Shown here one piece after another: positions 1-64,000 of a DNA stretch of 64,000 nt. The stretch lies in the NCBI RefSeq assembly GCF_027622855.1, contig NZ_JAPZVR010000001.1, positions 638,864 to 702,863 of the forward strand, in the 5' to 3' direction. The notes below the pieces were generated by a model, which searched no databases, was not told the origin of the DNA, and worked only from the letters and a program-made list of their open reading frames with translations. This DNA is from Glycomyces algeriensis. Its GTDB lineage: Bacteria; Actinomycetota; Actinomycetes; Mycobacteriales; Micromonosporaceae. Position numbers and translations under genes: made by a program. Position 1 is the first letter of the stretch, and the number at the start of each line of letters is the position of its first letter.

Positions 1-24
1 AACGTCACCGGCTCGCTCACCTGA
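1..24 (+). CDS. 3' end of an upstream gene (partial)
   Basis: Frame 1 reads seven sense codons and then a TGA at 22-24. A perfect terminator hairpin follows 14 bases later. This is what the last codons of a plus-strand gene lying mostly left of the window would look like. Nothing can be said about its product. Confidence 0.4.
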   Translation, partial: NVTGSLT

Positions 25-38
25 CCTCGCGCACAGCC

Positions 39-66
39 GCGGCCCCGGGCACGTGCCCGGGGCCGC
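39..66 (+). terminator. Rho-independent-type hairpin
   Basis: A perfect 28 bp GC-rich palindrome (14 bp each side, no loop bases) is followed by a CT-rich run. It sits between the end of the upstream plus-strand frame and the 3' end of the minus-strand ArsR gene, so it may serve both strands. Confidence 0.6.
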
Positions 67-112
67 CTTCTCATTGCAGCGCAACGATTTTGGATGCGAG
101 AAACCTGGCGGC

Positions 113-445
113 TCAAGCCTCGACGTGCCCGAGCACCGCGTCGAGGAGCCCGGGGAAGGCCGCGTCGACCTCCTTGTGGCGCAGCGTGTTCATGCGGGAG
201 GTGCCGACGTAGCGCTGGTGGATGAGCCCGGCCTCGCGCAGCACGTTGAAGTGGTGGGTCGCGGTGGACTTGCTCACGGCGATGTCGAAGGTCCCGCAGG
301 CGCGGTCCTCCCCGGAGTCGTAGAGCTCGCGCAGGATGACGCGCCGCACCGGGTCCGCGAGGGCCTCGAGCACCTGCTGGAGCGGCACGTCGCCGACCTC
401 CGGGTGCGCGGGCGCCCGCCGCCGCTCCTGCTCCGCCGTTCCCAT
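113..445 (-). CDS. ArsR-family winged-helix transcriptional regulator
   Basis: A 110-residue single-domain DNA-binding protein of the ArsR/SmtB type. It has the typical core LADPVRRVILREL, then the recognition helix region SKSTATHHFNVLREAGLI and a short wing. The metal-binding ELCVC motif of arsenic sensors is absent, so the signal is probably not a metal. I chose the ATG at 445 because GGGGAGG precedes it closely; an in-frame ATG at 463 is the alternative. It is divergent from a quinone-oxidoreductase-type gene and shares a 39 bp palindrome with it. Inference: it represses that gene and itself. Confidence 0.88.
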   Translation of the reverse strand: MGTAEQERRRAPAHPEVGDVPLQQVLEALADPVRRVILRELYDSGEDRACGTFDIAVSKSTATHHFNVLREAGLIHQRYVGTSRMNTLRHKEVDAAFPGLLDAVLGHVEA

Positions 446-479
446 GTGACCTCCCCGGTTCATTGTTCGATCCCCATCG

Positions 480-518
480 AAGTATGATCATGATCGAACT
501 TCGATGATGATCGTACTT
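480..518. promoter_or_regulatory. 39 bp palindromic operator between arsR and the dehydrogenase
   Basis: The two 19-base arms around C499 match at 17 of 19 pairs; only 485/513 and 492/506 mismatch. The core TGATCGAA-C-TTCGATGA is AT-rich compared with its surroundings. It ends 20 bases before the dehydrogenase ATG and lies 35 bases before the regulator ATG at 445. This is the expected place and size for an ArsR dimer site, or two overlapping ones. Confidence 0.75.
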
Positions 519-538
519 TAGCGGTGAAGGAGCTGGAC

Positions 539-1531
539 ATGGCCAAGACGGTACGCTTCCACGAGTACGGCGGTCCCGACGTGCTCCGCGTCGAGGACGC
601 CCCGGTGGGCGAGCCCGGCCCGGGGGAGGCGCTGGTGCGGATCGAGGCCGTGGGCCTGAACCGCGCCGAGGCGCTGTTCCGCAGCGGCGTGTACATCGAG
701 CGGGCGCGCTCGTTCCCGGCCCGGCTCGGCGCCGAAGCCGCCGGCGTCATCGAGGCACTCGGCGACGATACCGCCGGTTTCCTTGCGGGCCAGGCGGTCA
801 GCGTCATCCCGACCTTCTCGATGAACGACTACGGGGTGTACGCCGAGCGCGCCGTCGTCCCGGTCGCCTCGCTCATCGCCCGGCCCGACTCGGTCGACGC
901 CGTCGAAGGCGCGGCCGTGTGGATGCCCTACCTCACGGCCTACGGCGCGCTGGCCCAGGTCGGCGGCATCCGGCCCGGGGACACCGCCGTGATCACCGCG
1001 GCCTCCAGCAGTGTGGGGCTCGCCGCGATCCAGATCGCGAACCGCCTTGGCGCCGTGCCGATCGCCACCACCCGTTCGCAGTCCAAGAAGGACGCGCTCC
1101 TCAAAGCCGGTGCGGCCGAAGTGGTCGTTACCGACGAGGAGGACGTGACGGCGCGGATCCTCGACCTCACGGGCGGGCGGGGCGCCGAGTTCGCCTTCGA
1201 CGCCGTCGCCGGTCCCGGCGTCACCGCGCTCGCGAAGGCCGTCGCGCCCGACGGGATCCTGTTCCTCTACGGCGCGCTCTCGGGTCAGCCGACGCCGTAC
1301 CCGGGCTTCGACCTCGGCATGCCCGCGCTGAACATGCGCACGTTCCTGGTGCACGAGACGACCCGGGACGCCGACCGGCTGCGCAGGGCCGCCGCGTTCA
1401 TCGCCTCGGGCCTGCGGGACGGCGCGTTCACGCCCACGGTCGACCGCGTGTTCGCCCTCGACGCCATCGCCGAGGCCCACCGCCACATGGAGGGCGGGGC
1501 CCAGTTCGGGAAGCTCGTCGCCGTCCCGTAG
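539..1531 (+). CDS. Zinc-free medium-chain dehydrogenase / quinone oxidoreductase
   Basis: A 330-residue member of the medium-chain dehydrogenase/reductase superfamily, quinone-oxidoreductase branch. The N-terminal GroES-like domain carries GEALVRIEAVGLNRAEAL. The NADPH-binding Rossmann motif is AASSSVGLAA near residues 154-163, and AFDAVAG follows. The catalytic-zinc cysteines of alcohol dehydrogenases are missing. It probably reduces quinones or conjugated carbonyls with NAD(P)H in the cytoplasm. The ATG at 539 is preceded by AAGGAG at 527-532; a GTG at 524 is less likely. The divergent ArsR gene and the shared palindrome suggest induction by a small electrophile. Confidence 0.88.
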   Translation: MAKTVRFHEYGGPDVLRVEDAPVGEPGPGEALVRIEAVGLNRAEALFRSGVYIERARSFPARLGAEAAGVIEALGDDTAGFLAGQAVSVIPTFSMNDYGVYAERAVVPVASLIARPDSVDAVEGAAVWMPYLTAYGALAQVGGIRPGDTAVITAASSSVGLAAIQIANRLGAVPIATTRSQSKKDALLKAGAAEVVVTDEEDVTARILDLTGGRGAEFAFDAVAGPGVTALAKAVAPDGILFLYGALSGQPTPYPGFDLGMPALNMRTFLVHETTRDADRLRRAAAFIASGLRDGAFTPTVDRVFALDAIAEAHRHMEGGAQFGKLVAVP

Positions 1532-1627
1532 GGATGTAACGGGAGAGTCCCGTGGGGGCGTAGCGAGAGTCCCGTGGGGACGTAGCGGAAGAGTCTGTGG
1601 GGACTTAGCGGTGAGTCCCGCAGGGGT
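1532..1627. repeat. Imperfect 22-24 bp tandem repeat between convergent genes
   Basis: About four degenerate copies of GTAGCGgAGAGTCCCGTGGGGAC fill the gap between the stop codons of the dehydrogenase and the LacI gene. The copies differ by single-base indels and substitutions. Each contains AGTCCC and GGGGAC, so neighbouring copies can pair (for example GGGACT with AGTCCC near 1600-1620). It could act as a bidirectional terminator. Confidence 0.65.
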
Positions 1628-2623
1628 CTAGCGGGTCGACTCGCGGACCTTGAGCTCGTATGGGGCGGTGTGGTCTTCCGGGGGCCGGCTCGGGTCCTCG
1701 AGGCGGGAGGCGATGAGCTCCACCGCCTTCTCGGCCATCCAGCGGTGGCCCGGTGCGACGGTGGTCAGCGAAGGGGTGAGGAACTCGCAGACGGAGATGT
1801 CGTCGAAGCCGACCACGCGCACGTCCTCGGGGCAGCGCATGCCGAGGTCGGCGAGGCCGCGCATGACGCCGATCGCCACGGAGTCGGTGATCGCGACGAC
1901 GCCGTCGAACTCGACGCCCGCCTCGTGGAGGTCGTGCACCGCCCGGCGGCCGGTCTCCTGGCCCATGCCCGAGAGGCACACCAGCGCCGGGTCGACGGGG
2001 ATTCCGGCCGCCTTCAACGCCTCCGTGTAGCCCCGGTAGCGGCGCGAGCCCACGTGCACGCCTTCGAGGCTCCACCCGGTCACATTGGCGATCCTGGTGC
2101 AGCCGCGCTCGATGAGGTGCTCGGTGGCCGCGCGCGACCCGGCCTCGTTGTTCATGCCCACATGGTCGATGGCCTGCCCGTAGTCCCGTTCGCCGAGCAT
2201 CACGATGGGGAAGTCGGCCCACGCGTGGGCCTGCTCCCGCGGGTCGAGGATCACCGCACTGATGATGAGCCCGTCGAACTGCAGCCGGTGCGACTGCGAG
2301 ATCGCCTCGGCCTCGCCCTCGGCGGCCGCCCCGGTCTGCTCGATGGCCACGTGGAAGCCCTTGGCGGCGGCCGCGGCGATCACGTGTTCGCCGAGCACCC
2401 CGAAGTACGGCTGGTCGACGCCGGGCACGGCGAGGCCGATGACCCCGGTGCGGCCGGCCTTGAGCGTGCGGGCGTTGACATTGAGGCGGTAACCGGACTG
2501 CTGGACGGCTTCGAGCACGCGCCGGCGCACGGGGTCGCTCACCCCGGGCCGGTTGTTGACCACATTGGACACCGTCATCTTCGACACCCCGGCCAGCCGC
2601 GCCACGTCGCTCATCGTCACCAT
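1628..2623 (-). CDS. LacI-family transcriptional regulator of the arabinofuranosidase operon
   Basis: A 331-residue LacI/GalR-type repressor. The N-terminal helix-turn-helix and hinge read DVARLAGVSKMTVSNVVNNR at residues 5-24. A periplasmic-binding-protein-like ligand domain follows, with the conserved VRVVGFDDISVCEFLTPSLT near the C-terminus. It lies 36 bases downstream of the second GH51 gene on the same strand, so it is probably the last gene of that operon. A LacI-type operator-like palindrome sits in the operon promoter at 6573-6586. Inference: it senses arabinose or an arabino-oligosaccharide and represses the operon, including itself. Confidence 0.9.
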   Translation of the reverse strand: MVTMSDVARLAGVSKMTVSNVVNNRPGVSDPVRRRVLEAVQQSGYRLNVNARTLKAGRTGVIGLAVPGVDQPYFGVLGEHVIAAAAAKGFHVAIEQTGAAAEGEAEAISQSHRLQFDGLIISAVILDPREQAHAWADFPIVMLGERDYGQAIDHVGMNNEAGSRAATEHLIERGCTRIANVTGWSLEGVHVGSRRYRGYTEALKAAGIPVDPALVCLSGMGQETGRRAVHDLHEAGVEFDGVVAITDSVAIGVMRGLADLGMRCPEDVRVVGFDDISVCEFLTPSLTTVAPGHRWMAEKAVELIASRLEDPSRPPEDHTAPYELKVRESTR

Positions 2624-2659
2624 CGGTTACCGCCTCTCATGTCGCCGCCTATCTTCCCA

Positions 2660-5009
2660 TCATCCGAGCGGCCGCACGACGGCCGTCGCGAACGACCACG
2701 GGGGCAGCTCCAGGTCGAAGCCGCCGTCGCCCTCCACACGGGAGTCCGCCGGGGTCACCGGCGAGGCCTCGTGCGGGCGCCCTTCGTCGGGGCCGGCGCC
2801 CGCCAGGAGCCGCACGTCGGCGGCGACCGGGCCGGTGCCGTCCGGCACCGCCACCGCGGCCGTGCGCGCGGTCGCGGTGGCGTTGACCAGCCGCACCACG
2901 TACTCGCCAGTGCCGTTCGAAAGCGGGTCGCGGGAGAGCACCCCGGCGACGACCCGCTGCTCAGGACGGAGGTCCTGCTCGTAGTCGTGCCGCAGCTCCC
3001 CGTCGACCCAGACCTGGACGCGCGGGCCGTCGAGGCGGATGCGCACCCGCAACGGCTCGCCGGTCCGGATGCCCCGCCACGGGAGCGGGCCGTCGTCGTT
3101 CTCGCCGATCCCGTCGTCGCTGCGGGCCACCGCGGTGGACTTGTTCTGCCAGCCGCCGATGTTCACCGCCAGGTGGCTCTGGGGCGCTTCGGGACCGAGG
3201 ACGACGGTGAAGCCCTCGATGCCGTCCTGCTGGACCGCCTCGAACTCCAGCTCTGCGGCGCCCGGGTCGATGCCGCCGAGGAGCACGCCCTCGCCGTCGG
3301 CGCGGGTGATCACGTCGGGCAGCCGGTGCCCGTCGAGCCGCACATCGGTGAAGGCGACGGTGGCGCGGTCGGAGCGCAGCAGCGCCCGGCCCTGCCTCGG
3401 CAGCACCACCGGAACCGGCTGCACGCCTTCGAGTTCCACCGCGTGCACGCGCGTCCCGCGCTCGGAGCCGAACATCTGCTGCACGTGGTAGGACGCGCTC
3501 GGCAGGACCTCGTCGGCGTTGAAGTAGATGAGGTCCGGCGTCCACTGCGTGTGCCCCGCCCGCGCCAGCAGCGGCGCGTACGAGGCCAGCCTGACCACCT
3601 CGGGGCGGCGCTCGAGGCCGATCATGTACGCCGCCTCGGCCAGCGCCGAGCGCACGGTGTTCGATCGCGCCGCGTACTCGCCGATGTAGACCTTCGCCTC
3701 GTCCGGGTCGTAGGCCTGGTACCGGTCGATGTTCTGGTGGAACCAGCGGGGGATCTGGTAGCCGTGCTCGTCGACCATCGGGGTGCCGCGCTCGCGCGCG
3801 TACGCCCATCCGGCCTCGTAGTCGGGCCCGAACGGCTGGGGACCGGAGGTGCCGATGACCGTGATCTCCGGGTGCGCCGCGCGGACGGCGTCCTCGATGC
3901 GCGCGTAGCGGTCCCGGAAGTCGTCGGTGATCTGGTCCTCGTTGCCGATGCCGAGGTAGCGCACCCCGAACGGCTCGGGGTGGCCGAGCTCGGCCCGCTT
4001 CGCGCCCCAGGGAGTGTCGGTGCCGCCGTTGGCGAACTCGACGAGGTCGAGCACGTCCTGGATGTAGTCGTCCATGTCGGACTCGGGGATCGGGTGCGGA
4101 CCGCCGGGGGAGTTCTGGCAGCACACGCCCGCCGCGACGATCGGGACCGGCGTCGCGCCGGTCGCCAGGCACAGCTCGAAGTACTCGACGTACCCGATCT
4201 GGCGCGACTGGTGGTAGCCCCAGACGTTGCGGATCTGCTCGCGCTCGTGGCGCGGCCCGATCGTGCGCTTCCAGTGGTACATGTTGTCGAGCCCGTACCC
4301 GTGGGCGAGGCACCCGCCGGGGAAGCGGATGAAGCTGGGCTTCAGGTCCTGCAGCGCCGCAAGGAGGTCAGGCCGGAAGGTCAGCGGCTCGCCGTCGGTC
4401 CCTATGGGCCGCAAGGAGACCGCGTCGACGTCGACGGTCGCGCCCGCCGGGACGGCGAGGCGCAGCTCGCCGCGGCCGACGGCCGCGGCCTCCAGGTCGA
4501 GCTCCACGCGCTGCCAACCGCCCGCCTCGACGGCGAGGTCGCCGACTGCCGCGCCGCCGCTCGCCTGCACCTCGATGGCGGTCGGCGCGTCGGTACGGGC
4601 GAACAGCGACAGGCGCATCCGCCCTCCTGCGCTCGCTCGCACGCCGTCCCAGCCGCCGTTCGCGATCGCGGCCGGGCCGGTCAGGCGCGCATAGTGCTCG
4701 TTGTTCGGGTGGAGCGGCGCTTCGGTGCGGACCTCGACCACGCCCGTGGTCGTCCAGCCGGTGAGCGCGTGCCAGCCCTCCCGGTCGGCCTCGTTGAACT
4801 CGAAGTCGCCGTTGCGGACCAGTTCGGCGTTGAGTCCGCCGTCGAGGGCGTCGTTCAGATCCTCGATGAACAGGCCCCACAGGTCGGGGGCCGCGGGGGG
4901 GGGCCGGGGGGGCGCGCCGGGGGGGGGGGGGGGGGCGCCCGCGGGGGGGGGGGCCCGGGGGGGGCTCGGCGCCAGGGGCGCCGACGCGGACGGTGAAGCG
5001 CTCGCTCAC
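2660..5009 (-). CDS. GH51 alpha-L-arabinofuranosidase, large form, frame broken in a homopolymer tract
   Basis: The intact frame from 4741 down encodes 693 residues with the GH51 core: [14 protein letters not shown], the acid/base Glu in GIGNEDQ (about residue 268 of that frame) and the nucleophile Glu in YIGEYAAR (about 355). A jelly-roll-like C-terminal region follows. The same frame stays open upstream of 4741 and reads [20 protein letters not shown], the true family N-terminus. The likely start is GTG 5009, overlapping the previous stop as GTGA, but it is one base out of frame with the rest. The shift falls in the G-run tract 4887-4965, so a sequence error is the simplest cause. No signal peptide is seen; it should act inside the cell on arabino-oligosaccharides. 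Confidence 0.82.
4887..4965. other. Extreme G homopolymer tract, probable sequence error
   Basis: Runs of 17, 11 and 8 G (4919-4935, 4943-4953, 4957-4964) are separated by a few C. They sit inside the N-terminal coding region of a GH51 enzyme, which they would turn into poly-proline/arginine, and they shift its frame by one base. Similar tracts occur at 12211-12256 and 56829-56847. Confidence 0.8.
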
Positions 5010-6535
5010 GCGAGGGCGCCAGCAACGGTGACGAAGGAGTGCGCGGGCAGGTGCACGCGCAGCTTCGAGCCGTCGAGCGTCACGCCGTCGTGCTTCTGCG
5101 GCGCAACGGCCTCCAGCTGCTCCGGCGTGTTGTGGCTCTGCAGCGTGTCGGCGGTGAGGATCAGCGACTCGAGGTCGCCGAGGCCGCCGCCGCGCAGGTC
5201 GATCTCGACGTCCTGCGCCGCACCAGCGTCCAGGTTGGACAGCGAGACGAGCAGGCGGCCGTCCTTGCGGGAGGCCGAGACCGAGACCGTGGCCAGTTCC
5301 TTGCCGTCGACCTCGCGGGTGGGGACGCCCGCCGGGGTGTCCACGCGCAGCGACGCGGCGTCCTGGTGGCCCTTGTTCATCTGGAACACGTGGTAGGTCG
5401 GCGTCAGCACCAGCGCGCCCGAGTCGGGGTCGGTGAGGATCATCGCCTGCAGCACGTTCACCGTCTGCGCGATGTTCGCCATGATGAGGCGGTCGGCGTG
5501 CTTGTGGAAGATGTCGAAGTGGAGGCTCGCCACGAGCGCGTCGCGCATCGTGTTCTGCTGGTACAGGAACCCGGGGTTGGTGCCGGGCTCGACGTTCCAC
5601 CACGTGCCCCACTCGTCCATGACGATCCCGATCTCCTTCTTCGGGTCGTACAGGTCCATGACGTTGGCGTGGCCGGTGAGCAGTTCGTCGGTGCGGTTGG
5701 CCTTGAGCATCGTCGTGTAGTACTCGTCGTCGGTGAAGACGGTCGCCGCGCCCTTGTCGTTCCAGTCGCCCGCGATCGTGTAGTAGTGGATCGAGAGGGC
5801 CTGGTAGAGCGGGCGCTCGACGCGCTGGCAGCCGAGGTGGCTCAGCTGCTTCATGAGGGTCTCGGTCCAGCCGTAGTCGGCGTCGGCGGCACCGGCGGCG
5901 ATGCGGTAGAGCTTGTTGTCGCCGTAATTGCGGCAGTAGGTGGCGTACTTGCGGGCGTCCATCGCGTACTGCTCGGCGGTCATGTTGCCGCCGCAGCCCC
6001 AGGTCTCGTTGCCCAGGCCCCAGAACTTGACCTTCCAGGGCTCCTCGCGGCCGTTCTGCTTGCGCAGGCGCGCCATCGGCGAGTCGCCCTCGCGGGTGAT
6101 GTACTCGACCCACTCGCTCATCTCGCGGACGGTGCCGGAGCCGACGTTGCCGGAGATGTACGGTTCGGTCTCCAGGAGCTCGCACAGGTCCATGAACTCG
6201 TGGGTGCCGAAGTGGTTGTTCTCCTCGACGCCGCCCCAGTGGGTGTTGACCATGACGGCGCGGTCCTCCTTGGGGCCGATGCCGTCCATCCAGTGGTACT
6301 CGTCGGCGAAGCAGCCGCCGGGCCAGCGCAGGTTGGGGATGTCGAGGGCGCGGAGGGCCTCGACGACGTCGAGGCGGATGCCGCGCACGTTGGGGATGTC
6401 GGAGTCCTCGCCGACATAGAAGCCGCCGTAGATGCAGCGTCCCAGGTGCTCGGCGAAGTGGCCGTACACGTGCTTGCTGATCTTGGGGCCTTCGATGTCG
6501 ACGTTGATGACGGCGGACACGGCGTCGGTGCTCAT
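5006..6535 (-). CDS. abfA: Intracellular alpha-L-arabinofuranosidase, GH51
   Basis: A 509-residue enzyme of the usual length for bacterial AbfA. It hydrolyses terminal alpha-L-arabinofuranosyl groups of arabinoxylan or arabinan oligosaccharides. The fold landmarks are clear: [13 protein letters not shown] near residue 27, [14 protein letters not shown] near 69, the acid/base Glu177 in [12 protein letters not shown], and the nucleophile Glu308 in [11 protein letters not shown] beta-sandwich C-terminal domain completes it. There is no signal peptide. It is the first gene of a three-gene operon with a second GH51 enzyme (GTGA overlap) and a LacI regulator. Confidence 0.95.
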
Positions 6536-6572
6536 GGGGTGCCTTCCTGGCGAATGGACCGGTGTACGGGAT

Positions 6573-6586
6573 CTTTATCGGTAAAG
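6573..6586. promoter_or_regulatory. LacI-type operator in the arabinofuranosidase promoter
   Basis: CTTTATCGGTAAAG is a 14 bp near-palindrome (10 of 14 positions symmetric) with the central CG step typical of LacI-family operators. It lies just downstream of the predicted -10 box of the minus-strand promoter, where a bound repressor would block transcription. Confidence 0.6.
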
Positions 6587-6594
6587 CGCGGTTC

Positions 6595-6625
6595 ACTCTA
6601 CCCGGTCGCACACCCGCCGTGTCAA
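6595..6625 (-). promoter_or_regulatory. Promoter of the abfA operon
   Basis: On the minus strand a perfect -35 TTGACA (6620-6625) is followed by TAGAGT (6595-6600). The spacer is 19 bases, longer than ideal; shifting the -10 to GTAGAG gives 18. The start of abfA is 60 bases downstream. Confidence 0.55.
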
Positions 6626-6702
6626 TACCGCCGCGCACCTGAATCCTCAGCGTCCCGCGCAATGAGCACCAGCCGACACCCATGGACACCAGAGGGGTTT
6701 CT

Positions 6703-7359
6703 GTGATTCCATGCGGCATGGCCCCTCTCATGGAATTCCTCTACTTCCCCCTGTTCACGATCGCCGGAGTCCCCACCACCCTCGCCGAAGGCCTCGCCTT
6801 CGTCACGGGGGCGCTGTGCGTCTGGCTCGTCGCCCGCCAGCACCTCGCCAACTGGGGCATCGGCATCGCGAACTGCCTGCTCTTCATCCTGATCTTCACC
6901 GACAGCGGCCTCTACGCCGACGCCGGACTCCAGCTCGTCTTCATCGCCCTCGGCGTCTACGGCTGGTGGAACTGGGTGCAAGGCGGCGGCCGCGCCGACA
7001 CCCTGCCGGTGAGCCGCACCGGCCGCATGGAGTGGCTCGCCCTCGCCGGCGCCGGGCTCGTCGGACTCACCGGCATCACGCTGCTCCTGAGCGCCGCCAC
7101 CGACTCGAACGTGCCCTTCTGGGACGCCCTCACCACCGTGCTCTCGCTCCTGGCCACCTACGGCCAGTGCCGCAAGCGCGTCGAATCCTGGTACCTGTGG
7201 ATCGCGGCCGACATCGTGTACGTCCCGCTCTACGCGTACAAGGGCCTCTACCTCACCTCGATCCTCTACATCGGATTCATGGCGCTGTGCGTCATCGGCC
7301 TCCGCAACTGGAGGAAGGACCTCGCCGCCCAGGCCGAACCGGTGGGAGCCGCGGCATGA
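6703..7359 (+). CDS. pnuC: PnuC-type nicotinamide riboside transporter
   Basis: About 218 residues with seven or so hydrophobic segments. It carries the PnuC signatures WGIGIANCLLFILIF, YADAGLQLVFIALGVYGWWNW and the C-terminal WYLWIAADIVYVPLYAYKGL. PnuC proteins let nicotinamide riboside enter by facilitated diffusion, driven by phosphorylation inside the cell. The stop codon overlaps the start of a NadR-like enzyme (ATGA), so import and phosphorylation are coupled in translation. GTG 6703 is 5 bases after GAGGGG; ATG 6718 is an alternative start. Confidence 0.88.
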   Translation: MIPCGMAPLMEFLYFPLFTIAGVPTTLAEGLAFVTGALCVWLVARQHLANWGIGIANCLLFILIFTDSGLYADAGLQLVFIALGVYGWWNWVQGGGRADTLPVSRTGRMEWLALAGAGLVGLTGITLLLSAATDSNVPFWDALTTVLSLLATYGQCRKRVESWYLWIAADIVYVPLYAYKGLYLTSILYIGFMALCVIGLRNWRKDLAAQAEPVGAAA

Positions 7360-8435
7360 CGAAACCCGACCACGGCCTGGTCCTCGGCAAGTTCTACCCG
7401 CCGCACGCCGGCCACCACCACCTGATCCGCACCGCCCGGGCCGGATGCGAACGCCTCACCGTGCTCGTCTCCCACGCCACCGTCGAGAACATCCCGCTCG
7501 CGACCCGCATGGCCTGGCTCCAGGAGGCCCACCCGGACGCGCGCGTCATCGGCACCGTCGACGACGTCCACATGGACCTCCACGACGAGGCGATCTGGCA
7601 GGCCCACGTCGACATCTTCAAAGCGGCCGTGCCCGAGCGGATCGACGCGCTCTTCACCTCCGAGTCCTACGGCCCGGAACTGGCCCGCCGCCTCGGCGCC
7701 GCCCACGTCGAAGTCGACCAGGACCGCGGCGCGTTCCCCATCTCCGGCACCAAGGTCCGGGCCGACCCGGCCGGGAGCTGGGACTACCTCGAAGGCCCCG
7801 TCAGGGCCGGCCTCGCCCTGCGCGTCGTCGCCCTCGGCGCCGAATCCACCGGCACGACCACCATCGCCGAGGCGCTGGCGGACCACTACCGGGGGCGCGG
7901 CGGCGTCTGGTCCCTCACGCAGTGCGCGGGGGAGTACGGGCGCACGTTCAGCGAGGAGCGGCTGCTCGCCCTGCAGGCCGAGCGCCCGGACGCGACCTGG
8001 GCCGACGTCCGGTTCGCGACCGAGGACTTCCCGGTGATCGCCGAGCGGCAGCTCGAACTCGAGGAGCGGGCGGTGCGCATCGGCGGGCCGGTCCTGTTCT
8101 GCGACACGGACGCCTTCGCGACGGGCATCTGGCACGAGCGCTACATGGGCGGGCGCAACCCGGCGATCGACGAGGTCGCGGACCGGGTCGCGCACGACCT
8201 CTACCTGCTCACCGACCACGAGGGCGTCCCGTTCGAGGACGACGGCCTCCGCTCGGACGAGCACCTGCGCCCGTGGATGACCGCCCGCTTCGCGGCGGAG
8301 CTGGAGCGCACCGGCCGCCGCTACGTGACACTCCGAGGGCCGCACGAGCAGCGCCTCAAGCACGCGGTCGAGGCCGTCGACGCCCTCATCGAGGGCGGCT
8401 GGCGGTTCACGCAGCCGCTCCCCGAGTACCGCTGA
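7356..8435 (+). CDS. nadR: NadR-like NMN adenylyltransferase / ribosylnicotinamide kinase
   Basis: 359 residues in two domains. The N-terminal adenylyltransferase has GKFYPPHAGHHHL (nucleotide-binding HAGH, residues 17-20) and FPISGTKVR (about 128-135). The C-terminal half resembles the ribosylnicotinamide kinase domain: the phosphate-loop position reads GAESTGTTT (161-169), then LFCDTDAFATGIWHERY. The usual P-loop lysine is replaced by threonine; I believe other actinobacterial NadR-like proteins share this. There is no N-terminal repressor domain. With PnuC it should convert imported nicotinamide riboside to NMN and NAD. Confidence 0.85.
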   Translation: MTKPDHGLVLGKFYPPHAGHHHLIRTARAGCERLTVLVSHATVENIPLATRMAWLQEAHPDARVIGTVDDVHMDLHDEAIWQAHVDIFKAAVPERIDALFTSESYGPELARRLGAAHVEVDQDRGAFPISGTKVRADPAGSWDYLEGPVRAGLALRVVALGAESTGTTTIAEALADHYRGRGGVWSLTQCAGEYGRTFSEERLLALQAERPDATWADVRFATEDFPVIAERQLELEERAVRIGGPVLFCDTDAFATGIWHERYMGGRNPAIDEVADRVAHDLYLLTDHEGVPFEDDGLRSDEHLRPWMTARFAAELERTGRRYVTLRGPHEQRLKHAVEAVDALIEGGWRFTQPLPEYR

Positions 8436-8462
8436 ACGGCGCGCGGGGAGCGGCTTCCCGCG

Positions 8463-10436
8463 TCAGACCTCGATGTGGGAGCCGACGATGATCGTGCGGT
8501 CCCGCGGGAGCTGGAAGTGCTCGGCCGCATCGGAGGTGATGTGCGAGGTGGCGATGAACAGGTGCTTGCGCCAGGTCGCCATGGTCGGCTCGGGGCCGCA
8601 GCGCAGCTGGATCGTGGAGAGGAAGTAGGTGGCCTTCTCCAGCCGCAGCTTCCGCCCCTCGGCCTGCGCCGGGCTCACGAGCCGCAGCGCGCGCGGCACG
8701 TCGGGGGTCTCGGCGTAGCCGAAGCGGGCGGTCACGTGGATGACCGAGTCCTGGCAGTCGCCCAGGTCGTCGACGACGATCCGCTCCTCGTCGGGCACGC
8801 GCGGCACCGGTTCGGTCTGGACCGCGAGGACGATGGTCTGCGCGTACCGGGCGTGGTTGAGCTCCAACGCGGCCCGCAGGGCCAGCGGCGCGGTGTCCTT
8901 GCCACGCCCCAGGTACACCCCGGTGCCGGGCACTTGGGCGGCCTTCGGTTCGCCGCGGCGCATCTTCTCGACGAACTCGCGCAGCGGACCCTCGCGGCGC
9001 TCCCGCTCGTCCGAGACCACCTGCCGCCCGCGCTTCCACGTGATCATCACGGTGAACGCGGTGAGGCCGATGAGCAGCGGCAGCCACGCGCCGTGGACGA
9101 TCTTCGTGCTGCTCGCGGCCAGGAAGGTCACGTTGATCGCCAAGAGCAGGCCGCCGCCGGACGCGAGGATCCACAGCGGGGTGTTCCAGCGCTTCCTGGC
9201 GAGGTAGAGGAAGAGGATCGTGACGATGACGATCGTGCCGATCACTGCCATGCCGTAGGCGAACGCCAGCGACTCCGAGGTGCGGAACGCGAAGACCAGG
9301 GTCAGCACGGAGACCATGAGGAGCCAGTTGATCCACGGCACGTAGATCTGGCCGTAGTGGTGCTCGGAGGTGTGCGCGACCCGCAGGCGCGGCAGGTAGC
9401 CGAGCTCGGAGGCCTGCGCGGCCACGGAGAAGGCGCCGCTGATGACGGCCTGGGAGGCGATCACGGTCGCCGTCGCGGCCAGGACCAGCAGCGGGATGCG
9501 CCCCCACTCGGGTGCGAGGAGGAAGAAGGAGCCGGAGATGTTGCCGGTGTCGTCGAGGATGAGCGCGCCCTGGCCCATGTAGTTGAGCAGGAGCGCGGGG
9601 AAGACCATGAACAGCCAGGCCCGCGAGATCGGCTTGCGCCCGAAGTGGCCCATGTCCGCGTACAGCGCCTCGGCGCCGGTGAAGGTCAGGATGACCGCGG
9701 CGAGGGCGAAGAATGCGATGTGGAAGTGGCCGAACAGGAAGTCGATCGCGTAGGTGGGGGAGAGGGCGCGGAGGATCTCGGGGTTGCGGGTGATGCCGCC
9801 CAGGCCGAGCACGGCGAGCGCCGTGAACCAGGCGATCATGATCGGGCCGAACCAGCGGCCGATGACCGCGGTGCCCTTGCGCTGGAACGCGAACAGCAGC
9901 ACGATGATCACGGCGGTGGCGGGGATGATGAACGTCTCGAGGTCGGGGTTGACCGTCTTGATGCCTTCGACCGCTGAGAGGACCGAGATCGCGGGGGTGA
10001 TCATGCTGTCGCCCAGGAACAGGGCGGCGCCGAAGATGCCGAGACCGGCGAGGAAGAACCCGGTCTTGCGGCCGCGCCCCTCGCTGTGGCGGCGGATCAG
10101 GGTGATGAGGGCCATGATGCCGCCCTCGCCGTCGTTGTCGGTGCGCATCGCGAAGCCGACGTAAAAGATGGTCACGATGAGCATGAGCGACCAGAAGATC
10201 AGCGAGATGATGCCGTAGACGTTGTCGATGGTGACGGGCACCGGGTGGGGGTCGGCGGGGTTGAAGATTGTCTGCAGCGCGTAGATGGGGCTGGTCCCGA
10301 TGTCGCCGTACACGATGCCGAGGGCGCCGACGACGAGTGCGAGCCGCGTCGCGCCGCCGGCGGAGGTTCTTCGCGGGTCGTTCGTCGGGGGTGCGAGGCC
10401 GGGGCCGGCGGGTACTGCGGTGCTCTGAGCGGTCAC
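8463..10436 (-). CDS. kup: Kup-type potassium uptake permease
   Basis: 657 residues of the KUP/HAK/KT family of proton-coupled K+ importers. The first transmembrane segment has the diagnostic GALGIVYGDIGTSPIYAL near residue 40. FLGDSMITPAISVLSAVEG and GTNA-like EALYADMGHFGRKPI follow. About twelve hydrophobic segments lead to a soluble C-terminal domain of about 200 residues. The GTG at 10436 is ten bases after AAGGAG; a TTG at 10445 lies too close to that site. No K+ or c-di-AMP riboswitch could be recognised upstream. Confidence 0.93.
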   Translation of the reverse strand: MTAQSTAVPAGPGLAPPTNDPRRTSAGGATRLALVVGALGIVYGDIGTSPIYALQTIFNPADPHPVPVTIDNVYGIISLIFWSLMLIVTIFYVGFAMRTDNDGEGGIMALITLIRRHSEGRGRKTGFFLAGLGIFGAALFLGDSMITPAISVLSAVEGIKTVNPDLETFIIPATAVIIVLLFAFQRKGTAVIGRWFGPIMIAWFTALAVLGLGGITRNPEILRALSPTYAIDFLFGHFHIAFFALAAVILTFTGAEALYADMGHFGRKPISRAWLFMVFPALLLNYMGQGALILDDTGNISGSFFLLAPEWGRIPLLVLAATATVIASQAVISGAFSVAAQASELGYLPRLRVAHTSEHHYGQIYVPWINWLLMVSVLTLVFAFRTSESLAFAYGMAVIGTIVIVTILFLYLARKRWNTPLWILASGGGLLLAINVTFLAASSTKIVHGAWLPLLIGLTAFTVMITWKRGRQVVSDERERREGPLREFVEKMRRGEPKAAQVPGTGVYLGRGKDTAPLALRAALELNHARYAQTIVLAVQTEPVPRVPDEERIVVDDLGDCQDSVIHVTARFGYAETPDVPRALRLVSPAQAEGRKLRLEKATYFLSTIQLRCGPEPTMATWRKHLFIATSHITSDAAEHFQLPRDRTIIVGSHIEV

Positions 10437-10612
10437 GGGTGTCAAGCTCCTTTCGCAGGCGGATGCTAGTCCCTGGAAAGGGTCGAAAACGGATTCGCGA
10501 CGACTCCTCGCAAATTCATACGTTTTCTTGACGCCGATTGCGCCGCTGCATACGCCCTGTTGACGGCCGCGAACGCCGCAATCGAATGTCAGACATCGAC
10601 ATGAATCAATGC

Positions 10613-10641
10613 TTGACCCGAGGTCGGGCCGGTGTCATACT
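10613..10641 (+). promoter_or_regulatory. Sigma-70-type promoter of the GH5 gene
   Basis: TTGACC (10613-10618), a 17-base spacer and CATACT (10636-10641) form a good housekeeping-type promoter 70 bases before the GH5 start codon. A CebR-like box begins nine bases after the -10. Confidence 0.7.
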
Positions 10642-10650
10642 TTGGGCGGA

Positions 10651-10664
10651 TGTTAGCGCTTCCA
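10651..10664 (+). promoter_or_regulatory. CebR/CelR-like operator box
   Basis: TGTTAGCGCTTCCA matches the known actinobacterial cellobiose-responsive box TGGGAGCGCTCCCA at 11 of 14 positions, including the central AGCGCT. It lies where a bound LacI-family repressor would block the promoter at 10613-10641. No cebR gene is present in the window. Confidence 0.6.
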
Positions 10665-10711
10665 TCTTCCTGCTCCCTCACGCGTGCACCACGCACGAGA
10701 TAGGCCGGCCC

Positions 10712-12193
10712 ATGAACGCCGCATCCTCCCTCCACGCCCCGCCCCGGCGGGGGCGCCCCCTCCGCAGGCTCCTGTTCTCGATCCTCGCCACGCTCGTCCT
10801 CGTGCCCGTCATCGCCCTCGCCGACGCGGCGCCCGCCGCCGCGAACACCAGCGGGTTCCGCGGCTTCAACTGGGCCATGCTGGGCGACAACTTCAACGAC
10901 GGCCCGCTCGTCCTCGACGGCCTGAGCCAGTCCGACAGCTACGACACCGTCCGCGCCAAGGCCGCCGCGGTGTACAGCGACATGGACACCCTCATGGGCG
11001 CCAACACGATCCGGCTGCCCGTCAACACCCACACCGTCGGCACGGCCTGGTGGAACGCGTACTCCGCGACCATCGACGAGGCCACCGCGCGCGGCTTCAA
11101 GGTCATCCTCGCCTACTGGGAGGACGGCGCCGCCTCGGGCGGGCGCATCACCAACATGACCGCGTTCAACACCATGTGGAACACCGTGGTCGCCAAGTAC
11201 GGCTCCAACAGCCTCGTCTACTTCGAGCCGATGAACGAGCCGCACGGCTACAGCGCCGGCGACTGGGCGAACGTCGCCGCCGCCTGGGTCAGCTCCCGCC
11301 CCTCCGTTCCCAAGGGCCGCATCCTCATCGACGGCTCGGGCTTCGCGCAGGACGTCAAGCCGCTGTGCGCCGACAGCCGCCTCAACGGCACGCTCCTCTC
11401 CTACCACCACTACGCCTTCTTCTACGGCGACCACGACTACGCCTGGTGGGTCCAGAGCTTCAAGAACGGCGTCGGCAACTGCGCCTCCCGCACGGTGCTG
11501 ACCGAGTACGGCTCGCCGATGGACAACGGCCTGAACTACGCCGACGCGGCGAGCAGCCAGAACTTCGTCCGGTACCTGCGCGGCATCACCGACGCCCAGC
11601 GCGAGCTCGGCATGGGCTCGACCTACTGGCCCGCCCTCGGCGGCAAGCTCACCGGCACCTCGGGCTACGACTGGTACTCCATGTTCGCGAAGAGCGGCAG
11701 CGGCACCGACATCAACCTGGCCCTCCGCAACCGCTCCGGCGCCGACCGGATCCTCCACGGCTGGGGAGAAGGGGGCGGCGGCGGCCAGGTCACCGACATC
11801 GTCAGCCGCGTCTCCGGCAGGTGCGTCGACGTCGTGAGCGGCTCCACCGCCGACGGCGCCGAGATCATCCAGTACGACTGCCACGGCGGTGTGAACCAGC
11901 AGTGGGAGCTGCGCGACGCCGGCGGCGGCTACGTCCAGATCGTCTCCCGGGCCTCCGGCAAGTGCCTCGACATCAGCGGCGTCTCCACCGCCACCGGCGC
12001 CCGCGCCATCCAGTGGACCTGCGGCAGCGGCACCAACCAGCAGTGGCAGGTGCGCGACGCGGGCGGGTACGTCCAGCTCGTCGCCCGCCACTCCGGCAAA
12101 TGCCTCGAGGTCATCAACGGCGCCACCGCCAACGGCACCCGCCTCCAGCAGGCCGACTGCACCACCGCCACCAGCCAGCACTGGACCCTCTGA
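10712..12193 (+). CDS. Secreted GH5 glycoside hydrolase with C-terminal ricin-type (CBM13) domain
   Basis: 493 residues. A Sec signal peptide with Arg-rich start and hydrophobic stretch LLFSILATLVLVPVIALADA ends near residue 43. The GH5 barrel spans about 47-345, with acid/base Glu176 in EPMNEPHG and nucleophile Glu265 in LTEYGSP. After a glycine linker, a ricin-B-like trefoil (about 360-493) has three QxW repeats (QQWEL, QQWQV, QHWTL). It should bind and cut an extracellular beta-glycan; cellulose or mannan are likely but unproven. ATG 10712 directly precedes the signal peptide. The upstream CebR-like box suggests induction by cello-oligosaccharides. Confidence 0.88.
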   Translation: MNAASSLHAPPRRGRPLRRLLFSILATLVLVPVIALADAAPAAANTSGFRGFNWAMLGDNFNDGPLVLDGLSQSDSYDTVRAKAAAVYSDMDTLMGANTIRLPVNTHTVGTAWWNAYSATIDEATARGFKVILAYWEDGAASGGRITNMTAFNTMWNTVVAKYGSNSLVYFEPMNEPHGYSAGDWANVAAAWVSSRPSVPKGRILIDGSGFAQDVKPLCADSRLNGTLLSYHHYAFFYGDHDYAWWVQSFKNGVGNCASRTVLTEYGSPMDNGLNYADAASSQNFVRYLRGITDAQRELGMGSTYWPALGGKLTGTSGYDWYSMFAKSGSGTDINLALRNRSGADRILHGWGEGGGGGQVTDIVSRVSGRCVDVVSGSTADGAEIIQYDCHGGVNQQWELRDAGGGYVQIVSRASGKCLDISGVSTATGARAIQWTCGSGTNQQWQVRDAGGYVQLVARHSGKCLEVINGATANGTRLQQADCTTATSQHWTL

Positions 12194-12199
12194 GGGCGC

Positions 12200-12296
12200 G
12201 CGGGCGGGGCGGGGGGGGGGCCGCCCCCCCCCCCCCCCCCCCGGGGGGGGGGGGGGCGCCGGGGGCGGCCCCCCGCCCCCCGCCCCGACCCGGTTT
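12200..12296. other. G/C homopolymer tract after the GH5 gene, probable error around a terminator
   Basis: Starting seven bases after the GH5 stop, G10 (12211-12220), C19 (12224-12242) and G14 (12243-12256) follow with almost no other bases. The C19/G14 order could be a miscalled terminator hairpin. The exact bases should not be trusted. Confidence 0.75.
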
Positions 12297-12453
12297 TCGG
12301 GCGCACGAACCTGAATGAATACGCCTATGAGGACCCTCGGCGTTGCCTGCCAGTCGAAAAGGGAACGAACTCCACAACAGGGCATGAGGCGGTGCGCAGG
12401 CGGCGAGCCGGGGCATATAACTACGGGCAAGGATCTACCGAGAGGTGACCATC

Positions 12454-13113
12454 ATGTCCTCCTTCAAGCGCACCGCAGTCGTCGTCGCATCGGCCGCCGC
12501 AGTGCTCCTCCCCGCGACCGCCGCCGCCGCGGACGACCCCGAGATCCCCGCCGAGGGCTGGGAGTACTCCGAGCTCTGGGACGGTGTGAACGACGAGTAC
12601 ACCGCCGAGGCGAACGAGGAGATCGACGAGCTCCTCGAGGACTCCTTCGAGGACTGGAGCTTCGACAACTCGCTGCCGACCCTCCGCCTCCAGAACTACT
12701 ACATCGACGGCGGCAACGAGACGCCGGTGCAGCGCAAGTTCCGCACCGACTACTACGTCGACCAGACCGGCGAGGGCTTCGAAGTGGCCCTCTACCTGCC
12801 CGGCGGTGTCGCGACCGGCGTCCAGGACCTCACCGGCGGCGCGGACCTCGACATGCACTACCTCCTCCACTGCCACGAGAGCGACACCGACTGCGGTGAG
12901 GAGAAGCGCAAGGACGGCTCGCTCGTCGCCTGGACGACCGACGGCACCTATGTGGAGGCCGCCGTGTTCCACCGCGACGGCTCCGTCGCCACCGTCTGGT
13001 GGGGCCTTCCCAACGGCGACCTCGCCGTGACCACCGAGGAGATCATCGCCCTCGCCACCGAACTCGAGACCGACCCGGTGTGGGACGCGCTCGAGGCCGA
13101 CGGCGACGCCTGA
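12454..13113 (+). CDS. Exported protein of unknown function
   Basis: A 219-residue protein with a clear Sec signal peptide: KR, then a hydrophobic AVVVASAAAVLLPATAAAA stretch, cut near residue 25. The mature part is very acidic at its start (many Glu/Asp, including EANEEIDELLEDSFEDW) and has two Cys (HCHESDTDCGEE) that could form a disulfide. I recognise no family. ATG 12454 is eight bases after GAGAGG; a GTG at 12445 is less likely. A strong terminator follows, so it is probably monocistronic. Confidence 0.75.
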   Translation: MSSFKRTAVVVASAAAVLLPATAAAADDPEIPAEGWEYSELWDGVNDEYTAEANEEIDELLEDSFEDWSFDNSLPTLRLQNYYIDGGNETPVQRKFRTDYYVDQTGEGFEVALYLPGGVATGVQDLTGGADLDMHYLLHCHESDTDCGEEKRKDGSLVAWTTDGTYVEAAVFHRDGSVATVWWGLPNGDLAVTTEEIIALATELETDPVWDALEADGDA

Positions 13114-13129
13114 TCCGACGCGATCGACG

Positions 13130-13155
13130 ACGGCCCCGCCTTACGGCGGGGCCGT
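13130..13155 (+). terminator. Terminator after the exported protein gene
   Basis: A perfect 11 bp stem, ACGGCCCCGCC with GGCGGGGCCGT, and a TTAC loop start 16 bases after the stop codon. Confidence 0.8.
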
Positions 13156-13285
13156 TCGACGTGCGCCCCCCGCGAGGGGCGGGGCCGGTCCGGACGCCGA
13201 GGACGGCGGCATGCCCGCGGCCGCATCGGGCGTCCAGGCCGATCGGCATGATGCCGATTGGGCTACCAGGAGATCGCCGACTTCG

Positions 13286-13321
13286 CGTGAGGCCGGGGCG
13301 CGACTGCGACCCGGCCTCACG
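13286..13321 (-). terminator. Terminator after the lipoprotein gene
   Basis: A perfect 12 bp stem (CGTGAGGCCGGG with CCCGGCCTCACG) and a 12-base loop lie directly downstream of the minus-strand gene ending at 13326. Confidence 0.75.
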
Positions 13322-13325
13322 AGGG

Positions 13326-14486
13326 CTACGCCTGGAGGTAGTCCTGGGCGTTGTCGAGGTGGCCCTGCATGGCGTCCCGCCAGGCGACCAGGTCGGTCTC
13401 GATCGGCTGGTACGCCTCGACGAGCATGGCGGCCCAGGCCTCCTCGACAGCCATCCGCAGGCCGCTCTCCTGGCCGCAGGCCGCGAAGTCGACGGCCATG
13501 GCGCGTTCGAGCTCGAGCACGCCCATGAAGTCGGCCGGGACCTCCTCAGGCCCTTCGGGGACCTCCAGGCCCTCCTCGCCGAACTCCTCGAAGTGGTCCG
13601 GGTCGTACATCGCGCCGAAGTACTCCCACAGCGGCGGATAGAAGCTCTCGCCGAGCTCCCAGCCCTCGTACCCGGCGTCGACGAGGCAGCTCTCGAACGC
13701 GTCCACCTCGTCGCGGACGGCATCGAGCAGCGCGCTGAAGTCCTCGAACTCGCCGAGCGCGAACAGCGGGCTCGGCTCGTGGGTCTCGGGGTACTGGCCG
13801 CCCTCTTCGCCGTCCTCCCCTTCGTAGGTCACCATGAAGGGCTCGCCGTACATGGTTTCGACCATCTGGAGCCAGCAGCCGCCCAGCGGGGCCTCGGGGT
13901 CGGGCTCGGGGCCCTTGATGCCCTCGTCGACGGCGGGCGAGCCCGTATAGGCCTCGATCCACTCGGCGTGGTACTCGTCGTCCTCGGCGTCCCATTCGCT
14001 CGTGTCCATCCCCATGTCCTCGGTGTCGAGGATGCCGAAGGCGGTCATCGCCTCAGGGGTGAGCAGCTCCTCGGCCAGGTCCTCGTTGCCGGGGTTGCGC
14101 ACGAACTCGGCCCACACGCCGAAGCCCCACGCCTCGGCCGCCTCGGCGGTCGGCACGGCCCTGAGCGGCGCGGCGGAGAGGTAGCCGCCCGCGCTGTACG
14201 CGGCGGTGTGCGACTCCTGGAACTCCATCGGGTCGTGGACGGTGAAGCCCTCGTCCTCCAAGCAGCGCTTGGCGACGCGGTGCTCGATCGCCGTGAGCTC
14301 GTCGGTGATCGCCTGGCTCTCGTTGACGATCTGGTGGAGCCGCTCGGCCTCGGCGACGGCGTCGGGCCCCGGCTCCACGGTGCCGCCGACGGTTTCCGGA
14401 GCGCCCTCGGCGCTGCAGGCCGCGGCGGCGAGCAGGCCGCAGGCGACGGCGAGCGAGGTGAGCGCCCGGCCTGTTCTGTGTCGCAT
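13326..14486 (-). CDS. Putative acidic lipoprotein of unknown function
   Basis: 386 residues beginning with a lipoprotein signal: basic start, hydrophobic LTSLAVACGLLAAAAC and a lipobox LAAAAC with the modified Cys near residue 23. The mature protein is strongly acidic, rich in Glu, Asp and Tyr, and mostly helical in appearance. Four further Cys occur in KRCLEDEG, GGCWLQ, ESCLVDAG and AACGQE, which suggests two disulfides. No family was recognised. The ATG at 14486 opens the lipoprotein signal. It is divergent from the monooxygenase gene at 14674. Confidence 0.78.
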   Translation of the reverse strand: MRHRTGRALTSLAVACGLLAAAACSAEGAPETVGGTVEPGPDAVAEAERLHQIVNESQAITDELTAIEHRVAKRCLEDEGFTVHDPMEFQESHTAAYSAGGYLSAAPLRAVPTAEAAEAWGFGVWAEFVRNPGNEDLAEELLTPEAMTAFGILDTEDMGMDTSEWDAEDDEYHAEWIEAYTGSPAVDEGIKGPEPDPEAPLGGCWLQMVETMYGEPFMVTYEGEDGEEGGQYPETHEPSPLFALGEFEDFSALLDAVRDEVDAFESCLVDAGYEGWELGESFYPPLWEYFGAMYDPDHFEEFGEEGLEVPEGPEEVPADFMGVLELERAMAVDFAACGQESGLRMAVEEAWAAMLVEAYQPIETDLVAWRDAMQGHLDNAQDYLQA

Positions 14487-14595
14487 TGATCGTGGTCCTC
14501 TCGATGGGGATGTCGGTTGCGGGTAATACCGCCGCCGGGGCGCGACGGTTGTCAGCGGCCCCCGGTGTGAGCAGCGCCTCCCATATTTCGGAATA

Positions 14596-14611
14596 GTCCT
14601 TGTCCCAGGAC
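14596..14611. promoter_or_regulatory. Inverted repeat upstream of the monooxygenase operon
   Basis: GTCCTTGTCCCAGGAC has 5-base perfect arms (GTCCT/AGGAC) around a 6-base centre. It lies 62 bases before the start of the luciferase-like gene, whose operon encodes a MarR regulator. It may be that regulator's site; the evidence is weak. Confidence 0.35.
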
Positions 14612-14673
14612 CGTTAAGGTAGATGCAAACGCATGAAGATTGGACCGCTGCGGCGGGGAGAGCAGGGAATACC

Positions 14674-15834
14674 ATGCAGTTCGGTGTCTTCTCAGTCAGT
14701 GACATCACGCGCGACCCGGTCTCGGGGGAGACGCCGACCGAGGCCGAGCGGATCGACGGCATCCTCAAGATCGCCGTCAAGGCCGAAGAGGTCGGCCTCG
14801 ACGTCTTCGCCATCGGCGAGCACCACAACCCGCCGTTCTTCTCCTCCTCGCCCACCACGCTGCTCTCCCACATCGCCGCCCTCACCGAGCGGCTCATCGT
14901 CACCACCGCGACGACCCTGATCACCACCAACGACCCGGTGCGCATCGCCGAGGAGTACGCGATGCTCCAGCACCTCTCCAAGGGCCGCATGGACCTCATG
15001 CTGGGCCGCGGCAACACCGCCCCGGTCTACCCCTGGTTCGGCCAGGACATCCGCCAGGGCCTGCCGCTCGCGCTCGAGCACTACAACCTCCTGCACCGGC
15101 TGTGGCGCGAGGACGTCGTGGACTGGGAGGGCGAGTTCCGCACCGCGCTCCAGGGCTTCACCTCGACGCCCCGCCCGCTCGACGACGTGCCGCCGTTCGT
15201 CTGGCACGGCTCCATCCGCACGCCCGAGATCGCCGAGCAGGCCGCGTTCTACGGCAACGGCTACTTCGCCAACCACATCTTCTGGCCCACCTCGCACTCC
15301 AAGCGCCTCGTCGACTTCTACCGCCAGCGCTTCGAGCACTACGGGCACGGCACCCGCAAGCAGGCGATCGTGGGCCTCGGCGGCCACGCCTACATCGCGA
15401 AGCGCTCGCAGGACGCGGTGGACGAGTTCCGCCCGTACTTCAACGAGGCCCCGGTCTACGGCCACGGCCCGTCCCTGGAGGAGTTCACCAAGGGCACCCC
15501 GCTCTCGGTCGGCAGCCCGCAGGAGGTCATCGACAAGACCCTGACCTTCCACGACGCCTTCGGCGACTACCAGCGCCAGATGTTCCTCATCGACCACGCC
15601 GGGATGCCGCTCAAGATGGTCCTCAACCAGCTCGACCTCCTCGGCGAAGAGGTCGTCCCGGTGCTGCGCAAGGAGCTCGCGGCCCGCCGCGACCCCGAGT
15701 CGGCCGACGCGCCCACGCACGCGGGCCTCGTGAGGGCGAAGTACGGCGACCGCCCGGCCCGCCAGCCGCGCCCGAACGCCAACCTCGGCGACAACACCGC
15801 CGGCGACATGCCGTACCAGGACGACGAGAGCTGA
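14674..15834 (+). CDS. Luciferase-like FMN-dependent monooxygenase, CE1758 family
   Basis: 386 residues of the bacterial luciferase-like TIM-barrel superfamily, which use reduced FMN and oxygen. Conserved parts include the N-terminal FGVFSVSDITRD, FAIGEHHNPPFFSSSPTTLLSH, the flavin-site GRMDLMLGRGNTAPVYPWFG and a C-terminal tail MPYQDDES. Its neighbours, a MarR regulator and a partner FMN reductase in the same operon, are the arrangement of the CE1758/CE1759 pair. The substrate is unknown. The ATG at 14674 follows GGGGAGAGCAGGGA; an upstream ATG at 14623 lacks conservation. Confidence 0.88.
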   Translation: MQFGVFSVSDITRDPVSGETPTEAERIDGILKIAVKAEEVGLDVFAIGEHHNPPFFSSSPTTLLSHIAALTERLIVTTATTLITTNDPVRIAEEYAMLQHLSKGRMDLMLGRGNTAPVYPWFGQDIRQGLPLALEHYNLLHRLWREDVVDWEGEFRTALQGFTSTPRPLDDVPPFVWHGSIRTPEIAEQAAFYGNGYFANHIFWPTSHSKRLVDFYRQRFEHYGHGTRKQAIVGLGGHAYIAKRSQDAVDEFRPYFNEAPVYGHGPSLEEFTKGTPLSVGSPQEVIDKTLTFHDAFGDYQRQMFLIDHAGMPLKMVLNQLDLLGEEVVPVLRKELAARRDPESADAPTHAGLVRAKYGDRPARQPRPNANLGDNTAGDMPYQDDES

Positions 15835-15845
15835 AGGGGGCGACC

Positions 15846-16325
15846 ATGACCCGCAGCAGGAGCCGCCGCGCCAACGAGGCGTGGGAAGCGCTGCTCACCG
15901 CGCACGCCTCGCTCATGAAGCGGTTCGCCGCCGAGCCGATCTGGGGCGAGCTGTCGATGCGCGAGTACGACGTCCTCTACACGCTGTCCAAGCACGACGA
16001 GCCGCTGCGCCTCTTCGAACTGGGACGCGGCGTGCTGCTCAGCCAGCCCGCCCTGTCCCGGCTCGTCGACCGCCTCGCCGACCGGGGCCTGATCGAGCGC
16101 ACGCCCGACCCCGAGGACGGGCGCGGCGTCCGCCTCGACCTCACCGAGGCCGGCCGCGAGCGGCAGCGGCGCGTCGGCGGCCGCCACGCCGTCGACGTCG
16201 CCCGCGCCGTCACCGCGGCCCTCACCGACGAGGAGATCGCCCTGCTTGAGGCGATCGGCCGTAAACTCGCCGCCCAAGGCGCGGCGACCCCCGCCCAACG
16301 CAACCGCCAGGAGGCCGTCCTGTGA
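15846..16325 (+). CDS. MarR-family transcriptional regulator
   Basis: 159 residues with a MarR winged helix: MREYDVLYTLSKHDEPLRLFE, the recognition helix LLSQPALSRLVDRLADRGLI and the wing RTPDPEDGRGVRLDLTEAG. AAGGGGG stands five bases before the ATG. It lies between the monooxygenase and FMN reductase genes and overlaps the latter (GTGA), so it is translated with them. Inference: it senses a substrate of the pair and controls this operon. Confidence 0.9.
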   Translation: MTRSRSRRANEAWEALLTAHASLMKRFAAEPIWGELSMREYDVLYTLSKHDEPLRLFELGRGVLLSQPALSRLVDRLADRGLIERTPDPEDGRGVRLDLTEAGRERQRRVGGRHAVDVARAVTAALTDEEIALLEAIGRKLAAQGAATPAQRNRQEAVL

Positions 16326-17032
16326 CCGTCCAGCAGCGCCGATCCGAAGGCGCCCAACCGTTCCACCTGGTCGTCGTCAGCGGCGGCACGAGCGACCCGT
16401 CCTCGACGCGGATGCTCGCCGACCGCATCGCCGACCGCGTGCACACCCTCGCCGAGGACCGCGGTGAGCAGGTCGCGACCGACGTGATCGACCTGCGCGA
16501 ACTCGCCACCGAGATCACGACCGCGATCGTCTCGCAGCTCATGGGCCCCAAGATGGCCCGCGCGATCGAACTGCTCGGCCGCGCCGACGCCGTCGTCGCC
16601 AGCGCCCCGGTCTACAAGGCCGCCCCCAGCGGCCTGTTCAGCTCCTTCTTCCACGTCCTCGACAACGACCTGCTCATCGCCAAACCGGTGGTCCTCGCCG
16701 CGACCGCCGGCACGGCCCGCCACGCGCTCGTCGTGGACGACCAGATGCGCTCGCTGTTCGCCTACCTGCGGACCATGACCGTGCCGACCTCGGTCTTCGC
16801 CGCCACCGAGGACTGGAACTCGAAGGAGCTGGGGGAGCGGATCACCCGCGCCGCTATCGAACTCCTCCTGCTCATGGAGTCCGGCTTCGCCGAGCAGGTC
16901 CGCAGCGAGTCCTGGAGGCACTACCAGCACGAATACGGCAGCGCCGGAGGCACGGAGCTCGACATCGACCTCAGCTCCGACCTCATGCGCCTGGCCACCG
17001 GCGGCTCCGCCAAGCCGAACCGCAAGGCCTAG
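16322..17032 (+). CDS. NADPH-dependent FMN reductase, CE1759 family (monooxygenase partner)
   Basis: 236 residues of the flavodoxin-like FMN reductase fold. The N-terminal phosphate-binding loop is VVVSGGTSDPSSTRMLADRI and the flavin-binding APVYKAAPSGLFSSFF follows near residue 100. It reduces FMN with NADPH and passes FMNH2 to the monooxygenase at 14674. The start codon overlaps the MarR stop. The SsuE-like protein at 35657 shares the VYKA motif but is shorter. Confidence 0.88.
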   Translation: MTVQQRRSEGAQPFHLVVVSGGTSDPSSTRMLADRIADRVHTLAEDRGEQVATDVIDLRELATEITTAIVSQLMGPKMARAIELLGRADAVVASAPVYKAAPSGLFSSFFHVLDNDLLIAKPVVLAATAGTARHALVVDDQMRSLFAYLRTMTVPTSVFAATEDWNSKELGERITRAAIELLLLMESGFAEQVRSESWRHYQHEYGSAGGTELDIDLSSDLMRLATGGSAKPNRKA

Positions 17033-17041
17033 CGGACCCCC

Positions 17042-17083
17042 GTTCTCGGTTCCCGACCAGTATTTTGGAAGGGAGCCGAGAAC
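17042..17083. promoter_or_regulatory. Inverted repeat between the FMN reductase and the small gene
   Basis: GTTCTCGGTTCCC (17042-17054) pairs with GGGAGCCGAGAAC (17071-17083) at 12 of 13 positions around a 16-base AT-containing loop. It starts 10 bases after the FMN reductase stop. It could be a terminator, or an operator before the small gene at 17096. Confidence 0.5.
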
Positions 17084-17095
17084 ACTGGAGGCACG

Positions 17096-17320
17096 ATGAG
17101 CGACGGCGGCGACGGCGAACTGGTGGACTACTCCGCCGCGGACCTCCCGGTCGAGCACGGCACGGCGGTCGCCGCGGTGTCGGCGGGCCCGCCCGGCGAC
17201 GACTTCCACGACCTCGTCCTCCCCATACCCCCGGATCTCGCGGGCGAACGCCTCCAGTCCGAGGAGGAGGACCTCGTCGCCCTCACCTGGGTCGAACCCG
17301 ACACCACCTCCGGGCCCTGA
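17096..17320 (+). CDS. Small acidic protein of unknown function
   Basis: 74 residues, strongly acidic, without Cys, signal peptide or membrane segment. A good GGAGG at 17087-17091 stands four bases before the ATG, which supports real translation. It has about 16 Asp/Glu and only one Arg, unlike the Arg-rich shadow frames of this genome. Function unknown. Confidence 0.6.
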   Translation: MSDGGDGELVDYSAADLPVEHGTAVAAVSAGPPGDDFHDLVLPIPPDLAGERLQSEEEDLVALTWVEPDTTSGP

Positions 17321-17412
17321 ACGCAGCAGTCGCATGCCCGCCCGCGCGGTGCGGCCGATGAATCCCCGACCCCGGTGCAGTCTCAGTACCGGAGACCCGG
17401 AGAGGATTCGAC

Positions 17413-18081
17413 ATGACCGAACACGCATCGAGCACGACGCGAGCAGCGCGCAAGGCACGGCTGTGGCGCATGATCCACGCCGAGCGGGCGGCGCTGGCCG
17501 CCGACCTCGCCGGACTCGGCGAGGAGCGCTGGGCGACGCCGTCGCTCTGCGAGGGCCTGTCGGTGCGCGACGTCCTGGCGCACCTGACCTCCGGTGCGAC
17601 GATCGGCTGGGCCCGGTGGATGGCCGGGGTCCTCAAGTGCCGCTTCGACTTCGACAAGCAGGTGGTGATGCGCCTGCGGGAGCAGCTCGGCGCTGACCCG
17701 GAAGAGACGCTGGCGCGGTTCGGCCGCGCCGTCCCGAGCACGTCGAGCCCGGTGCCGCTGAAGGCGATGCTCGGCGAGTCGATCGTCCACGGCGAGGACA
17801 TCCGCCGCCCGCTGGGCCTGCCCCGCACCTATCCGGTCGAGACGATCACGCTCCTCGCCGAGTACTACCGCGGCTCGGACTTCGTGGTCGTCGCCAAGAA
17901 GCGGGTGCTCGACCTCCGCCTCGTCGCCACGGACGGCCCGTTCGAGGCCGGCACCGGCCCGCTCGTCTCCGGCCCCACGGTGGCCCTGGTCATGGCCATG
18001 ACCGGCCGAGCGGCGTTCTGCGACGACCTGGCAGGCGACGGCGTCCCCGTCCTGCGGGAACGCTGCGCGACCATGGGTTGA
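17413..18081 (+). CDS. Mycothiol-dependent maleylpyruvate isomerase-type (DinB-like) enzyme
   Basis: 222 residues of the family named for mycothiol-dependent maleylpyruvate isomerase. The four-helix DinB-like metal-binding bundle shows the typical WATPSLCEGLSVRDVLAHLTSG near residue 40, and a second ligand stretch GESIVHGEDIRRPLGLPR near 120. The conserved His residues (AHL, VHGED) would hold a divalent metal. Most family members act on unknown electrophiles with mycothiol, so the substrate is not certain. GAGAGGA precedes the ATG. Confidence 0.85.
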   Translation: MTEHASSTTRAARKARLWRMIHAERAALAADLAGLGEERWATPSLCEGLSVRDVLAHLTSGATIGWARWMAGVLKCRFDFDKQVVMRLREQLGADPEETLARFGRAVPSTSSPVPLKAMLGESIVHGEDIRRPLGLPRTYPVETITLLAEYYRGSDFVVVAKKRVLDLRLVATDGPFEAGTGPLVSGPTVALVMAMTGRAAFCDDLAGDGVPVLRERCATMG

Positions 18082-18097
18082 GAACGCGGCGGGTTGC

Positions 18098-18127
18098 GAA
18101 CGCGGCGGCCGTGAAGCCGCCGCGTTC
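18098..18127. terminator. Bidirectional terminator between convergent genes
   Basis: A perfect 11 bp stem, GAACGCGGCGG with CCGCCGCGTTC, around an 8-base loop lies between the stop codons at 18081 (+) and 18132 (-). Confidence 0.75.
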
Positions 18128-18131
18128 CTCG

Positions 18132-19088
18132 CTACCGGACCCGGTACGCGGCCACCGCCGCGTCGGTGTCCTCGCCGACCAGTTCCGCGTTGATCTGCGC
18201 CCCGGCCATCGCACCCGCCGCGGCGGCGGCGCCGACCTGGGCCATCAGGTCCGTGACGTTGCCCGCGACCCACACGCCGGGGACGTCGGTCCTGCCGAAC
18301 GGGTCGGCCGGGACGTGCTCGCCCGCGCCCGACGGGTGCTCGACCACGACGAGCCCCAGGTCCTGCAGGAATCCGGCCCGCGCCTCCATTCGCGAGGCCG
18401 TGGCCAGCACGGTCCGCGCCACGAACTCGCCGCTCGCCAACCGGACGCCGGTGATGCGCCCGTCCTCCGACTCAATGCGCTCGATCGCGCCATCCACGAT
18501 CCGGGTGCCGCGCGCCTTCAGCTTCTCGGCCTCCTCAGGCGGCAGGGCCAGCCGGTCGTTGGTGAACACCACCAGGTCGTCGGTCCACTGCCGGAACAGC
18601 AGCGCGCCGTGCATCGACATCGGTCCCGTCGCCACGATCCCGATCGGCTGGTCCCGGACCTCCCAGCCGTGGCAGTACGGGCAGTGGATCACGCCCCTGC
18701 CCCACTGCTCGGCCAGACCCGGGATCTCCGGCAGCCGGTCCACCAGGCCCGTGGTGACGAGCAGTTTGCGGGCCTTGACCTCCCGGCCGTCGGCCAGCGC
18801 GACGGTGAAGCCCTCCTCACCCGCCTTCGCGCCGGTGACGGACCCGTCGACCACGTGCCCGCCGTACTGCCGTACCTCGCCGCGCCCGATCGCCAGCAGC
18901 TCGGACGGCGGCATGCCCTCGCGGCCGAGCAGGCCGTGGACGCCCTCGGCCGGGGCGTTGCGCGGTTCGCCCGCGTCGATCACGGCCACCGACCGCCGCG
19001 CGCGGGCGAGCATGAGCGCCCCGTTCAGTCCCGCGGCGCCGCCGCCGATCACCACGGCGTCGTACTGTTCCCTCAGTTCATCGGTCAC
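18132..19088 (-). CDS. Thioredoxin-reductase-like FAD/NAD(P)-dependent oxidoreductase
   Basis: 318 residues with two dinucleotide-binding folds. The FAD motif is AVVIGGGAAGLNGALMLARA near residue 12. The redox-active CPYC of thioredoxin-reductase-like proteins is in VIHCPYCHGWEV. The second pyridine-nucleotide site reads IGIVATGP, and the C-terminal FAD motif is GVWVAGNVTDLMAQVG. It probably reduces a disulfide partner or small molecule; no thioredoxin gene is adjacent. GTG 19088 is preceded by GGAGGT at a proper distance. It is divergent from an XRE-cupin regulator with repeated operators between them. Confidence 0.88.
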   Translation of the reverse strand: MTDELREQYDAVVIGGGAAGLNGALMLARARRSVAVIDAGEPRNAPAEGVHGLLGREGMPPSELLAIGRGEVRQYGGHVVDGSVTGAKAGEEGFTVALADGREVKARKLLVTTGLVDRLPEIPGLAEQWGRGVIHCPYCHGWEVRDQPIGIVATGPMSMHGALLFRQWTDDLVVFTNDRLALPPEEAEKLKARGTRIVDGAIERIESEDGRITGVRLASGEFVARTVLATASRMEARAGFLQDLGLVVVEHPSGAGEHVPADPFGRTDVPGVWVAGNVTDLMAQVGAAAAAGAMAGAQINAELVGEDTDAAVAAYRVR

Positions 19089-19131
19089 TGCGACCACCTC
19101 CGCGCCCCACGGTAAAGGTGCCCCCGTGAAA

Positions 19132-19161
19132 CTGGCAAACATTCTTGCCGATCTGGCAAAC
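19132..19161. promoter_or_regulatory. Operator cluster: two direct CTGGCAAAC repeats around an inverted half-site
   Basis: CTGGCAAAC occurs at 19132-19140 and again at 19153-19161, exactly 21 bases (two helical turns) apart. TTGCC at 19145-19149 is inverted to GGCAA at 19134-19138. The cluster lies between the divergent oxidoreductase and XRE-cupin genes and probably binds that regulator. Confidence 0.65.
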
Positions 19162-19168
19162 TCGAGGC

Positions 19169-19756
19169 ATGGACGACGCGATGGACCAGGCGCTCGGCGC
19201 GGTGGGCCCGCGCCTGCGGGCGCTGAGGAAGGCGCGCGAGGCGACCCTCGCGGATCTCTCGGAGCAGACCGGGATCTCCGTGAGCACCCTCTCGCGGTTG
19301 GAGTCCGGGGCCCGCAAGCCGACCCTGGAACTCCTGCTGCCCTTGGCGAAAGCCCACAACGTCACCCTCGACGACCTCGTGGACGCGCCGCCCACGGGCG
19401 ATCCGCGCATCCACATGCGACCGGTGACCCGCCACGGCATGATCCTGCTGCCGCTCACCCGCCGCCCCGGCGGCATCCAGGCCTACAAGCTCATCATTCC
19501 CGGCGGCGGCAAGAGCGAGCCGACCCCGCAGGTCCACGAGGGGTACGAGTGGATGTACGTCCTGAACGGGAACCTGCGGGTCGTCCTCGGCGAGCACGAC
19601 TTCGTGATGAAGCCGGGCGAGGCCGCCGAGTTCGACACGCGCACCCCGCACTGGTTCGGCAACGCCGATGAGCGGTCCGTGGAGTTCCTGAGCCTCTTCG
19701 GCAGCCAGGGCGAACGGGCCCACCTGCGCGCCAAGCCCAAAGCCAAGGGCGGCTGA
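19169..19756 (+). CDS. XRE-family regulator with C-terminal cupin domain
   Basis: 195 residues. The N-terminal helix-turn-helix reads LRALRKAREATLADLSEQTG, then ISVSTLSRLESGARKPTLEL. The C-terminal cupin barrel (about 95-185) has the metal-site pattern VHEGYEWMYVLNG and the second motif FDTRTPHWFGN. Such proteins sense a small ligand in the cupin pocket. ATG 19169 is chosen over 19145 because the operator repeats would otherwise be coding. It is divergent from the FAD oxidoreductase it probably controls. Confidence 0.88.
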   Translation: MDDAMDQALGAVGPRLRALRKAREATLADLSEQTGISVSTLSRLESGARKPTLELLLPLAKAHNVTLDDLVDAPPTGDPRIHMRPVTRHGMILLPLTRRPGGIQAYKLIIPGGGKSEPTPQVHEGYEWMYVLNGNLRVVLGEHDFVMKPGEAAEFDTRTPHWFGNADERSVEFLSLFGSQGERAHLRAKPKAKGG

Positions 19757-19763
19757 GCGCCGC

Positions 19764-20711
19764 TCAGGCGAAGGCGTTCACGCCGGTGAGCTCGGCCGAG
19801 AACGCCCACAGCCGCTTCGCCTCGTCGGGGTCGACCGCGTGCGGCCGGACGCCCGGTCCGGGCCCCGGGTCGGGGTTCACCGCCGCGACCTCGCAGTCCT
19901 CCAGGTAGACCCCGCCGCGGCCGTCCAGCTGCGGTGACACGGCCGCCCAGGTCTGCGTGGCCGCGCCCTGCTCGGGGGTCTTGAAGTGGGCCGGCGGCCG
20001 GCCGTGCTCGTCGATCCAGCCGATCTCGCGCTGCTCGGCCTCGCTGAAGTGCCGCTGCAGCGGGGTGAGGATCGCCCCGGGGTGCAGTGTGAACGCCCGG
20101 ATTCCGGCGCCGCGGGCGAGCCGGTCGAGCTCGACGGCGAAGAGCGCGTTCGCGGTCTTCGACTGCCCGTAGGCCAGCCCGCGGTCGTACTCGGTGGCGA
20201 AGTGCGGGTCGTCCCAGCGGATCGCGGACTGGCGGTGGCCGACCGAGGAGACGGACACGACCCGGGCGCCCGCGAGCACCGGCATGAGCCGGTTCACGAG
20301 CGCGTAGTGCCCGAGGTGGTTGACGGCGAACTGGAGTTCCCAGCCTTGCGGCGTCCGCGTCTCGGGGCAGGCCATGACGCCCGCGCTGTTGACGAGGACG
20401 TCGATCCGCCGTCCGTCGGCGATCCGCCGCTCGGCGAACGTCCGGACGCTGTCGGGGTCGGCGAGGTCGAGGTCGTCCACCTCGGCGCCGTCGATCCCCT
20501 CGAGGTGCTTCCTGGCGAGGTCGGGCCGGCGCGCCGGGACGATCACCGTCGCCCCGGCGCGCGCCAGCGCCCGCGTGGTCTCCAGGCCGATACCGGAGTA
20601 GCCGCCGGTCACGACCGCGGTCGTCCCGGTCAGGTCGAGTCCGTCGATGACATCGGTTGCGGTGGAACGGTTGTCGAAGCCGGATCCGATCGGTCGCTGC
20701 TGTTCGCTCAT
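19764..20711 (-). CDS. Short-chain dehydrogenase/reductase, tandem paralogue A
   Basis: 315 residues of the retinol-dehydrogenase-like SDR branch. The NADP-binding motif TAVVTGGYSGIGLETTRAL is near residue 31. NSAGVM, the catalytic Ser (SVSSVGH) and YGQSK complete the active site. The C-terminal 17 residues (DEAKRLWAFSAELTGVN and on) are the same in paralogue B at 20758-21696, and most of the sequence matches it. It follows B by 46 bases but has its own copy of the MerR-type promoter, so the duplication included the promoter. Substrate unknown; probably an aldehyde or ketone. Confidence 0.9.
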   Translation of the reverse strand: MSEQQRPIGSGFDNRSTATDVIDGLDLTGTTAVVTGGYSGIGLETTRALARAGATVIVPARRPDLARKHLEGIDGAEVDDLDLADPDSVRTFAERRIADGRRIDVLVNSAGVMACPETRTPQGWELQFAVNHLGHYALVNRLMPVLAGARVVSVSSVGHRQSAIRWDDPHFATEYDRGLAYGQSKTANALFAVELDRLARGAGIRAFTLHPGAILTPLQRHFSEAEQREIGWIDEHGRPPAHFKTPEQGAATQTWAAVSPQLDGRGGVYLEDCEVAAVNPDPGPGPGVRPHAVDPDEAKRLWAFSAELTGVNAFA

Positions 20712-20717
20712 GCCCCG

Positions 20718-20748
20718 AATCTACGGCCTGGAGTGCGCTCCAACGCAA
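20718..20748 (-). promoter_or_regulatory. MerR-type promoter of SDR paralogue A
   Basis: On the minus strand TTGCGT (20743-20748) and TAGATT (20718-20723) are separated by 19 bases. The spacer contains the near-palindrome TGGAGCGCACTCCA (20729-20742). A 19-base spacer with a central dyad is the hallmark of MerR-activated promoters. No MerR gene lies nearby. Confidence 0.65.
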
Positions 20749-20757
20749 ACCGCCAGA

Positions 20758-21696
20758 TCAGGCGAAGGCGTTCACGCCGGTGAGCTCGGCCGAAAACGCC
20801 CACAGCCGCTTCGCCTCGTCGGGGTCGACCGCGTAGGGCCGCACGCCCGACCACTCCTCGGACACCTCGGCGACCTCGCAGTCCTCGAGGTAGAGCCCGC
20901 CCATGCCGTCGAGCCGCGGCGAGGTGGCGGCCCAGGTCTGGGTCCCGGCGCCCTGCTCGGTGGTCTTGAACCGCTCGGGCGGGTTGCCCTCGTCGTCGAT
21001 CCAGCCCATCTCCTTCTGCTCCGCCAAGGGGATGTGCCGCTGCAGCGGCGTGAGGATCGCCCCGGGGTGCAGTGCGAAGGAGCGGATGCCAGAGCTCTGT
21101 CCGAGCCGGTCGAGTTCGACGGCGAACAGGATGTTCGCGGTCTTCGACTGCCCGTAGGCCTTCCAGCGGTCGTAGCCCTGCTCGAAGTGCGGGTCGTCCC
21201 AGCGGATCGGCGAGTTGCCGTGCCCGCCTGAGGAGGTCATGACGACGCGCGCGCCCTCCAGGAGCGGGATGAGGCGGTTCACGAGGGCGTAATGGCCCAG
21301 GTGGTTGGTGGCGAACTGGAGCTCCCAGCCCCGCTCGGTGCGCGTCTCCGGGCAGGCCATGATCCCGGCGTTGCCGAGGAGCATGTCGAAGCGCCGCCCG
21401 TCGGCGAGGCGCCGTTCGGCGAACTGCCGGACGCTGTCGAGGTCGGCGAGGTCGAGGTCGTCCACCTCGACGCCGTCGATGTCCTTCAGGCTCGCGGCGG
21501 CGAGGTCGGGCCGGCGGGCGGGGACGATCACCGTCGCCCCGGCGTTCGCCAGCGCCCGCGTGGTCTCGAGGCCGATGCCGGAGTAACCGCCGGTCACCAC
21601 GGCGGTCTTCCCGGTGAGGTCGATGCCCGCGAGGACGTCGGCGGCGGTGGAGCGGTTGTTGAAGCCGGAGTCGATCGGCTGCTGCTTGTCGGTCAT
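20758..21696 (-). CDS. Short-chain dehydrogenase/reductase, tandem paralogue B
   Basis: 312 residues, closely similar to paralogue A throughout. It has TAVVTGGYSGIGLETTRAL, GNAGIM, a catalytic Ser in MTSSGGH and YGQSK. Differences cluster in the middle and near the C-terminus (SEEWSGVRPYAVD versus a longer Pro/Gly stretch in A), where substrate specificity usually lies. Its promoter carries a perfect 16 bp palindrome. It is the upstream copy of the pair. Confidence 0.9.
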   Translation of the reverse strand: MTDKQQPIDSGFNNRSTAADVLAGIDLTGKTAVVTGGYSGIGLETTRALANAGATVIVPARRPDLAAASLKDIDGVEVDDLDLADLDSVRQFAERRLADGRRFDMLLGNAGIMACPETRTERGWELQFATNHLGHYALVNRLIPLLEGARVVMTSSGGHGNSPIRWDDPHFEQGYDRWKAYGQSKTANILFAVELDRLGQSSGIRSFALHPGAILTPLQRHIPLAEQKEMGWIDDEGNPPERFKTTEQGAGTQTWAATSPRLDGMGGLYLEDCEVAEVSEEWSGVRPYAVDPDEAKRLWAFSAELTGVNAFA

Positions 21697-21702
21697 GCCA
21701 CC

Positions 21703-21733
21703 ACGCTACGGCTTGGAGTGCACTCCAACGCAA
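21703..21733 (-). promoter_or_regulatory. MerR-type promoter of SDR paralogue B with perfect palindrome
   Basis: On the minus strand TTGCGT (21728-21733) and TAGCGT (21703-21708) are 19 bases apart. The perfect palindrome TTGGAGTGCACTCCAA (21713-21728) fills most of the spacer. It is the same arrangement as upstream of paralogue A. Confidence 0.7.
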
Positions 21734-21776
21734 ACCGCCAGGTCAGCACTCCGCACCGACCTGAGTGGAGTCTCGT

Positions 21777-22505
21777 TTAGTCGAGGAAGCCCAGGACGTG
21801 CGCCAGGCCGCGCTCGCCCATGCGGACCTCGCCCGGGAGGATGTACGCGCGCAGGCCGCTCGCCGCCGCGCCGCCGTCCTTGGCCGGGTTGTCGCCGACC
21901 ATCAGCGTGCGGCGCGGGTCGACGCCGAGGCGCTCGCACGCCGCGCGGAACAGCACGGGGTCGGGCTTCTCGGTGCCGTACTGGTACGAGATGACGCGCA
22001 CGTCGATGAGGTCGACCAGGCCGAAGTGCTCCATGTGTACGCCCACGTCCCACGGGAAGTCCGAGACGATGCCGGTCTTGATCCCGCGGCGGCGCAGCTC
22101 CCGCAGCAGCGGCTCGGTGTCCGGGTAGGGCACCCACGCGTCGGGGGCGGCGATCGCGTCGTACGCCTCGGCCTCGATGCCCTGGAGGAAGTCGACGTGC
22201 TCGAACCAGCCGAGGAGGGCCGTGCGGTGCTGCTCGGCGGACTCGTCGCGGCCGATCTGCAGGGCGGCGACCTCGGGGATGCGGTAGGCCTCGCCGAGCT
22301 GCGCGACGGTCTTCTCGAGCAGGTCGTCGTCCAGGACGCGGCCCGTGGCGGCGGCGACCCGGCGCAGCCAGGTGCCCGCGTCGATGAGCTTGAAGATGGT
22401 GTTGCTGAAGTCGAACAGGACCGCCTCGATCGGCGGCACGGGCTCGGACTGCTCGGCCGCGGTCGGCCGGTAGGCGACGGCTGAGTCGAAGAGGCTGTGG
22501 ATCAC
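21777..22505 (-). CDS. HAD-superfamily hydrolase with altered motif I
   Basis: 242 residues of the haloacid-dehalogenase superfamily with a helical cap. Motif I reads VLFDFSNTIFKL: the nucleophile Asp is present, but the second Asp of DxD is Ser. Motif II is IVSDFPW, motif III Lys is in YQYGTEKPDP, and motif IV is LMVGDNPAKDG. Without the general-acid Asp it may not be a simple phosphatase; other HAD enzymes also lack it. The GTG at 22505 is preceded by GGAAGG; the frame extends further upstream but without conserved sequence. Confidence 0.85.
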   Translation of the reverse strand: MIHSLFDSAVAYRPTAAEQSEPVPPIEAVLFDFSNTIFKLIDAGTWLRRVAAATGRVLDDDLLEKTVAQLGEAYRIPEVAALQIGRDESAEQHRTALLGWFEHVDFLQGIEAEAYDAIAAPDAWVPYPDTEPLLRELRRRGIKTGIVSDFPWDVGVHMEHFGLVDLIDVRVISYQYGTEKPDPVLFRAACERLGVDPRRTLMVGDNPAKDGGAAASGLRAYILPGEVRMGERGLAHVLGFLD

Positions 22506-22626
22506 GGCGGGCCTTCCGTCCTGGACTGCGGCGGTCGCCGCAACCGTAACCGAGCACGGGCGACCCCACCACGGTTCCGGCCGCACTTCACACCGGGAAC
22601 CGCTGAGTTCCGCAGCCGTTAAACCG

Positions 22627-22656
22627 TTGGCCACCGCGGCACCGGGACCGCATACT
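22627..22656 (+). promoter_or_regulatory. Promoter giving a probably leaderless mRNA
   Basis: TTGGCC (22627-22632), 18 bases, then CATACT (22651-22656). The ATG of the phosphotransferase gene is only seven bases after the -10, so transcription should start at or next to the start codon. No ribosome binding site is present. Confidence 0.5.
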
Positions 22657-22662
22657 CTGCGG

Positions 22663-23307
22663 ATGCGTCGACTCCCGCACGGCTACACGAACCGGACCAC
22701 CCGCGACCGGGCGACGGTGGTGAAGCATTACGAAGGGCCCGACGCGGAGCTGCGGCTCGAACGCGAACGCCTGGTGCTGACCGCGCTGGCCGGCACGGTC
22801 CCGGTGCCCCCACTGCTCGGCGCGGGCGAGGGCGCGTTGACGCTCGGCTTCGTCGAGGGCGCGCCCGGCCAGGAGCTCCTCGACTCCGGCGACGCGGCCG
22901 AGGTCCTGCGCTCCTGCGGCGAGGTCCTGCGTCGCATTCACGCGACCACGGGCGCCCTCGGCGAGGGCACGCTGGTCCACGGCGACTTCGGGCCGAACAA
23001 CCTCCTGCTCGACCCGGTCGGTTACGCGGTGACCGCGGTCGTCGACTGGGAGTTCGCGCATCTCGGCGACCCGATCGAGGACCTCGCGTGGTGCGAGTGG
23101 ATCGTGCGGATGCACCACCCCGACCGGGTCGGGGCGCTCGACGCGTTCTTCGAGGGCTACGGCGCGTCGGTTCCGGACTGGCCGCTGCGCCGGGCCGCCA
23201 TGGTCGACCGGTGCCTGGAGCTGCGCGAGTTCTGCCGCCGCTGGGATCCGGATGGTCCAGCCGTCGCCGAATGGGAGCGGCGGGCCGAGGTCACCGCGGG
23301 CTGGTGA
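22663..23307 (+). CDS. Aminoglycoside phosphotransferase-family (APH) kinase
   Basis: 214 residues with the antibiotic-kinase/choline-kinase fold. The catalytic loop is LVHGDFGPNNLL (His106, Asp108, Asn113) and the metal-binding loop is VVDWEFAHLGDPIEDLAW (Asp128). It is shorter than typical resistance kinases (about 260-270 residues) because the N-terminal lobe is small. The family phosphorylates many small hydroxylated compounds, so a resistance role cannot be assumed. The mRNA appears leaderless. Its 3' end overlaps the convergent GST-like gene by 17 bases. Confidence 0.82.
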   Translation: MRRLPHGYTNRTTRDRATVVKHYEGPDAELRLERERLVLTALAGTVPVPPLLGAGEGALTLGFVEGAPGQELLDSGDAAEVLRSCGEVLRRIHATTGALGEGTLVHGDFGPNNLLLDPVGYAVTAVVDWEFAHLGDPIEDLAWCEWIVRMHHPDRVGALDAFFEGYGASVPDWPLRRAAMVDRCLELREFCRRWDPDGPAVAEWERRAEVTAGW

Positions 23308-24439
23308 TGTTGGCGTAGAGCGGGTTCGCACCCGGCGGGCGCTCGTCGTCGGCTACCGGCCCGGGCGCGGTGCCGTCGCCGAACGGGCTGCCGCCCAAGG
23401 ACTCCCGGCCGTGCTCGGAGAGCCAGTTCGCGAGGTCCGGGCCCGCAGGTACCACCTGGGTCGGGTTGATGTCCTCGTGCACGACGTAGTAGTGCCGCTT
23501 GATCTGGTCGAAGTCCACAGTGTCCCCGAATCCGGAGGTCTGGAACAGGTCGCGCGCGTACGCCCACAGGACCGGCATCTCGGCGAGCTTGTTCCGGTTG
23601 CACTTGAAGTGGCCGTGGTAGACCGGGTCGAACCGCACGAGGGTCGTGAAGAGCCGCACGTCGGCTTCCGTTATGTGCTCGCCCATGAGGTACCGCTGCC
23701 CGGCCAGGCGCTCCTCGAGCCAGTCGAGGGCCTTGAACAGCCGCTTGTACGAGAGCTCGTAGGCGCGCTGGGACCCGGCGAAGCCCGCGCGGTAGACGCC
23801 GTTGTTGATCTCGGTGAAGATCCGCTCGATCACCGGGAGCATCTCGTCGATGAGCGACTCCGGCAGCAGGTCCGGCGCGCCCTCGCGGTGGTGCCCGGCC
23901 CACTGGGTGGAGAGGTCGAAGGTCAGCTGCGGGTAGTTGTTGGTGACGAGCTGACCGGTGGGCACGTCCACGAGCGCGGGCACGGTGATGCCGCGCGGGT
24001 ACTCGGGGAAGCGCTTGAAGTAGTGCTCCTGCAGCCGCTCGGTGCCGAGCACGGGGTCGCGTCCGTCGGGGTTCAGGTCGAACGTCCACGAGCGCACGTC
24101 GTGCACCGGCCCCGGCGTCGCCAGCGAGATGGCGGACTCGAGGCCGAGCAGGCGGCGGATGATGATCGACCGGTGCGCCCACGGGCAGGCCCGCGCGGCC
24201 ACGAGCCGGTAGCGGCCCGGCTCGACCGGCCAGGCCAGCGCGCCCTCGGTGAGCCCGGCCATGCGCGGGTCGCCGATCTTCGAGTGCGCCTCGACGGGCG
24301 CCGCCCGCACGGCCGCCGCGTCGGCCACGACGCGGTCCTCGATGTAGTTGGTGTCCCTGGTGAACTCGCCGCCGGTCACGTACGCGCCCTTGGTGGAGTG
24401 CGCGGTGCCGTCGGTCCGGTTGGGTTCGCTCTGTGCCAC
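23291..24439 (-). CDS. Xi-class glutathione S-transferase-like / quinone-thiol reductase (YqjG/ECM4 family)
   Basis: 382 residues with the family layout. The thioredoxin-like part has catalytic Cys in AARACPWAHRSIIIRRLLGL near residue 85. NNYPQLTFDLSTQW and a helical C-terminal domain with YLMGEHITEADVRLFTTLVRFDPVYHGHFKCN follow. In proteobacteria such enzymes reduce glutathionyl-hydroquinones. This organism probably uses mycothiol, so the thiol partner may differ. About the last 50 residues are Pro/Gly-rich and look like an extra tail. Confidence 0.87.
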   Translation of the reverse strand: MAQSEPNRTDGTAHSTKGAYVTGGEFTRDTNYIEDRVVADAAAVRAAPVEAHSKIGDPRMAGLTEGALAWPVEPGRYRLVAARACPWAHRSIIIRRLLGLESAISLATPGPVHDVRSWTFDLNPDGRDPVLGTERLQEHYFKRFPEYPRGITVPALVDVPTGQLVTNNYPQLTFDLSTQWAGHHREGAPDLLPESLIDEMLPVIERIFTEINNGVYRAGFAGSQRAYELSYKRLFKALDWLEERLAGQRYLMGEHITEADVRLFTTLVRFDPVYHGHFKCNRNKLAEMPVLWAYARDLFQTSGFGDTVDFDQIKRHYYVVHEDINPTQVVPAGPDLANWLSEHGRESLGGSPFGDGTAPGPVADDERPPGANPLYANITSPR

Positions 24440-24561
24440 ACGCCCAGCCTACGCATCGCCGAGCCGGCGGGTGCCGCGCGCGCGAGACCGTCCGGCCGAT
24501 TCTTCCAAGGGGTTGAGAAAGTACTGGACGTTCGCGGTGCGGCGGCGAATACTTGACCGCC

Positions 24562-25776
24562 ATGTCCACCTCCAAGCGCCGCCGCATGCTCGCCCTCGGT
24601 GCACTCGCATTGGGCGCGTTCGGAATCGGTCTCACCGAGTTCGTCGTGGTGGGCCTCCTCGGGCCGCTCGGCGACGACCTCGACGTCTCGATCTCCACGG
24701 CCGGACTCCTCGTCACCGGGTACGCGGCCTCGGTGGCCGTCGGCGCGCCGATCATGACCGCCGCCGGTACCCGCCTCCCGCGCAAGACGATGCTCGTCAT
24801 CCTCATGGGCCTCTTCATCGCCGGCAACGTGCTCGCCGCGAAGGCCCCCGACTACGGCGTGCTCATGACCGGCCGCGTCGTCTCCGCGCTCTGCCACGGC
24901 GCGTTCATGGGCATCGGCCCGGTCATGGCCGCGAGCCTCGTCGCGCCCGACCGGCGCTCCCGCGCGATCGCGCTCATGATGACCGGCCTGACCCTCTCGA
25001 ACGTCGTCGGCGTGCCCTTCGGCACGGCGCTGGGCCAGCAGCTGGGCTGGCGGGCGGCGTTCTGGGGCATCGCGGTCATCGGCGCGGTCTCGCTGGCGGC
25101 GATCATCGCGTTCGTGCCCTCCCGGGCCAACGACACCGGCGGGTCGCTGCGCACCGAGCTCGCGGTCTTCCGCCGGCCGCAGGTGTGGCAGGTCCTCACG
25201 ATCACCATGCTCGGCTGGGGCGCGGCCTACGCCGCCATCACCTTCATGGAGCCGATCCTCACCCGCGTCTCGGGGTTCGACACCGGGGCGGTGCCCTGGC
25301 TGCTCATCCTCTTCGGCATCGGCCTGACCGGCGGCAACCTCCTCGGCGGGCGGCTCGCGGACCGCGCGCTCATGCCGACCATGTACGGCACCATCACGGC
25401 GGCCACCGCCGCTCTGGTCGTGTTCGCCTTCGCGGCCCCGTACGCGGTCCCGGCCGCGGTCATGGTGTTCGCGCTCGGCGCGGCCGGGTTCGCGATGGTC
25501 CCGGTCTTCCAGACCCGCGTCATGGACGTGGCGAAGGAGGCGCCTTCGCTCGCGTCCTCGGTGAACGCCGCGGCGTTCAACGTCGGCATCGCCCTCTCGG
25601 CGTGGTTCGGCGGCCTCGCCATCGACGGCGGCCACGGCCTCATCGCTCCAGTGTGGATCGGCGTGGCCCTGGGCCTGGCCGCCCTCGCCGTAGCCGCGGC
25701 CTCCGGAGCGGCCGAGCGCCGCGCCAAGGCCGCCGCCGACCTGGACGCCCCGAAGCAGCCCCTCGAGAAGGTCTAG
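24562..25776 (+). CDS. Major facilitator superfamily efflux transporter (DHA1-like)
   Basis: 404 residues with twelve hydrophobic segments. The start LALGALALGAFGIGLTEFVV and GLLVTGYAASVAVGAPI are typical of the drug/sugar-efflux AraJ/CmlR-like branch, which exports chloramphenicol, arabinose or purines in known members. The motif-A loop between segments 2 and 3 reads TRLPRKTMLV, where the usual Asp is altered. The ATG at 24562 is used; a possible -10 AATACT lies eight bases upstream, so the message may be leaderless. Substrate unknown. Confidence 0.87.
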   Translation: MSTSKRRRMLALGALALGAFGIGLTEFVVVGLLGPLGDDLDVSISTAGLLVTGYAASVAVGAPIMTAAGTRLPRKTMLVILMGLFIAGNVLAAKAPDYGVLMTGRVVSALCHGAFMGIGPVMAASLVAPDRRSRAIALMMTGLTLSNVVGVPFGTALGQQLGWRAAFWGIAVIGAVSLAAIIAFVPSRANDTGGSLRTELAVFRRPQVWQVLTITMLGWGAAYAAITFMEPILTRVSGFDTGAVPWLLILFGIGLTGGNLLGGRLADRALMPTMYGTITAATAALVVFAFAAPYAVPAAVMVFALGAAGFAMVPVFQTRVMDVAKEAPSLASSVNAAAFNVGIALSAWFGGLAIDGGHGLIAPVWIGVALGLAALAVAAASGAAERRAKAAADLDAPKQPLEKV

Positions 25777-25821
25777 TCCACCGTACGGTCGACCGCCCGA
25801 AGAGGACCATCGTCCGAGCGG

Positions 25822-26658
25822 TCAGTTGAGGGCCAGGAGGCTGACTGCCGCCGCCGCTACGGCGAGGCCGATGAGTTGGCCGCGGTGGAGGCGTTCGCCG
25901 AGGACCTTGCGGGCCAGCAGGACTGTGCCGGCCGGGTAGAGGGCGACGATCACCGCGACCACCGCGAGGTCGCCGCTGCGGGCCGCCAGGAGGAACAGCA
26001 GGTTCGCGATCGAGTCGAGCGCGCCCGCGGCGGCCGAGACCGCGTAGGCGGGCCGCTCCGGGCCCAGTCGGCGCCGCATCAGGAACGCCGCGGCGAGCGT
26101 GACCGCCGACGAGACGGTCCGGCCGACGATCAAGGGCCCGACGCCGCTCTCGGCGGGCGCCTGGTGCAGGAAGACCAGTTGCAGCGCGATGGCCGCGCCC
26201 GCCCCGAATGCGAGCAGCAGCGCCGTCCGCGACGGCCGTGAGGACCGCACTCCCGGGCCGGCGCTCACCAGGACCACCGCGACCAGCGCGAGCGGCAGGC
26301 CGATCATTCCGGCCGCGGCCAGGTGCTCGCCCTGCAGCAGCCCCACGCCCACCGGCAGCGCCGCCGAGACCAGCGCGGTGACCGGTGAGAGCACGTTCAT
26401 CGGACCGATCGCCAGCGTCCGGTACAGCAGCACGAACGCCGCCGCCGAAGCCACGCCGGAGGCCGCGCCCCAAGCGACCGTGGCCGCATCGAACGACGCC
26501 CCGAGCAGCGGCCACAGCAGCAGCTCGACCACGAGGCTCGCAGGGGCCGCGATCATCACCGTCCGCAGCACGTGCGCCTTGCGCGCGCCGAGCCCCCCGA
26601 GGAAGTCCGCGCAGCCGTACGCGAGCGAACTACCCAGAGCCAGTACCAAGGCGATCAC
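25822..26658 (-). CDS. EamA/DMT-superfamily transporter
   Basis: 278 residues with about ten hydrophobic helices in two EamA repeats. The first includes LLYRTLAIGPMNVLSPVTAL and the second FLLAARSGDLAVVAVIVALYPAGTVLLAR with the conserved end ERLHRGQLIGLAVAAAAVSLL. Such proteins usually export metabolites or amino acids. It starts with GTG at 26658. It is divergent from an XRE-cupin regulator with three direct repeats in the shared control region, so it is the probable target of that regulator. Confidence 0.88.
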   Translation of the reverse strand: MIALVLALGSSLAYGCADFLGGLGARKAHVLRTVMIAAPASLVVELLLWPLLGASFDAATVAWGAASGVASAAAFVLLYRTLAIGPMNVLSPVTALVSAALPVGVGLLQGEHLAAAGMIGLPLALVAVVLVSAGPGVRSSRPSRTALLLAFGAGAAIALQLVFLHQAPAESGVGPLIVGRTVSSAVTLAAAFLMRRRLGPERPAYAVSAAAGALDSIANLLFLLAARSGDLAVVAVIVALYPAGTVLLARKVLGERLHRGQLIGLAVAAAAVSLLALN

Positions 26659-26680
26659 GGCATCCCACCATCCTCTATCA

Positions 26681-26732
26681 GAACGACCGGATAGAATAGT
26701 AGAACGACCGCGGTGGTGCAGTCAAACGACCG
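26681..26732. promoter_or_regulatory. Three direct GAACGACCG repeats in a divergent promoter
   Basis: GAACGACCG stands at 26681-26689 and 26702-26710, and AACGACCG at 26725-26732. The spacings are 21 and 22 bases, so all face the same side of the helix. A TAGAAT -10-like box lies between the first two (26692-26697). The array separates the EamA and XRE-cupin genes. Confidence 0.65.
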
Positions 26733-26774
26733 CGCGGACTATTCGAGTGACTTATGCGTCAGGAAGGCGGGCAC

Positions 26775-27347
26775 ATGAGCGACGCAGAGGCGGCCCTGCG
26801 CACCGTCGCGGCCAACGTCAAGGCGGCCCGCGTCCGCGCCGGCCTCTCCCTCGACGAACTCGGCCGTCGCGCCCGCGTCAGCAAAGGCGCCCTCGTCGGC
26901 CTCGAAAAAGCCCAGGGCAACCCCAACCTCGCCACCCTGGTCCGCCTCGCCGACACCCTCGGCGTCTCCGTCTCCGCCCTCATGGAGGGCCCCGCCGAAG
27001 ACCGCGTCCGCATCGTCACCGCAGCAGCGGTCACACCACTGTGGACCGGTGAGCGGGGCGGCGAGGCCCGCCTCATGCTCACCACCTCCGGCCCCGCCCC
27101 CGTCGAGGTCTGGCGCTGGCGGCTCGAGCCGGGCGACGCGTACGCGAGCCACCCGCACCAGGCGGGCGTGCAGGAGACCGTCAGCGTCATGACCGGCGAG
27201 ATGGTCCTCGTCGTGGACGGGACGGAACACCCGCTCACCGCAGGCCAGACCGCCACGTTCGGCGGCGACGCCCCCCACGCCTACCGCGGCGCGGGCACCG
27301 GCACGTGCACCCTCGTCATGACCGTGCACCTGCCGCCCGGAGCCTGA
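26775..27347 (+). CDS. XRE-family regulator with C-terminal cupin domain
   Basis: 190 residues. The helix-turn-helix is VKAARVRAGLSLDELGRRAR, then VSKGALVGLEKAQGNPNLAT. The cupin domain carries HPHQAGVQETVSVMTGEMVL and the second motif FGGDAPHAYRG. It resembles the regulator at 19169 in plan but differs in sequence. ATG 26775 follows AGGAAGG. It is divergent from the EamA exporter; inference: it senses the exported compound. Confidence 0.88.
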   Translation: MSDAEAALRTVAANVKAARVRAGLSLDELGRRARVSKGALVGLEKAQGNPNLATLVRLADTLGVSVSALMEGPAEDRVRIVTAAAVTPLWTGERGGEARLMLTTSGPAPVEVWRWRLEPGDAYASHPHQAGVQETVSVMTGEMVLVVDGTEHPLTAGQTATFGGDAPHAYRGAGTGTCTLVMTVHLPPGA

Positions 27348-27350
27348 ACC

Positions 27351-27878
27351 TCAAGCGGCCCTGCGGTTCCAGGGGAGGAGCGCCAGGACGCGGGCCATGG
27401 CGCAGGTGTCGGTGACCGCCGCGAAGGCCAGGCCGGCGCCGATGGCGGCGGCGAGCCATTTGAGCGGGTCCCAGGCGAGACTGAGGACCACGAAGGCGAT
27501 GACGAGGTCTCCCGCGGCGAGCCGGACCTGGCGTTCCATGCCCCAGACGCCGCGGCCGCTCGACTCGACCGCGCCGCCGTCCTTGCGCCAGGCGGTCAGG
27601 CCGCCTTCGAGGATGTGGACGGGTACGCCCGCGCCCTCGTCGAGGAGGTTCCTGGCCTGGCCCGCGCGTGTCCCGGAGGCGCACACCAGGATCACGGGCG
27701 CACCGCCGTGGGCGAGGTCGGCGGCCGGGAGGGTCGCGAGCGGGACGTTGCGCGAGCCGGGGAGGCGTTCGGAGGCGAACTCGCCGGGCGTGCGCACGTC
27801 GACGAGGACGGCGCCGTGCGACTCCACCAGCTGCCTCGCGGCCGCCGGGCCGACGAACGACTTCGATGCGACGGACAT
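27351..27878 (-). CDS. Rhodanese domain fused to a DUF2892-type membrane domain
   Basis: 175 residues. The rhodanese domain (about 10-105) has the active-site loop CASGTR with catalytic Cys66 and ILEGGLTAWRKDGG after it. Two hydrophobic segments (about 122-160, with TDTCAMARVLALLPWNR at the end) match the inner-membrane YgaP-like DUF2892 module. It probably carries sulfane sulfur at the membrane. It lies just beyond the end of the sulfonate import operon, behind two strong hairpins, so it is linked by theme but likely transcribed separately. Confidence 0.88.
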   Translation of the reverse strand: MSVASKSFVGPAAARQLVESHGAVLVDVRTPGEFASERLPGSRNVPLATLPAADLAHGGAPVILVCASGTRAGQARNLLDEGAGVPVHILEGGLTAWRKDGGAVESSGRGVWGMERQVRLAAGDLVIAFVVLSLAWDPLKWLAAAIGAGLAFAAVTDTCAMARVLALLPWNRRAA

Positions 27879-27906
27879 GTGGGCTCCTCTGTGGTCGGTC
27901 CTGGTA

Positions 27907-27951
27907 CCGGAGGCCGGGTTCCCGCGAGCTGATCGGGAACCCGGCCTCCGG
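27907..27951. terminator. Perfect 17 bp stem-loop upstream of the rhodanese gene
   Basis: Positions 27907-27923 pair perfectly with 27935-27951 around an 11-base loop. It is the longest perfect short hairpin in the window outside the palindromic elements. It lies 29 bases before the rhodanese start and downstream of the sulfonate operon, so it may insulate the two. Confidence 0.65.
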
Positions 27952-28020
27952 CGGTCTGCGGGGGCGGGTCGGGCGTCGGTCGAAGCGGCTGCAGCTCTCA
28001 GCCGCCCATCGGGCCGGAGG

Positions 28021-28060
28021 TCCCCCCGCGGGGCGAAGGTGCGGAACGCCCCGCGGGGGA
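28021..28060 (-). terminator. Terminator of the first sulfonate ABC operon
   Basis: CCCCCGCGGGGCG and CGCCCCGCGGGGG form a 13 bp stem with one extra C and an 11-base loop. It begins eight bases past the permease stop codon. Confidence 0.75.
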
Positions 28061-28068
28061 GTCTGGTG

Positions 28069-28959
28069 CTATCGGTCCTGGTTCAGGCCCCAGGAACTGC
28101 GGATGCGGTTGTCCGCGGCGCGGAACGCCGCGTCGACCAGGATGCCGATGACGAGCACCGTGACGATCCAGCCGATGACCCGCGACGCGTCGTTGAACTC
28201 CCGCGCCCCCTGCATCAGCGCGCCGATGGAACCCTGCCCGGCGATGATCACCAGCAGCTCGCCCGCCATCAGCGAGCGCCAGGCGAACGCCCAGCCCTGC
28301 TTCAGACCCGACACGAACGACGGCAGCGTCGCCGGGAGGATCACGTGCCGGTACAGCGTCAGGCCCTTCATGCCCAGCACCGCCCCGACCCGCTTGTACG
28401 CCGGCGGCACGTAGTCGATGCCCGAGATGATCCCGTTCGCGATCGCGGGCACCGCCCCGAGCACCACCACGAACATGATGGCCGACTCCGAGATCTTGAA
28501 CAGCAGGATCGCCAGCGGGAACCAGATGATCGACGGCATCGTCTGCAGCCCGGTGATGGCCGAGCCGATCGCCGCCCGCAGCGGCCTGAACCGCGCCACC
28601 GCGATGCCCAGCACCGAACCGACCAGCACCGACAGCGCGAACCCGGTCAGGGCCCGCTGCATCGTGATCAGGATCGCCTGCCAGTAGTCCGGAGTGGACG
28701 CGTACGCCGCCAGGTCCTCCCACACCGTCAGCGGCGCGGGCAGCACCCACACCGGCTTCCACTCGATCAGCACCAGGAACTGCCACACGCCGATCACGAG
28801 GACCAGCGCCAGCACCTTCGGCCACGTGCTCGCCCACAACCGGGAACCGAAACGGCCCCAGCGGGTCTCCGTCACCGGCGTGCGCTCCAGCTCGTCCAGC
28901 CCCGACAGCCGCTCGCGGGAGGTGTCCTCCTCCTTCGAGGAGACGGTCTCAACCGGCAT
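28069..28959 (-). CDS. ABC importer permease, SsuC/TauC type (system 1)
   Basis: 296 residues with six or so hydrophobic segments of the nitrate/sulfonate/taurine importer class. Landmarks are SIIWFPLAILLFKISESAI and the ATPase-contact EAA-like loop GAVLGMKGLTLYRHVILPATLP. The C-terminal FRAADNRIRSSWG is charged. The ATG at 28959 overlaps the ATPase gene by 11 bases. It is the third gene of the operon binding protein, ATPase, permease. Confidence 0.9.
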   Translation of the reverse strand: MPVETVSSKEEDTSRERLSGLDELERTPVTETRWGRFGSRLWASTWPKVLALVLVIGVWQFLVLIEWKPVWVLPAPLTVWEDLAAYASTPDYWQAILITMQRALTGFALSVLVGSVLGIAVARFRPLRAAIGSAITGLQTMPSIIWFPLAILLFKISESAIMFVVVLGAVPAIANGIISGIDYVPPAYKRVGAVLGMKGLTLYRHVILPATLPSFVSGLKQGWAFAWRSLMAGELLVIIAGQGSIGALMQGAREFNDASRVIGWIVTVLVIGILVDAAFRAADNRIRSSWGLNQDR

Positions 28960-29740
28960 GGCGCGACACCTCCTCGCGCAGCGCGTCGGTGATCTCGGCC
29001 GCCAGGCCCGCGACCGGCGCCGAGTCGATGCGCCGCGGCCGGTCCAGCCCCACGTCGTACACATTGAGCACGCGGCCCGGCCGCGAACTCAGCAGCACCA
29101 CCCGGTCGCCCAGGCGCACCGCCTCGCGCACGTTGTGCGTCACGAACAGCACCGTGAGCTCCCGCTCGCGCCAGATCCGCTCCAGCTCGTCGTGCAGGAT
29201 GTCGCGGGTCATCGCGTCGAGCGCCCCGAACGGCTCGTCCATGAGCAGCACCGACGCGTCCTGCGCCAGCGCCCTGGCGAGCGCCACGCGCTGGCGCATC
29301 CCGCCCGAGAGCTCGTGCGGCCGCTTGTGCGCGAACCCGTTGAGCCGCACCGTGTCCAGCAGCTCTGCGGCGCGCTGGCGTCGTTCAGCCCGACCGACGC
29401 CCTTCACGCGCAGTGCGAGTTCGACGTTGCCCGAGACGGTGAGCCACGGGAACAGCGCCGACTCCTGGAACATCATGGCGACCGGCCGCTCCACGTTGTC
29501 AATGCTGCCGGCGCTGAGCTCGTCGAGCCCGGCGACGAGCGAGAGCAGGGTGCTCTTGCCGCAGCCGGAGGCGCCGACCAGGCAGGTGAAGCTGCCGGGT
29601 GCCACGTTCAGCGAGACGCCGTCGAGGGCCGTGACGGCGCCCGGGCCCCGGCCGTAGCGCTTGACCACGTCGGTCAGCACCACGGCCCCTGGGACCCGGG
29701 CGGCGTCTTCGGCCGCCACGGCGTGGCGGATGAGGCTCAT
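28949..29740 (-). CDS. ABC importer ATPase, SsuB/TauB type (system 1)
   Basis: 263 residues with all nucleotide-binding motifs: Walker A LVGASGCGKSTLLS, the Q-loop MMFQESALFPW, the signature ELSGGMRQRVALARAL, Walker B VLLMDEPFGALDAMTRD and the switch His in LFVTHNVREAVRL. It powers import through the adjacent permease. The start overlaps the binding-protein stop (ATGA). Confidence 0.93.
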   Translation of the reverse strand: MSLIRHAVAAEDAARVPGAVVLTDVVKRYGRGPGAVTALDGVSLNVAPGSFTCLVGASGCGKSTLLSLVAGLDELSAGSIDNVERPVAMMFQESALFPWLTVSGNVELALRVKGVGRAERRQRAAELLDTVRLNGFAHKRPHELSGGMRQRVALARALAQDASVLLMDEPFGALDAMTRDILHDELERIWRERELTVLFVTHNVREAVRLGDRVVLLSSRPGRVLNVYDVGLDRPRRIDSAPVAGLAAEITDALREEVSRHAG

Positions 29741-30819
29741 GCCAGGTCACCCGCCGAGACTTCGGCGTCGCCGCGGTCGGCGAGCACCTGGTTGAGGGCC
29801 TCGAGCGCGTAGATGCCCTTGAGGTCGACCTCTTCGAGCAGTCCGACCTCGACGGCGTGCTCCTTGCTGCCCTGGAGCGAGGCCGCGATCGGGTCGGCGG
29901 TGAAGGTGAGGTTCTCCCAGGCCGCGGCGATCACGGCGTCGTCCAGGCGCTTGTCGGTGAGCGCCTCGATGCGGTCGTTGGAGGCGGTCTGGGCCTCCTC
30001 GGGGTTCTCGGCGATGAAGTCGAGTGCGGCCAGGTGGGCTTCGAGGAACGCCTTGACCAGTGCCGGCTGCTCGTCGAGGAACGCCTTGGACACGATGATG
30101 TGGGTGGTGACGAACTGGCCGCCCTCCCACAGCTCGCGCTCGTTGACGAACTCGAGCGCGCCGTGCTTGATGACGAGGTCCGAGTAGCGCGGCTCGACGG
30201 CCCAGGCGGCCTGCACGGTGCCCGCGTCGAAGGCCGCGGCGACCTCGGCGTTGTCGATGGGGGTGACGGCGACGTCGCCGCCGCCGTTCTCGTCGGTCGC
30301 GAAGCCCTGCTCCTTGAGCCAGTAGCGGGCCGCCACGTCCTGGGTGTTGCCCAGCTGCGGGGTCGCGAGCGCCTTGCCGCGCAGGTCCTCCACCGTGGTG
30401 ATGGACTCGTTCACGACCAGGCCGGCGCCGCCGGAGGTCGAGCCGCCGATGATGTGCAGGGCCTGGCCCTGGGACTGGGCCCAGCCGTTGATGGCCGGGT
30501 TCGGGCCGATGTAGGAGATGTCGATGGCGTCCGCGAAGAGGGCCTCGATCGCCGAGGGCCCGGCGTTGAAGACGGTCTCTTCGATGTGGACGGCCTCGGG
30601 CAGGGTCTCCTTGAAGACGCCGGCCTCGAGTCCGACGAGGGCGGGGGCGTGGGTGACGTTCCCGAAGTAGCCCAGGCGGATCGTGCCGCTGGCGGTCGCG
30701 CCGTCCGCTTCGGCGGCAGCGGTTGCGCCGTCGCCGTCGTTGCCGCACGCGGCCAGCACCGGGGCCGCGGTGAGGGCCGCGCCTGCGGCTGCGATGACGC
30801 TTCGTCGTCTGATGCTCAT
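29737..30819 (-). CDS. Sulfonate/taurine-type ABC substrate-binding lipoprotein (system 1)
   Basis: 360 residues. RRRS at the start and a lipobox APVLAACGN (Cys near residue 24) suggest lipoprotein export, perhaps by the Tat route. The mature part has the SsuA/TauA pattern: IRLGYFGNVTHAPALVGLE, VHIEETVFNAGPSAIEALFA, DISYIGPNPAINGWA and STSGGAGLVV. It should bind an organosulfonate; taurine or nitrilotriacetate-like ligands are alternatives. The ATG at 30819 opens the basic signal region. The promoter carries a 41 bp imperfect dyad related to the Rrf2 sites of this island. Confidence 0.9.
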   Translation of the reverse strand: MSIRRRSVIAAAGAALTAAPVLAACGNDGDGATAAAEADGATASGTIRLGYFGNVTHAPALVGLEAGVFKETLPEAVHIEETVFNAGPSAIEALFADAIDISYIGPNPAINGWAQSQGQALHIIGGSTSGGAGLVVNESITTVEDLRGKALATPQLGNTQDVAARYWLKEQGFATDENGGGDVAVTPIDNAEVAAAFDAGTVQAAWAVEPRYSDLVIKHGALEFVNERELWEGGQFVTTHIIVSKAFLDEQPALVKAFLEAHLAALDFIAENPEEAQTASNDRIEALTDKRLDDAVIAAAWENLTFTADPIAASLQGSKEHAVEVGLLEEVDLKGIYALEALNQVLADRGDAEVSAGDLA

Positions 30820-30847
30820 GGGGATGCTTTCTGATTGAGAGGGCATG

Positions 30848-30888
30848 AATCCTAGTAGTTCGATTAACTAGATCAAACTAGTAGGAAT
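30848..30888 (-). promoter_or_regulatory. Promoter and dyad operator of sulfonate ABC operon 1
   Basis: The 17-base arms 30848-30864 and 30872-30888 pair at 14 of 17 positions. On the minus strand TTGATC (30871-30876) and TAGGAT (30849-30854), 16 bases apart, form a promoter inside the dyad. TAGGAATTCT at 30882-30891 recurs exactly at 36626-36635, in the Rrf2-type site of the second operon. Inference: a degenerate site for the same regulator. Confidence 0.55.
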
Positions 30889-30930
30889 TCTAGGATCGGA
30901 AGTCTCGCGCGGGCAACCCGCGTCCCAGTA

Positions 30931-30952
30931 AATGGGCCGGGAATGGGCCGGG
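30931..30952. repeat. Two tandem copies of AATGGGCCGGG
   Basis: An exact 11 bp unit is repeated head to tail about 110 bases upstream of the sulfonate-binding protein gene. One unit is one helical turn, so it could be a regulatory site or simple slippage. Confidence 0.6.
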
Positions 30953-31016
30953 ATTCGGTGCGCGAGCTCGGAAAACGTTCGCCGTCCGGGCGGCGTTCCG
31001 CGCATTGGGACGCGAA

Positions 31017-31044
31017 AGGGGCGCATCGGACGTGATGCGCCCCT
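31017..31044 (-). terminator. Terminator of sulfonate operon 2
   Basis: A perfect 10 bp stem, AGGGGCGCAT with ATGCGCCCCT, and an 8-base loop lie three bases past the monooxygenase stop codon. A short T-run follows on the minus strand. Confidence 0.8.
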
Positions 31045-31047
31045 CCC

Positions 31048-32415
31048 TCAGCGGGCGTGGGCGAGGACGCCCTTGACCGCGGATTCGAGGGCTTCGCGGC
31101 GCCGCGGGTTCTCCGGGCGCGCGAGGCCGTAGTGCTCACGCAAGGTGGTGCCGGTGTACTCGGTGCGGAAGCGCCCGCGCTCCTGGAGGATCGGGACCAC
31201 GCGGTCCACGAACGCCTCCAGGCCCGAGGGCAGGACGGCGGGCATGATGTTGAACCCGTCCGCCGCTCCGTCGTCGAACCACTCGAAGATCGCGTCGGCG
31301 ACCTGCTCGGGGGTGCCGCTGAAGGTGCGGTGGCCGCGCCCGCCCCCGAGGCGGCCGATCAGCTGCCGCACCGTGAGCCGCTCGCGCCGGGCGAGGTCCA
31401 CGATGAGCGTGAAGCGGCTCTTGGCGCCCTCGATGTCGTCCTCCGTGGGCAGGTTCGCGGGCAGCTCCCGCTCGAGGTCCAGCTCGGACGGGTCGAGCTT
31501 CAGCTGCTTCGCGAGGCTGCCCAGCGCGTACTCGGCGACGATGAGCCGGTCGAGCTCGGCCTCCAGTTCGCGGGCCTCGGCCTCGGTGTCGCCGATGACC
31601 GGCACGATCCCCGGCAGCACGAGCACCCCGTCGGGGTCGCGGCCGGCCGCCGCGGCCCGGCGCTTGATGTCGGCGTAGAACGCCTGCGCCTCCTGGAGGG
31701 TCTGCTGCGCGGTGAAGATCGCCTCGGCGTGGAGCGCCGCGAACGCCTTGCCGTCCTCAGAGGACCCGGCCTGCACGAGCAGCGGGTGCCCCTGCGGGGA
31801 GCGCGGCACGTTGAGCGCCCCGGCGACCTGGAAGTGCTCGCCCGCGTGGTCGGCGGGGTAGACCAGCTTCTCGTCGCCCCAGAGCCCGGTCTCCTTGTCG
31901 CCCAGGATCGCCGCGTCGTCCCAGGAGTCCCAGAGCTTCTTGGCGACCTGAAGGAACTCCTCGGCCCGGGCGTACCGCGAGGCGTGGTCGGGGAGTTCGG
32001 CGAGGTTGAAGTTGCGCGCGGCGTCGAGGGTCGCGGTGGTCACGATGTTCCATCCGGCCCGCCCGCCCGAGAGGTGGTCGACCGAGGCGAAGCGCCGCGC
32101 CAGGTTGTACGGCTCGTTGTACGTCGTGGACGCGGTGGCGATGAGTCCGATGTGCTCGGTCACGGCGGCGAGCGCCGCCAGGACCACCGTGGGCTCGAGC
32201 GACCCGGAGGGCCGGCGGCCGATGGTGCCCCACAGGGACGGCGAGTCCGCGAAGAACACCGAGTCGAGCTTTCCGCGCTCGGCGATCCGCGCGAGGTTCG
32301 CGTAGTGCGCGATCTTGGTGGAGGAGTGCGGGTCGGACTCGGGGAGCCGCCACGAGGCCTCGTGGTGGCCGGTGTTCATCAGGAACGCGTTGAGATGCAG
32401 TTGCCTCGTGCTCAT
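31048..32415 (-). CDS. Luciferase-like flavin monooxygenase, NtaA/SnaA/DszA family
   Basis: 455 residues, the length of the NtaA/SnaA/DszA/ScmK branch, longer than SsuD. Landmarks are HLNAFLMNTGHHEASWRLPE at the start, LDSVFFADSPSLWG, AGWNIVTTATLDAARNFN, and the end FNIMPAVLPSGLEAFVDRVV. Relatives use FMNH2 and oxygen to open C-S or C-N bonds, for example in sulfones or nitrilotriacetate. Here it follows an SsuABC-like importer and two flavin reductases, so desulfonation or sulfone cleavage is the likely task. The start overlaps the ATPase stop (ATGA). Confidence 0.9.
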   Translation of the reverse strand: MSTRQLHLNAFLMNTGHHEASWRLPESDPHSSTKIAHYANLARIAERGKLDSVFFADSPSLWGTIGRRPSGSLEPTVVLAALAAVTEHIGLIATASTTYNEPYNLARRFASVDHLSGGRAGWNIVTTATLDAARNFNLAELPDHASRYARAEEFLQVAKKLWDSWDDAAILGDKETGLWGDEKLVYPADHAGEHFQVAGALNVPRSPQGHPLLVQAGSSEDGKAFAALHAEAIFTAQQTLQEAQAFYADIKRRAAAAGRDPDGVLVLPGIVPVIGDTEAEARELEAELDRLIVAEYALGSLAKQLKLDPSELDLERELPANLPTEDDIEGAKSRFTLIVDLARRERLTVRQLIGRLGGGRGHRTFSGTPEQVADAIFEWFDDGAADGFNIMPAVLPSGLEAFVDRVVPILQERGRFRTEYTGTTLREHYGLARPENPRRREALESAVKGVLAHAR

Positions 32416-33176
32416 GCTTCCTCCTCTTTCTTGATCTCGGCGCCGCCGGCCAGGCCGAGTGCGGCGAGCAGTTCGGTGCGGACCTCGGCGAACCGCGGGT
32501 CCGACGGGTCGCGCGGTCCGTCGAGGTCGACGCGCCGCTCGGTGCGCACGTGCCCGGAGTCCAGGACGAGCACCCGGTCGGCGAGGACGATCGCCTCGTC
32601 GACGTCGTGGGTGACGAGCAGGACGGCGGGCTTGTGGCGCTCGTAGAGGGCACGCAGGAGCCCGTGCATCTTGATGCGGGTCAAGGCGTCCAGGGCCCCG
32701 AAGGGCTCGTCGGCCAGGAGCAGCTGGGGTTCGCGCACCAGCGAGCGGGCGAGCGCCACGCGCTGCTGCTCGCCGCCGGAGAGCTCGCGGGGCCAGGCCC
32801 GTTCGCGTCCGGCGAGCCCCACTTCGGCGAGGGCCTCGCGGCCCCGCGCCTTCGCGTTCGGGCCGTTGAGGCCGATCACGACGTTGCGCAGGACCCGCTG
32901 CCACGGCAGCAGCCGCGAGTCCTGGAAGACCACCGAGACCTGTTCGGGCACTTCGATGTCGCCGGTGCCCGAGGCATCCTGGTCGAGGCCCGCTAGGGCC
33001 CGCAGGAGCGTGGACTTGCCCGAGCCGGAGCGGCCCAGGAGGGCCACGAACTCGCCGGGTTCGATGGTCAGGTCGAGGCCGGACAGCACGGGGCGGTCGT
33101 CGGTGAAGGAGCGGTGGAGGCCGCTGATGCGCACCGCCGCGGTCGTGGCGGTCAGTCCTCCAGCGTGCGTCGCCAT
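32412..33176 (-). CDS. ABC importer ATPase, SsuB type (system 2)
   Basis: 254 residues. Walker A is LLGRSGSGKSTLLRALAG, the Q-loop VVFQDSRLLPWQ, the signature ELSGGEQQRVALARSLV, Walker B LLLADEPFGALDALTR, and the switch His is in LLVTHDVDEAI. The RLLPWQRV after the Q-loop is typical of aliphatic-sulfonate importers. It overlaps the permease gene by 25 bases and the monooxygenase gene by 4. Confidence 0.92.
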   Translation of the reverse strand: MATHAGGLTATTAAVRISGLHRSFTDDRPVLSGLDLTIEPGEFVALLGRSGSGKSTLLRALAGLDQDASGTGDIEVPEQVSVVFQDSRLLPWQRVLRNVVIGLNGPNAKARGREALAEVGLAGRERAWPRELSGGEQQRVALARSLVREPQLLLADEPFGALDALTRIKMHGLLRALYERHKPAVLLVTHDVDEAIVLADRVLVLDSGHVRTERRVDLDGPRDPSDPRFAEVRTELLAALGLAGGAEIKKEEEA

Positions 33177-34021
33177 GACAGAACCCTCCTCTGGACGATG
33201 CGGACGACGGTGTCGGAGACGAGCCCGAGCAGGGCGTAGAGGACCAGGCCGACGATGATGATGTCGGTCTGCCCGTAGGTGCCGGCCAGCAGCATCATGT
33301 AGCCGATGCCGCTGGTGGCGTTGACCTGCTCGACCACCACGAGGGACAGCCACGAGGAGGTCACGGCGAAGCGCATGCCCAGGAAGAACCCCGGGAGCGC
33401 GCCGGGCAGGACCACCCGGCCGAGGAAGGCCGCGTGGTTGAGCCGCAGCGTCTCGGCGAGCTCGGCGTAGCGCCCGTCGATCGAGCGCAGGCCGTTGTGG
33501 GTGTGGATGTAGATCGGGATGAGCACGCCGAGCGCGATCGTGATGATCTTCATCCGCTCGTCGATGCCGAACCACAGGAGCAGCAGCGGCAGCAGCGCGA
33601 GGTTCGGGATCGACCGCTTGATCTGCACCGGTCCGTCCACGACGGCCTCGCCCCAGCGGCTCAGCCCCGAGACGATCGCGAGCACGAGCCCGGCGAGCAC
33701 GCCGAACGTGAGCCCGAGCGCGAAGCGGCGGGCCGAGACGAGCAGGTCCGGTCCGAGCCGCCCGGACTCCCAGAGGTCCCAGGCGGTCTCGACCACGGTC
33801 CAAGGGGCCGTGAGGATGCGCGGGTCGATCCAGCCCTGCGCCGAGCCCCAGATCCAGACGCCCAGGAGCAGCAGCGGGCCGATGAGGTAGCCGAGCGGGA
33901 TCGACTTGCCCGGGCCGAGGCGGCGCTTGCCCCGCGGCCTGGAGGCGCGGCCGCTCGCCGCCTCGTCGTGCTTGAGCGGCGGCGGGGCGCCGCGCGCCGG
34001 CTTGGTCTCCACGGCGGTCAT
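33152..34021 (-). CDS. ABC importer permease, SsuC type (system 2)
   Basis: 289 residues. A basic N-terminal tail of about 40 residues precedes the first membrane segment GYLIGPLLLLGVWIWG. The conserved loop AETLRLNHAAFLGRVVLPGALPG contacts the ATPase. LLPLLLLWFGIDERMKI and SSWLSLVVVEQVNATSGIG are close to SsuC. The start overlaps the binding-protein stop (ATGA). Confidence 0.9.
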   Translation of the reverse strand: MTAVETKPARGAPPPLKHDEAASGRASRPRGKRRLGPGKSIPLGYLIGPLLLLGVWIWGSAQGWIDPRILTAPWTVVETAWDLWESGRLGPDLLVSARRFALGLTFGVLAGLVLAIVSGLSRWGEAVVDGPVQIKRSIPNLALLPLLLLWFGIDERMKIITIALGVLIPIYIHTHNGLRSIDGRYAELAETLRLNHAAFLGRVVLPGALPGFFLGMRFAVTSSWLSLVVVEQVNATSGIGYMMLLAGTYGQTDIIIVGLVLYALLGLVSDTVVRIVQRRVLSWRRTLED

Positions 34022-35082
34022 GACGCGCCCGCCTCTCCGTACTCGGCGATGCCCTCGTTCACGAGGTGCTCGAAGCGGCGGTCGTAGATCTCCTCGGCGT
34101 CGAAGACGTCGTTGCCGGTGCCGGCCGCGACGATCTCGATGGTCTCCTGGTGGCGCTCGATGGTCTCGTCCCAGTTCTCGGGGAAGTCCGGCTCGCCCTC
34201 GCGGTCGAACAGGTACTCGCCGTCCTCATAGGGCAGTCCCTCGTGGTCGACGTACCAGGCGTTGATCCACTCCTCGCGGTTCGCCCTGGTCCAGAGCTTC
34301 GCGGCGCCCCACAGGCGCACGTACTGCGCGATGGCGGCCGCTTTGTCCGCGTCCTCCAGGACCTCGATGGGCGCGTAGAGCGTCCACGGGTCGTCGCGCA
34401 GGCCGTGCGGGATCGCGGTGGCGCCGTCCGGGCCGTACTTGTTGATGTAGGAGCGCACCTGGGTGCCGCCGATCGGGGCGACGTCGACCTCGCCGCCGCC
34501 GAGGGCGTTCGAGTAGGTGTCGGCGGTGCTCGGCAGCTCCACGAGCTGCACGTCGTCCTGGCTCAGCCCGGCCGCGTCGAGCACCCGCAGGATCAGCGCG
34601 CCCTGCGCCTGCCCGGGGGAGTACGCGATCTTCTTGCCGGCCAGGTCCTCGATCGCCGCCACGTCCACGCCGGGGGCGACCCCGAGGTCGTAGATGGGGT
34701 GCGCGAGCGGGTCGGTGCGGCCCGCGGCGGCCACGATCTTCACCGGGAGGTTGGTCCAGGTCGCGTGGATCGGCGGGATGTCGGCGACCGAGGAGACGTC
34801 GAGGGACTTGGCGCGGAACGCCTCGGCGGACTTCGGCCCGCCCGAGATGTTGGCCCACTCGACGTCGAAGGTCAGGAGGCCCACCAGGCCCGACAGCTCG
34901 AAGGCGAGCTGCTGGACCGGGTCGCCGATGACGACCTTGGTCCCCTCGGGGACGGCGGTGGGCAGGGCGGCGTCGGCGGCGAGCACCGGGCCGCTCGGCT
35001 CCTCGGAGCAGGCGGTGAGCGCCAGCGCCGCGACGGCGGGCGCACCGGCTAGCAGGGTTCGGCGGGTTGCGTTGGAGGACAT
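34018..35082 (-). CDS. SsuA-like sulfonate-binding lipoprotein (system 2)
   Basis: 354 residues. A signal peptide with RR and hydrophobic core ends in a lipobox ALTACSEE (Cys near residue 25). The mature part has KVVIGDPVQQLAFELSGL, WANISGGPKSAEAFRAKSLD and YSPGQAQGALILRVL. It is clearly different in sequence from the system 1 binding protein, so the two importers probably take different sulfur compounds. It lies between a flavin reductase and the permease in one long minus-strand operon. Confidence 0.88.
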   Translation of the reverse strand: MSSNATRRTLLAGAPAVAALALTACSEEPSGPVLAADAALPTAVPEGTKVVIGDPVQQLAFELSGLVGLLTFDVEWANISGGPKSAEAFRAKSLDVSSVADIPPIHATWTNLPVKIVAAAGRTDPLAHPIYDLGVAPGVDVAAIEDLAGKKIAYSPGQAQGALILRVLDAAGLSQDDVQLVELPSTADTYSNALGGGEVDVAPIGGTQVRSYINKYGPDGATAIPHGLRDDPWTLYAPIEVLEDADKAAAIAQYVRLWGAAKLWTRANREEWINAWYVDHEGLPYEDGEYLFDREGEPDFPENWDETIERHQETIEIVAAGTGNDVFDAEEIYDRRFEHLVNEGIAEYGEAGAS

Positions 35083-35150
35083 GGGGACGGCCTTTCAGAA
35101 GGAGTCGGGAAGGAGTCGGGCGGGGCCGGGGCGGGCCGCCGCCCGGCAGG

Positions 35151-35660
35151 TCATTCGAGCGGGGCGGCGGCGCAGTAGCCGCCCGCGTGGTACACCAGCG
35201 GTTCGTGGTCCCCGCCGGCCTCGGCGTCGACCACCAGGGCCAGGACCACGTGGTGGTCCCCGGCCTCGATGCGCTCGGTGACGACCGCGCGCAGGAACGA
35301 CGGGGCGTTGTCGAGCACCGGCTCGCCGGTCTCCAGCCGCGACCACAGGGTCGGCCCGCCGAAGCGGTCGATGCCGCTGGTGGCGAACCGGGTCGCGATC
35401 TCGTGCTGCGCGGCGGACAGGAAGTTGACGGTGAGGCTCTCGGCGTCCCGGACCGCCGGCCACGCGGACGAGCCGGTGGCGATCGCGAACGACACGAGCG
35501 GCGGGTCGATCGACACCGAGGTGAGCGAGGTGGCGGTGAACCCGGCCGGGCCGGACCCGGCGTCGGCGCACACCACGGTCACGCCCGCGGGGTGGGCCCG
35601 GAACAGGGACCTGAAGGACTCGGGGGCGACCCCCGCCGGGGCTGCGAGGCGCGCGCTCAT
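35151..35660 (-). CDS. Flavin reductase-family protein (HpaC/DszD type)
   Basis: 169 residues of the split-barrel flavin reductase domain. Conserved parts are FRSLFRAHPAGVTVVCAD, GFTATSLTSVSIDPPLVSFA, and ESLTVNFLSAAQHEIATRFA. Such proteins supply reduced FMN to two-component monooxygenases, here the enzyme at 31048. The ATG at 35660 overlaps the preceding stop (ATGA). A second, unrelated reductase precedes it, so the operon encodes two FMN reductases of different folds. Confidence 0.9.
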   Translation of the reverse strand: MSARLAAPAGVAPESFRSLFRAHPAGVTVVCADAGSGPAGFTATSLTSVSIDPPLVSFAIATGSSAWPAVRDAESLTVNFLSAAQHEIATRFATSGIDRFGGPTLWSRLETGEPVLDNAPSFLRAVVTERIEAGDHHVVLALVVDAEAGGDHEPLVYHAGGYCAAAPLE

Positions 35661-36202
35661 GCTGCCGCTCCGACCGGCTTGCGGCCCAGGCCGAGTGCGG
35701 CCTCCAGGGCCGGGGCGTGCGCCTCGGTCCAGGCGCCGATGTGCTCGGGGAGGGCCGGCAGCTCACTCTCGCGCAGCGCCAGCGACGGCACCGGCAGGCT
35801 CGCGCCGAGCTCGGCCAGGACCGGCCGCAGCTGCAGGTCGGCGAGGAATCGGTGCTCGGCCGAGGCCGCGATGGTGACCGGCACGGCCAGGACCCCTTCG
35901 AGGGCCCGCGGGGCGAGCTGGTCGAGGAACAGCTTGAGCAGACCGGTGTAGCTGGCCTTGTAGACGGGCGTGCCCACGATGAGCACGTTCGCGGTGTGCA
36001 CCTGGGTGGCGGCGTGCTCGAACCCGTCGTGCGGGGGCTCGATGCCGTCCAGGTACAGCTCGGCGAGGTCGATGGAGGCGGCGCGCGGTTCGGCCCGGAG
36101 CTCGGAGCCGATGGCCGCGGCGAGCGCCTCGGCGGTGGTGAGGGTGCGGGAGAGTCGCTTCGGATTGCCGACCACAGTGGTCAGTGAGATGGCGGCGGTC
36201 AC
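35657..36202 (-). CDS. NADPH-dependent FMN reductase, SsuE/MsuE type
   Basis: 181 residues with the flavodoxin-like fold: VVGNPKRLSRTLTTAEALAA at the start, VLIVGTPVYKASYTGLLKLF near residue 75, and PVTIAASAEHRFLADLQLRP. SsuE-type enzymes feed FMNH2 to alkanesulfonate monooxygenases. GTG 36202 follows AAGGA by seven bases. A 143-base gap with a small hairpin, then the palindromic element and the leader peptide, lie upstream. Confidence 0.9.
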   Translation of the reverse strand: MTAAISLTTVVGNPKRLSRTLTTAEALAAAIGSELRAEPRAASIDLAELYLDGIEPPHDGFEHAATQVHTANVLIVGTPVYKASYTGLLKLFLDQLAPRALEGVLAVPVTIAASAEHRFLADLQLRPVLAELGASLPVPSLALRESELPALPEHIGAWTEAHAPALEAALGLGRKPVGAAA

Positions 36203-36233
36203 GGTGGTGTCCTTACAGGTGAGATGGGCGAAG

Positions 36234-36254
36234 GCACGCCGCTGGAGGGCGTGC
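36234..36254 (-). promoter_or_regulatory. Small hairpin in the untranslated region before the FMN reductase
   Basis: GCACGCC (36234-36240) pairs perfectly with GGCGTGC (36248-36254) around seven bases. It lies 32 bases before the GTG start and could be part of an attenuation structure linked to the leader peptide. Confidence 0.4.
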
Positions 36255-36344
36255 GGGGATGCGGGCATGGAAGGGCCCGTGGGGATTCGCAGGAGGAGGG
36301 TGATCGAGCGCAGCCTGGGACGCCTGCCCGCTAGGGGCTGCGCT

Positions 36345-36511
36345 TTAGGGCCTGTCCCGCGGATCAGACCGGTCGTTATCCGGCCCGTTTGCCCGCTCGC
36401 TTCGTTGTCGGCCCTCCAGATACAACACCGGTATCTGGAGGGCCTTCCGCCTTGCGAGCGAACAAACGGACTCGGATACCGCCGCTCCCTGATCCGCGGG
36501 ACAGGCCCTAA
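36345..36511. mobile_element. Palindromic miniature element, copy 1
   Basis: The ends are perfect inverted repeats of at least 20 bp inside TA (GGGCCTGTCCCGCGGATCAG with its complement). Inner segments also pair, up to an apical hairpin around 36413-36445. A diverged copy lies at 62558-62756. No open frame is present, so it is MITE- or REP-like. A TA at each end would fit an IS630-type target duplication. It separates the leader peptide from sulfonate operon 2, and its terminal TAG is the leader's stop codon. Confidence 0.75.
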
Positions 36512-36591
36512 CACATTCGCAGACACAGTGCGCTGGCGGCGCGCATCTGGTCGATTTCGCGCCGCCGTGTGAGGAACTCGGCGGTCGTCAT
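36508..36591 (-). CDS. Cysteine-ending leader peptide of sulfonate operon 2
   Basis: 27 residues: MTTAEFLTRRREIDQMRAAS then ALCLRMC. The core LTRRRxIDxxRxASALC matches the short leader peptides found before sulfur-assimilation genes in actinomycetes, where Cys codons near the end sense cysteinyl-tRNA supply. Two Cys codons, the last sense codon among them, lie at the end. A -10-like GATAGT (36601-36606, minus strand) is nine bases upstream and no ribosome binding site is seen, so translation may be leaderless. The stop TAG is the first three bases of the palindromic element. Too short for usual gene finders. Confidence 0.72.
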   Translation of the reverse strand: MTTAEFLTRRREIDQMRAASALCLRMC

Positions 36592-36609
36592 ACGGAGAAC
36601 ACTATCAGT

Positions 36610-36632
36610 ATTCCTATAGAAATACTAGGAAT
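36610..36632. promoter_or_regulatory. Rrf2-type site 1 (sulfonate operon 2 leader)
   Basis: Perfect arms ATTCCTA and TAGGAAT are separated by nine bases. The site overlaps the -35/spacer region of the leader-peptide promoter and starts three bases past the stop of the upstream winged-helix gene. It shares CCTA-N9-TAGG with sites 2 and 3. Confidence 0.7.
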
Positions 36633-36634
36633 TC

Positions 36635-37210
36635 TTAGATGGTGAGAAGCCGGTCTGCGGCGGGCGAGGCCGCGCCGGTCCGGTACTCCACGTCGCGGCT
36701 GCGGGTGAACCGGTAGCCGACGCCGCGCACGGTGCCCACGAGCTCGTCGAACTCCCCGAGCTTGGATCGCAGGCGCCGCACGTGGACGTCGACGGTGCGG
36801 CCGGGGATGCCGGTGTCCGGTGTCTCCCAGACGTACTGCAGGAGTTCGGCCCGGGTGTGGACCATCCCGGGGTACCGCGCCAGGAACGCCAGGAGCTCGA
36901 ACTCCAAGCGGGTCAGGGCGATCGACTCGCCGCGCACGAGCACTTCGCGGCCGGGCACGTCGATGAGGAGCGCGGGGGGCGACTGCGGCGCGCTCGGCGC
37001 CGCGAGCGCGGCCGGGCTCTCGGGCGCGGCGGGCGCGCCCTCGGAGGCGACCGAGATGCGGCCGCCGCTCTGGGAGAGCACGCCGAGGGCGGCGGTGAGC
37101 CGCCTTGCGAGGCGGGGGTCGTCGGCCGGGATCTCGATGGTGACGGTGATCGTCGCGAGTCCGTTGCGGCGGTGGACGGGAGGGCGGGTGTGGGTCTGGA
37201 CGGGAGTCAT
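36635..37210 (-). CDS. Orphan winged-helix (OmpR/PhoB-type) regulator without receiver domain
   Basis: 191 residues. The C-terminal half is a complete Trans_reg_C domain: LTRLEFELLAFLARYPGMVH, RAELLQYVW, GRTVDVHVRRLRSKLGE and VRGVGYRF. The N-terminal 75 residues are not a receiver: a short basic start, a beta-like ITVTIEIPADD segment and an Ala/Pro linker. It therefore cannot be controlled by a histidine kinase in the usual way. It is the first gene on the strand leading to the leader peptide and sulfonate operon 2, and is probably one of its regulators. Confidence 0.85.
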   Translation of the reverse strand: MTPVQTHTRPPVHRRNGLATITVTIEIPADDPRLARRLTAALGVLSQSGGRISVASEGAPAAPESPAALAAPSAPQSPPALLIDVPGREVLVRGESIALTRLEFELLAFLARYPGMVHTRAELLQYVWETPDTGIPGRTVDVHVRRLRSKLGEFDELVGTVRGVGYRFTRSRDVEYRTGAASPAADRLLTI

Positions 37211-37518
37211 GGCGTCGCCTTCGGGTTCGGGTTCGAATGGAGTACCGGAGCGGGCGACGCCAAGGGCGCGGTGCTCGGAGGCCTTGCGGCTAGCGAGCGT
37301 GACCGGCGCCGACGGTGCCGCCCGGGCGACACAGGGCCGAGTTCGAGCGGGAGAAGTCGATGTGGCGGCGCTTGGTCCGCCTCGACTCCGCCCCAGGCGC
37401 CGTTCCGGGCGCTGCGCCTTCGCTGCTGTGGTTCACCATGACAGCATATCCTATCTATCAAGTAGGATTCAAGTCCACGTTCCGTTCTGCCCCAGAACCC
37501 ATGAAGGGAGCCTGGCTC
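37211..37518. other. Gene-free control region between the winged-helix and Rrf2 genes
   Basis: 308 bases with no supported gene separate two divergent regulators. The right half carries the Rrf2-type site at 37448-37468. The left half has no repeat or promoter I can support. Confidence 0.6.
37448..37468. promoter_or_regulatory. Rrf2-type site 2 (autoregulation)
   Basis: ATCCTA and TAGGAT are perfect arms with nine bases between. The site lies 50 bases before the ATG of the Rrf2 gene, so the regulator probably controls itself. Confidence 0.7.
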
Positions 37519-37974
37519 ATGCAGGTCTCCGCACGCGGCGAGTACGCCGTCCGCATCGCACTCACCCTGGCCGCCGAGCATCCGCGCACCATCTCGGCCA
37601 GCACCCTCGCGTCCGCTCAGGGCCTGCCCCGCAAGTTCGCCGAGGTGATCCTCGGGGACCTGCGGCGGGCCCACCTGGTCGCGAGCGCCCGCGGGGTCGA
37701 GGGCGGCTACCGGCTCGCCCGCGGGCCGGAGCGGATATCGGTGGGGGAGGTGCTCCGCGCCGTCGACGGCCCGCTCGCCGAGGTGCGCGGGCGCCGGCCC
37801 GAGGAGACGAGTTACGAAGGGGCTGCGGTGAACCTGCCGCGGCTGTGGGTCGCCGCCCGCGCCGCGGTGCGCTCGGTGCTCGACGAGGTCTCGCTGGAGC
37901 AGGCCGCCAGCGGCGAGTTCCCGGTCCGTGTCGCGGAATTGACAGACGAGGAGGGCGCCTGGGCGCCCCGCTGA
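37519..37974 (+). CDS. Cysteine-free Rrf2-family regulator (CymR-like)
   Basis: 151 residues. The N-terminus MQVSARGEYAVRIALTLAAE and the helix-turn-helix ISASTLASAQGLPRKFAEVI, with the wing VASARGVEGGYRLARGPE, define the Rrf2 family. There is no cysteine at all, so it cannot bind the Fe-S cluster of IscR, NsrR or RsrR. CymR, the cysteine-metabolism repressor, also lacks a cluster. AAGGGAG eight bases before ATG 37519 fixes the start. The sulfur genes around it and three matching palindromes make it the likely regulator of the island. Confidence 0.88.
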   Translation: MQVSARGEYAVRIALTLAAEHPRTISASTLASAQGLPRKFAEVILGDLRRAHLVASARGVEGGYRLARGPERISVGEVLRAVDGPLAEVRGRRPEETSYEGAAVNLPRLWVAARAAVRSVLDEVSLEQAASGEFPVRVAELTDEEGAWAPR

Positions 37975-38010
37975 CCTTGCGCGGCGGGTGCGCGGGCCTT
38001 AATATCTACA

Positions 38011-38033
38011 TATCCTATTGATTAGATAGGATA
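38011..38033. promoter_or_regulatory. Rrf2-type site 3 (egtA promoter)
   Basis: TATCCTA and TAGGATA are perfect 7-base arms separated by nine bases. The site ends 23 bases before the egtA start codon and is AT-rich within a GC-rich surround. It is the best of the CCTA-N9-TAGG sites. Confidence 0.75.
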
Positions 38034-38056
38034 ACCGCACCGCTCGGAGGTCACCC

Positions 38057-39286
38057 ATGTCCGACGCCTCGCTCTTCCTCGCAGCCCCGCCCCTCACCGT
38101 GGACGCGGTCTTCGAACACATTGCCGCCCAAGGCTTCCGGCCCGCCGCCCCGACCAGGATCGGCGCCGAGGTCGAATCCCTCGTCACCAGTGCGGCTGAC
38201 CGGCGCCGCCGCCTCGACCCCGAGTCCCTCAAAGCCGTGCTGGCCGTCCGGGACGCCCTGCCGCGCCGCTCCCGCCTCAGCTTCGAGCCCGGCGGCGCCG
38301 TCGAGCTCAGCTCGCGGCCCGCCGCCTCCGTAGCGGCGTGTTTCGCCGACCTCGAGTCCGACCGGCTCCGCGTCGCCGCCGCGCTGAGCGCCGAGGGCTA
38401 CGAGCTCCTCGGGCTCGGCCTCGACCCGGTCCGCCTGCCCCGCAGGGTCCTCCGCACCTCCCGCTACCAGGCCATGGAGGAGCTGTTCGACCAGGACGGG
38501 CGCGCCGGGCGCTGGATGATGTCGAACACCGCGTCAGTCCAGGTCTGCATCGACATCGGCGACGACCGCCCCGGCCACCGCGGCATCGCCGACCGCTGGG
38601 AGCTCGCGCACCGGCTCGCACCCGTGCTCATCGCCGCGTTCGCCAACTCGCCGCTGCGCCGCGGCGAACCGAGCATGTGGCGCTCCACCCGCCAGCACGT
38701 GTGGGCCGCGATCGACCGCACCCGCTCCCGCCCTGTGGGCGAAGGCGACCCGCGCGAATCCTGGGCCCGGTACGCCCTCGACGCCCGCGTCATGGCCGTG
38801 CGCGGCCCCGGCCGCTGGACCGTGCCGCGCGGCCTCACCTTCCGCGACTGGATCAACGGCGACTACCACCAGGCCCCGACCCTCGACGACCTCGACTTCC
38901 ACCTCTCCACGCTCTTCCCGCCCGTGCGCCCCCGGGGCGACTACCTCGAACTGCGGATGATCGACGCCCAGCCCGGGGCCGACTGGATCGTGCCCGTCGC
39001 CGCCGTCGCCGCGCTCTTCGACGACCCCGCCGCGGCGATGAGCGCCCGCGCCGCCCTCGAACCGCTCTGGCACCGCGCCACCGCCGCCGACCTGTACCTC
39101 CGCGCCGCCACCGCGGCCCTCGGCGACGACGGCATCCGCCTTGCCGCGGAAGCCTGCTTCGCCGCCGCCCGCGGAGCCCAGACCGACTCCGACACGGCCG
39201 CGCGCCTCGACCGCTTCACCGACGAGTACGTCGCCCGCGGCCGCACCCGCGCCGACGACCTCGTCGTCGGAGCCCGCCGGGACTGA
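38057..39286 (+). CDS. egtA: Ergothioneine-type glutamate-cysteine ligase
   Basis: 409 residues of the EgtA branch of glutamate-cysteine ligases, which join Glu and Cys with ATP to give gamma-glutamylcysteine, the sulfur donor used by EgtB. Features are IGAEVESLV near residue 35, RLSFEPGGAVELSSRPA near 75, MSNTASVQVCIDIG near 155, and DYLELRMIDAQPGADW near 295. egtB, egtC and egtD are not in the window, which is unusual since egtA normally lies with them. The perfect Rrf2-type site before it links it to sulfur control. Confidence 0.88.
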   Translation: MSDASLFLAAPPLTVDAVFEHIAAQGFRPAAPTRIGAEVESLVTSAADRRRRLDPESLKAVLAVRDALPRRSRLSFEPGGAVELSSRPAASVAACFADLESDRLRVAAALSAEGYELLGLGLDPVRLPRRVLRTSRYQAMEELFDQDGRAGRWMMSNTASVQVCIDIGDDRPGHRGIADRWELAHRLAPVLIAAFANSPLRRGEPSMWRSTRQHVWAAIDRTRSRPVGEGDPRESWARYALDARVMAVRGPGRWTVPRGLTFRDWINGDYHQAPTLDDLDFHLSTLFPPVRPRGDYLELRMIDAQPGADWIVPVAAVAALFDDPAAAMSARAALEPLWHRATAADLYLRAATAALGDDGIRLAAEACFAAARGAQTDSDTAARLDRFTDEYVARGRTRADDLVVGARRD

Positions 39287-39422
39287 GTCAGCCCCGCTGC
39301 CGAGCGTTCACTGTGGCGTTGCGCGCATTGCGAACACGCAGCTCATTCAGGTGCTGCTGTCGCACGTGTGGGCCGCTAGTATGGGGGCGACCCCCATCCC
39401 GCCGCCCTGATTTGGACGCTCG

Positions 39423-41876
39423 ATGCCGAACCCGCCTTCCTCCCTGAACCGCCGCCTACTGCTCGGAGGGGCGCTCGGGGTCGCCGGCATCGGCGTGGGC
39501 GCCGGAGGGGCGGCCTTCTTCCTGCGCCCGGACGAGCCCGCGTCCATCGCCGCCTCCGACGACCTCAGCATTCCCACGCTCGACTTCAACGGACTGCGGG
39601 CGCGCGCCGCCGAACTCCTCGTCGGCGGCGAGTTCGACCCGTCCGACCCCGAGTACGCACCCGCGATCGCCCGGATCGAGACCGAGGCCGCCGAGCTGTG
39701 GGACACGATGGACCGCAGCGAGGGGCGCACCGCCGTCTGGCCCGACCTCGACCCGGTCTCCAAGGCCGCCAACTTCAACAACTCCTTCCGACAGCTCTAC
39801 CGGATCGCCACCGCCTGGGCCACGCCCGGCACCTCCCAGTACGGCGACGAGGCGATCGCGGCCGCGATCGCCGAAAGCCTCGGCCTGCTCTACGACGAGG
39901 GCTACAACGAGCGCGTCGAACAGGTCGACAACTGGTACTGGTGGGAGATCGGCTCGCCCACCGCCCTGCTGAAGATGTGCGTGATCCTCTACGACCACAT
40001 CCCCGCCGAGCGGATGCAGCAGTACTTCGCGGCCGTCGACCGCTGGTGCCCCGACGCCGACATGCGGGTGGTCAACCCCGTGATCCACGAGGTCGGCGCC
40101 AACCGCGCCGACAAGGCCGTCATCCTGGCGCTGCGCGGCATCCTCGGCGAGGACGACGAGAAGCTGCGGCTCGCCCGCGACGGCCTCTCCGGCACCACCA
40201 CCGACGAAGGCCGCCACAGCCTCTTCCAGTACGTCACCGAGGACGACGGCTTCTACCGCGACGGCTCGCTCATCCAGCATGACAACGTGCCCTACGCCGC
40301 CGCGTACGGCACCACGCTCCTCTCCTCGGCCGGGATGGCCGTGTCGCTCCTCGCGGGCTCGGCGGGCGAGGTGGTGGACGAGAACCTGCCGGTGCTCTAC
40401 GACGCGGTCGAACTGAGCTTCGAGCCGTTCCTCGAGGACGGCCTGTTCATGGACTGCGTGTACGGGCGCGGCGTCTCCCGCCCCGAGCAGCGCGACCACA
40501 CCAACGGCGCCGCCTTCATCACCGCCCTCACGCAGCTGGCCGTCGGCGCCCCGCCGCAGTACCGGGAGCGCTGGCACGCCGTCGTCAAGGGCTGGGCCGA
40601 ACGCTCGCAGGAGACCTTCCCGTATGCCGAGCGCGCCGGGATCGCCGGCCTGAGCCGCGCCCGGGCGATCCTGGAGGACGACGCGGTCGCGCCCGCCCCG
40701 CGCCCCGAGCACAGCCGGGTCTTCGCCGGGATGGACCGCGCCGTGGCCCGCCGCGCCGACTGGTCCTGGGCGCTGTCGATGTCCTCGAACCGGGTGGCGG
40801 CCTACGAGATGGGCAACTGGGAGAACCTGCACGGCTGGTACCTCGGCGACGGCATGACCTACCTCTACCTCCGCACCGACGCCGAGCAGTACAACGACGA
40901 GTTCTGGCCCACCGTGGACCCGTACCGCCTGCCCGGGACCACTGTGGACACCCGGGAGCGGGAAGTCACCGCCGCCTCCGAGGGCATGGTCAAGCACCTG
41001 CCCGAGAACGACGTCGCGGGCGGCGCGGCTCTCGGCGACCGGTACGCGGTCGCGGCGATGGAACTCGTCGCCGACGGCTCCAGCCTGCGCGCCAAGAAGG
41101 CCTGGTTCGTCCTCGACGACGCGGTCGTCGCCCTCGGCGCGGACATCACCGCCTCCGACGGCCGCACCGTCGTCACCACCGTCGAGAACCGGAACCTCGG
41201 CGCCGAAGGCTCGCCGCGCCTCAGCGTGAACGGCGACGAGCAGTCGAGCGAACCGGGCTGGGCCGCCGAACTCGACGACGCCCGCTGGATCCACCTCGAA
41301 GGCGTCGGCGGCTACCTCTTCCCCTCGGGCGCCGAAGGCCTCCGCGGCCTCCGCGAGACCCGCACGGGCGCATGGAACGACATCGAGCAGGGCCCGACCA
41401 CCGGCGGCGGCGACACCGAAGTCCACTCGCGACGGTACGCCACCCTGTGGTTCGACCACGGCACCTCGCCCGCCGCCGCCACCTACGCGTACGTCCTGCT
41501 CCCGACCGCCGACGAGTCCGCGACCGCCACCGCCGCCGGCAGCGACCGGCTCCAGATCCTCGCGAACACGCCTGCAGTGCAAGCGGTCACCGACGGCAGC
41601 CGCATCGCCGCCCACTTCTGGCAGGCCGGCGAGGCCGGAGGCCTCACCTGCGACGGCCCCGCCTCGGTCCTCGTCGCCGAAGAAGACGGCGAGTACACCG
41701 TGGCGATCGCCGACCCCGGCCGCACCACCAGCGAAGTCGTCGTCGAACTCTCCTCCGCCGCCAGCGAAGTCCTCGAAGCCGACGACACCGTCACCGTCGA
41801 GACCGGCGACCGGCCCCGCATCACCGTGCGCACCGAGGGCTCCCTCGGCGCGACCCACACCGTGCGACTGCGCTGA
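39423..41876 (+). CDS. Secreted polysaccharide lyase family 8 (hyaluronate/chondroitin/xanthan lyase type)
   Basis: 817 residues. The start has a twin-arginine-like NRRLLLGGALGVAGIGVGAG signal. The alpha/alpha-toroid domain (about 55-390) contains NWYWWEIGSPTALLKM, catalytic Asn227 in GANRADK, and His286 and Tyr295 in DGSLIQHDNVPYAAAYG. The beta-sandwich domains follow with ARRADWSWALSMSSNRVAAYE and ENLHGWYLGDGMTYLY. It cleaves uronic-acid polysaccharides by beta-elimination; the polymer cannot be told from sequence alone. No other uronide genes are nearby. Confidence 0.9.
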   Translation: MPNPPSSLNRRLLLGGALGVAGIGVGAGGAAFFLRPDEPASIAASDDLSIPTLDFNGLRARAAELLVGGEFDPSDPEYAPAIARIETEAAELWDTMDRSEGRTAVWPDLDPVSKAANFNNSFRQLYRIATAWATPGTSQYGDEAIAAAIAESLGLLYDEGYNERVEQVDNWYWWEIGSPTALLKMCVILYDHIPAERMQQYFAAVDRWCPDADMRVVNPVIHEVGANRADKAVILALRGILGEDDEKLRLARDGLSGTTTDEGRHSLFQYVTEDDGFYRDGSLIQHDNVPYAAAYGTTLLSSAGMAVSLLAGSAGEVVDENLPVLYDAVELSFEPFLEDGLFMDCVYGRGVSRPEQRDHTNGAAFITALTQLAVGAPPQYRERWHAVVKGWAERSQETFPYAERAGIAGLSRARAILEDDAVAPAPRPEHSRVFAGMDRAVARRADWSWALSMSSNRVAAYEMGNWENLHGWYLGDGMTYLYLRTDAEQYNDEFWPTVDPYRLPGTTVDTREREVTAASEGMVKHLPENDVAGGAALGDRYAVAAMELVADGSSLRAKKAWFVLDDAVVALGADITASDGRTVVTTVENRNLGAEGSPRLSVNGDEQSSEPGWAAELDDARWIHLEGVGGYLFPSGAEGLRGLRETRTGAWNDIEQGPTTGGGDTEVHSRRYATLWFDHGTSPAAATYAYVLLPTADESATATAAGSDRLQILANTPAVQAVTDGSRIAAHFWQAGEAGGLTCDGPASVLVAEEDGEYTVAIADPGRTTSEVVVELSSAASEVLEADDTVTVETGDRPRITVRTEGSLGATHTVRLR

Positions 41877-41924
41877 CCCGCAAGGCGATTCCGCGCGAAG
41901 CGGCCCCGCCCGGCCCGCCCGAAC

Positions 41925-42500
41925 TCAGCGCCGCTCGAGTGCGGCGCGCACCTCGGGCCGCGACAGCAGCCACACCGCCGCGGCCGCGCCGACGACCAGC
42001 AGCACCTGCACCACGGTCTCGACCGCCTCCACCCACCCGGGGAACGCGTCGAAGACCCGCGCGGCCACCAGGGTGTCCGCCTGGTTCGCGCCCGCTTCCG
42101 CGAACCGCCGCCCGAGGTTCAGCAGCCCCGGCACCGCGCACAGCGCGACCGCGACGATCGCCGTCCACAGCGTGAACCCCCGTGCCGTCGTGGCCGTCCG
42201 CGCCGCGAGGATCGCCGCGACCAGGAACAGCACCGCGAAGACCACATAGGCCAGCAGCGACACCCAGTACGGCAGGTACCAGCCCATAGGCCCGAGCTGC
42301 TCGCACGGGAATGACCGGTCGCTCCACCCGCCGGGCGGCTCCAGGTCCATCACGTCCCCGCAGGCCTCCGCAGAGACGTTCGCGAACCGCCCGTACATGG
42401 CGACCTTCACGACCGCAGCCGCCGCGAGCACCGCGGCCAGCGCCCACAGCACCGCGCTCGCGAGCCCGAGTGCGCGCGGTCGCATCGCGTTCGCGTCCAT
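41925..42500 (-). CDS. Membrane protein of unknown function
   Basis: 191 residues with four hydrophobic helices (about 10-32, 70-97, 107-127 and 160-180). Between the first two lies an outside loop with two Cys in SAEACGDVMD and RSFPCEQLGP, likely a disulfide. No family was recognised. AGGAGG stands just before the ATG at 42500. It follows kdpE on the same strand after 51 bases and could be cotranscribed with the kdpDE genes. Confidence 0.75.
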   Translation of the reverse strand: MDANAMRPRALGLASAVLWALAAVLAAAAVVKVAMYGRFANVSAEACGDVMDLEPPGGWSDRSFPCEQLGPMGWYLPYWVSLLAYVVFAVLFLVAAILAARTATTARGFTLWTAIVAVALCAVPGLLNLGRRFAEAGANQADTLVAARVFDAFPGWVEAVETVVQVLLVVGAAAAVWLLSRPEVRAALERR

Positions 42501-42551
42501 GGTGCCTCCTAGTTGCCGACTGACCACATGGTACGAACCGCGCGCCACGGC

Positions 42552-43226
42552 TCAGGGCCGGAAGCGGTAGCCCATGCCCGGTTCGGTGAGGAGGTGCACC
42601 GGGCGGGCCGGGTCGGCCTCGAGCTTGCGGCGCAACTGGGCCATGTACTGGCGCAGGTAGTTCGTCTCGCGGTCGTAGTTGGGCCCCCACACGCGGTGCA
42701 GGAGCTCGCGCTGGCCGACGAGCTTGCCCGGATTGCGCAGGAGCACCTCGAGGAGCTGCCACTCGGTCTTGGTGAGCCGCACCTTCTCACCGTCGCGGAC
42801 GACCTCGCGGGCCGCGAGGTCCACGGTGGCCGAGCCGATTGCGGTCACGGGGGAGTCGCCGCCGCCGCTGCCGCGGCGGGTCGCGGCGCGGACGCGGGCG
42901 AGGAGTTCGCCGATGTCGAACGGCTTGGTCACGTAGTCGTCGGCGCCGGCGTCGAGCGCGGCGATCTTCTCGGCGCTCGCGGCCCGGCCCGAGAGCACCA
43001 GGATGGGCGCGCTCGTCCAGCCCCGCAGCCCCGCGATGACCTCGGTGCCGTCCATGTCGGGCAGGCCGAGGTCGAGCACGACGAGGTCGGGGACGAACGC
43101 GGCGGCGGCGCGCAGCGCCTGCGCCCCGTCCGGCGCGGTCGCCACCTCGTACCCGTGCGCGCTCAGGTTGATCCGCAACGCCCTCGCGATCTGCGGTTCG
43201 TCGTCCACGACCAGGATCTTGATCAC
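42552..43226 (-). CDS. kdpE: KdpE-type response regulator
   Basis: 224 residues. The receiver has ILVVDDEPQIARALRINLSA, the phosphoacceptor Asp in LVVLDLGLPDMDG (about residue 52) and the Lys in DDYVTKPFDIGEL. The OmpR-type winged helix has LTKTEWQLLEVLLRNPGKLV and NYLRQYMAQLRRKLE, both KdpE-like. GTG 43226 overlaps the kdpD stop (GTGA). No kdpFABC pump genes lie in the window. Confidence 0.92.
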   Translation of the reverse strand: MIKILVVDDEPQIARALRINLSAHGYEVATAPDGAQALRAAAAFVPDLVVLDLGLPDMDGTEVIAGLRGWTSAPILVLSGRAASAEKIAALDAGADDYVTKPFDIGELLARVRAATRRGSGGGDSPVTAIGSATVDLAAREVVRDGEKVRLTKTEWQLLEVLLRNPGKLVGQRELLHRVWGPNYDRETNYLRQYMAQLRRKLEADPARPVHLLTEPGMGYRFRP

Positions 43227-45784
43227 TCCGTGCCCTTCTCTTCCACCTGCGGCAGCGCCAGCACCATCGTCAGTCCGCCGCCCGGTGTCGCCTCGGCGAC
43301 GAGCGAGCCGCCCATCGCCTCCGCGAGGCCGCGCGAGAGCGCGAGCCCCAGCCCGACCCCGCTGGTGTTGTCGCGGTCGCCGAGCCGCTGGAACGGCGTG
43401 AACATGAGCTCCCGGCTCTCGTCGGGCACGCCCGGGCCGCGGTCGACCACGCGCAGCTCCACGAGGCTCCCGTGGCGTCCCGCGATGACCAGGGGCGGTT
43501 CGCCCTCCGGGCTGAACCGCAGGGCGTTCGCCACCACGTTCACCAGGATGCGCTGCAGCAGACCGGGGTCGGCCCGCACCTCCGGCAGGTCCGGGGCCAC
43601 GTCGAGGCGCACGGCCGCGGCGGCCTCCCCGATCTCGTCGAGCGCCCACGGCACCGCGTCGTCAAGCGCCACAGGCACCGGGTTCGCGCCGAGCACCCCG
43701 GCCTGGAGGCGGCTCATGTCGAGCAGGTTGTCGACCAGGCTCGTGAGCCGCGCCAGGGAGGTCTCGGCGGCCTCCAGCAGCTCGTCGCGCTCCTCCCGCG
43801 TGAACAGGTCCCCTGTGGACCGCAGGCTGGAGACGGCGACGCGCGCGGACGCGAGCGGGGTGCGCAGGTCGTGCGAGACGGCCGCGAGGAGGGCCGTGCG
43901 GAGCTTGTCGGTGTCGGTGAGCCGCTGCACGGCGGCGGCCTGGCGCTCGAGGCGTTCGCGTTCGAGCGCGGCGGCCGCGTGCATCGCGAAGGCCTGCGCG
44001 ATCCGCCGGTCCGCGGCCTCCAGGGTGTGCCCGCGCAGGGCCAGCGCGAGGTCGTCGCTGATGGGCAGGTCGTTCTCGGCCGTCCCCGGGCTCGCGCAGC
44101 CTTCACCGGCGCATGCGACGATGCGCCACAGCCGCGGGTCCTGCCGCTCGGCCGGGCCCGCCCCGGCCTCGGTGCGCTCCAGGAGCGTCGCCGACTCGAG
44201 CGAGAACGTCTCGCGCAGCTGCTCCAGCAGGTCCTCGACCCGGCTGCCGCCGCGCAGCACGCTGCCGGCGAGGGTCGCGAGGGTCTGCGCCTCGGTGCTC
44301 GCGCGCGCGGCGAGGCGCGCCCGCGCGGCCGAGAGGTTGACGACCCCCGCCCCGCCCAGAGCGAGGGCGATGAAGATCGCCAGGGAGATCAGCTGCTCCT
44401 GGTCGTGCACCTTGAACGTGTTGAACGGCTTGGTGAAGAAGTAGTTGAGCAGCAGGCTGCCCGTGAGCGCGCCGAGCAGCGCGGGCCACATGCCGCCGGT
44501 GAGGGTCAGGCCGAGGACCGCGGTGAGGACGATGAGGATCATCGTGGTGAGCGAGAGCTCCTCGTGCAGCGGCAGGAGCGCCATGCACAGGGCCGGGATC
44601 CCCAGGACCGCGAGTGCGATGCCGAGCCGGCGGCGGCCGCCGACGACGCCGCGGCCCGCCCGGGTGCGCCTCACCGTGGCGACCCGCTCGTGGCTCACCA
44701 GGTGGACGTCGATCTTCCCGGAGCTCGCGGTGGTCGTGACGCCGACGCCGCGCGAGAGCATCTGCGCGAACCGGCCCCGGCGGGACGCCCCGAGCACCAG
44801 CTGGGTCGCGTTCACACCGCGCGCGAACTCCAGGAGCGCGTTCGGGATCGTGCGCCCGACGACCTGGTGGTAGGAGCCGCCGAGGTCTTCGACGAGGTTC
44901 CGCTGCCGGGCGAGGTTCCGCGCGGAGCGCGCGCTGGTGAGGCCGTCGCCCGAGGCCACGTAGACGGCCTTGAGGTCGGCCCCGCCGGAGCGGGCGGCGA
45001 TGCGGGCGGCGCGGCGGATGAGCGTGTCGCCCTCGTCGCCGCCCGAGAGCGCCACGACGACGCGCTCCTTGGACTCCCAGGTGGCGGTGATGTGCTGGGC
45101 CTCGCGGTACTGCTCGAGCTGGTCCTCGACCTTGTCGGCCAGCCAGAGCAGCGCGATCTCGCGCAGCGCGGTGAGGTTCCCGACCCGGAAGTAGTTCGCG
45201 AGGGCGGGCCCCACCTTCTCCGGCGGGTACACGTTGCCGTGGATCATCCTGCGGCGCAGGGCCTCCGGCGTGATGTCCGCCAGTTCGACCTGGTCGGCGC
45301 GGCGCACGACCTCGTCGGGCACCGCCTCCTCCTGCGCCACCCCGGTGATCTGGGCGACGACGTCGCCGAGCGAGGCGAGGTCCTGCACGTTCACGGTGGA
45401 GATTACGTCGATGCCGGCGTCGAGCAGTTCGTCGACGTCCTGCCAGCGCTTCTCGTTGCGGGAGCCGGGCGCGTTGGCGTGCGCGAGCTCGTCGACGATC
45501 GCCACTGCGGGCGCCCGCGCGATGACGGCGTCCACGTCGAGTTCGCCGACACCGGCCACGGTCTTGCGCGGCACGGTCTCGAGGCCGTCGAGGAGTTCGG
45601 CGGTGTGGGGCCGCCCGTGGGTCTCCACGAGGCCGATGACGACGTCGGTGCCGCGCTCGCCGCGCCTGCGGGCCTCTTCGAGCGCGGCGAAGGTCTTGCC
45701 GGCCCCCGGGGCGGCGCCGAGGTAGATCCGCAGTTGTCCGCGTGGCACGGACCCATCATTCCCCGTGTCCGGGGGTTCGGCCAT
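43223..45784 (-). CDS. kdpD: KdpD-type sensor histidine kinase
   Basis: 853 residues with the full KdpD plan. The N-terminal KdpD domain has Walker A LGAAPGAGKTFAALEEARRR and AIVDELAHANAPGSRNEKRW. A universal-stress-like domain lies around 245-365, four membrane helices around 395-500, and a GAF-like region around 515-640. The HisKA site is SHDLRTPLASARVAVSSL, then the ATPase domain with NALRFSPEGEPP and GVGLGLALSRGLAEAMGG. It senses K+ limitation, turgor or c-di-AMP in known cases. As kdpFABC is absent, it may control other K+ genes or act at a distance. Confidence 0.93.
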   Translation of the reverse strand: MAEPPDTGNDGSVPRGQLRIYLGAAPGAGKTFAALEEARRRGERGTDVVIGLVETHGRPHTAELLDGLETVPRKTVAGVGELDVDAVIARAPAVAIVDELAHANAPGSRNEKRWQDVDELLDAGIDVISTVNVQDLASLGDVVAQITGVAQEEAVPDEVVRRADQVELADITPEALRRRMIHGNVYPPEKVGPALANYFRVGNLTALREIALLWLADKVEDQLEQYREAQHITATWESKERVVVALSGGDEGDTLIRRAARIAARSGGADLKAVYVASGDGLTSARSARNLARQRNLVEDLGGSYHQVVGRTIPNALLEFARGVNATQLVLGASRRGRFAQMLSRGVGVTTTASSGKIDVHLVSHERVATVRRTRAGRGVVGGRRRLGIALAVLGIPALCMALLPLHEELSLTTMILIVLTAVLGLTLTGGMWPALLGALTGSLLLNYFFTKPFNTFKVHDQEQLISLAIFIALALGGAGVVNLSAARARLAARASTEAQTLATLAGSVLRGGSRVEDLLEQLRETFSLESATLLERTEAGAGPAERQDPRLWRIVACAGEGCASPGTAENDLPISDDLALALRGHTLEAADRRIAQAFAMHAAAALERERLERQAAAVQRLTDTDKLRTALLAAVSHDLRTPLASARVAVSSLRSTGDLFTREERDELLEAAETSLARLTSLVDNLLDMSRLQAGVLGANPVPVALDDAVPWALDEIGEAAAAVRLDVAPDLPEVRADPGLLQRILVNVVANALRFSPEGEPPLVIAGRHGSLVELRVVDRGPGVPDESRELMFTPFQRLGDRDNTSGVGLGLALSRGLAEAMGGSLVAEATPGGGLTMVLALPQVEEKGTE

Positions 45785-45806
45785 CAAGAAAGCGTCAAAC
45801 GTGGCC

Positions 45807-47021
45807 TCAGGTACGCCGCGCCCGGGTGCGGGCCGGGGGTTCGCCGCTGAGGAACCGCTCGATGACGGGGGTCGCGGCGCCCTTGGCCACCGCGTCGGGG
45901 CCGAGGAGCCCGGGTTCGATGCGGGCGGTCGCGAACGGCTGGCCGAGCGCGTACGCCCCGGCCGCCGCCTGGATGCCGGCGAGCCGGCGCTGGGCGAGCA
46001 TGAGCCCGGCCCAGCCGCCGATGACGATGAGCTCGGGGTTGAAGAGGTTGAGCAGGTCGGCCAGGCCCGCGCCGAGGTACTCGACCGTCTCGTCGACGAC
46101 GGCGACGGCGGCGGGGGAGGGGTCGTCGAGGAGCCGTTCGAGGTCGGCCTCCTCGCCTTGGCCGGAGAGTTCGACGACGCCGGTCGCGGCGAGGTACCGG
46201 TCGAGGATGCCCTCCGCGCCCACGTAGGCCTCCAGGCATCCGCGGGAGCCGCAGCGGCAGGGCCGCCCGGCGACGGCCATGGTGGTGTGGCCCCATTCGC
46301 CGGCGCTGGATCCGGCGCCGCGGTAGAGGGCGCCGCCCGCGACGATGCAGGAGCCGACGCCCGAGCCGATGAGCGCGATCACGGCGTTCTGGGCGCCGCG
46401 CCCGGCGCCGAACCAGAGTTCGGCCTGGCCCATGGTCATCGCGCCGTTCTCGACGTGCACGGGCAGCGGGTCGAGGCGTTCCATCAGCATGCGGCCCAAG
46501 GGGACGGCGTCCCAGCCGAAGGCCTTGGCGTGGATGACGCCGTCGGGCCCGTACTCGACGATGCCGGGCATGGCGACGCCGACGCCGAGCACGGGGGCGG
46601 CCCCGGCTTCGGCGACGACCTCTTTGACGCCCGCGACGATGTGCTCGATGACCGTGGCGGGGTCGTGGCGGCCGGGGGCGAGGGCGTAGCGGGCGCCGGC
46701 GCGCTCGTCGAGCTTGAGGTCCATCAGCTCGACGCGGACCTGGGTCTCGCCGACGTCGACGCCGACGACCCGGGCGTGGCCGGGGTCGACTTCGAGGAGG
46801 ATCTGGGGCCTCCCGCCGTCGGACTCGACCTTGCCGGCCTCGCGCAGGACGCCGTCGGCGAGGAGCTCGGCGGTCACGTTCGAGATGGTCGCGGTGCTCA
46901 GTCCGGTGGCGGGCGCGAGGTCGCGGCGGGTGAGCGGGCCGTCGAAGTAGAGGGTCCGCAGCAGGCTCATGCGGTTGCCGAGCTTGAGGTCGCGCGTGGT
47001 CCTGTGCCTAGGGGCTTCCAT
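45807..47021 (-). CDS. ROK-family (NagC/XylR-like) repressor of the beta-glucoside module
   Basis: 404 residues. The N-terminal winged helix (about 20-75) has FDGPLTRRDLAPATGLSTAT. The sugar-kinase-like ROK domain has VVGVDVGETQVRVELMD, GVGVAMPGIV, the zinc motif CRCGSRGCLEAY and GEWGHTT. Repressors of this type bind a sugar in the ROK pocket. It is divergent from an importer plus GH1 operon. Inference: it represses that operon at the CTTA/TAAG palindromes in the shared region. Confidence 0.92.
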   Translation of the reverse strand: MEAPRHRTTRDLKLGNRMSLLRTLYFDGPLTRRDLAPATGLSTATISNVTAELLADGVLREAGKVESDGGRPQILLEVDPGHARVVGVDVGETQVRVELMDLKLDERAGARYALAPGRHDPATVIEHIVAGVKEVVAEAGAAPVLGVGVAMPGIVEYGPDGVIHAKAFGWDAVPLGRMLMERLDPLPVHVENGAMTMGQAELWFGAGRGAQNAVIALIGSGVGSCIVAGGALYRGAGSSAGEWGHTTMAVAGRPCRCGSRGCLEAYVGAEGILDRYLAATGVVELSGQGEEADLERLLDDPSPAAVAVVDETVEYLGAGLADLLNLFNPELIVIGGWAGLMLAQRRLAGIQAAAGAYALGQPFATARIEPGLLGPDAVAKGAATPVIERFLSGEPPARTRARRT

Positions 47022-47072
47022 CTGTCCACCAGTCCGTTATCGGTCCGGGACCATGCCGTTATGTCGAAGGGA

Positions 47073-47118
47073 TTGACGGCACGTGTCCGAATACTTAATC
47101 TAAGTCTTAGTAGTAAGT
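47073..47118 (+). promoter_or_regulatory. Promoter and operator of the beta-glucoside operon
   Basis: TTGACG (47073-47078), 17 bases and TAATCT (47096-47101) form a strong promoter. The -10 lies inside ACTTAATCTAAGT (47093-47105), a perfect dyad. A second dyad CTTAGTAGTAAG (47106-47117) adjoins it. Two CTTA/TAAG palindromes over the -10 and start site are a likely ROK operator. Confidence 0.72.
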
Positions 47119-47288
47119 CATATACTACTGCGCCAGCCTACCTCCGGTCCGCACGACGGATCGCACCGAACCGGCCCCGAACCCGGCTCCGGCCCCCGTC
47201 CCGCAACGCGACATCTCCACAAAGGAACTTTCCAAATATCCCTCCCGAGCTGCGGATCCCCCTCCGCGGCCGTACATAGGAGCATCCC

Positions 47289-48698
47289 ATGAGGATCACA
47301 CCTCTCTTCCGCGGACGCGGCGCCCACGCCGCCCGCGCCATAGCGGTCGGCACCGTCGCCGCCCTGGCCACGACCGCCTGCATCGGCGGCGGCGGCTCGA
47401 GCGACTCCGGGCGCGTCGAGATCCGCTGGTTCGTCGGCATGGGCGCCGGCACCGACGCCCCCACCATCCCCGCCCAGGAGGCGGTGGTCGAGGAGTTCAA
47501 CGCCAGCCAGGACGAGATCGAACTGGTCCTCGAGGTCGTGGACGCCGACCAGGCCCCGAACATCCTCTCCACCCAGATCGCCACGGGCGACGCCCCGGAC
47601 ATCGTGGGCCCCATGGGCATCCGCGGCCGCTCGTCGTTCCCCGGCGCCTGGCTCGACCTCACGCCGCACATCGAGGAGAACGACTACGACCTCAGCGACT
47701 TCGACCAGGCCCTGGTCGACTTCTACCGGATCGAGGAGGAGGGTCAGATCGGCCTGCCGTTCGCGGTCTTCCCGTCCTTCATGTACGTGAACCTCGACCT
47801 GTTCGACGAGGCCGGACTGCCCTACCCGCCCCAGGAGTACGGCGCGCCCTACATCGACGCCGACGGCAACGAGAAGCCCTGGGACATCGCGACGATGACC
47901 GAGCTCGCCAAGCGGCTCACCGTCGACGCCGACGGCAACGACGCCAACAGCCCCGACTTCGACCCGGGCAACATCGTCCAGTTCGGCTTCGGCAACCTCC
48001 ACGCCGACATCCGCGCCCAGTCCACCCTCTTCGGCGCCGGCAGCCTCGTCGACGCCGAAGGCGACGCGCAGATCCCGGAGCACTGGGTCGAGGCCCAGCA
48101 GTGGTACTACGACGGCATGTGGAAGGACCACTTCATGCCGAACGGCCCGTACGGCGAGTCCGACATGCTCAATGCCGGCTCGTGGTTCGAGTCGGGCAAC
48201 CTCGCCATGGGCAACACCCACCTGTGGTACGCCACCTGCTGCATGGGCGGGTTCGAAGGCAGCTGGGACACCGCGGCGGTCCCGTCGTTCAACGGCACCA
48301 CCACCGCGAAGCTGCACGCCGACACCTTCTCGATCACCAAGGACACCGAGCACGCCGACGAGGCCTTCACGGTCCTCACCCACCTCCTCGGCGACGCCGC
48401 GGAGGAGCTGACCACCACCTACGGCGGCATGCCCGCGCGCATCAGCCTCCAGGACGGCTACTTCGACCGCGTCGGCGCCGCGAGCTTCGAAGGCCAGGAC
48501 ATCAACTGGGACACCGCCATCGAAGGCATGTCCTACGTCGACAACCCCCCGCACGAGGGCGGCATGCCCAACTTCCTCGAGGCCGAAGCGGTCCTCGCCG
48601 AGTACGGCACCCGCTTCACCCAGGAGGAGGGGCTCGACATCCCGGCCGAGCTCGAAGCGCTCCGAGCGGACCTCCAAGCGGTCTTCGACGCCGCGTGA
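47289..48698 (+). CDS. Sugar ABC importer substrate-binding lipoprotein (beta-glucoside module)
   Basis: 469 residues of the carbohydrate-binding (CUT1) type. A lipoprotein signal ends in LATTACIGGG (Cys near residue 31). Family landmarks are EIRWFVGMGAGTDAPTI, VVEEFNASQDEIELVLEVVD and GDAPDIVGPMGIRG. A CC pair sits in WYATCCMGG. AGGAG precedes the ATG. It is the first gene of the operon with two permeases and a GH1 enzyme, so it probably binds beta-glucosides or cello-oligosaccharides. Confidence 0.9.
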   Translation: MRITPLFRGRGAHAARAIAVGTVAALATTACIGGGGSSDSGRVEIRWFVGMGAGTDAPTIPAQEAVVEEFNASQDEIELVLEVVDADQAPNILSTQIATGDAPDIVGPMGIRGRSSFPGAWLDLTPHIEENDYDLSDFDQALVDFYRIEEEGQIGLPFAVFPSFMYVNLDLFDEAGLPYPPQEYGAPYIDADGNEKPWDIATMTELAKRLTVDADGNDANSPDFDPGNIVQFGFGNLHADIRAQSTLFGAGSLVDAEGDAQIPEHWVEAQQWYYDGMWKDHFMPNGPYGESDMLNAGSWFESGNLAMGNTHLWYATCCMGGFEGSWDTAAVPSFNGTTTAKLHADTFSITKDTEHADEAFTVLTHLLGDAAEELTTTYGGMPARISLQDGYFDRVGAASFEGQDINWDTAIEGMSYVDNPPHEGGMPNFLEAEAVLAEYGTRFTQEEGLDIPAELEALRADLQAVFDAA

Positions 48699-48713
48699 CC
48701 CCGGGCGGCCTAC

Positions 48714-48800
48714 CCTCGGCGCCTGAACCGACGTAACTGCTCGCAGGCGTCGCCGAGGCCACCGCCCCTCTCCGCCGGGCGGGCTCCGCGCCCGCCCGGC
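48714..48800 (+). promoter_or_regulatory. Intercistronic hairpins between binding protein and permease
   Basis: The first hairpin pairs 48714-48725 with 48744-48758, with a small bulge. The second is perfect: GCCGGGCGGGC (48774-48784) with GCCCGCCCGGC (48790-48800) and a 5-base loop. Such structures often stabilise the binding-protein mRNA and lower expression of the permeases. Confidence 0.6.
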
Positions 48801-48890
48801 ACCCCAAGCGGCACGGCGGCCCCACCGGGGCCCCGACCCGGTCCGCGTTCCGCGCCGCGCACCCACTGCGCCCTCCGAAAGGCAAGACCC

Positions 48891-49871
48891 ATGTCCGACT
48901 TCACCCAGGCGGTGCTCGCCGCCCGGCGCCGCGGGGGCCGGTCCGGCCGCCCCGCCAGCCCGATGCAGCGCCGCGAGGCCCGCTGGGGCTACGCCTTCAT
49001 CAGCCCGTGGATCATCGGCTTCGTGCTCTTCTGGGCCGTCCCCATCGCCGCGTCGCTCGTGTTCTCCACCTTGGACTTCCAGCTCACCGACCCCGACGCG
49101 ACCGCGTTCGCGGGCGGGAGCAACTGGGAGCGGGCGCTGTCCGACCCCGACACCTGGAGCTCCCTGGCCGCGACGTTCCGCTTCACGGTGCTCTTCCTGC
49201 CGCTGAGCCTCATCGTCGCCCTCGGCCTGGCCCTCCTCCTGAACTCGAAGTACCTCAAGTTCACCGGCCTGTTCCGGCTCCTGTTCTTCATGCCCTCGAT
49301 GATCCCGCTCGTCGCGGGCATCCTCATCTGGCAGCAGGTGCTCAACCCCCAGACCGGCTGGGTCAACGAGCTCATCGGGCTCACCGGCGCGGACGCCACC
49401 GGCTCCGACGGCATCCGCTGGCTCGACAACCCGGTCCTCGTCCTGTTCGCCTTCAGCTTCATCGGCCTGTGGGGCATCGGCAACTCGATGATCGTCAACC
49501 TCGCCGGACTCCAGGGCATCCCCACCGAGCTCTACGAGGCCGCCCAGATCGACGGCGCCGGCTGGTGGCGGCGGCTGCGCGCCATCACCCTGCCGCTGCT
49601 CTCCCCGATCCTCTTCTACAACCTGGTGATCGGCTCCGTGCTGGTCCTCCAGTACTTCGTGGTGCCTTGGGTCCTCTTCGGCGCCAGCGGCCGCCCCGAC
49701 GGCGCGAGCCGGTTCCTCCTCGTGCACTTCTACCAAGAGGCCTTCGTCTTCGGGAACATGGGCTACGGCGCGGCCCTGGCCTGGCTCATCTTCATCGTCG
49801 TCGCGGTCCTCACGGGCCTGCTGTTCGGCACCGCCCGCTACTGGGTCCACTACGGAACGGAGCGATCGTGA
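48891..49871 (+). CDS. Sugar ABC importer permease, MalF-like (beta-glucoside module)
   Basis: 326 residues with six membrane helices. A basic N-terminal tail of about 30 residues precedes ARWGYAFISPWIIGFVLFW. The EAA loop is YEAAQIDGAGWWRRLRAITLPLLSPI, which docks the ATPase. No ATPase gene is in this operon or elsewhere in the window for this class, so a shared MsiK-like ATPase is probably used. The stop overlaps the next start (GTGA). Confidence 0.92.
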   Translation: MSDFTQAVLAARRRGGRSGRPASPMQRREARWGYAFISPWIIGFVLFWAVPIAASLVFSTLDFQLTDPDATAFAGGSNWERALSDPDTWSSLAATFRFTVLFLPLSLIVALGLALLLNSKYLKFTGLFRLLFFMPSMIPLVAGILIWQQVLNPQTGWVNELIGLTGADATGSDGIRWLDNPVLVLFAFSFIGLWGIGNSMIVNLAGLQGIPTELYEAAQIDGAGWWRRLRAITLPLLSPILFYNLVIGSVLVLQYFVVPWVLFGASGRPDGASRFLLVHFYQEAFVFGNMGYGAALAWLIFIVVAVLTGLLFGTARYWVHYGTERS

Positions 49872-50935
49872 CCGCCCAGACCGACCACTCCGACGCCGCC
49901 CTGCGCCGCCGCCGCAGGAACCTCCTGCTGACCGCGTGCACCACCCTCGGCGCGCTCCTGCTCGCCGCGGTCTTCCTCATGCCCCTCGGGTACGGCGCGG
50001 TCACCGCGCTCAAGGACAAGGACGGCGTCTCCGACCCGAACGGCTCGCTCCTGCCCGTCTCCGCCCTCACCTTCGAGTACGAGGGCGAGACGCTCGACGT
50101 CTACGCCGTGCCCATGCCCGGCGGCGGGGAACGCGAACTCGCCCTCGTCGAACCCGGCCGGGAGTCCAGCACCTTCGTCGACCCCGACGCCCCGGGCGAG
50201 GGCACCATCGCATGGGAGGGCCGCTGGCGCACCCTCGAACCGGTCACCGGCCTCGCACCCCAGTGGGGCAACTTCGCCGAGGCCTGGGAGACCATCGACT
50301 TCCTGCGCCTCATGGGCTGGACGCTCATGTACGCCCTCACGACGATGCTGTTCACTGTCGTCTCCTCCGCGGTCGTCGCCTACGGCTTCGCGCGCTTCCG
50401 CTTCCCCGGCCGCGGCATCCTCTTCGGACTGCTCATGGCGACGATCCTCCTGCCCCCGGCGGTCACCCTCGTGCCCAAGTACGCGGTGTTCCTCCAGATG
50501 GGCTGGATCGGCACCTACCTGCCGCTCATCGTGCCGCAGCTGTTCGCGAACGCCTTCAACGTGTTCCTCCTGCGCCAGTACTTCATGACCATCCCGAAGG
50601 AGCTCGAGGAGGCCGCCCGCATCGACGGCGCCGGGCCGATCCGCACGTTCGTGCGCGTGATCATCCCGCAGGCCTTCCCGGCCCTCACCGCGGTGAGCCT
50701 CTTCCACTTCTTCTACGCCTGGAACGACTTCTTCGAACCGCTGCTCTACCTGGCCGGCAACCGCGACATCGTCCCGATCGGCGTGGGCCTGAGCTACTTC
50801 AGCGGCGTCTACAACACCGAACCCCACCTGATCCTGGCCGCCGCGATCCTGGCGCTGGCCCTGCCGGTCGCGATCTTCCTCGTGGCGCAGCGGGTCTTCG
50901 TCCGGGGGATCGTCGTGACCGGTGTGGACAAATGA
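49868..50935 (+). CDS. Sugar ABC importer permease, MalG-like, with extracytoplasmic insertion
   Basis: 355 residues. After the first helix (about 20-42) comes an extra hydrophilic stretch of about 80 residues (about 43-125) before the next helix LMGWTLMYALTTMLFTVVSS. This is absent from typical MalG proteins of about 280 residues. It should lie outside the membrane, where it could touch the binding protein. The rest is canonical, with EEAARIDGAGPIRTFVRVIIPQ as the EAA loop. Confidence 0.9.
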   Translation: MTAQTDHSDAALRRRRRNLLLTACTTLGALLLAAVFLMPLGYGAVTALKDKDGVSDPNGSLLPVSALTFEYEGETLDVYAVPMPGGGERELALVEPGRESSTFVDPDAPGEGTIAWEGRWRTLEPVTGLAPQWGNFAEAWETIDFLRLMGWTLMYALTTMLFTVVSSAVVAYGFARFRFPGRGILFGLLMATILLPPAVTLVPKYAVFLQMGWIGTYLPLIVPQLFANAFNVFLLRQYFMTIPKELEEAARIDGAGPIRTFVRVIIPQAFPALTAVSLFHFFYAWNDFFEPLLYLAGNRDIVPIGVGLSYFSGVYNTEPHLILAAAILALALPVAIFLVAQRVFVRGIVVTGVDK

Positions 50936-50993
50936 GCGGACAAATACGCGGACGAACGAGCCGAACCGAACCACCACAGCAAGGAGCAACGCC

Positions 50994-52352
50994 ATGACCG
51001 CCACCACCCCGTTCCCGGAGGACTTCTCCTGGGGCGCATCGACCGCGGCCTACCAGATCGAGGGCGCCGCCGCCGAGGGCGGCCGCGGGCCGTCCATCTG
51101 GGACACCTTCTCGGCGACCCCGGGGAACGTCAAGGGCGGCGACACCGGCGAGACCGCCTGCGACCACTACCACCGCTGGCGCGAGGACTTCGGGATCGCC
51201 GCGGACCTCGGCCTGAAGGCCTACCGGATGTCGGTCTCGTGGGCGCGGCTCCAGCCGCTGGGCCGCGGGGACCTCAACCCCGTGGCCGTCGCGTTCTACC
51301 GCGAGCAGCTGGCCGACCTGCGGGACAAGGGGATCCGCTCGGCGGTGACCCTCTACCACTGGGACCTGCCGCAGGTCCTGGAGGACGAGGGCGGCTGGCC
51401 GGAGCGGGCGACCGCCGAGTGCTTCGCGGACTACGCCTCCCGGACCGTGCGGGCCCTGGGCGACCTCGTGGACGAGTGGATCCCGATCAACGAGGCCTGG
51501 TGCGCGGCCTTCCTCGGCTACCACGCGGGCGTCCACGCCCCCGGCCGCCAGGACCGGGTCGCGGCCCTGCGCGCGGCGCACCACCTCAACCTGGGCCACG
51601 GCCTGGCCGTGGCCGCGATCCGCGAGCACGCGCCGGGGGCCAAGGTCGGCTCGGCGGTCATCATGACCGACCTCGAGGCCGCCACGGACAAGCCCGCGGA
51701 CCTCGAAGCCGCTCGCCTGTCCGACGGCGGCGGCAACCGGCTCTTCCTCGACCCGCTCTTCCGCGGCTCGTACCCCGAGGACATGCTCCGCCACTTCGCG
51801 CCGACCGGCGCGTTCGACGCGGTCCTGCCGGGGGACATGGAGACTGTCGCCGCGCCCCTGGACTTCGTGGGCGTCAACCACTACCACCGCTTCGTGGTCG
51901 AGGCCGACCCCTCCGACACGCATCTGGGCAACCGCAGCCTGCCGCCGGCGAACCCGGTGACCGGGTTCGGGTGGGAGATCAACCCCGACAGCCTGCAGCG
52001 CGTCCTGGAGCGCCTCTCGGCCGAGTACACCGACCTGCCGGTGCACATCACCGAGAGCGGCGCGTCCTTCGAGGACGCGGTGGGCCCGGACGGCTCGGTG
52101 GACGACACCGAGCGGGTCGACTACCTGGACGGCTACATGCGGGCCGCGGGCCGCGCCATCGAGAACGGCGTGAACGTGCGCGGGTACTTCGTGTGGTCGC
52201 TGCTCGACAACTTCGAGTGGGGCGAGGGCTACTCCAAGCGCTTCGGGCTCGTGCGGGTCGACTACGCCACGCAGCAGCGCACGCTCAAGCGCAGCGCCCA
52301 CTGGTACCGGGAGGTCATCGCCTCGGGCGGCGCTTCGCTGCGCTGGCCCTGA
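50994..52352 (+). CDS. GH1 beta-glucosidase
   Basis: 452 residues, the standard GH1 length. FSWGASTAAYQIEGAAAEGG opens the barrel. The acid/base Glu167 is in PINEAWC (usually NEP, here NEA) and the nucleophile Glu354 in ITESGAS (usually ENG, here ESG). TLYHWDLPQ and LLDNFEWGEGYSKRFGL are intact. No signal peptide, so it hydrolyses imported beta-glucosides such as cellobiose in the cytoplasm. AAGGAG precedes the ATG at 50994. It is the last gene of the ROK-controlled operon. Confidence 0.95.
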   Translation: MTATTPFPEDFSWGASTAAYQIEGAAAEGGRGPSIWDTFSATPGNVKGGDTGETACDHYHRWREDFGIAADLGLKAYRMSVSWARLQPLGRGDLNPVAVAFYREQLADLRDKGIRSAVTLYHWDLPQVLEDEGGWPERATAECFADYASRTVRALGDLVDEWIPINEAWCAAFLGYHAGVHAPGRQDRVAALRAAHHLNLGHGLAVAAIREHAPGAKVGSAVIMTDLEAATDKPADLEAARLSDGGGNRLFLDPLFRGSYPEDMLRHFAPTGAFDAVLPGDMETVAAPLDFVGVNHYHRFVVEADPSDTHLGNRSLPPANPVTGFGWEINPDSLQRVLERLSAEYTDLPVHITESGASFEDAVGPDGSVDDTERVDYLDGYMRAAGRAIENGVNVRGYFVWSLLDNFEWGEGYSKRFGLVRVDYATQQRTLKRSAHWYREVIASGGASLRWP

Positions 52353-52360
52353 CACCTCGA

Positions 52361-52389
52361 CCGGGGGCGGGCGAGGCGCCCGCCCCCGG
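52361..52389 (+). terminator. Terminator of the beta-glucoside operon
   Basis: A perfect 12 bp stem (CCGGGGGCGGGC with GCCCGCCCCCGG) and a 5-base loop begin eight bases after the GH1 stop. Confidence 0.8.
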
Positions 52390-52401
52390 CGGCATGAGCC
52401 G

Positions 52402-52437
52402 GGAGGCCGCCCGCCTTTGCCGGGCCGGGCGGCCTCC
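52402..52437 (-). terminator. Terminator of the LacI gene
   Basis: A perfect 12 bp stem (GGAGGCCGCCCG with CGGGCGGCCTCC) and a 12-base loop lie downstream of the convergent minus-strand LacI gene ending at 52470. Confidence 0.75.
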
Positions 52438-52469
52438 TGCTGCGTTGCACGCCGATGCGCCGGCCCCGT

Positions 52470-53492
52470 TCACTGCGGCGGGGGACCGGCGGTGTCCCGC
52501 TCGATGAGCCGGACGCCCAGCGTCGTGGCCTGCTCGGGGCGGTCCTTGCCCGCGAGGCGGTCCATCATGAGCCGCACGGCTTCTGCCGCCTTGCCGGGGA
52601 GGTCCTGGGCCACTGTGGTGAGTTTCGGGGTCACATAGGCCGCGATGTCGGCGTTGTCGTAGCCCACGACCGACACGTCGCCGGGGACCGAGCGCCCGGC
52701 GGCGGCCAGGCCGTCGACGACCCCGATCGCCAGGAGGTCCGCGGTGGTGAACACGGCGGTCACGTCGGGCCGCTCGGCGGCGAGCCACCGCCCGTGGGCC
52801 GCGCCCTCGGCGTGCGAGATCTCCACTCGCGACACCAGCTCGGGCTCGAACCCGATCCCGTTCTCGGCCAGCACCTTCCGGTACCCCTCGAAGCGCTCGC
52901 GGACCACGCCCGTCTCCGAGAACCCCGGTCCGGCGAAGGCGATCCGCCGGTGCCCCAGGCCGATCAGGTGGCGGACGGCGAGTTCGGCGCCGCCGAAGTC
53001 GTCGGAGCGCACCTCCAGGGCGAGCGGGTTCGCCGAGTACGAGTCCATGGCGACCAAGGCCACGCCCCCGACGGTGTCGGCCTTGAGCCGGTCGATCTCG
53101 GCGTCCTGGAACCCCAGCAGCACCGCGCCGTCGAGGTGCCAGGACCGCAGGGCCTCGGTGATCTCCGTCCGGTGCGAGATGCCGCGCAGCATGAGGTGGT
53201 AGTCGAGGCGGCGCAGCTCGCGCTCGAGCATGCCGACGACCTCGACGGTGTGCGGGTCGATCGTCAGGCTGGTCTCGCCCTCGGCGGGCACGAGCAGGCC
53301 GACGAGCCGGGAGGACTTCGCGGCGAGGCTGCGGGCGGAGGCGCTGGGCACGTAGCCGCGGTCCTTGACGATCCGCAGGATGCGGTCGCGCGTGGCGGCG
53401 GAGACGCGCGCCTGCTTGCCGTTGACCACGTTGGACACGGTCATGAGGCTGACGCCCGCCTCTGCGGCGATGTCCTTGAGCGTGACGGCCAA
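52470..53492 (-). CDS. LacI-family regulator of the alpha-glucoside module
   Basis: 340 residues. The helix-turn-helix and hinge read LKDIAAEAGVSLMTVSNVVN with ARVSAATRDRILRIVKDRGY after it. The ligand domain ends with VSVVGYDNADIAAYVTPKLT. The TTG at 53492 follows GGGGAG by five bases and gives the normal N-terminus; the frame is open further upstream without conservation. It is divergent from the GH13 and importer operon and probably binds the operator at 53587-53602. Confidence 0.9.
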   Translation of the reverse strand: MAVTLKDIAAEAGVSLMTVSNVVNGKQARVSAATRDRILRIVKDRGYVPSASARSLAAKSSRLVGLLVPAEGETSLTIDPHTVEVVGMLERELRRLDYHLMLRGISHRTEITEALRSWHLDGAVLLGFQDAEIDRLKADTVGGVALVAMDSYSANPLALEVRSDDFGGAELAVRHLIGLGHRRIAFAGPGFSETGVVRERFEGYRKVLAENGIGFEPELVSRVEISHAEGAAHGRWLAAERPDVTAVFTTADLLAIGVVDGLAAAGRSVPGDVSVVGYDNADIAAYVTPKLTTVAQDLPGKAAEAVRLMMDRLAGKDRPEQATTLGVRLIERDTAGPPPQ

Positions 53493-53548
53493 CGGAGCTC
53501 CCCAAACGATCAGCAAACGTTCTCGCGGCGGCAGCAGGGCTCCCGCCG

Positions 53549-53577
53549 TTGACAAGTCTGTCACCCGGGTCTAAGCT
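53549..53577 (+). promoter_or_regulatory. Promoter of the alpha-glucoside operon
   Basis: A perfect -35 TTGACA (53549-53554) and TAAGCT (53572-53577) are 17 bases apart. The LacI-type operator starts ten bases further on, over the expected start site. Confidence 0.65.
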
Positions 53578-53586
53578 ACCGACCTA

Positions 53587-53602
53587 GGTATAGCGCTAAA
53601 CC
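53587..53602. promoter_or_regulatory. LacI-type operator of the alpha-glucoside operon
   Basis: GGTATAGCGCTAAACC pairs at 7 of 8 positions around a central GC step, with the core TAGCGCTA perfectly symmetric. It sits just after the predicted promoter and faces the divergent LacI gene. Confidence 0.7.
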
Positions 53603-53674
53603 TATCATGTGCAGGGACTACACCCTCCCTGTGGCATGCCCTAGGTCGCGCTCGGACGAAGGAACGGAACCGCA

Positions 53675-55336
53675 TTGCGCTCGGTCAACCCCACTGCACA
53701 CCCCACCGCGGGCCCCGCCGCCTCCGCACCGGACTGGTGGCGGAACGCGGTGATCTACCAGGTCTACCCGCGCAGCTTCGCGGACGCCGACGGCGACGGG
53801 ACCGGCGACCTCGCGGGCGTCCGCGACCGCCTCCCCTACCTCGCCGAACTCGGCGTCGACGCGCTCTGGTTCACCCCCTGGTATCGCTCGCCGCAGGCCG
53901 ATGGCGGCTACGACGTCGCCGACTACCGCGCGATCGACCCCGCCTTCGGCACCCTCGCCGACGCCGAGGAGCTCATCAGTGCCGCCGGGGAGCTGGGCAT
54001 CCGCACCATCGTCGACGTCGTCCCCAACCACGTCTCCGACCAGCACGCGTGGTTCCAGGAAGCCCTGGCCGCCGCCCCCGGCGACCCCGCCCGCGACCGC
54101 TTCTGGTTCCACGACGGGCGCGGCCTCGGCGGCGACGAGATGCCGACCCGGTGGACCTCCAGCTTCGCCGGGGACACCTGGACCCGCACCACCGGCCCGG
54201 ACGGGAAGCCCGGCCAGTGGTACCTCCACCTCTTCGCCCCCGAGCAGCCCGACCTCAACTGGAACCACCCCGACGTCGTCGCCGAGCACGAAGCGGTCCT
54301 GCGGTTCTGGTACGACCGCGGCGTCGCCGGCATCCGCATCGACTCCGCGGCCCTCATCGCCAAGGACCCCGAGCTGCCCGAGGTCGGGGAGCACCACGAG
54401 CCCGGCCGCCACCCGCACCTCGACCGCGACGAGCTCCACGACGTCTACCGCGGCTGGCGCAAGGTCGCCGACTCCTACGAGGACCCCCGCATCCTCGTCG
54501 GCGAGGTCTGGCTCGACGACAACGAGCGCTTCGTCCGCTACCTGCGCGACGACGAGATGCACATGGCCTTCAACTTCGACTTCATGTCCCGCCCCTGGGA
54601 CGCCGAGGCGCTGGCCGGGTCGATCCGCTCCACCTTCGCGGCCCACGCCACTGTGGACGCCCCGCCGACCTGGGTCCTCTCCAACCACGACGTGACCCGC
54701 CCGGTCACCCGCTACGGCCGCGAGGACTCCTCGTTCGCGTTCAGCGCCAAGCGGTTCGGCACCCCCACCGACCTCGGACTGGGCGCCCGCCGCGCCCGCG
54801 CCGCCGCGCTGCTCACCGCCGCGCTCCCCGGCGTGCTCTACATCTACCAGGGCGACGAGCTCGGACTGCCCGAAGTGGAGGACCTGCCCGAGGGGACCCG
54901 CCAGGACCCCATGCACTTCCGCTCCGGCGGCATCGACCCCGGCCGCGACGGCTGCCGCGTCCCCCTGCCCTGGACCGCGACCGGACCCACCTGCGGCTTC
55001 AACGCCACCGGCACCGCGCCCTGGCTGCCCCAGCCCGAGGGCTGGGGCGCCTACGCCGCCGCGTCCCAGCAGGACGACCCCGACTCCTTCCTCGCCCTCT
55101 ACCGCGCGGCGATCCGCCTGCGCCACACCGAAACCGCGCTGCGCGGCGACGCCTTCGCCTGGACCCCGGCCGCACCCGGGACCCTCGCCTTCCGGCGCGG
55201 CGAGGACCTCGTCTGCGTCGTCAACTTCGGCGACGCGCCCGCAGACCTGCCCGCCCACACGGCGGTCCTGATCGCCAGCGCTCCGCTCGAGCACGGCCGC
55301 CTGCCGCAGGACGCCGCAGTATGGCTGCGCACCTGA
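53675..55336 (+). CDS. GH13 alpha-glucosidase / oligo-1,6-glucosidase-type enzyme
   Basis: 553 residues of the GH13 alpha-amylase family, oligo-1,6-glucosidase/alpha-glucosidase branch. The conserved regions are DVVPNHVSDQHAWF, the nucleophile Asp223 in GIRIDSAAL, the acid/base Glu277 in LVGEVWLDD, and Asp339 in LSNHDVTRP. YQGDELGLPEVEDLPEGTRQ follows. There is no signal peptide. It should split imported maltose-, isomaltose- or sucrose-like sugars. The start is TTG 53675, with AAGGA rather far upstream, so translation may be weak. Confidence 0.92.
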   Translation: MRSVNPTAHPTAGPAASAPDWWRNAVIYQVYPRSFADADGDGTGDLAGVRDRLPYLAELGVDALWFTPWYRSPQADGGYDVADYRAIDPAFGTLADAEELISAAGELGIRTIVDVVPNHVSDQHAWFQEALAAAPGDPARDRFWFHDGRGLGGDEMPTRWTSSFAGDTWTRTTGPDGKPGQWYLHLFAPEQPDLNWNHPDVVAEHEAVLRFWYDRGVAGIRIDSAALIAKDPELPEVGEHHEPGRHPHLDRDELHDVYRGWRKVADSYEDPRILVGEVWLDDNERFVRYLRDDEMHMAFNFDFMSRPWDAEALAGSIRSTFAAHATVDAPPTWVLSNHDVTRPVTRYGREDSSFAFSAKRFGTPTDLGLGARRARAAALLTAALPGVLYIYQGDELGLPEVEDLPEGTRQDPMHFRSGGIDPGRDGCRVPLPWTATGPTCGFNATGTAPWLPQPEGWGAYAAASQQDDPDSFLALYRAAIRLRHTETALRGDAFAWTPAAPGTLAFRRGEDLVCVVNFGDAPADLPAHTAVLIASAPLEHGRLPQDAAVWLRT

Positions 55337-55412
55337 CCCGCCCACCCCTCAATGCCCGCAAGACGAGCCCGCAACTGAACCGGCTCAACGAAGAACCGAC
55401 AAGGAGCAACCG

Positions 55413-56762
55413 ATGAAACCCTCTCGCACCGCCGCCGCAGTCGCGGCCGCAGCCCTCGCCGCGGTCGGCCTCGCCGCCTGCTCGGACGACGAACCCGACG
55501 ACGGCCGCACCCACATCACCGTCACCATCGACGCCGGCCTCGAGCAGGCCGCGATCGACGCGTTCAACGCCCGCATCGACCAGTTCGAGGAAGCCCACCC
55601 GGACATCGCCGTCGAGACCCAGGAGTACACCTGGACCGCCGGGACCTTCACCGCGCAGCTCGCGGGCGGCACCCTCCCCGACGTGTTCGTGGTGCCCTTC
55701 ACCGACGGGCGCGGCCTCATCGAGCGCGGCCAGATCGCCGACATCGGCGACCTCACCGCCGAACTGCCCTACCGCGACCAGTACAACCCGAACATCGCCG
55801 CCGCCGGCGAGGACGCCGAAGGCGACCTGTGGGCGGTCCCCATCGCCGCCTACGGCCAAGGGCTGCACTACAACCGGACCCTGTTCGAGGCCGCCGGGCT
55901 CGACCCCGACGCCCCGCCGACCACCTGGGACGAGATCCAGGCCGCCGCGAAGACCATCACGGAGGAGACCGGCGAGGCCGGCTACGCCGTGATGACCAAC
56001 GACAACACCGGCGGCTGGATCCTCACCACCGTCGTCAACGCCCTCGGCGGCCGCACCGAGGCCGACGGGAAGGCCACCATCGACACGCCCGCCATGCGCG
56101 AGGCCCTCACCCGGCTCCAGGCCATGCGCTGGGACGACCAGTCCATGGGCGACGACTTCCTGTACGACTGGGCGACCATCAACCAGGCCTTCGCCTCCGG
56201 CCGCATCGGCATGTACGTCTCCGGCGGCGGCAACTACGGGAACCTCTTCACCCAGAACGCCCTCAACCCCGACGACTACGGCCTGACCGTGCTCCCGCTC
56301 GCCGAAGGCCCCGACTCGGGCGTCCTCGGCGGCGGCACCCTCGCCGCCGTCAGCCCCAGCGCCGAAGCCGACGAGCAGGCCGCCGCGGTCGAGTGGATCG
56401 ACTTCTACTACATGGAGAAGCTCACCGACCAGGCCGCCGCGGTCGCCGACGCCGAAGTGAAGGCCGAGACCGACCAGCCCGTCGGCGCCCCCGAGCTCCC
56501 CGTCTTCGACAAGGCCACCTACGACGAGCAGCAGTCCTGGATCGCGGAGTTCGTGAACGTCCCGGTCGACCAGATGGCGCCCTACACCAGTCAGGTGTTC
56601 GACCAGCCCCTGCTCACCGAGCCCGTGCACGCCACCCAGGAGGTCTACGCCGTGCTCGACACCGTCGTGCAGACGATCCTGACCGAGGAGGGCGCCGACA
56701 TCGACGCCCTGCTCGCCCAGGCCCAGACCGACGCCCAGGCCGCGATCGACGCGGCCGCATAG
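55413..56762 (+). CDS. Sugar ABC importer substrate-binding lipoprotein (alpha-glucoside module)
   Basis: 449 residues of the CUT1 class. A lipoprotein signal ends in VGLAACSDD (Cys near residue 23). TQEYTWTAGTFTAQLAGGTL, DVFVVPFTDGRGLIERGQI, LWAVPIAAYGQGLHYNR and FASGRIGMYVSGGGNYG are typical. AAGGAG precedes the ATG. It follows the GH13 gene after 76 bases and leads two permease genes. Confidence 0.92.
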   Translation: MKPSRTAAAVAAAALAAVGLAACSDDEPDDGRTHITVTIDAGLEQAAIDAFNARIDQFEEAHPDIAVETQEYTWTAGTFTAQLAGGTLPDVFVVPFTDGRGLIERGQIADIGDLTAELPYRDQYNPNIAAAGEDAEGDLWAVPIAAYGQGLHYNRTLFEAAGLDPDAPPTTWDEIQAAAKTITEETGEAGYAVMTNDNTGGWILTTVVNALGGRTEADGKATIDTPAMREALTRLQAMRWDDQSMGDDFLYDWATINQAFASGRIGMYVSGGGNYGNLFTQNALNPDDYGLTVLPLAEGPDSGVLGGGTLAAVSPSAEADEQAAAVEWIDFYYMEKLTDQAAAVADAEVKAETDQPVGAPELPVFDKATYDEQQSWIAEFVNVPVDQMAPYTSQVFDQPLLTEPVHATQEVYAVLDTVVQTILTEEGADIDALLAQAQTDAQAAIDAAA

Positions 56763-56774
56763 GAAACGAACCAC

Positions 56775-57743
56775 ATGACCTCGACCGACACCCGCCCCGC
56801 CGGTGTCACCGGCGTGCGGGGCGGGGCGCCCCCCCCCCCCCCCCCCCGCACCCGCCGGCGCGGGGGCCGGGCCCCCGGCGGGCGCCCGGCACTCGTGTTC
56901 CTCGCGCCGATGCTCATCGTCTTCGGCGTGTTCTCCTGGCTCCCCATCGGCCGCGCGGTCGTGATGAGCTTCCAGCGCACCAACCTCGTCGCCGACCCCG
57001 TCTGGGTCGGGTTCGCGAACTTCCAGCAGGTCTTCGCCGACCCGCAGCTGTGGACCGCCGTCCAGAACACCGGCTACTTCGCTGTCCTCGCGCTCCTCTT
57101 CGGGTACCCGATCCCGCTCGTCGCCGCGATCCTCATGAGCGAGGTCCGCCGCATGCGCGGCCTGTTCAGCGCCCTCGCCTACCTGCCCGTGGTCGTCCCG
57201 CCCGTCGTCGCCGTCCTGCTCTGGAAGATCTTCTACGACGCGGGGGAGGAGGGCGTCTTCAACACCGTCCTCGGCTGGGCCGGCATCGGCCCCGTCGCCT
57301 GGCTCCAGGACGCCGACGTCGTGATGCCCGCCCTCGTGCTCGAGGCGACCTGGGCCGGCGCGGGCGGCACGATCATCATCTACCTCGCCGCCCTCACCGG
57401 CGTCGACCCCAGCCTCTACGAGGCCGCCGAGATCGACGGCGCGGGCGTGTGGCACAAGCTCTGGCACATCACCCTCCCGCAGCTGCGCGGCATCCTCCTC
57501 ATCACCTTCATCCTGCAGATCATCGGCACCGCGCAGGTGTTCCTCGAACCGTTCCTGTTCACCGACGGCGGGCCCGCGAACCGCACCCTCACCCTGCTGC
57601 TCCTCATCTACCGGTACGCGTTCACGAACTCCCTCGGCGGCGACTACGGCGCGGCGGCGGCCCTCAGCCTCCTCCTCGCCCTCGTCCTGACGGCCTTCTC
57701 CATGCTGTACTTCCGCCTCACCCGATCCTGGAGCGGCTCATGA
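56775..57743 (+). CDS. Sugar ABC importer permease, MalF-like (alpha-glucoside module)
   Basis: 322 residues, six membrane helices starting with ALVFLAPMLIVFGVFSWLPI. The EAA loop is YEAAEIDGAGVWHKLWHITLPQ. The N-terminal tail contains a C19 run (56829-56847), giving a proline string. The frame stays open through it, so any error must be a multiple of three bases or compensated nearby. As in the other sugar module, no ATPase gene is present. Confidence 0.88.
   Translation: MTSTDTRPAGVTGVRGGAPPPPPPRTRRRGGRAPGGRPALVFLAPMLIVFGVFSWLPIGRAVVMSFQRTNLVADPVWVGFANFQQVFADPQLWTAVQNTGYFAVLALLFGYPIPLVAAILMSEVRRMRGLFSALAYLPVVVPPVVAVLLWKIFYDAGEEGVFNTVLGWAGIGPVAWLQDADVVMPALVLEATWAGAGGTIIIYLAALTGVDPSLYEAAEIDGAGVWHKLWHITLPQLRGILLITFILQIIGTAQVFLEPFLFTDGGPANRTLTLLLLIYRYAFTNSLGGDYGAAAALSLLLALVLTAFSMLYFRLTRSWSGS
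56829..56847. other. C19 homopolymer in the permease N-terminus, probable sequence error
   Basis: Nineteen consecutive C flanked by G/C-only sequence lie in a region encoding the cytoplasmic tail. It resembles the tracts at 4919-4935 and 12224-12242 and is probably unreliable. Confidence 0.7.
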
Positions 57744-58627
57744 AAGCCAGCGCCGACCGCGGCCTCATCGCACCCACCGACTGGAAGCGCCCCAGCGTCA
57801 AATGGACCGCGCGCCTGGCCCACGGCGTCCTCCTCGCGGGCGTCGCCATCGCCGGGCTCGGCCCCATGCTGTGGCTCCTCAAAGCCGCCGTCACCCCCAC
57901 CCAGGACACGCTCCGCACGCCGATGGCGTTCTGGCCCAACGGCTTCGACTTCGCCAACCTCGCCGAGGCCTGGACCCGCGTCGAGATCGACAAGTACTTC
58001 CTCAACACCGTCGCCCTCGCCGCCGGATCCTGGGCCGTGCAGCTCGTCGTCGCCGCCACCGGCGGCTACGCGCTCGCGGTCCTGCGCCCGCGCATCGGCA
58101 GATACGTCTCCGGCGCGGTGCTCGCCACCCTGTTCGTGCCCAGTGTGGTGCTCCTCGTCCCGCTCTACCTCACGGTCCTCGACCCGCCGCTCGTCGGCAC
58201 CTCGATGCTCAACACGTTCTGGGCGGTCTGGCTCCCCGCCGGGGCGAGCGCCTTCAACGTGCTGCTCATGCAGCGGTTCTTCGCGAACCTGCCCCGGGAG
58301 CTCTTCGAGGCGGCCCGCGTGGACGGCGCCGGCCCGTACCGCGTGTTCTGGTCGATCGTGCTGCCCATGTCCCGCCCGATCATCGGCGTGGTCTCGGTCT
58401 TCGCCGTCATCGCCTCCTGGAAGGACTTCCTCTGGCCCATGCTGGTGCTGCCCGACCCGGCGCTCCAGCCGCTGTCGGTGCGCCTGCCGGTCCTGCAGCA
58501 GTTCGTCGAGCTCGACGTGTTCCTCGCGGCCCTGGCCATCTCCTCGCTCATCCCGATCGGCCTGTTCCTGGTCTTCCAGCGGCTCTTCCTCAACGGCGCC
58601 AGCCTCAGCGGCGCTCTGAAGGGCTGA
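57740..58627 (+). CDS. Sugar ABC importer permease, MalG-like (alpha-glucoside module)
   Basis: 295 residues with six helices and the MalG-type EAA loop FEAARVDGAGPYRVFWSIVLPM. The start overlaps the previous stop (ATGA). It lacks the 80-residue insertion seen in the other MalG-like permease at 49868. It is the last gene of the alpha-glucoside operon. Confidence 0.93.
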   Translation: MKASADRGLIAPTDWKRPSVKWTARLAHGVLLAGVAIAGLGPMLWLLKAAVTPTQDTLRTPMAFWPNGFDFANLAEAWTRVEIDKYFLNTVALAAGSWAVQLVVAATGGYALAVLRPRIGRYVSGAVLATLFVPSVVLLVPLYLTVLDPPLVGTSMLNTFWAVWLPAGASAFNVLLMQRFFANLPRELFEAARVDGAGPYRVFWSIVLPMSRPIIGVVSVFAVIASWKDFLWPMLVLPDPALQPLSVRLPVLQQFVELDVFLAALAISSLIPIGLFLVFQRLFLNGASLSGALKG

Positions 58628-58740
58628 CCCGAAAGGCGGCAATCACCCGAATCCATGCCGAACCGGACGCCACGGTCTTAGAGTGCGTGCATCACCCCAC
58701 GGGACGACGCGGCACGGCCGCACGCGCACAAGGAGTCGGC

Positions 58741-60330
58741 ATGAAGCGAACGGCCACGCTCACCGCCGCCGTCGCCGTCCTCGCGGCGGCGGCGCTGGCG
58801 TCCTGCGGCGAGGACTACGACGGCAACGGCTCGGCGAAGGCCCGCAGCGGGGTGACCACCGTCCAAGAGGAGGTCGAGAAGGTCGACTGGGGACCGTGCG
58901 ACCTCGCGGCCATGTACGGCGACGCGGAGCTGAACGCCGAGGGGACCGCCTGGGCCGAAGCGCTCGAATGCGGTGCGATCACGGTGCCGGTCGACTACGA
59001 GGACACCGGCGGCGACCAGGTCGCGATCGCGATGGTCCGCCACCCCGCGACCGGCGACCGCACCGGCTCGCTGCTCGTCAATCCTGGCGGGCCGGGCGGC
59101 TCCGGCATCGAGCTCGCGATGTCGCCGTTCCTGCCAGCCGAAGTGACCGCCGCGTTCGACGTCGTCGGCTTCGACCCCCGCGGCGTCGGTGCGAGCGAGA
59201 ACCTCACGTGCGGCAACAGCGGCCCGTTCAGCGCGGCCCTCGCCGAGGTCGACACGGACGAGCCCGACTCGATCACGGACGCCGAGGCGACCGCGCTCGA
59301 CAGCGGTTCGGAGACGTTCACGGCGGGCTGCACCGAGCAGGTCAAGGCGAACTTCCTCGCCAACATGGGCACCGAGAACGTCGCGCGCGACATGGAGGTC
59401 ATGCGCAGCGCCCTCGGCGACGACGAGCTGACGTTCCTCGGCTACTCGTACGGCACTTACATCGGGCAGATGTACCTCTACCTCTACCCGGACAAGGTCC
59501 GCGCGATGGTGCTCGACGGCGTCATGCGCACGTCGGGGTCCGTGCTCGACCTCGCCGAAGGCCAGGCCACCGGGTTCGAGACCGCCTGGGACGACTTCAT
59601 CGCGTACTGCCTCACCGTGGACGGCTGCCCGTTCACCAGCGCCGACACGGCCGACGCGGCACTCGTGGCGATGCTCACCGACGCCCAGGAGGCGGCCGGC
59701 GGGCGGCTCACGGTGGGGGAGATGCTCAACATGATCGCCGAAAGCCTTTACAGCGAGGCGAAGTGGCCGAGGCTCGAGAAGCTCCTCGCTGCGGTGGACG
59801 CGGGCGCCATCGGCGAACTCGCGCAGCAGCTCGAGGACCTCGCGGGCGCCGAAGGGGCCTCCCGGTTCCTGCCGCGGCGGCTCCCGCCGCTGCCGCTGCC
59901 GCGCCGCGACACGGACGCGAACTTCTACGGCGTGCAATGCGTCGACCGGCAGAACCCGACCGGTTTCAACTCGTACCAGAACGCCGCCGAGGACGCCTAC
60001 GACAACTCCGCGCTGTTCGGCGCCGGGATCGCCTGGAGCTACCTGCCGTGCGCCAGCTGGTCCGCGAGCGACCCGGGACCGGAGTCCGTGAACGGCAAGG
60101 GCGCACCGGACGTCGTGCTCATCGGCAACACCGGCGACCCGGCCACGCCGTACGCGTGGGCCGAGTCGGTCGCGAAGGAGCTCGACAGCGGGGTGCTGCT
60201 CACCTACGAGGGCAGCGGCCACACCGCGTACGCCTTGGGCCACACGTGCATCGACGATCCGGTGACGGCCTACCTCGTGGACCTCGACGTCCCCGAGAAC
60301 GGGCTGCGATGCCCGCAGGAACTCCGCTGA
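58741..60330 (+). CDS. Secreted tripeptidyl-aminopeptidase-type alpha/beta hydrolase
   Basis: 529 residues of the family of secreted Streptomyces tripeptidyl aminopeptidases (S33-like). A lipoprotein-like signal ends in LAAAALASCGED (Cys near residue 22). The oxyanion-hole region is SLLVNPGGPGGSGIE, VVGFDPRGVGASE follows, and the nucleophile Ser is in FLGYSYGTYIGQMY. The C-terminal TAP-like domain has the Asp in LIGNTGDPATPY and the His in YEGSGHTAY. It should release short peptides from the N-terminus of proteins outside the cell. AAGGAG precedes the ATG. Confidence 0.92.
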   Translation: MKRTATLTAAVAVLAAAALASCGEDYDGNGSAKARSGVTTVQEEVEKVDWGPCDLAAMYGDAELNAEGTAWAEALECGAITVPVDYEDTGGDQVAIAMVRHPATGDRTGSLLVNPGGPGGSGIELAMSPFLPAEVTAAFDVVGFDPRGVGASENLTCGNSGPFSAALAEVDTDEPDSITDAEATALDSGSETFTAGCTEQVKANFLANMGTENVARDMEVMRSALGDDELTFLGYSYGTYIGQMYLYLYPDKVRAMVLDGVMRTSGSVLDLAEGQATGFETAWDDFIAYCLTVDGCPFTSADTADAALVAMLTDAQEAAGGRLTVGEMLNMIAESLYSEAKWPRLEKLLAAVDAGAIGELAQQLEDLAGAEGASRFLPRRLPPLPLPRRDTDANFYGVQCVDRQNPTGFNSYQNAAEDAYDNSALFGAGIAWSYLPCASWSASDPGPESVNGKGAPDVVLIGNTGDPATPYAWAESVAKELDSGVLLTYEGSGHTAYALGHTCIDDPVTAYLVDLDVPENGLRCPQELR

Positions 60331-60345
60331 TCCGACCGGTCCTTC

Positions 60346-60374
60346 GGGCCCGCGTCCTCTTAGGGCGCGGGCCC
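60346..60374 (+). terminator. Terminator after the peptidase gene
   Basis: A perfect 9 bp stem, GGGCCCGCG with CGCGGGCCC, around an 11-base loop begins 16 bases past the stop codon. Confidence 0.75.
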
Positions 60375-60561
60375 CGGCGCGTCTCACTCCCTCATGCGTG
60401 TGCCGACCGATCACAGGACCGAGTCTGGCAAGATGTCCCCGTCGCGCCGGGAGCCGCATGGCGGCGCCACCGAACACGTGCGCGACGACTGTCGATGCGA
60501 CGAAAGAAGCGCCAATGCACACTTCCCCCTGCAGGACCCGTGCCCGGAAGGAGGCCTCCCC

Positions 60562-61404
60562 GTGGTCGACATGACCTGGTTCGAGGCCATCGTGCTCGGG
60601 GTCGTTCAGGGCCTGACCGAGATGCTGCCGATCTCCTCCTCCGCGCACCTGCGCCTCACCTCGGCGCTGTTCTTCGAGGAGGACGCGGGCGCGTCGTTCA
60701 CCGCAGTGACCCAGCTCGGCACCGAGACGGCGGTCCTCCTCTACTTCTGGAAGGACATCGTCCGCATCCTCGTGGCCTGGTGGAAGGGCCTGTGGGACAA
60801 GGAGCAGCGGGGCGAGACCGACTACCGGCTCGGCTGGTACGTGATCATCGGCACCCTCCCGATCGTGTTCTTCGGACTCATCTTCAAGGACGCGATCCGC
60901 GACGGCGCCCGCAACCTCTGGCTCGTCGCCTTCAGCCTCATCTTCTTCGGCCTGCTGCTGGCCCTCGCCGAGCTGGTGGGCAAGAAGACCCGCACGTGGA
61001 GCGACTTCCGGATGCGGGACGGCCTCATCCTGGGCTTCGCGCAGGCGGGCGCGCTCATCCCCGGCGTCTCGCGCTCGGGCGGCACGATCACGGCGGGCCT
61101 GTTCATCGGCCTGGACCGGACGGTGGCCGCGCGGTACTCGTTCCTGCTGGCGATCCCGGCGGTGTTCGGCGCGGGCATTCTCAGCCTCGGCGACGTGTTC
61201 GACCCGGCCACGGAGGGCTCGGTGCCGAGCGGCGCGCAGATGCTCGTGGCGACGATCATCGCGTTCTTCGTGGGCCTGGCGGCCGTGCACTGGATGCTCA
61301 AGTGGGTCGCCAAGCACAGCGTCTTCATCTTCGTCTGGTACCGCTGCATCCTCGGCGTCGCCGTCGTCATCATGCTGGAGACGGGCTACCTCCAGGCCAC
61401 CTGA
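60562..61404 (+). CDS. uppP: Undecaprenyl-diphosphatase
   Basis: 280 residues, an integral membrane enzyme that dephosphorylates undecaprenyl diphosphate to recycle the cell-wall lipid carrier. Signatures are [20 protein letters not shown] with [10 protein letters not shown] near the start and [20 protein letters not shown] near residue 165. About eight hydrophobic helices are visible. GTG 60562 is seven bases after GGAGG; ATG 60571 is too far from it. It also gives bacitracin tolerance in known cases. Confidence 0.93.
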
Positions 61405-61419
61405 TCCCTTGCACTGCAA

Positions 61420-61448
61420 CGAGGGTCGGTCGTTTCGACCGGCCCTCG
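61420..61448. terminator. Bidirectional terminator between uppP and the EamA gene
   Basis: CGAGGGTCGGTCG and CGACCGGCCCTCG pair at 12 of 13 positions around TTT. It lies between convergent stop codons at 61404 and 61466. Confidence 0.8.
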
Positions 61449-61465
61449 TCCGCGTTCTCGACCCG

Positions 61466-62401
61466 TCAGCGCCGGGATTCGGCCAAGGCCAGCGCCGTGA
61501 TCGAGCCCAGCAGGACCACCGCACCCGCCGTCGTAGCCGCGGTGAGCGGTTCGCGGAGCACCGCGACGGCCAGGAACGCCGCCGTGACCGGCTCGATGAG
61601 CATCATCACCGAGGCCGTCGTGGCCCTGACCCGGGCCGCGCCCGCGAAGTACAGCGGGTAGGCCAGCGCGGTGGTGAACGCCGCGAGGTACCCGACGATC
61701 GCGAACGCCCGCACCGGGTCGCCGGTCGCGGGCGCGAGGCCCTCGAACCAGGCGGGGACGAGCAGGAGCGCCGCGCCGATGCCGAAGGACCACATGGTGA
61801 GCGTGAACGGGTCCTCGCCGTCGCTGCGGCGGCCGGTGGCGCGGCCCAGCAGCGTCACGGCCGCGTATCCGGCGGCCGAGAGCAGCGCGAGGGCGACGCC
61901 TCCCGGGTCGACGACCTCGGCGCCGTTGCCCAGGACGAGGACGCCGAGCCCGGTGACCGCTCCGGCGACGGCGAGCGCGCCGCCGCGGCCGAGGCGCTCA
62001 CCGAGGAGCAGGCGGCTGCCGAATGCGGTCAGGACCGGCCCGGTGCCGAGGGTGAGCAGGGTGGCCGCGGCGACGCCGGTGGCGTCCACGGCGGCGAAGT
62101 AGGCGGTCTGGAAGACCGCCATGCCGGTCCCGACGCCGGCCAGGAGCGGCAGGCGGCGCCGCAGCGGTGCGGCCGGTTCGACGCGGATCCGCTTGGGGCG
62201 CAGCGCGGTGAAGGCGAGGAGCAGGACGAGGCCGCCGAGGTGGCGCCAGAACGAGACGGCCGCGGGGCCGAGATCGCTTGCGCGGTAGACGAGTTCGGCG
62301 GCGGCGCCAGTGGTGCCCCAGGCGAGGCCGGTGACGGTGAGGTAGCCGAGGCCGCGCCTGGCGGCTTCGGCAGGGCGTGCGGTGGCGAGGGTCGTTGACA
62401 T
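61466..62401 (-). CDS. EamA/DMT-superfamily exporter (RhaT/YdcZ-like)
   Basis: 311 residues with ten hydrophobic helices in two EamA repeats. [20 protein letters not shown] and [20 protein letters not shown] mark the first repeat, and [20 protein letters not shown] and [20 protein letters not shown] the second. Probably exports an amino acid or other metabolite. GGAG lies eight bases before the ATG. Its 156-base leader on the minus strand includes a hairpin GTGGC/GCCAC near 62534-62548 of unknown meaning. Confidence 0.9.
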
Positions 62402-62557
62402 GCGTTCTCCAGCAGGGAGCGAGCGGATACGGGCTCGTCTGCGGGCATGCCGGATTCGCGCTTGGCTCAGAACTCCTTGCGCGGCAATTGATCAGGTGCC
62501 CGCCTCAGGCGGCGGGCGGGGGGAGGAAACCTAGTGGCACGAGGCCACCTTACCGTT

Positions 62558-62756
62558 TAGGGCCTGTCCTGTGAATCAGACCGGTCGTTATCCGGCCCAT
62601 TCGCCCGCTCGCTGCGTTGTCGGGGCCTTCGCATACAACACCGGTATGCAAAGGCCCCTCCGCGGTCTCGGCGAAGCTTGCGAGCCGTCAATTGGCACTG
62701 CGAGCGAACGAATGGACTCGGATACCGCCGCTCCCTGATTCACAGGACAGGCCCTA
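62558..62756. mobile_element. Palindromic miniature element, copy 2
   Basis: 199 bases with perfect 20 bp terminal inverted repeats (GGGCCTGTCCTGTGAATCAG with its complement) inside TA. It matches copy 1 at 36345-36511 but carries about 32 extra bases in the right half. Three positions in the outer stem and several inside differ between copies, each with a compensating change on the other arm. The apical hairpin is CATAC-N7-GTATG. The minus-strand TAG at 62756-62754 is the stop codon of the aminotransferase gene. Confidence 0.78.
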
Positions 62757-63914
62757 GGCCAGGCCCGCGCCCAGCCGCCGGAGGCCCTCCTCGATGACGT
62801 CGAGGCGCTTGCAGAACGCGAACCGCACCTCCGGGCGCGGCGCCTGGTCGAGGTAGAACACCTGATTCGGGATGGCGACGACCCCGCACCGCTCGGGCAG
62901 TTCCAGGCAGAACGCCAGGCCGTCCGCGTACCCGAAGGGGGCGGCGCTCGCGGTCACGAAGTAGGTGCCCTCCGGTTCGTGCACGTCGAACCCGATGCCC
63001 TTGAGCCCGGCCACCATGAGGTCGCGCCGCTCCTGGTAGCCCGCCGCGTAGTCCCGGTAGAACCCGTCGCCGGAGGCGAGCGCGGCCGCGATGCCGTACT
63101 GGAACGGGGTCCCGGACGCGAACGACAGCCACTGCTTGACGTCCTTGACCCGGGCGACCAGCTCGGCGGGGCCGGTCGCCCAGCCGATCTTCCAGCCGGT
63201 GACCGAGAACGTCTTCCCGGCCGACCCGACGGTGACCGTGCGGTCCCACATGCCCGGGAGGGTCGCGAGCGGCACGTGCTCGCGGCCGTCGAAGACCAGG
63301 TGCTCGTACACCTCGTCGGTGACGGCGATGAGGTCATGTGCAATGGCGACGGCCGCGATCGCGGCCAGCTCGCCGCGGTCCAGCACGGTGCCCGTGGGGT
63401 TGTGCGGCGAGTTGACCAGCAGCACCTTGGTGCGCTCGGTGACGGCGGCGGCGAGCCGGTCCTTGTCGAGCCGCCAGTGCCCCGCGCCGCCCGCAGGGGC
63501 CTCGAGCCGCACCGGCACCAGCGTCCCGCCCGCCATGGCGACGGCGGCCTTGTAGGAGTCGTAGCTCGGTTCGAGCGCGATCACCTCGTCGCCGGGGCCG
63601 ACGAAGGCGAGGATCGCCGCGGTGAGCGCCTCGGTGGCCCCGGCGGTGACCGTGACGCCCTCGTCCGGGTCCGGCGCGAGTCCGTACCAGTGCCGCTGGT
63701 GCGCCGCGATCGCCTGGCGCAGTTCAGGAATGCCGGCGACCGGCGGATACTGGTTGTGCCCGTCGCGCATGGCGGCCGCGGCGGCTTCGATGACATATGC
63801 GGGCCCGGACTCGTCAGGGAAGCCCTGGCCGAGGTTCACCGCGCCGTGGCGCAGCGCGAGCGCCGACATGGTGGTGAAGATCGTGGTCTGGGGCCGCCGG
63901 CCGGGTCCGCTCAT
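62754..63914 (-). CDS. Class I/II PLP-dependent aminotransferase
   Basis: 386 residues of aminotransferase fold type I, close to the methionine/kynurenine (YbdL) and actinobacterial DapC-like group. Features are NLGQGFPDESGPAYVIEAAA and NQYPPVAGIPELRQAIA near the start, NSPHNPTGTVLDRGEL, VTDEVYEHLVFDG and the PLP-binding Lys in GSAGKTFSVTGWKIGW. PEVRFAFCKR carries the carboxylate-binding Arg. N-succinyl-diaminopimelate or methionine are possible substrates. GGAGG precedes the ATG. Its TAG stop is the end of palindromic element copy 2. Confidence 0.9.
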   Translation of the reverse strand: MSGPGRRPQTTIFTTMSALALRHGAVNLGQGFPDESGPAYVIEAAAAAMRDGHNQYPPVAGIPELRQAIAAHQRHWYGLAPDPDEGVTVTAGATEALTAAILAFVGPGDEVIALEPSYDSYKAAVAMAGGTLVPVRLEAPAGGAGHWRLDKDRLAAAVTERTKVLLVNSPHNPTGTVLDRGELAAIAAVAIAHDLIAVTDEVYEHLVFDGREHVPLATLPGMWDRTVTVGSAGKTFSVTGWKIGWATGPAELVARVKDVKQWLSFASGTPFQYGIAAALASGDGFYRDYAAGYQERRDLMVAGLKGIGFDVHEPEGTYFVTASAAPFGYADGLAFCLELPERCGVVAIPNQVFYLDQAPRPEVRFAFCKRLDVIEEGLRRLGAGLA

Positions 63915-64000
63915 GGTGCCTCCTACTGGTGTTGCACAGGCGCTGTTCGAACCCGGCCATCATCCCAGCCCGCGACCTCAATCGTCGGCGGGCCAGCGCC

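Follow-up and report, generated by a model that had tools for sequence, protein, structure and literature searches.

In the 64,000-nucleotide stretch of DNA from Glycomyces algeriensis analysed here (the window), a mobile element appears to sit in the stop of a conserved leader peptide, probably one that senses cysteine; it leaves the peptide untouched and parts the leader stop from the hairpin that adjoins it in the nearest relatives. The reading that we favour, and consider likely, is that a miniature inverted-repeat element (MITE), whose movement presumably depended on an IS5-family transposase, hit the CTAG at the leader stop, that leader length was kept, that the native hairpin was likely uncoupled from the terminating ribosome and that the site was set by the target choice of the element. 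The locus is hence a natural case in which a leader stop is separated from its hairpin by a mobile element, with the peptide unchanged and element-free relatives available, and it provides a natural test for an influence of the distance between stop and hairpin on cysteine attenuation.

The operon downstream of the leader lies on the minus strand and begins with a gene for an NADPH-dependent FMN reductase (SsuE-like; 35657–36202), which has a GTG start after AAGGA at 36214–36210. Family search identified the following genes as those for a flavin reductase (35151–35660), a substrate-binding protein (SsuA/NMT1-like; 34018–35082), an ABC permease (SsuC-like; 33152–34021) and, at the end, an FMN-dependent monooxygenase of the NtaA/DmoA family (31048–32511, approximate start codon); family search was likewise the basis for the FMN reductase, and an ABC ATPase gene (32412–33191, approximate start codon) completes the set. 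Judged by these families, the gene set would be that expected for sulfonate-sulfur use, and all operon genes are intact ORFs on reading. Upstream lies the leader ORF (36511–36591, minus strand; 27 codons, MTTAEFLTRRREIDQMRAASALCLRMC), recognised through ORF reading and its presence in relatives and followed by the stop TAG at 36508–36510; the preliminary description had given the same 27-codon frame and stop, and our reading confirmed both. The comparison rests on 13 relatives: a search with the FMN reductase matched 19 of 22 genomes of the genus (three were without match), 14 of them strongly with the own genome included, and five genomes with weak matches only (G005, G012, G015, G016 and G021; E 2e-5 to 1e-3) were left out. 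All 13 relatives carry the orthologous operon and have kept the leader, and the cysteine of its SALC/SAIC motif is found in every one of their leaders. The two cysteines of the C-terminal CLRMC pointed out earlier fared differently in this comparison: the SALC/SAIC cysteine is general (13/13), while the last one (codon TGT) occurs in the window only, the final residue in the relatives being Arg in 11 and Leu and Ser in the other two; the leader of L015 has extra cysteine farther upstream in the peptide and none at the last codon. With regard to known leaders, the peptide resembles the NCBIfam family NF042934 ('putative leader peptide', cis_reg_atten) in a match over residues 6–23 (E 0.004), in the SALC motif and in its place before a sulfur-type operon, and departs from it in scoring 16.8 bits against a curated cut-off of 27, a value reached nowhere in a genome-wide search of the own genome. 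Since the family at a loose threshold also matches 10 of 14 control genomes, the family match alone is weak; we regard the leader as probably a conserved one of cysteine-sensing type, in keeping with the earlier proposal that a leader of cysteine type precedes sulfur genes here.

None of the 13 relatives contains the element, and all have CTAG at the leader stop, in the context CGCTAG in 11, CTCTAG in L014 and AGCTAG in L017. The three nearest relatives (L010, L011 and L012) read CGAATGCGC TAG AGCGCAGC, that is CGC TAG and then AGCGCAGC, whereas the window reads CGAATGTGT TA-element-TA A AGCGCAGCC; the bases beside the site differ (CGC in the relatives versus TGT in the window, and G versus A), and the original third stop base is now found at 36345. 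As CTAG is present at the leader stop in all of the element-free relatives, the stop existed before the insertion and its TA was the target, which contradicts the idea of a stop codon brought in by the element. In the TAG of the window, TA is target DNA and G is the first base of the element: the overlap of stop and element described earlier is thus real at the boundary, but not for all three bases, since the TA belongs to the duplicated target. Judging from this comparison, the element contributes only the G that re-forms TAG, with the length of the leader unchanged. The alignment with element-free relatives, which the preliminary description had suggested, made the original stop and the adjoining hairpin visible and found the leader ORF conserved in the absence of the element throughout (13/13).

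The element proper spans 36348–36508 (no strand assigned; 161 bp, GGGCCTGTCC...GGACAGGCCC) and is flanked by TA at 36346–36347, the distal copy of the target duplication, and by the proximal copy at 36509–36510; the 165 bp given previously is correct when both TA are counted (36346–36510), but not as the size of the element itself. Its outer arms are perfect over 23 nt (36345–36367 and 36489–36511), its inner arms (36385–36423 and 36431–36469) are 77% complementary, and RNA folding predicts that it self-folds at -132.6 kcal/mol. We found 49 matches in the own genome, with partial ones and both strands counted, which correspond to about 35 further full or partial copies besides that of the window (36 places examined, window included); of the 21 other genomes of the genus, 20 gave matches as well. 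Full copies read TAGGGCCTGTCC...GGACAGGCCCTA. These matches, together with the TA on both sides, bear out the mobile palindrome proposed to lie directly behind the leader. Short, without a transposase gene, and exhibiting inverted terminal repeats, dispersed copies, a TA duplication and an empty site in relatives, the element is by these sequence features a MITE. A further full copy of the family (62558–62756, 199 bp with both TA) is seated at the TAG with which an aminotransferase-like gene (62754–63914) ends.

In order to describe the target, full elements were deduplicated by their flanks, with up to 3 mismatches tolerated in the ends; the contig scan for elements gave at least 118 stretches, and all 118 were taken into the computations. 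The 97 distinct full elements among the matches listed have, with strands merged, the outer flank context CTAG in 54 cases, CTAA in 20, CTAC in 13, TTAA in 4 and others in 6. The window element is one of the four TTAA cases: it has T and A as outer flanks in place of C and G, and the exact target at insertion is hence inferred from the relatives. In a comparison of 96 elements, the outer base was off consensus at 52 positions and the inner base followed it at none of these, which rules out a 4-bp CTAG duplication: the inner G and C are independent of the outer bases, so that the duplication is confined to TA and the element proper has a length of 161 bp. On this comparison, the element duplicates TA and prefers CTAG.

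The IS427 group has TA/CTAG as its target. The MITE shares its terminal repeats with one element that carries an IS5-type transposase, that of locus L208, in which the transposase (NF033580, E 1.7e-81; PF13340) lies between ends matching the 21-base pattern without mismatch; this element is a single case of 1603 bp and has another ORF besides the transposase, while the MITE is much shorter and has no transposase. Thus, the element resembles IS5-family MITEs and was presumably mobilised by an IS5-family transposase, and we call it IS427-like from the length of its duplication only, as most elements of this group in the accessible part of a table in PMC3281130 have a 2-bp duplication, and one has 4 bp. 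In the own genome, a draft of 34 contigs, no transposase gene with the ends of the element was found. Several candidates for an autonomous partner were discarded: two DUF4096 loci of the own genome lack these ends, an end-like pair at C4:38645–40407 (own genome, 1.76 kb apart) and the loci L124 and L217 revealed no recognisable transposase when their frames were read by eye, and the single ends seen in the genus (L093, L098, L099 and L100) included no full-length element, L100 being a 60-bp copy. L181 holds transposase-like frames and is a candidate autonomous element.

The position of the window element is a common one for its family. Among the 97 full elements of the matches listed, 55 have the stop TAG of a predicted gene as their boundary (61 ends, with 6 elements so placed at both); in two cases a gene stops within an element, and none of the elements is internal to a predicted gene; other CTAG sites in the same loci (n=121) comprise 31 stops, 83 intergenic sites and 7 sites in genes. 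The difference in stop seating gives a Fisher p of 3.7e-6, which is nominal given that the loci are not independent, being related and in part taken from a single genome. Genes were called by codon usage with a simple program that had 7 window ORFs as its training set and a 60-aa limit, and the leader of the window, below this limit, is outside the 55. At 54 of the 61 ends, G or A follows the distal TA and the empty site would read as a stop too; given that purines are favoured at this place of the target, the count speaks only weakly against truncation. Stronger evidence comes from two genes of the own genome that end at the same, or almost the same, residue in element-free relatives. The membrane-protein gene of L251 (FUSC-like by reading) carries an element at its stop that is found there in none of 21 relatives, with a CTAG stop at a similar C-terminus in 10 of them and different ends in the other 11. 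The aminotransferase of the window (62754–63914, named by reading) has an element at its stop in none of the 20 relatives compared (locus L250 and one further match were left out), and its last ten residues are the same as in L233, which uses TGA. CTAG occurs at 20 sites in the window versus 166 expected from base frequencies, and these sites comprise 4 predicted gene stops, 13 intergenic sites and 3 sites in genes. Four of the window sites are clustered at 30852–30890, and in L032, L115, L162, L174, L185 and L202 both ends of the element form the stops of two convergent predicted genes. Taken together, this indicates that, in genomes in which the target CTAG is rare, stop codons serve as insertion sites for elements with these ends. 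As stop seating is common and CTAG rare, a leader ending in CGCTAG is an ordinary target; a special association with cysteine leaders is ruled out, as only one of the 97 full elements among the matches listed lies behind such a leader, and no special link to leaders is needed. The window locus is, from the sites compared, an instance of a stop-codon-seated MITE that chanced on a regulatory leader.

What the insertion has displaced can be seen from the nearest relatives, in which a hairpin AGCGCAGC(C)...(G)GCTGCGCT follows directly after the stop. It survives in the window behind the element (AGCGCAGCC...GGCTGCGCT, 36307–36344, minus strand), 163 nt from the stop instead of 0; the attenuator region has thus not been filled or replaced, as had been suggested, but is intact and moved away to 36344–36307. 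Within the untranslated region, the stop-abutting stem ranks 1, 20, 1, 1, 51, 2, 1, 165, 118, 29, 66, 1 and 24 in L010 to L022 (among 116 to 185 positions), i.e. first in 5 of 13 relatives, second in one and at ranks 20 to 165 in seven. Once the leader is counted in, it comes first in no relative (best rank 3 of 326), because the leader has strong stems itself. The sequence of this stem varies by group (AGCGCAGCC/GGCTGCGCT; TCGGG/CCCGA; CGTCCGGTCCCGC/GCGGGGCCGGACG) with its position constant, and in L013 and L015, in which the leader is longer after the cysteine, stop and hairpin shift jointly: this suggests that the native hairpin is read by the terminating ribosome. The native untranslated region (36203–36344, minus strand) is C-rich, with a C/G of 2.03, and could be a Rho-type attenuator. 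C-richness is general to the 14 loci (C/G 1.54–2.03), with 13 of them above the 95th percentile (1.57) and 6 above the 99th (1.84) of 140-nt windows from both strands of the 64-kb window. A scan of 36100–36800 for intrinsic terminators (hairpin and U run) found none, and a search of the entire window against Rfam at gathering thresholds gave no match. With a C-rich region and no intrinsic terminator, a Rho-type or translational mechanism of attenuation appears more likely than a classical terminator.

In the reading that we favour, the MITE inserted in the CTAG holding the stop codon of the conserved cysteine-type leader, with the TA duplicated and the first base of the element re-forming TAG, so that, as comparison with the relatives shows, peptide length is unchanged. 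At the empty site, a ribosome finishing the leader would cover the 5' arm of the hairpin, and with a ribosome stalled at the cysteine codon of SALC the hairpin would be free to form. The element separates the stop from the native hairpin by 163 nt of RNA that is predicted to fold on itself with great stability; over this distance the terminating ribosome could no longer cover the hairpin, which would then most likely form whatever the position of the ribosome. Hence the hairpin has likely lost its coupling to the terminating ribosome, and the response of the operon to cysteine would be altered or weakened with its parts intact, the insertion site being the result of target choice and not of selection for a leader.

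RNA folding leaves room for a milder outcome, which we hold to be possible if clearly less probable, namely that the insertion is neutral and the element loops out as its own hairpin with the original attenuation unchanged. The element RNA is predicted to fold on itself, with a pair probability of the native stem of 0.84–0.96 beside it (0.93–1.0 in a model of the empty site) and a near equal accessibility of the downstream Shine-Dalgarno sequence with and without the element, which fits a neutral insertion; both arms of the native stem are present, and divergence of the untranslated region is not accelerated. However, in the nearest relatives stop codon and hairpin adjoin each other, and in the window the stop is predicted to sit within the base of another stem, that of the element.

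We consider it unlikely that the hairpin of the element has been recruited as a new attenuator, in which the position of the ribosome at the cysteine codons sets whether the base of the stop-abutting stem opens. The stem does begin at the stop, as the native hairpin does in the nearest relatives, and the second, window-specific cysteine codon lies directly before it; against this, the terminator scan of 36100–36800 found no terminator-like U run and the native hairpin is still present, and since the same ends are also seated in the stops of ordinary genes, position alone is no evidence for recruitment. Equally doubtful is a broader proposal in which CTAG-seeking actinobacterial MITEs colonise TAG stops as a safe harbour, because the first base of the element re-forms TAG and leaves the protein unchanged, and in which at a regulatory leader the stop would come to lie inside a giant hairpin, turning the cysteine attenuator into a new switch.

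Silencing of the operon through polarity or RNA processing, with subsequent decay, we regard as improbable. Such an effect could be expected from a hairpin of this stability (-132.6 kcal/mol) between leader and first gene, and the leader ORF is indeed somewhat more diverged (85–90% identity to the three nearest relatives, versus 94–100% among these), but the operon ORFs are intact and the FMN reductase gene shows 85–87% DNA identity to the relatives compared to 85% among them. The untranslated region likewise has 66–72% identity to the three nearest relatives, which share 64–72.5%: as both divergences are the same as among relatives, there is no sign of decay there, and a region that has not decayed faster than in element-free relatives argues mildly against loss of function. 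That the element made a new stop and cut short a longer leader, as the TAG common to leader and element might suggest, is scarcely credible and refuted by the relatives, since all 13 element-free ones stop at TAG, with leaders of 27–36 codons in 12 of them and 58 in L015.

Parallels exist in other systems. Cysteine-responsive leaderless uORFs are known from mycobacteria (Canestrari et al. 2020, as cited in the accessible part of PMC13236596), and conserved candidates for cysteine uORFs in mycobacteria are described in PMC4633059, likewise accessible in part. As far as these sources go, the leader of the window is alike in being a short cysteine uORF before sulfur genes, and possibly in being leaderless, but differs in that the mycobacterial uORFs have a cysteine cluster and it has one conserved cysteine, with a hairpin at the stop in several relatives. 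QMITE2 of Coxiella is, according to the accessible part of PMC5896051, a MITE that resides for the most part in 3' untranslated regions and between genes, and one of its insertions, at the 3' end of a gene, directly follows a stop codon; its duplications, however, are variable with 7–11 nt, and that stop arose from an indel and not from a TA target (PMC5896051). Among titles and abstract openings, with subscription papers largely out of reach, we found no report of MITEs behind leader peptides or in stop codons, and no papers on leader peptide, attenuator and miniature inverted-repeat jointly or on MITEs in Glycomyces.

Upstream of the leader, a -10-like GATAGT spotted by eye lies 9 nt before the ATG, which means that the leader transcript may be leaderless; a sigma-70-type promoter scan of 36100–36800 found none. 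The putative promoter region is overlaid by a palindrome read from the sequence (ATTCCTAGTATTTCTATAGGAAT, 36610–36632, minus strand), ATTCCTA...TAGGAAT, which could have a regulatory function and is largely conserved among relatives. A similar palindrome, ATCCTA...TAGGAT, is found at 37448–37468 before a second leader, and a divergent gene encodes an Rrf2-family regulator (ORF 37315–37974, plus strand) that may bind the two palindromes. This second SALC leader (MVNHSSEGAAPGTAPGAESRRTKRRHIDFSRSNSALCRPGGTVGAGHAR, 37290–37439, minus strand) likewise ends in CGCTAG and precedes a gene for a winged-helix regulator (36635–37210), so that two cysteine-type leaders stand in series. In the genome search with the leader family, the top two matches, L219 and L220, departed from the leader motif used. 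Elsewhere in the own genome, L223 (G000 C30:223858; MQPANAFAQRREVDQMRVASALCR, stop TGA) is a third candidate for a leader of SALC type.
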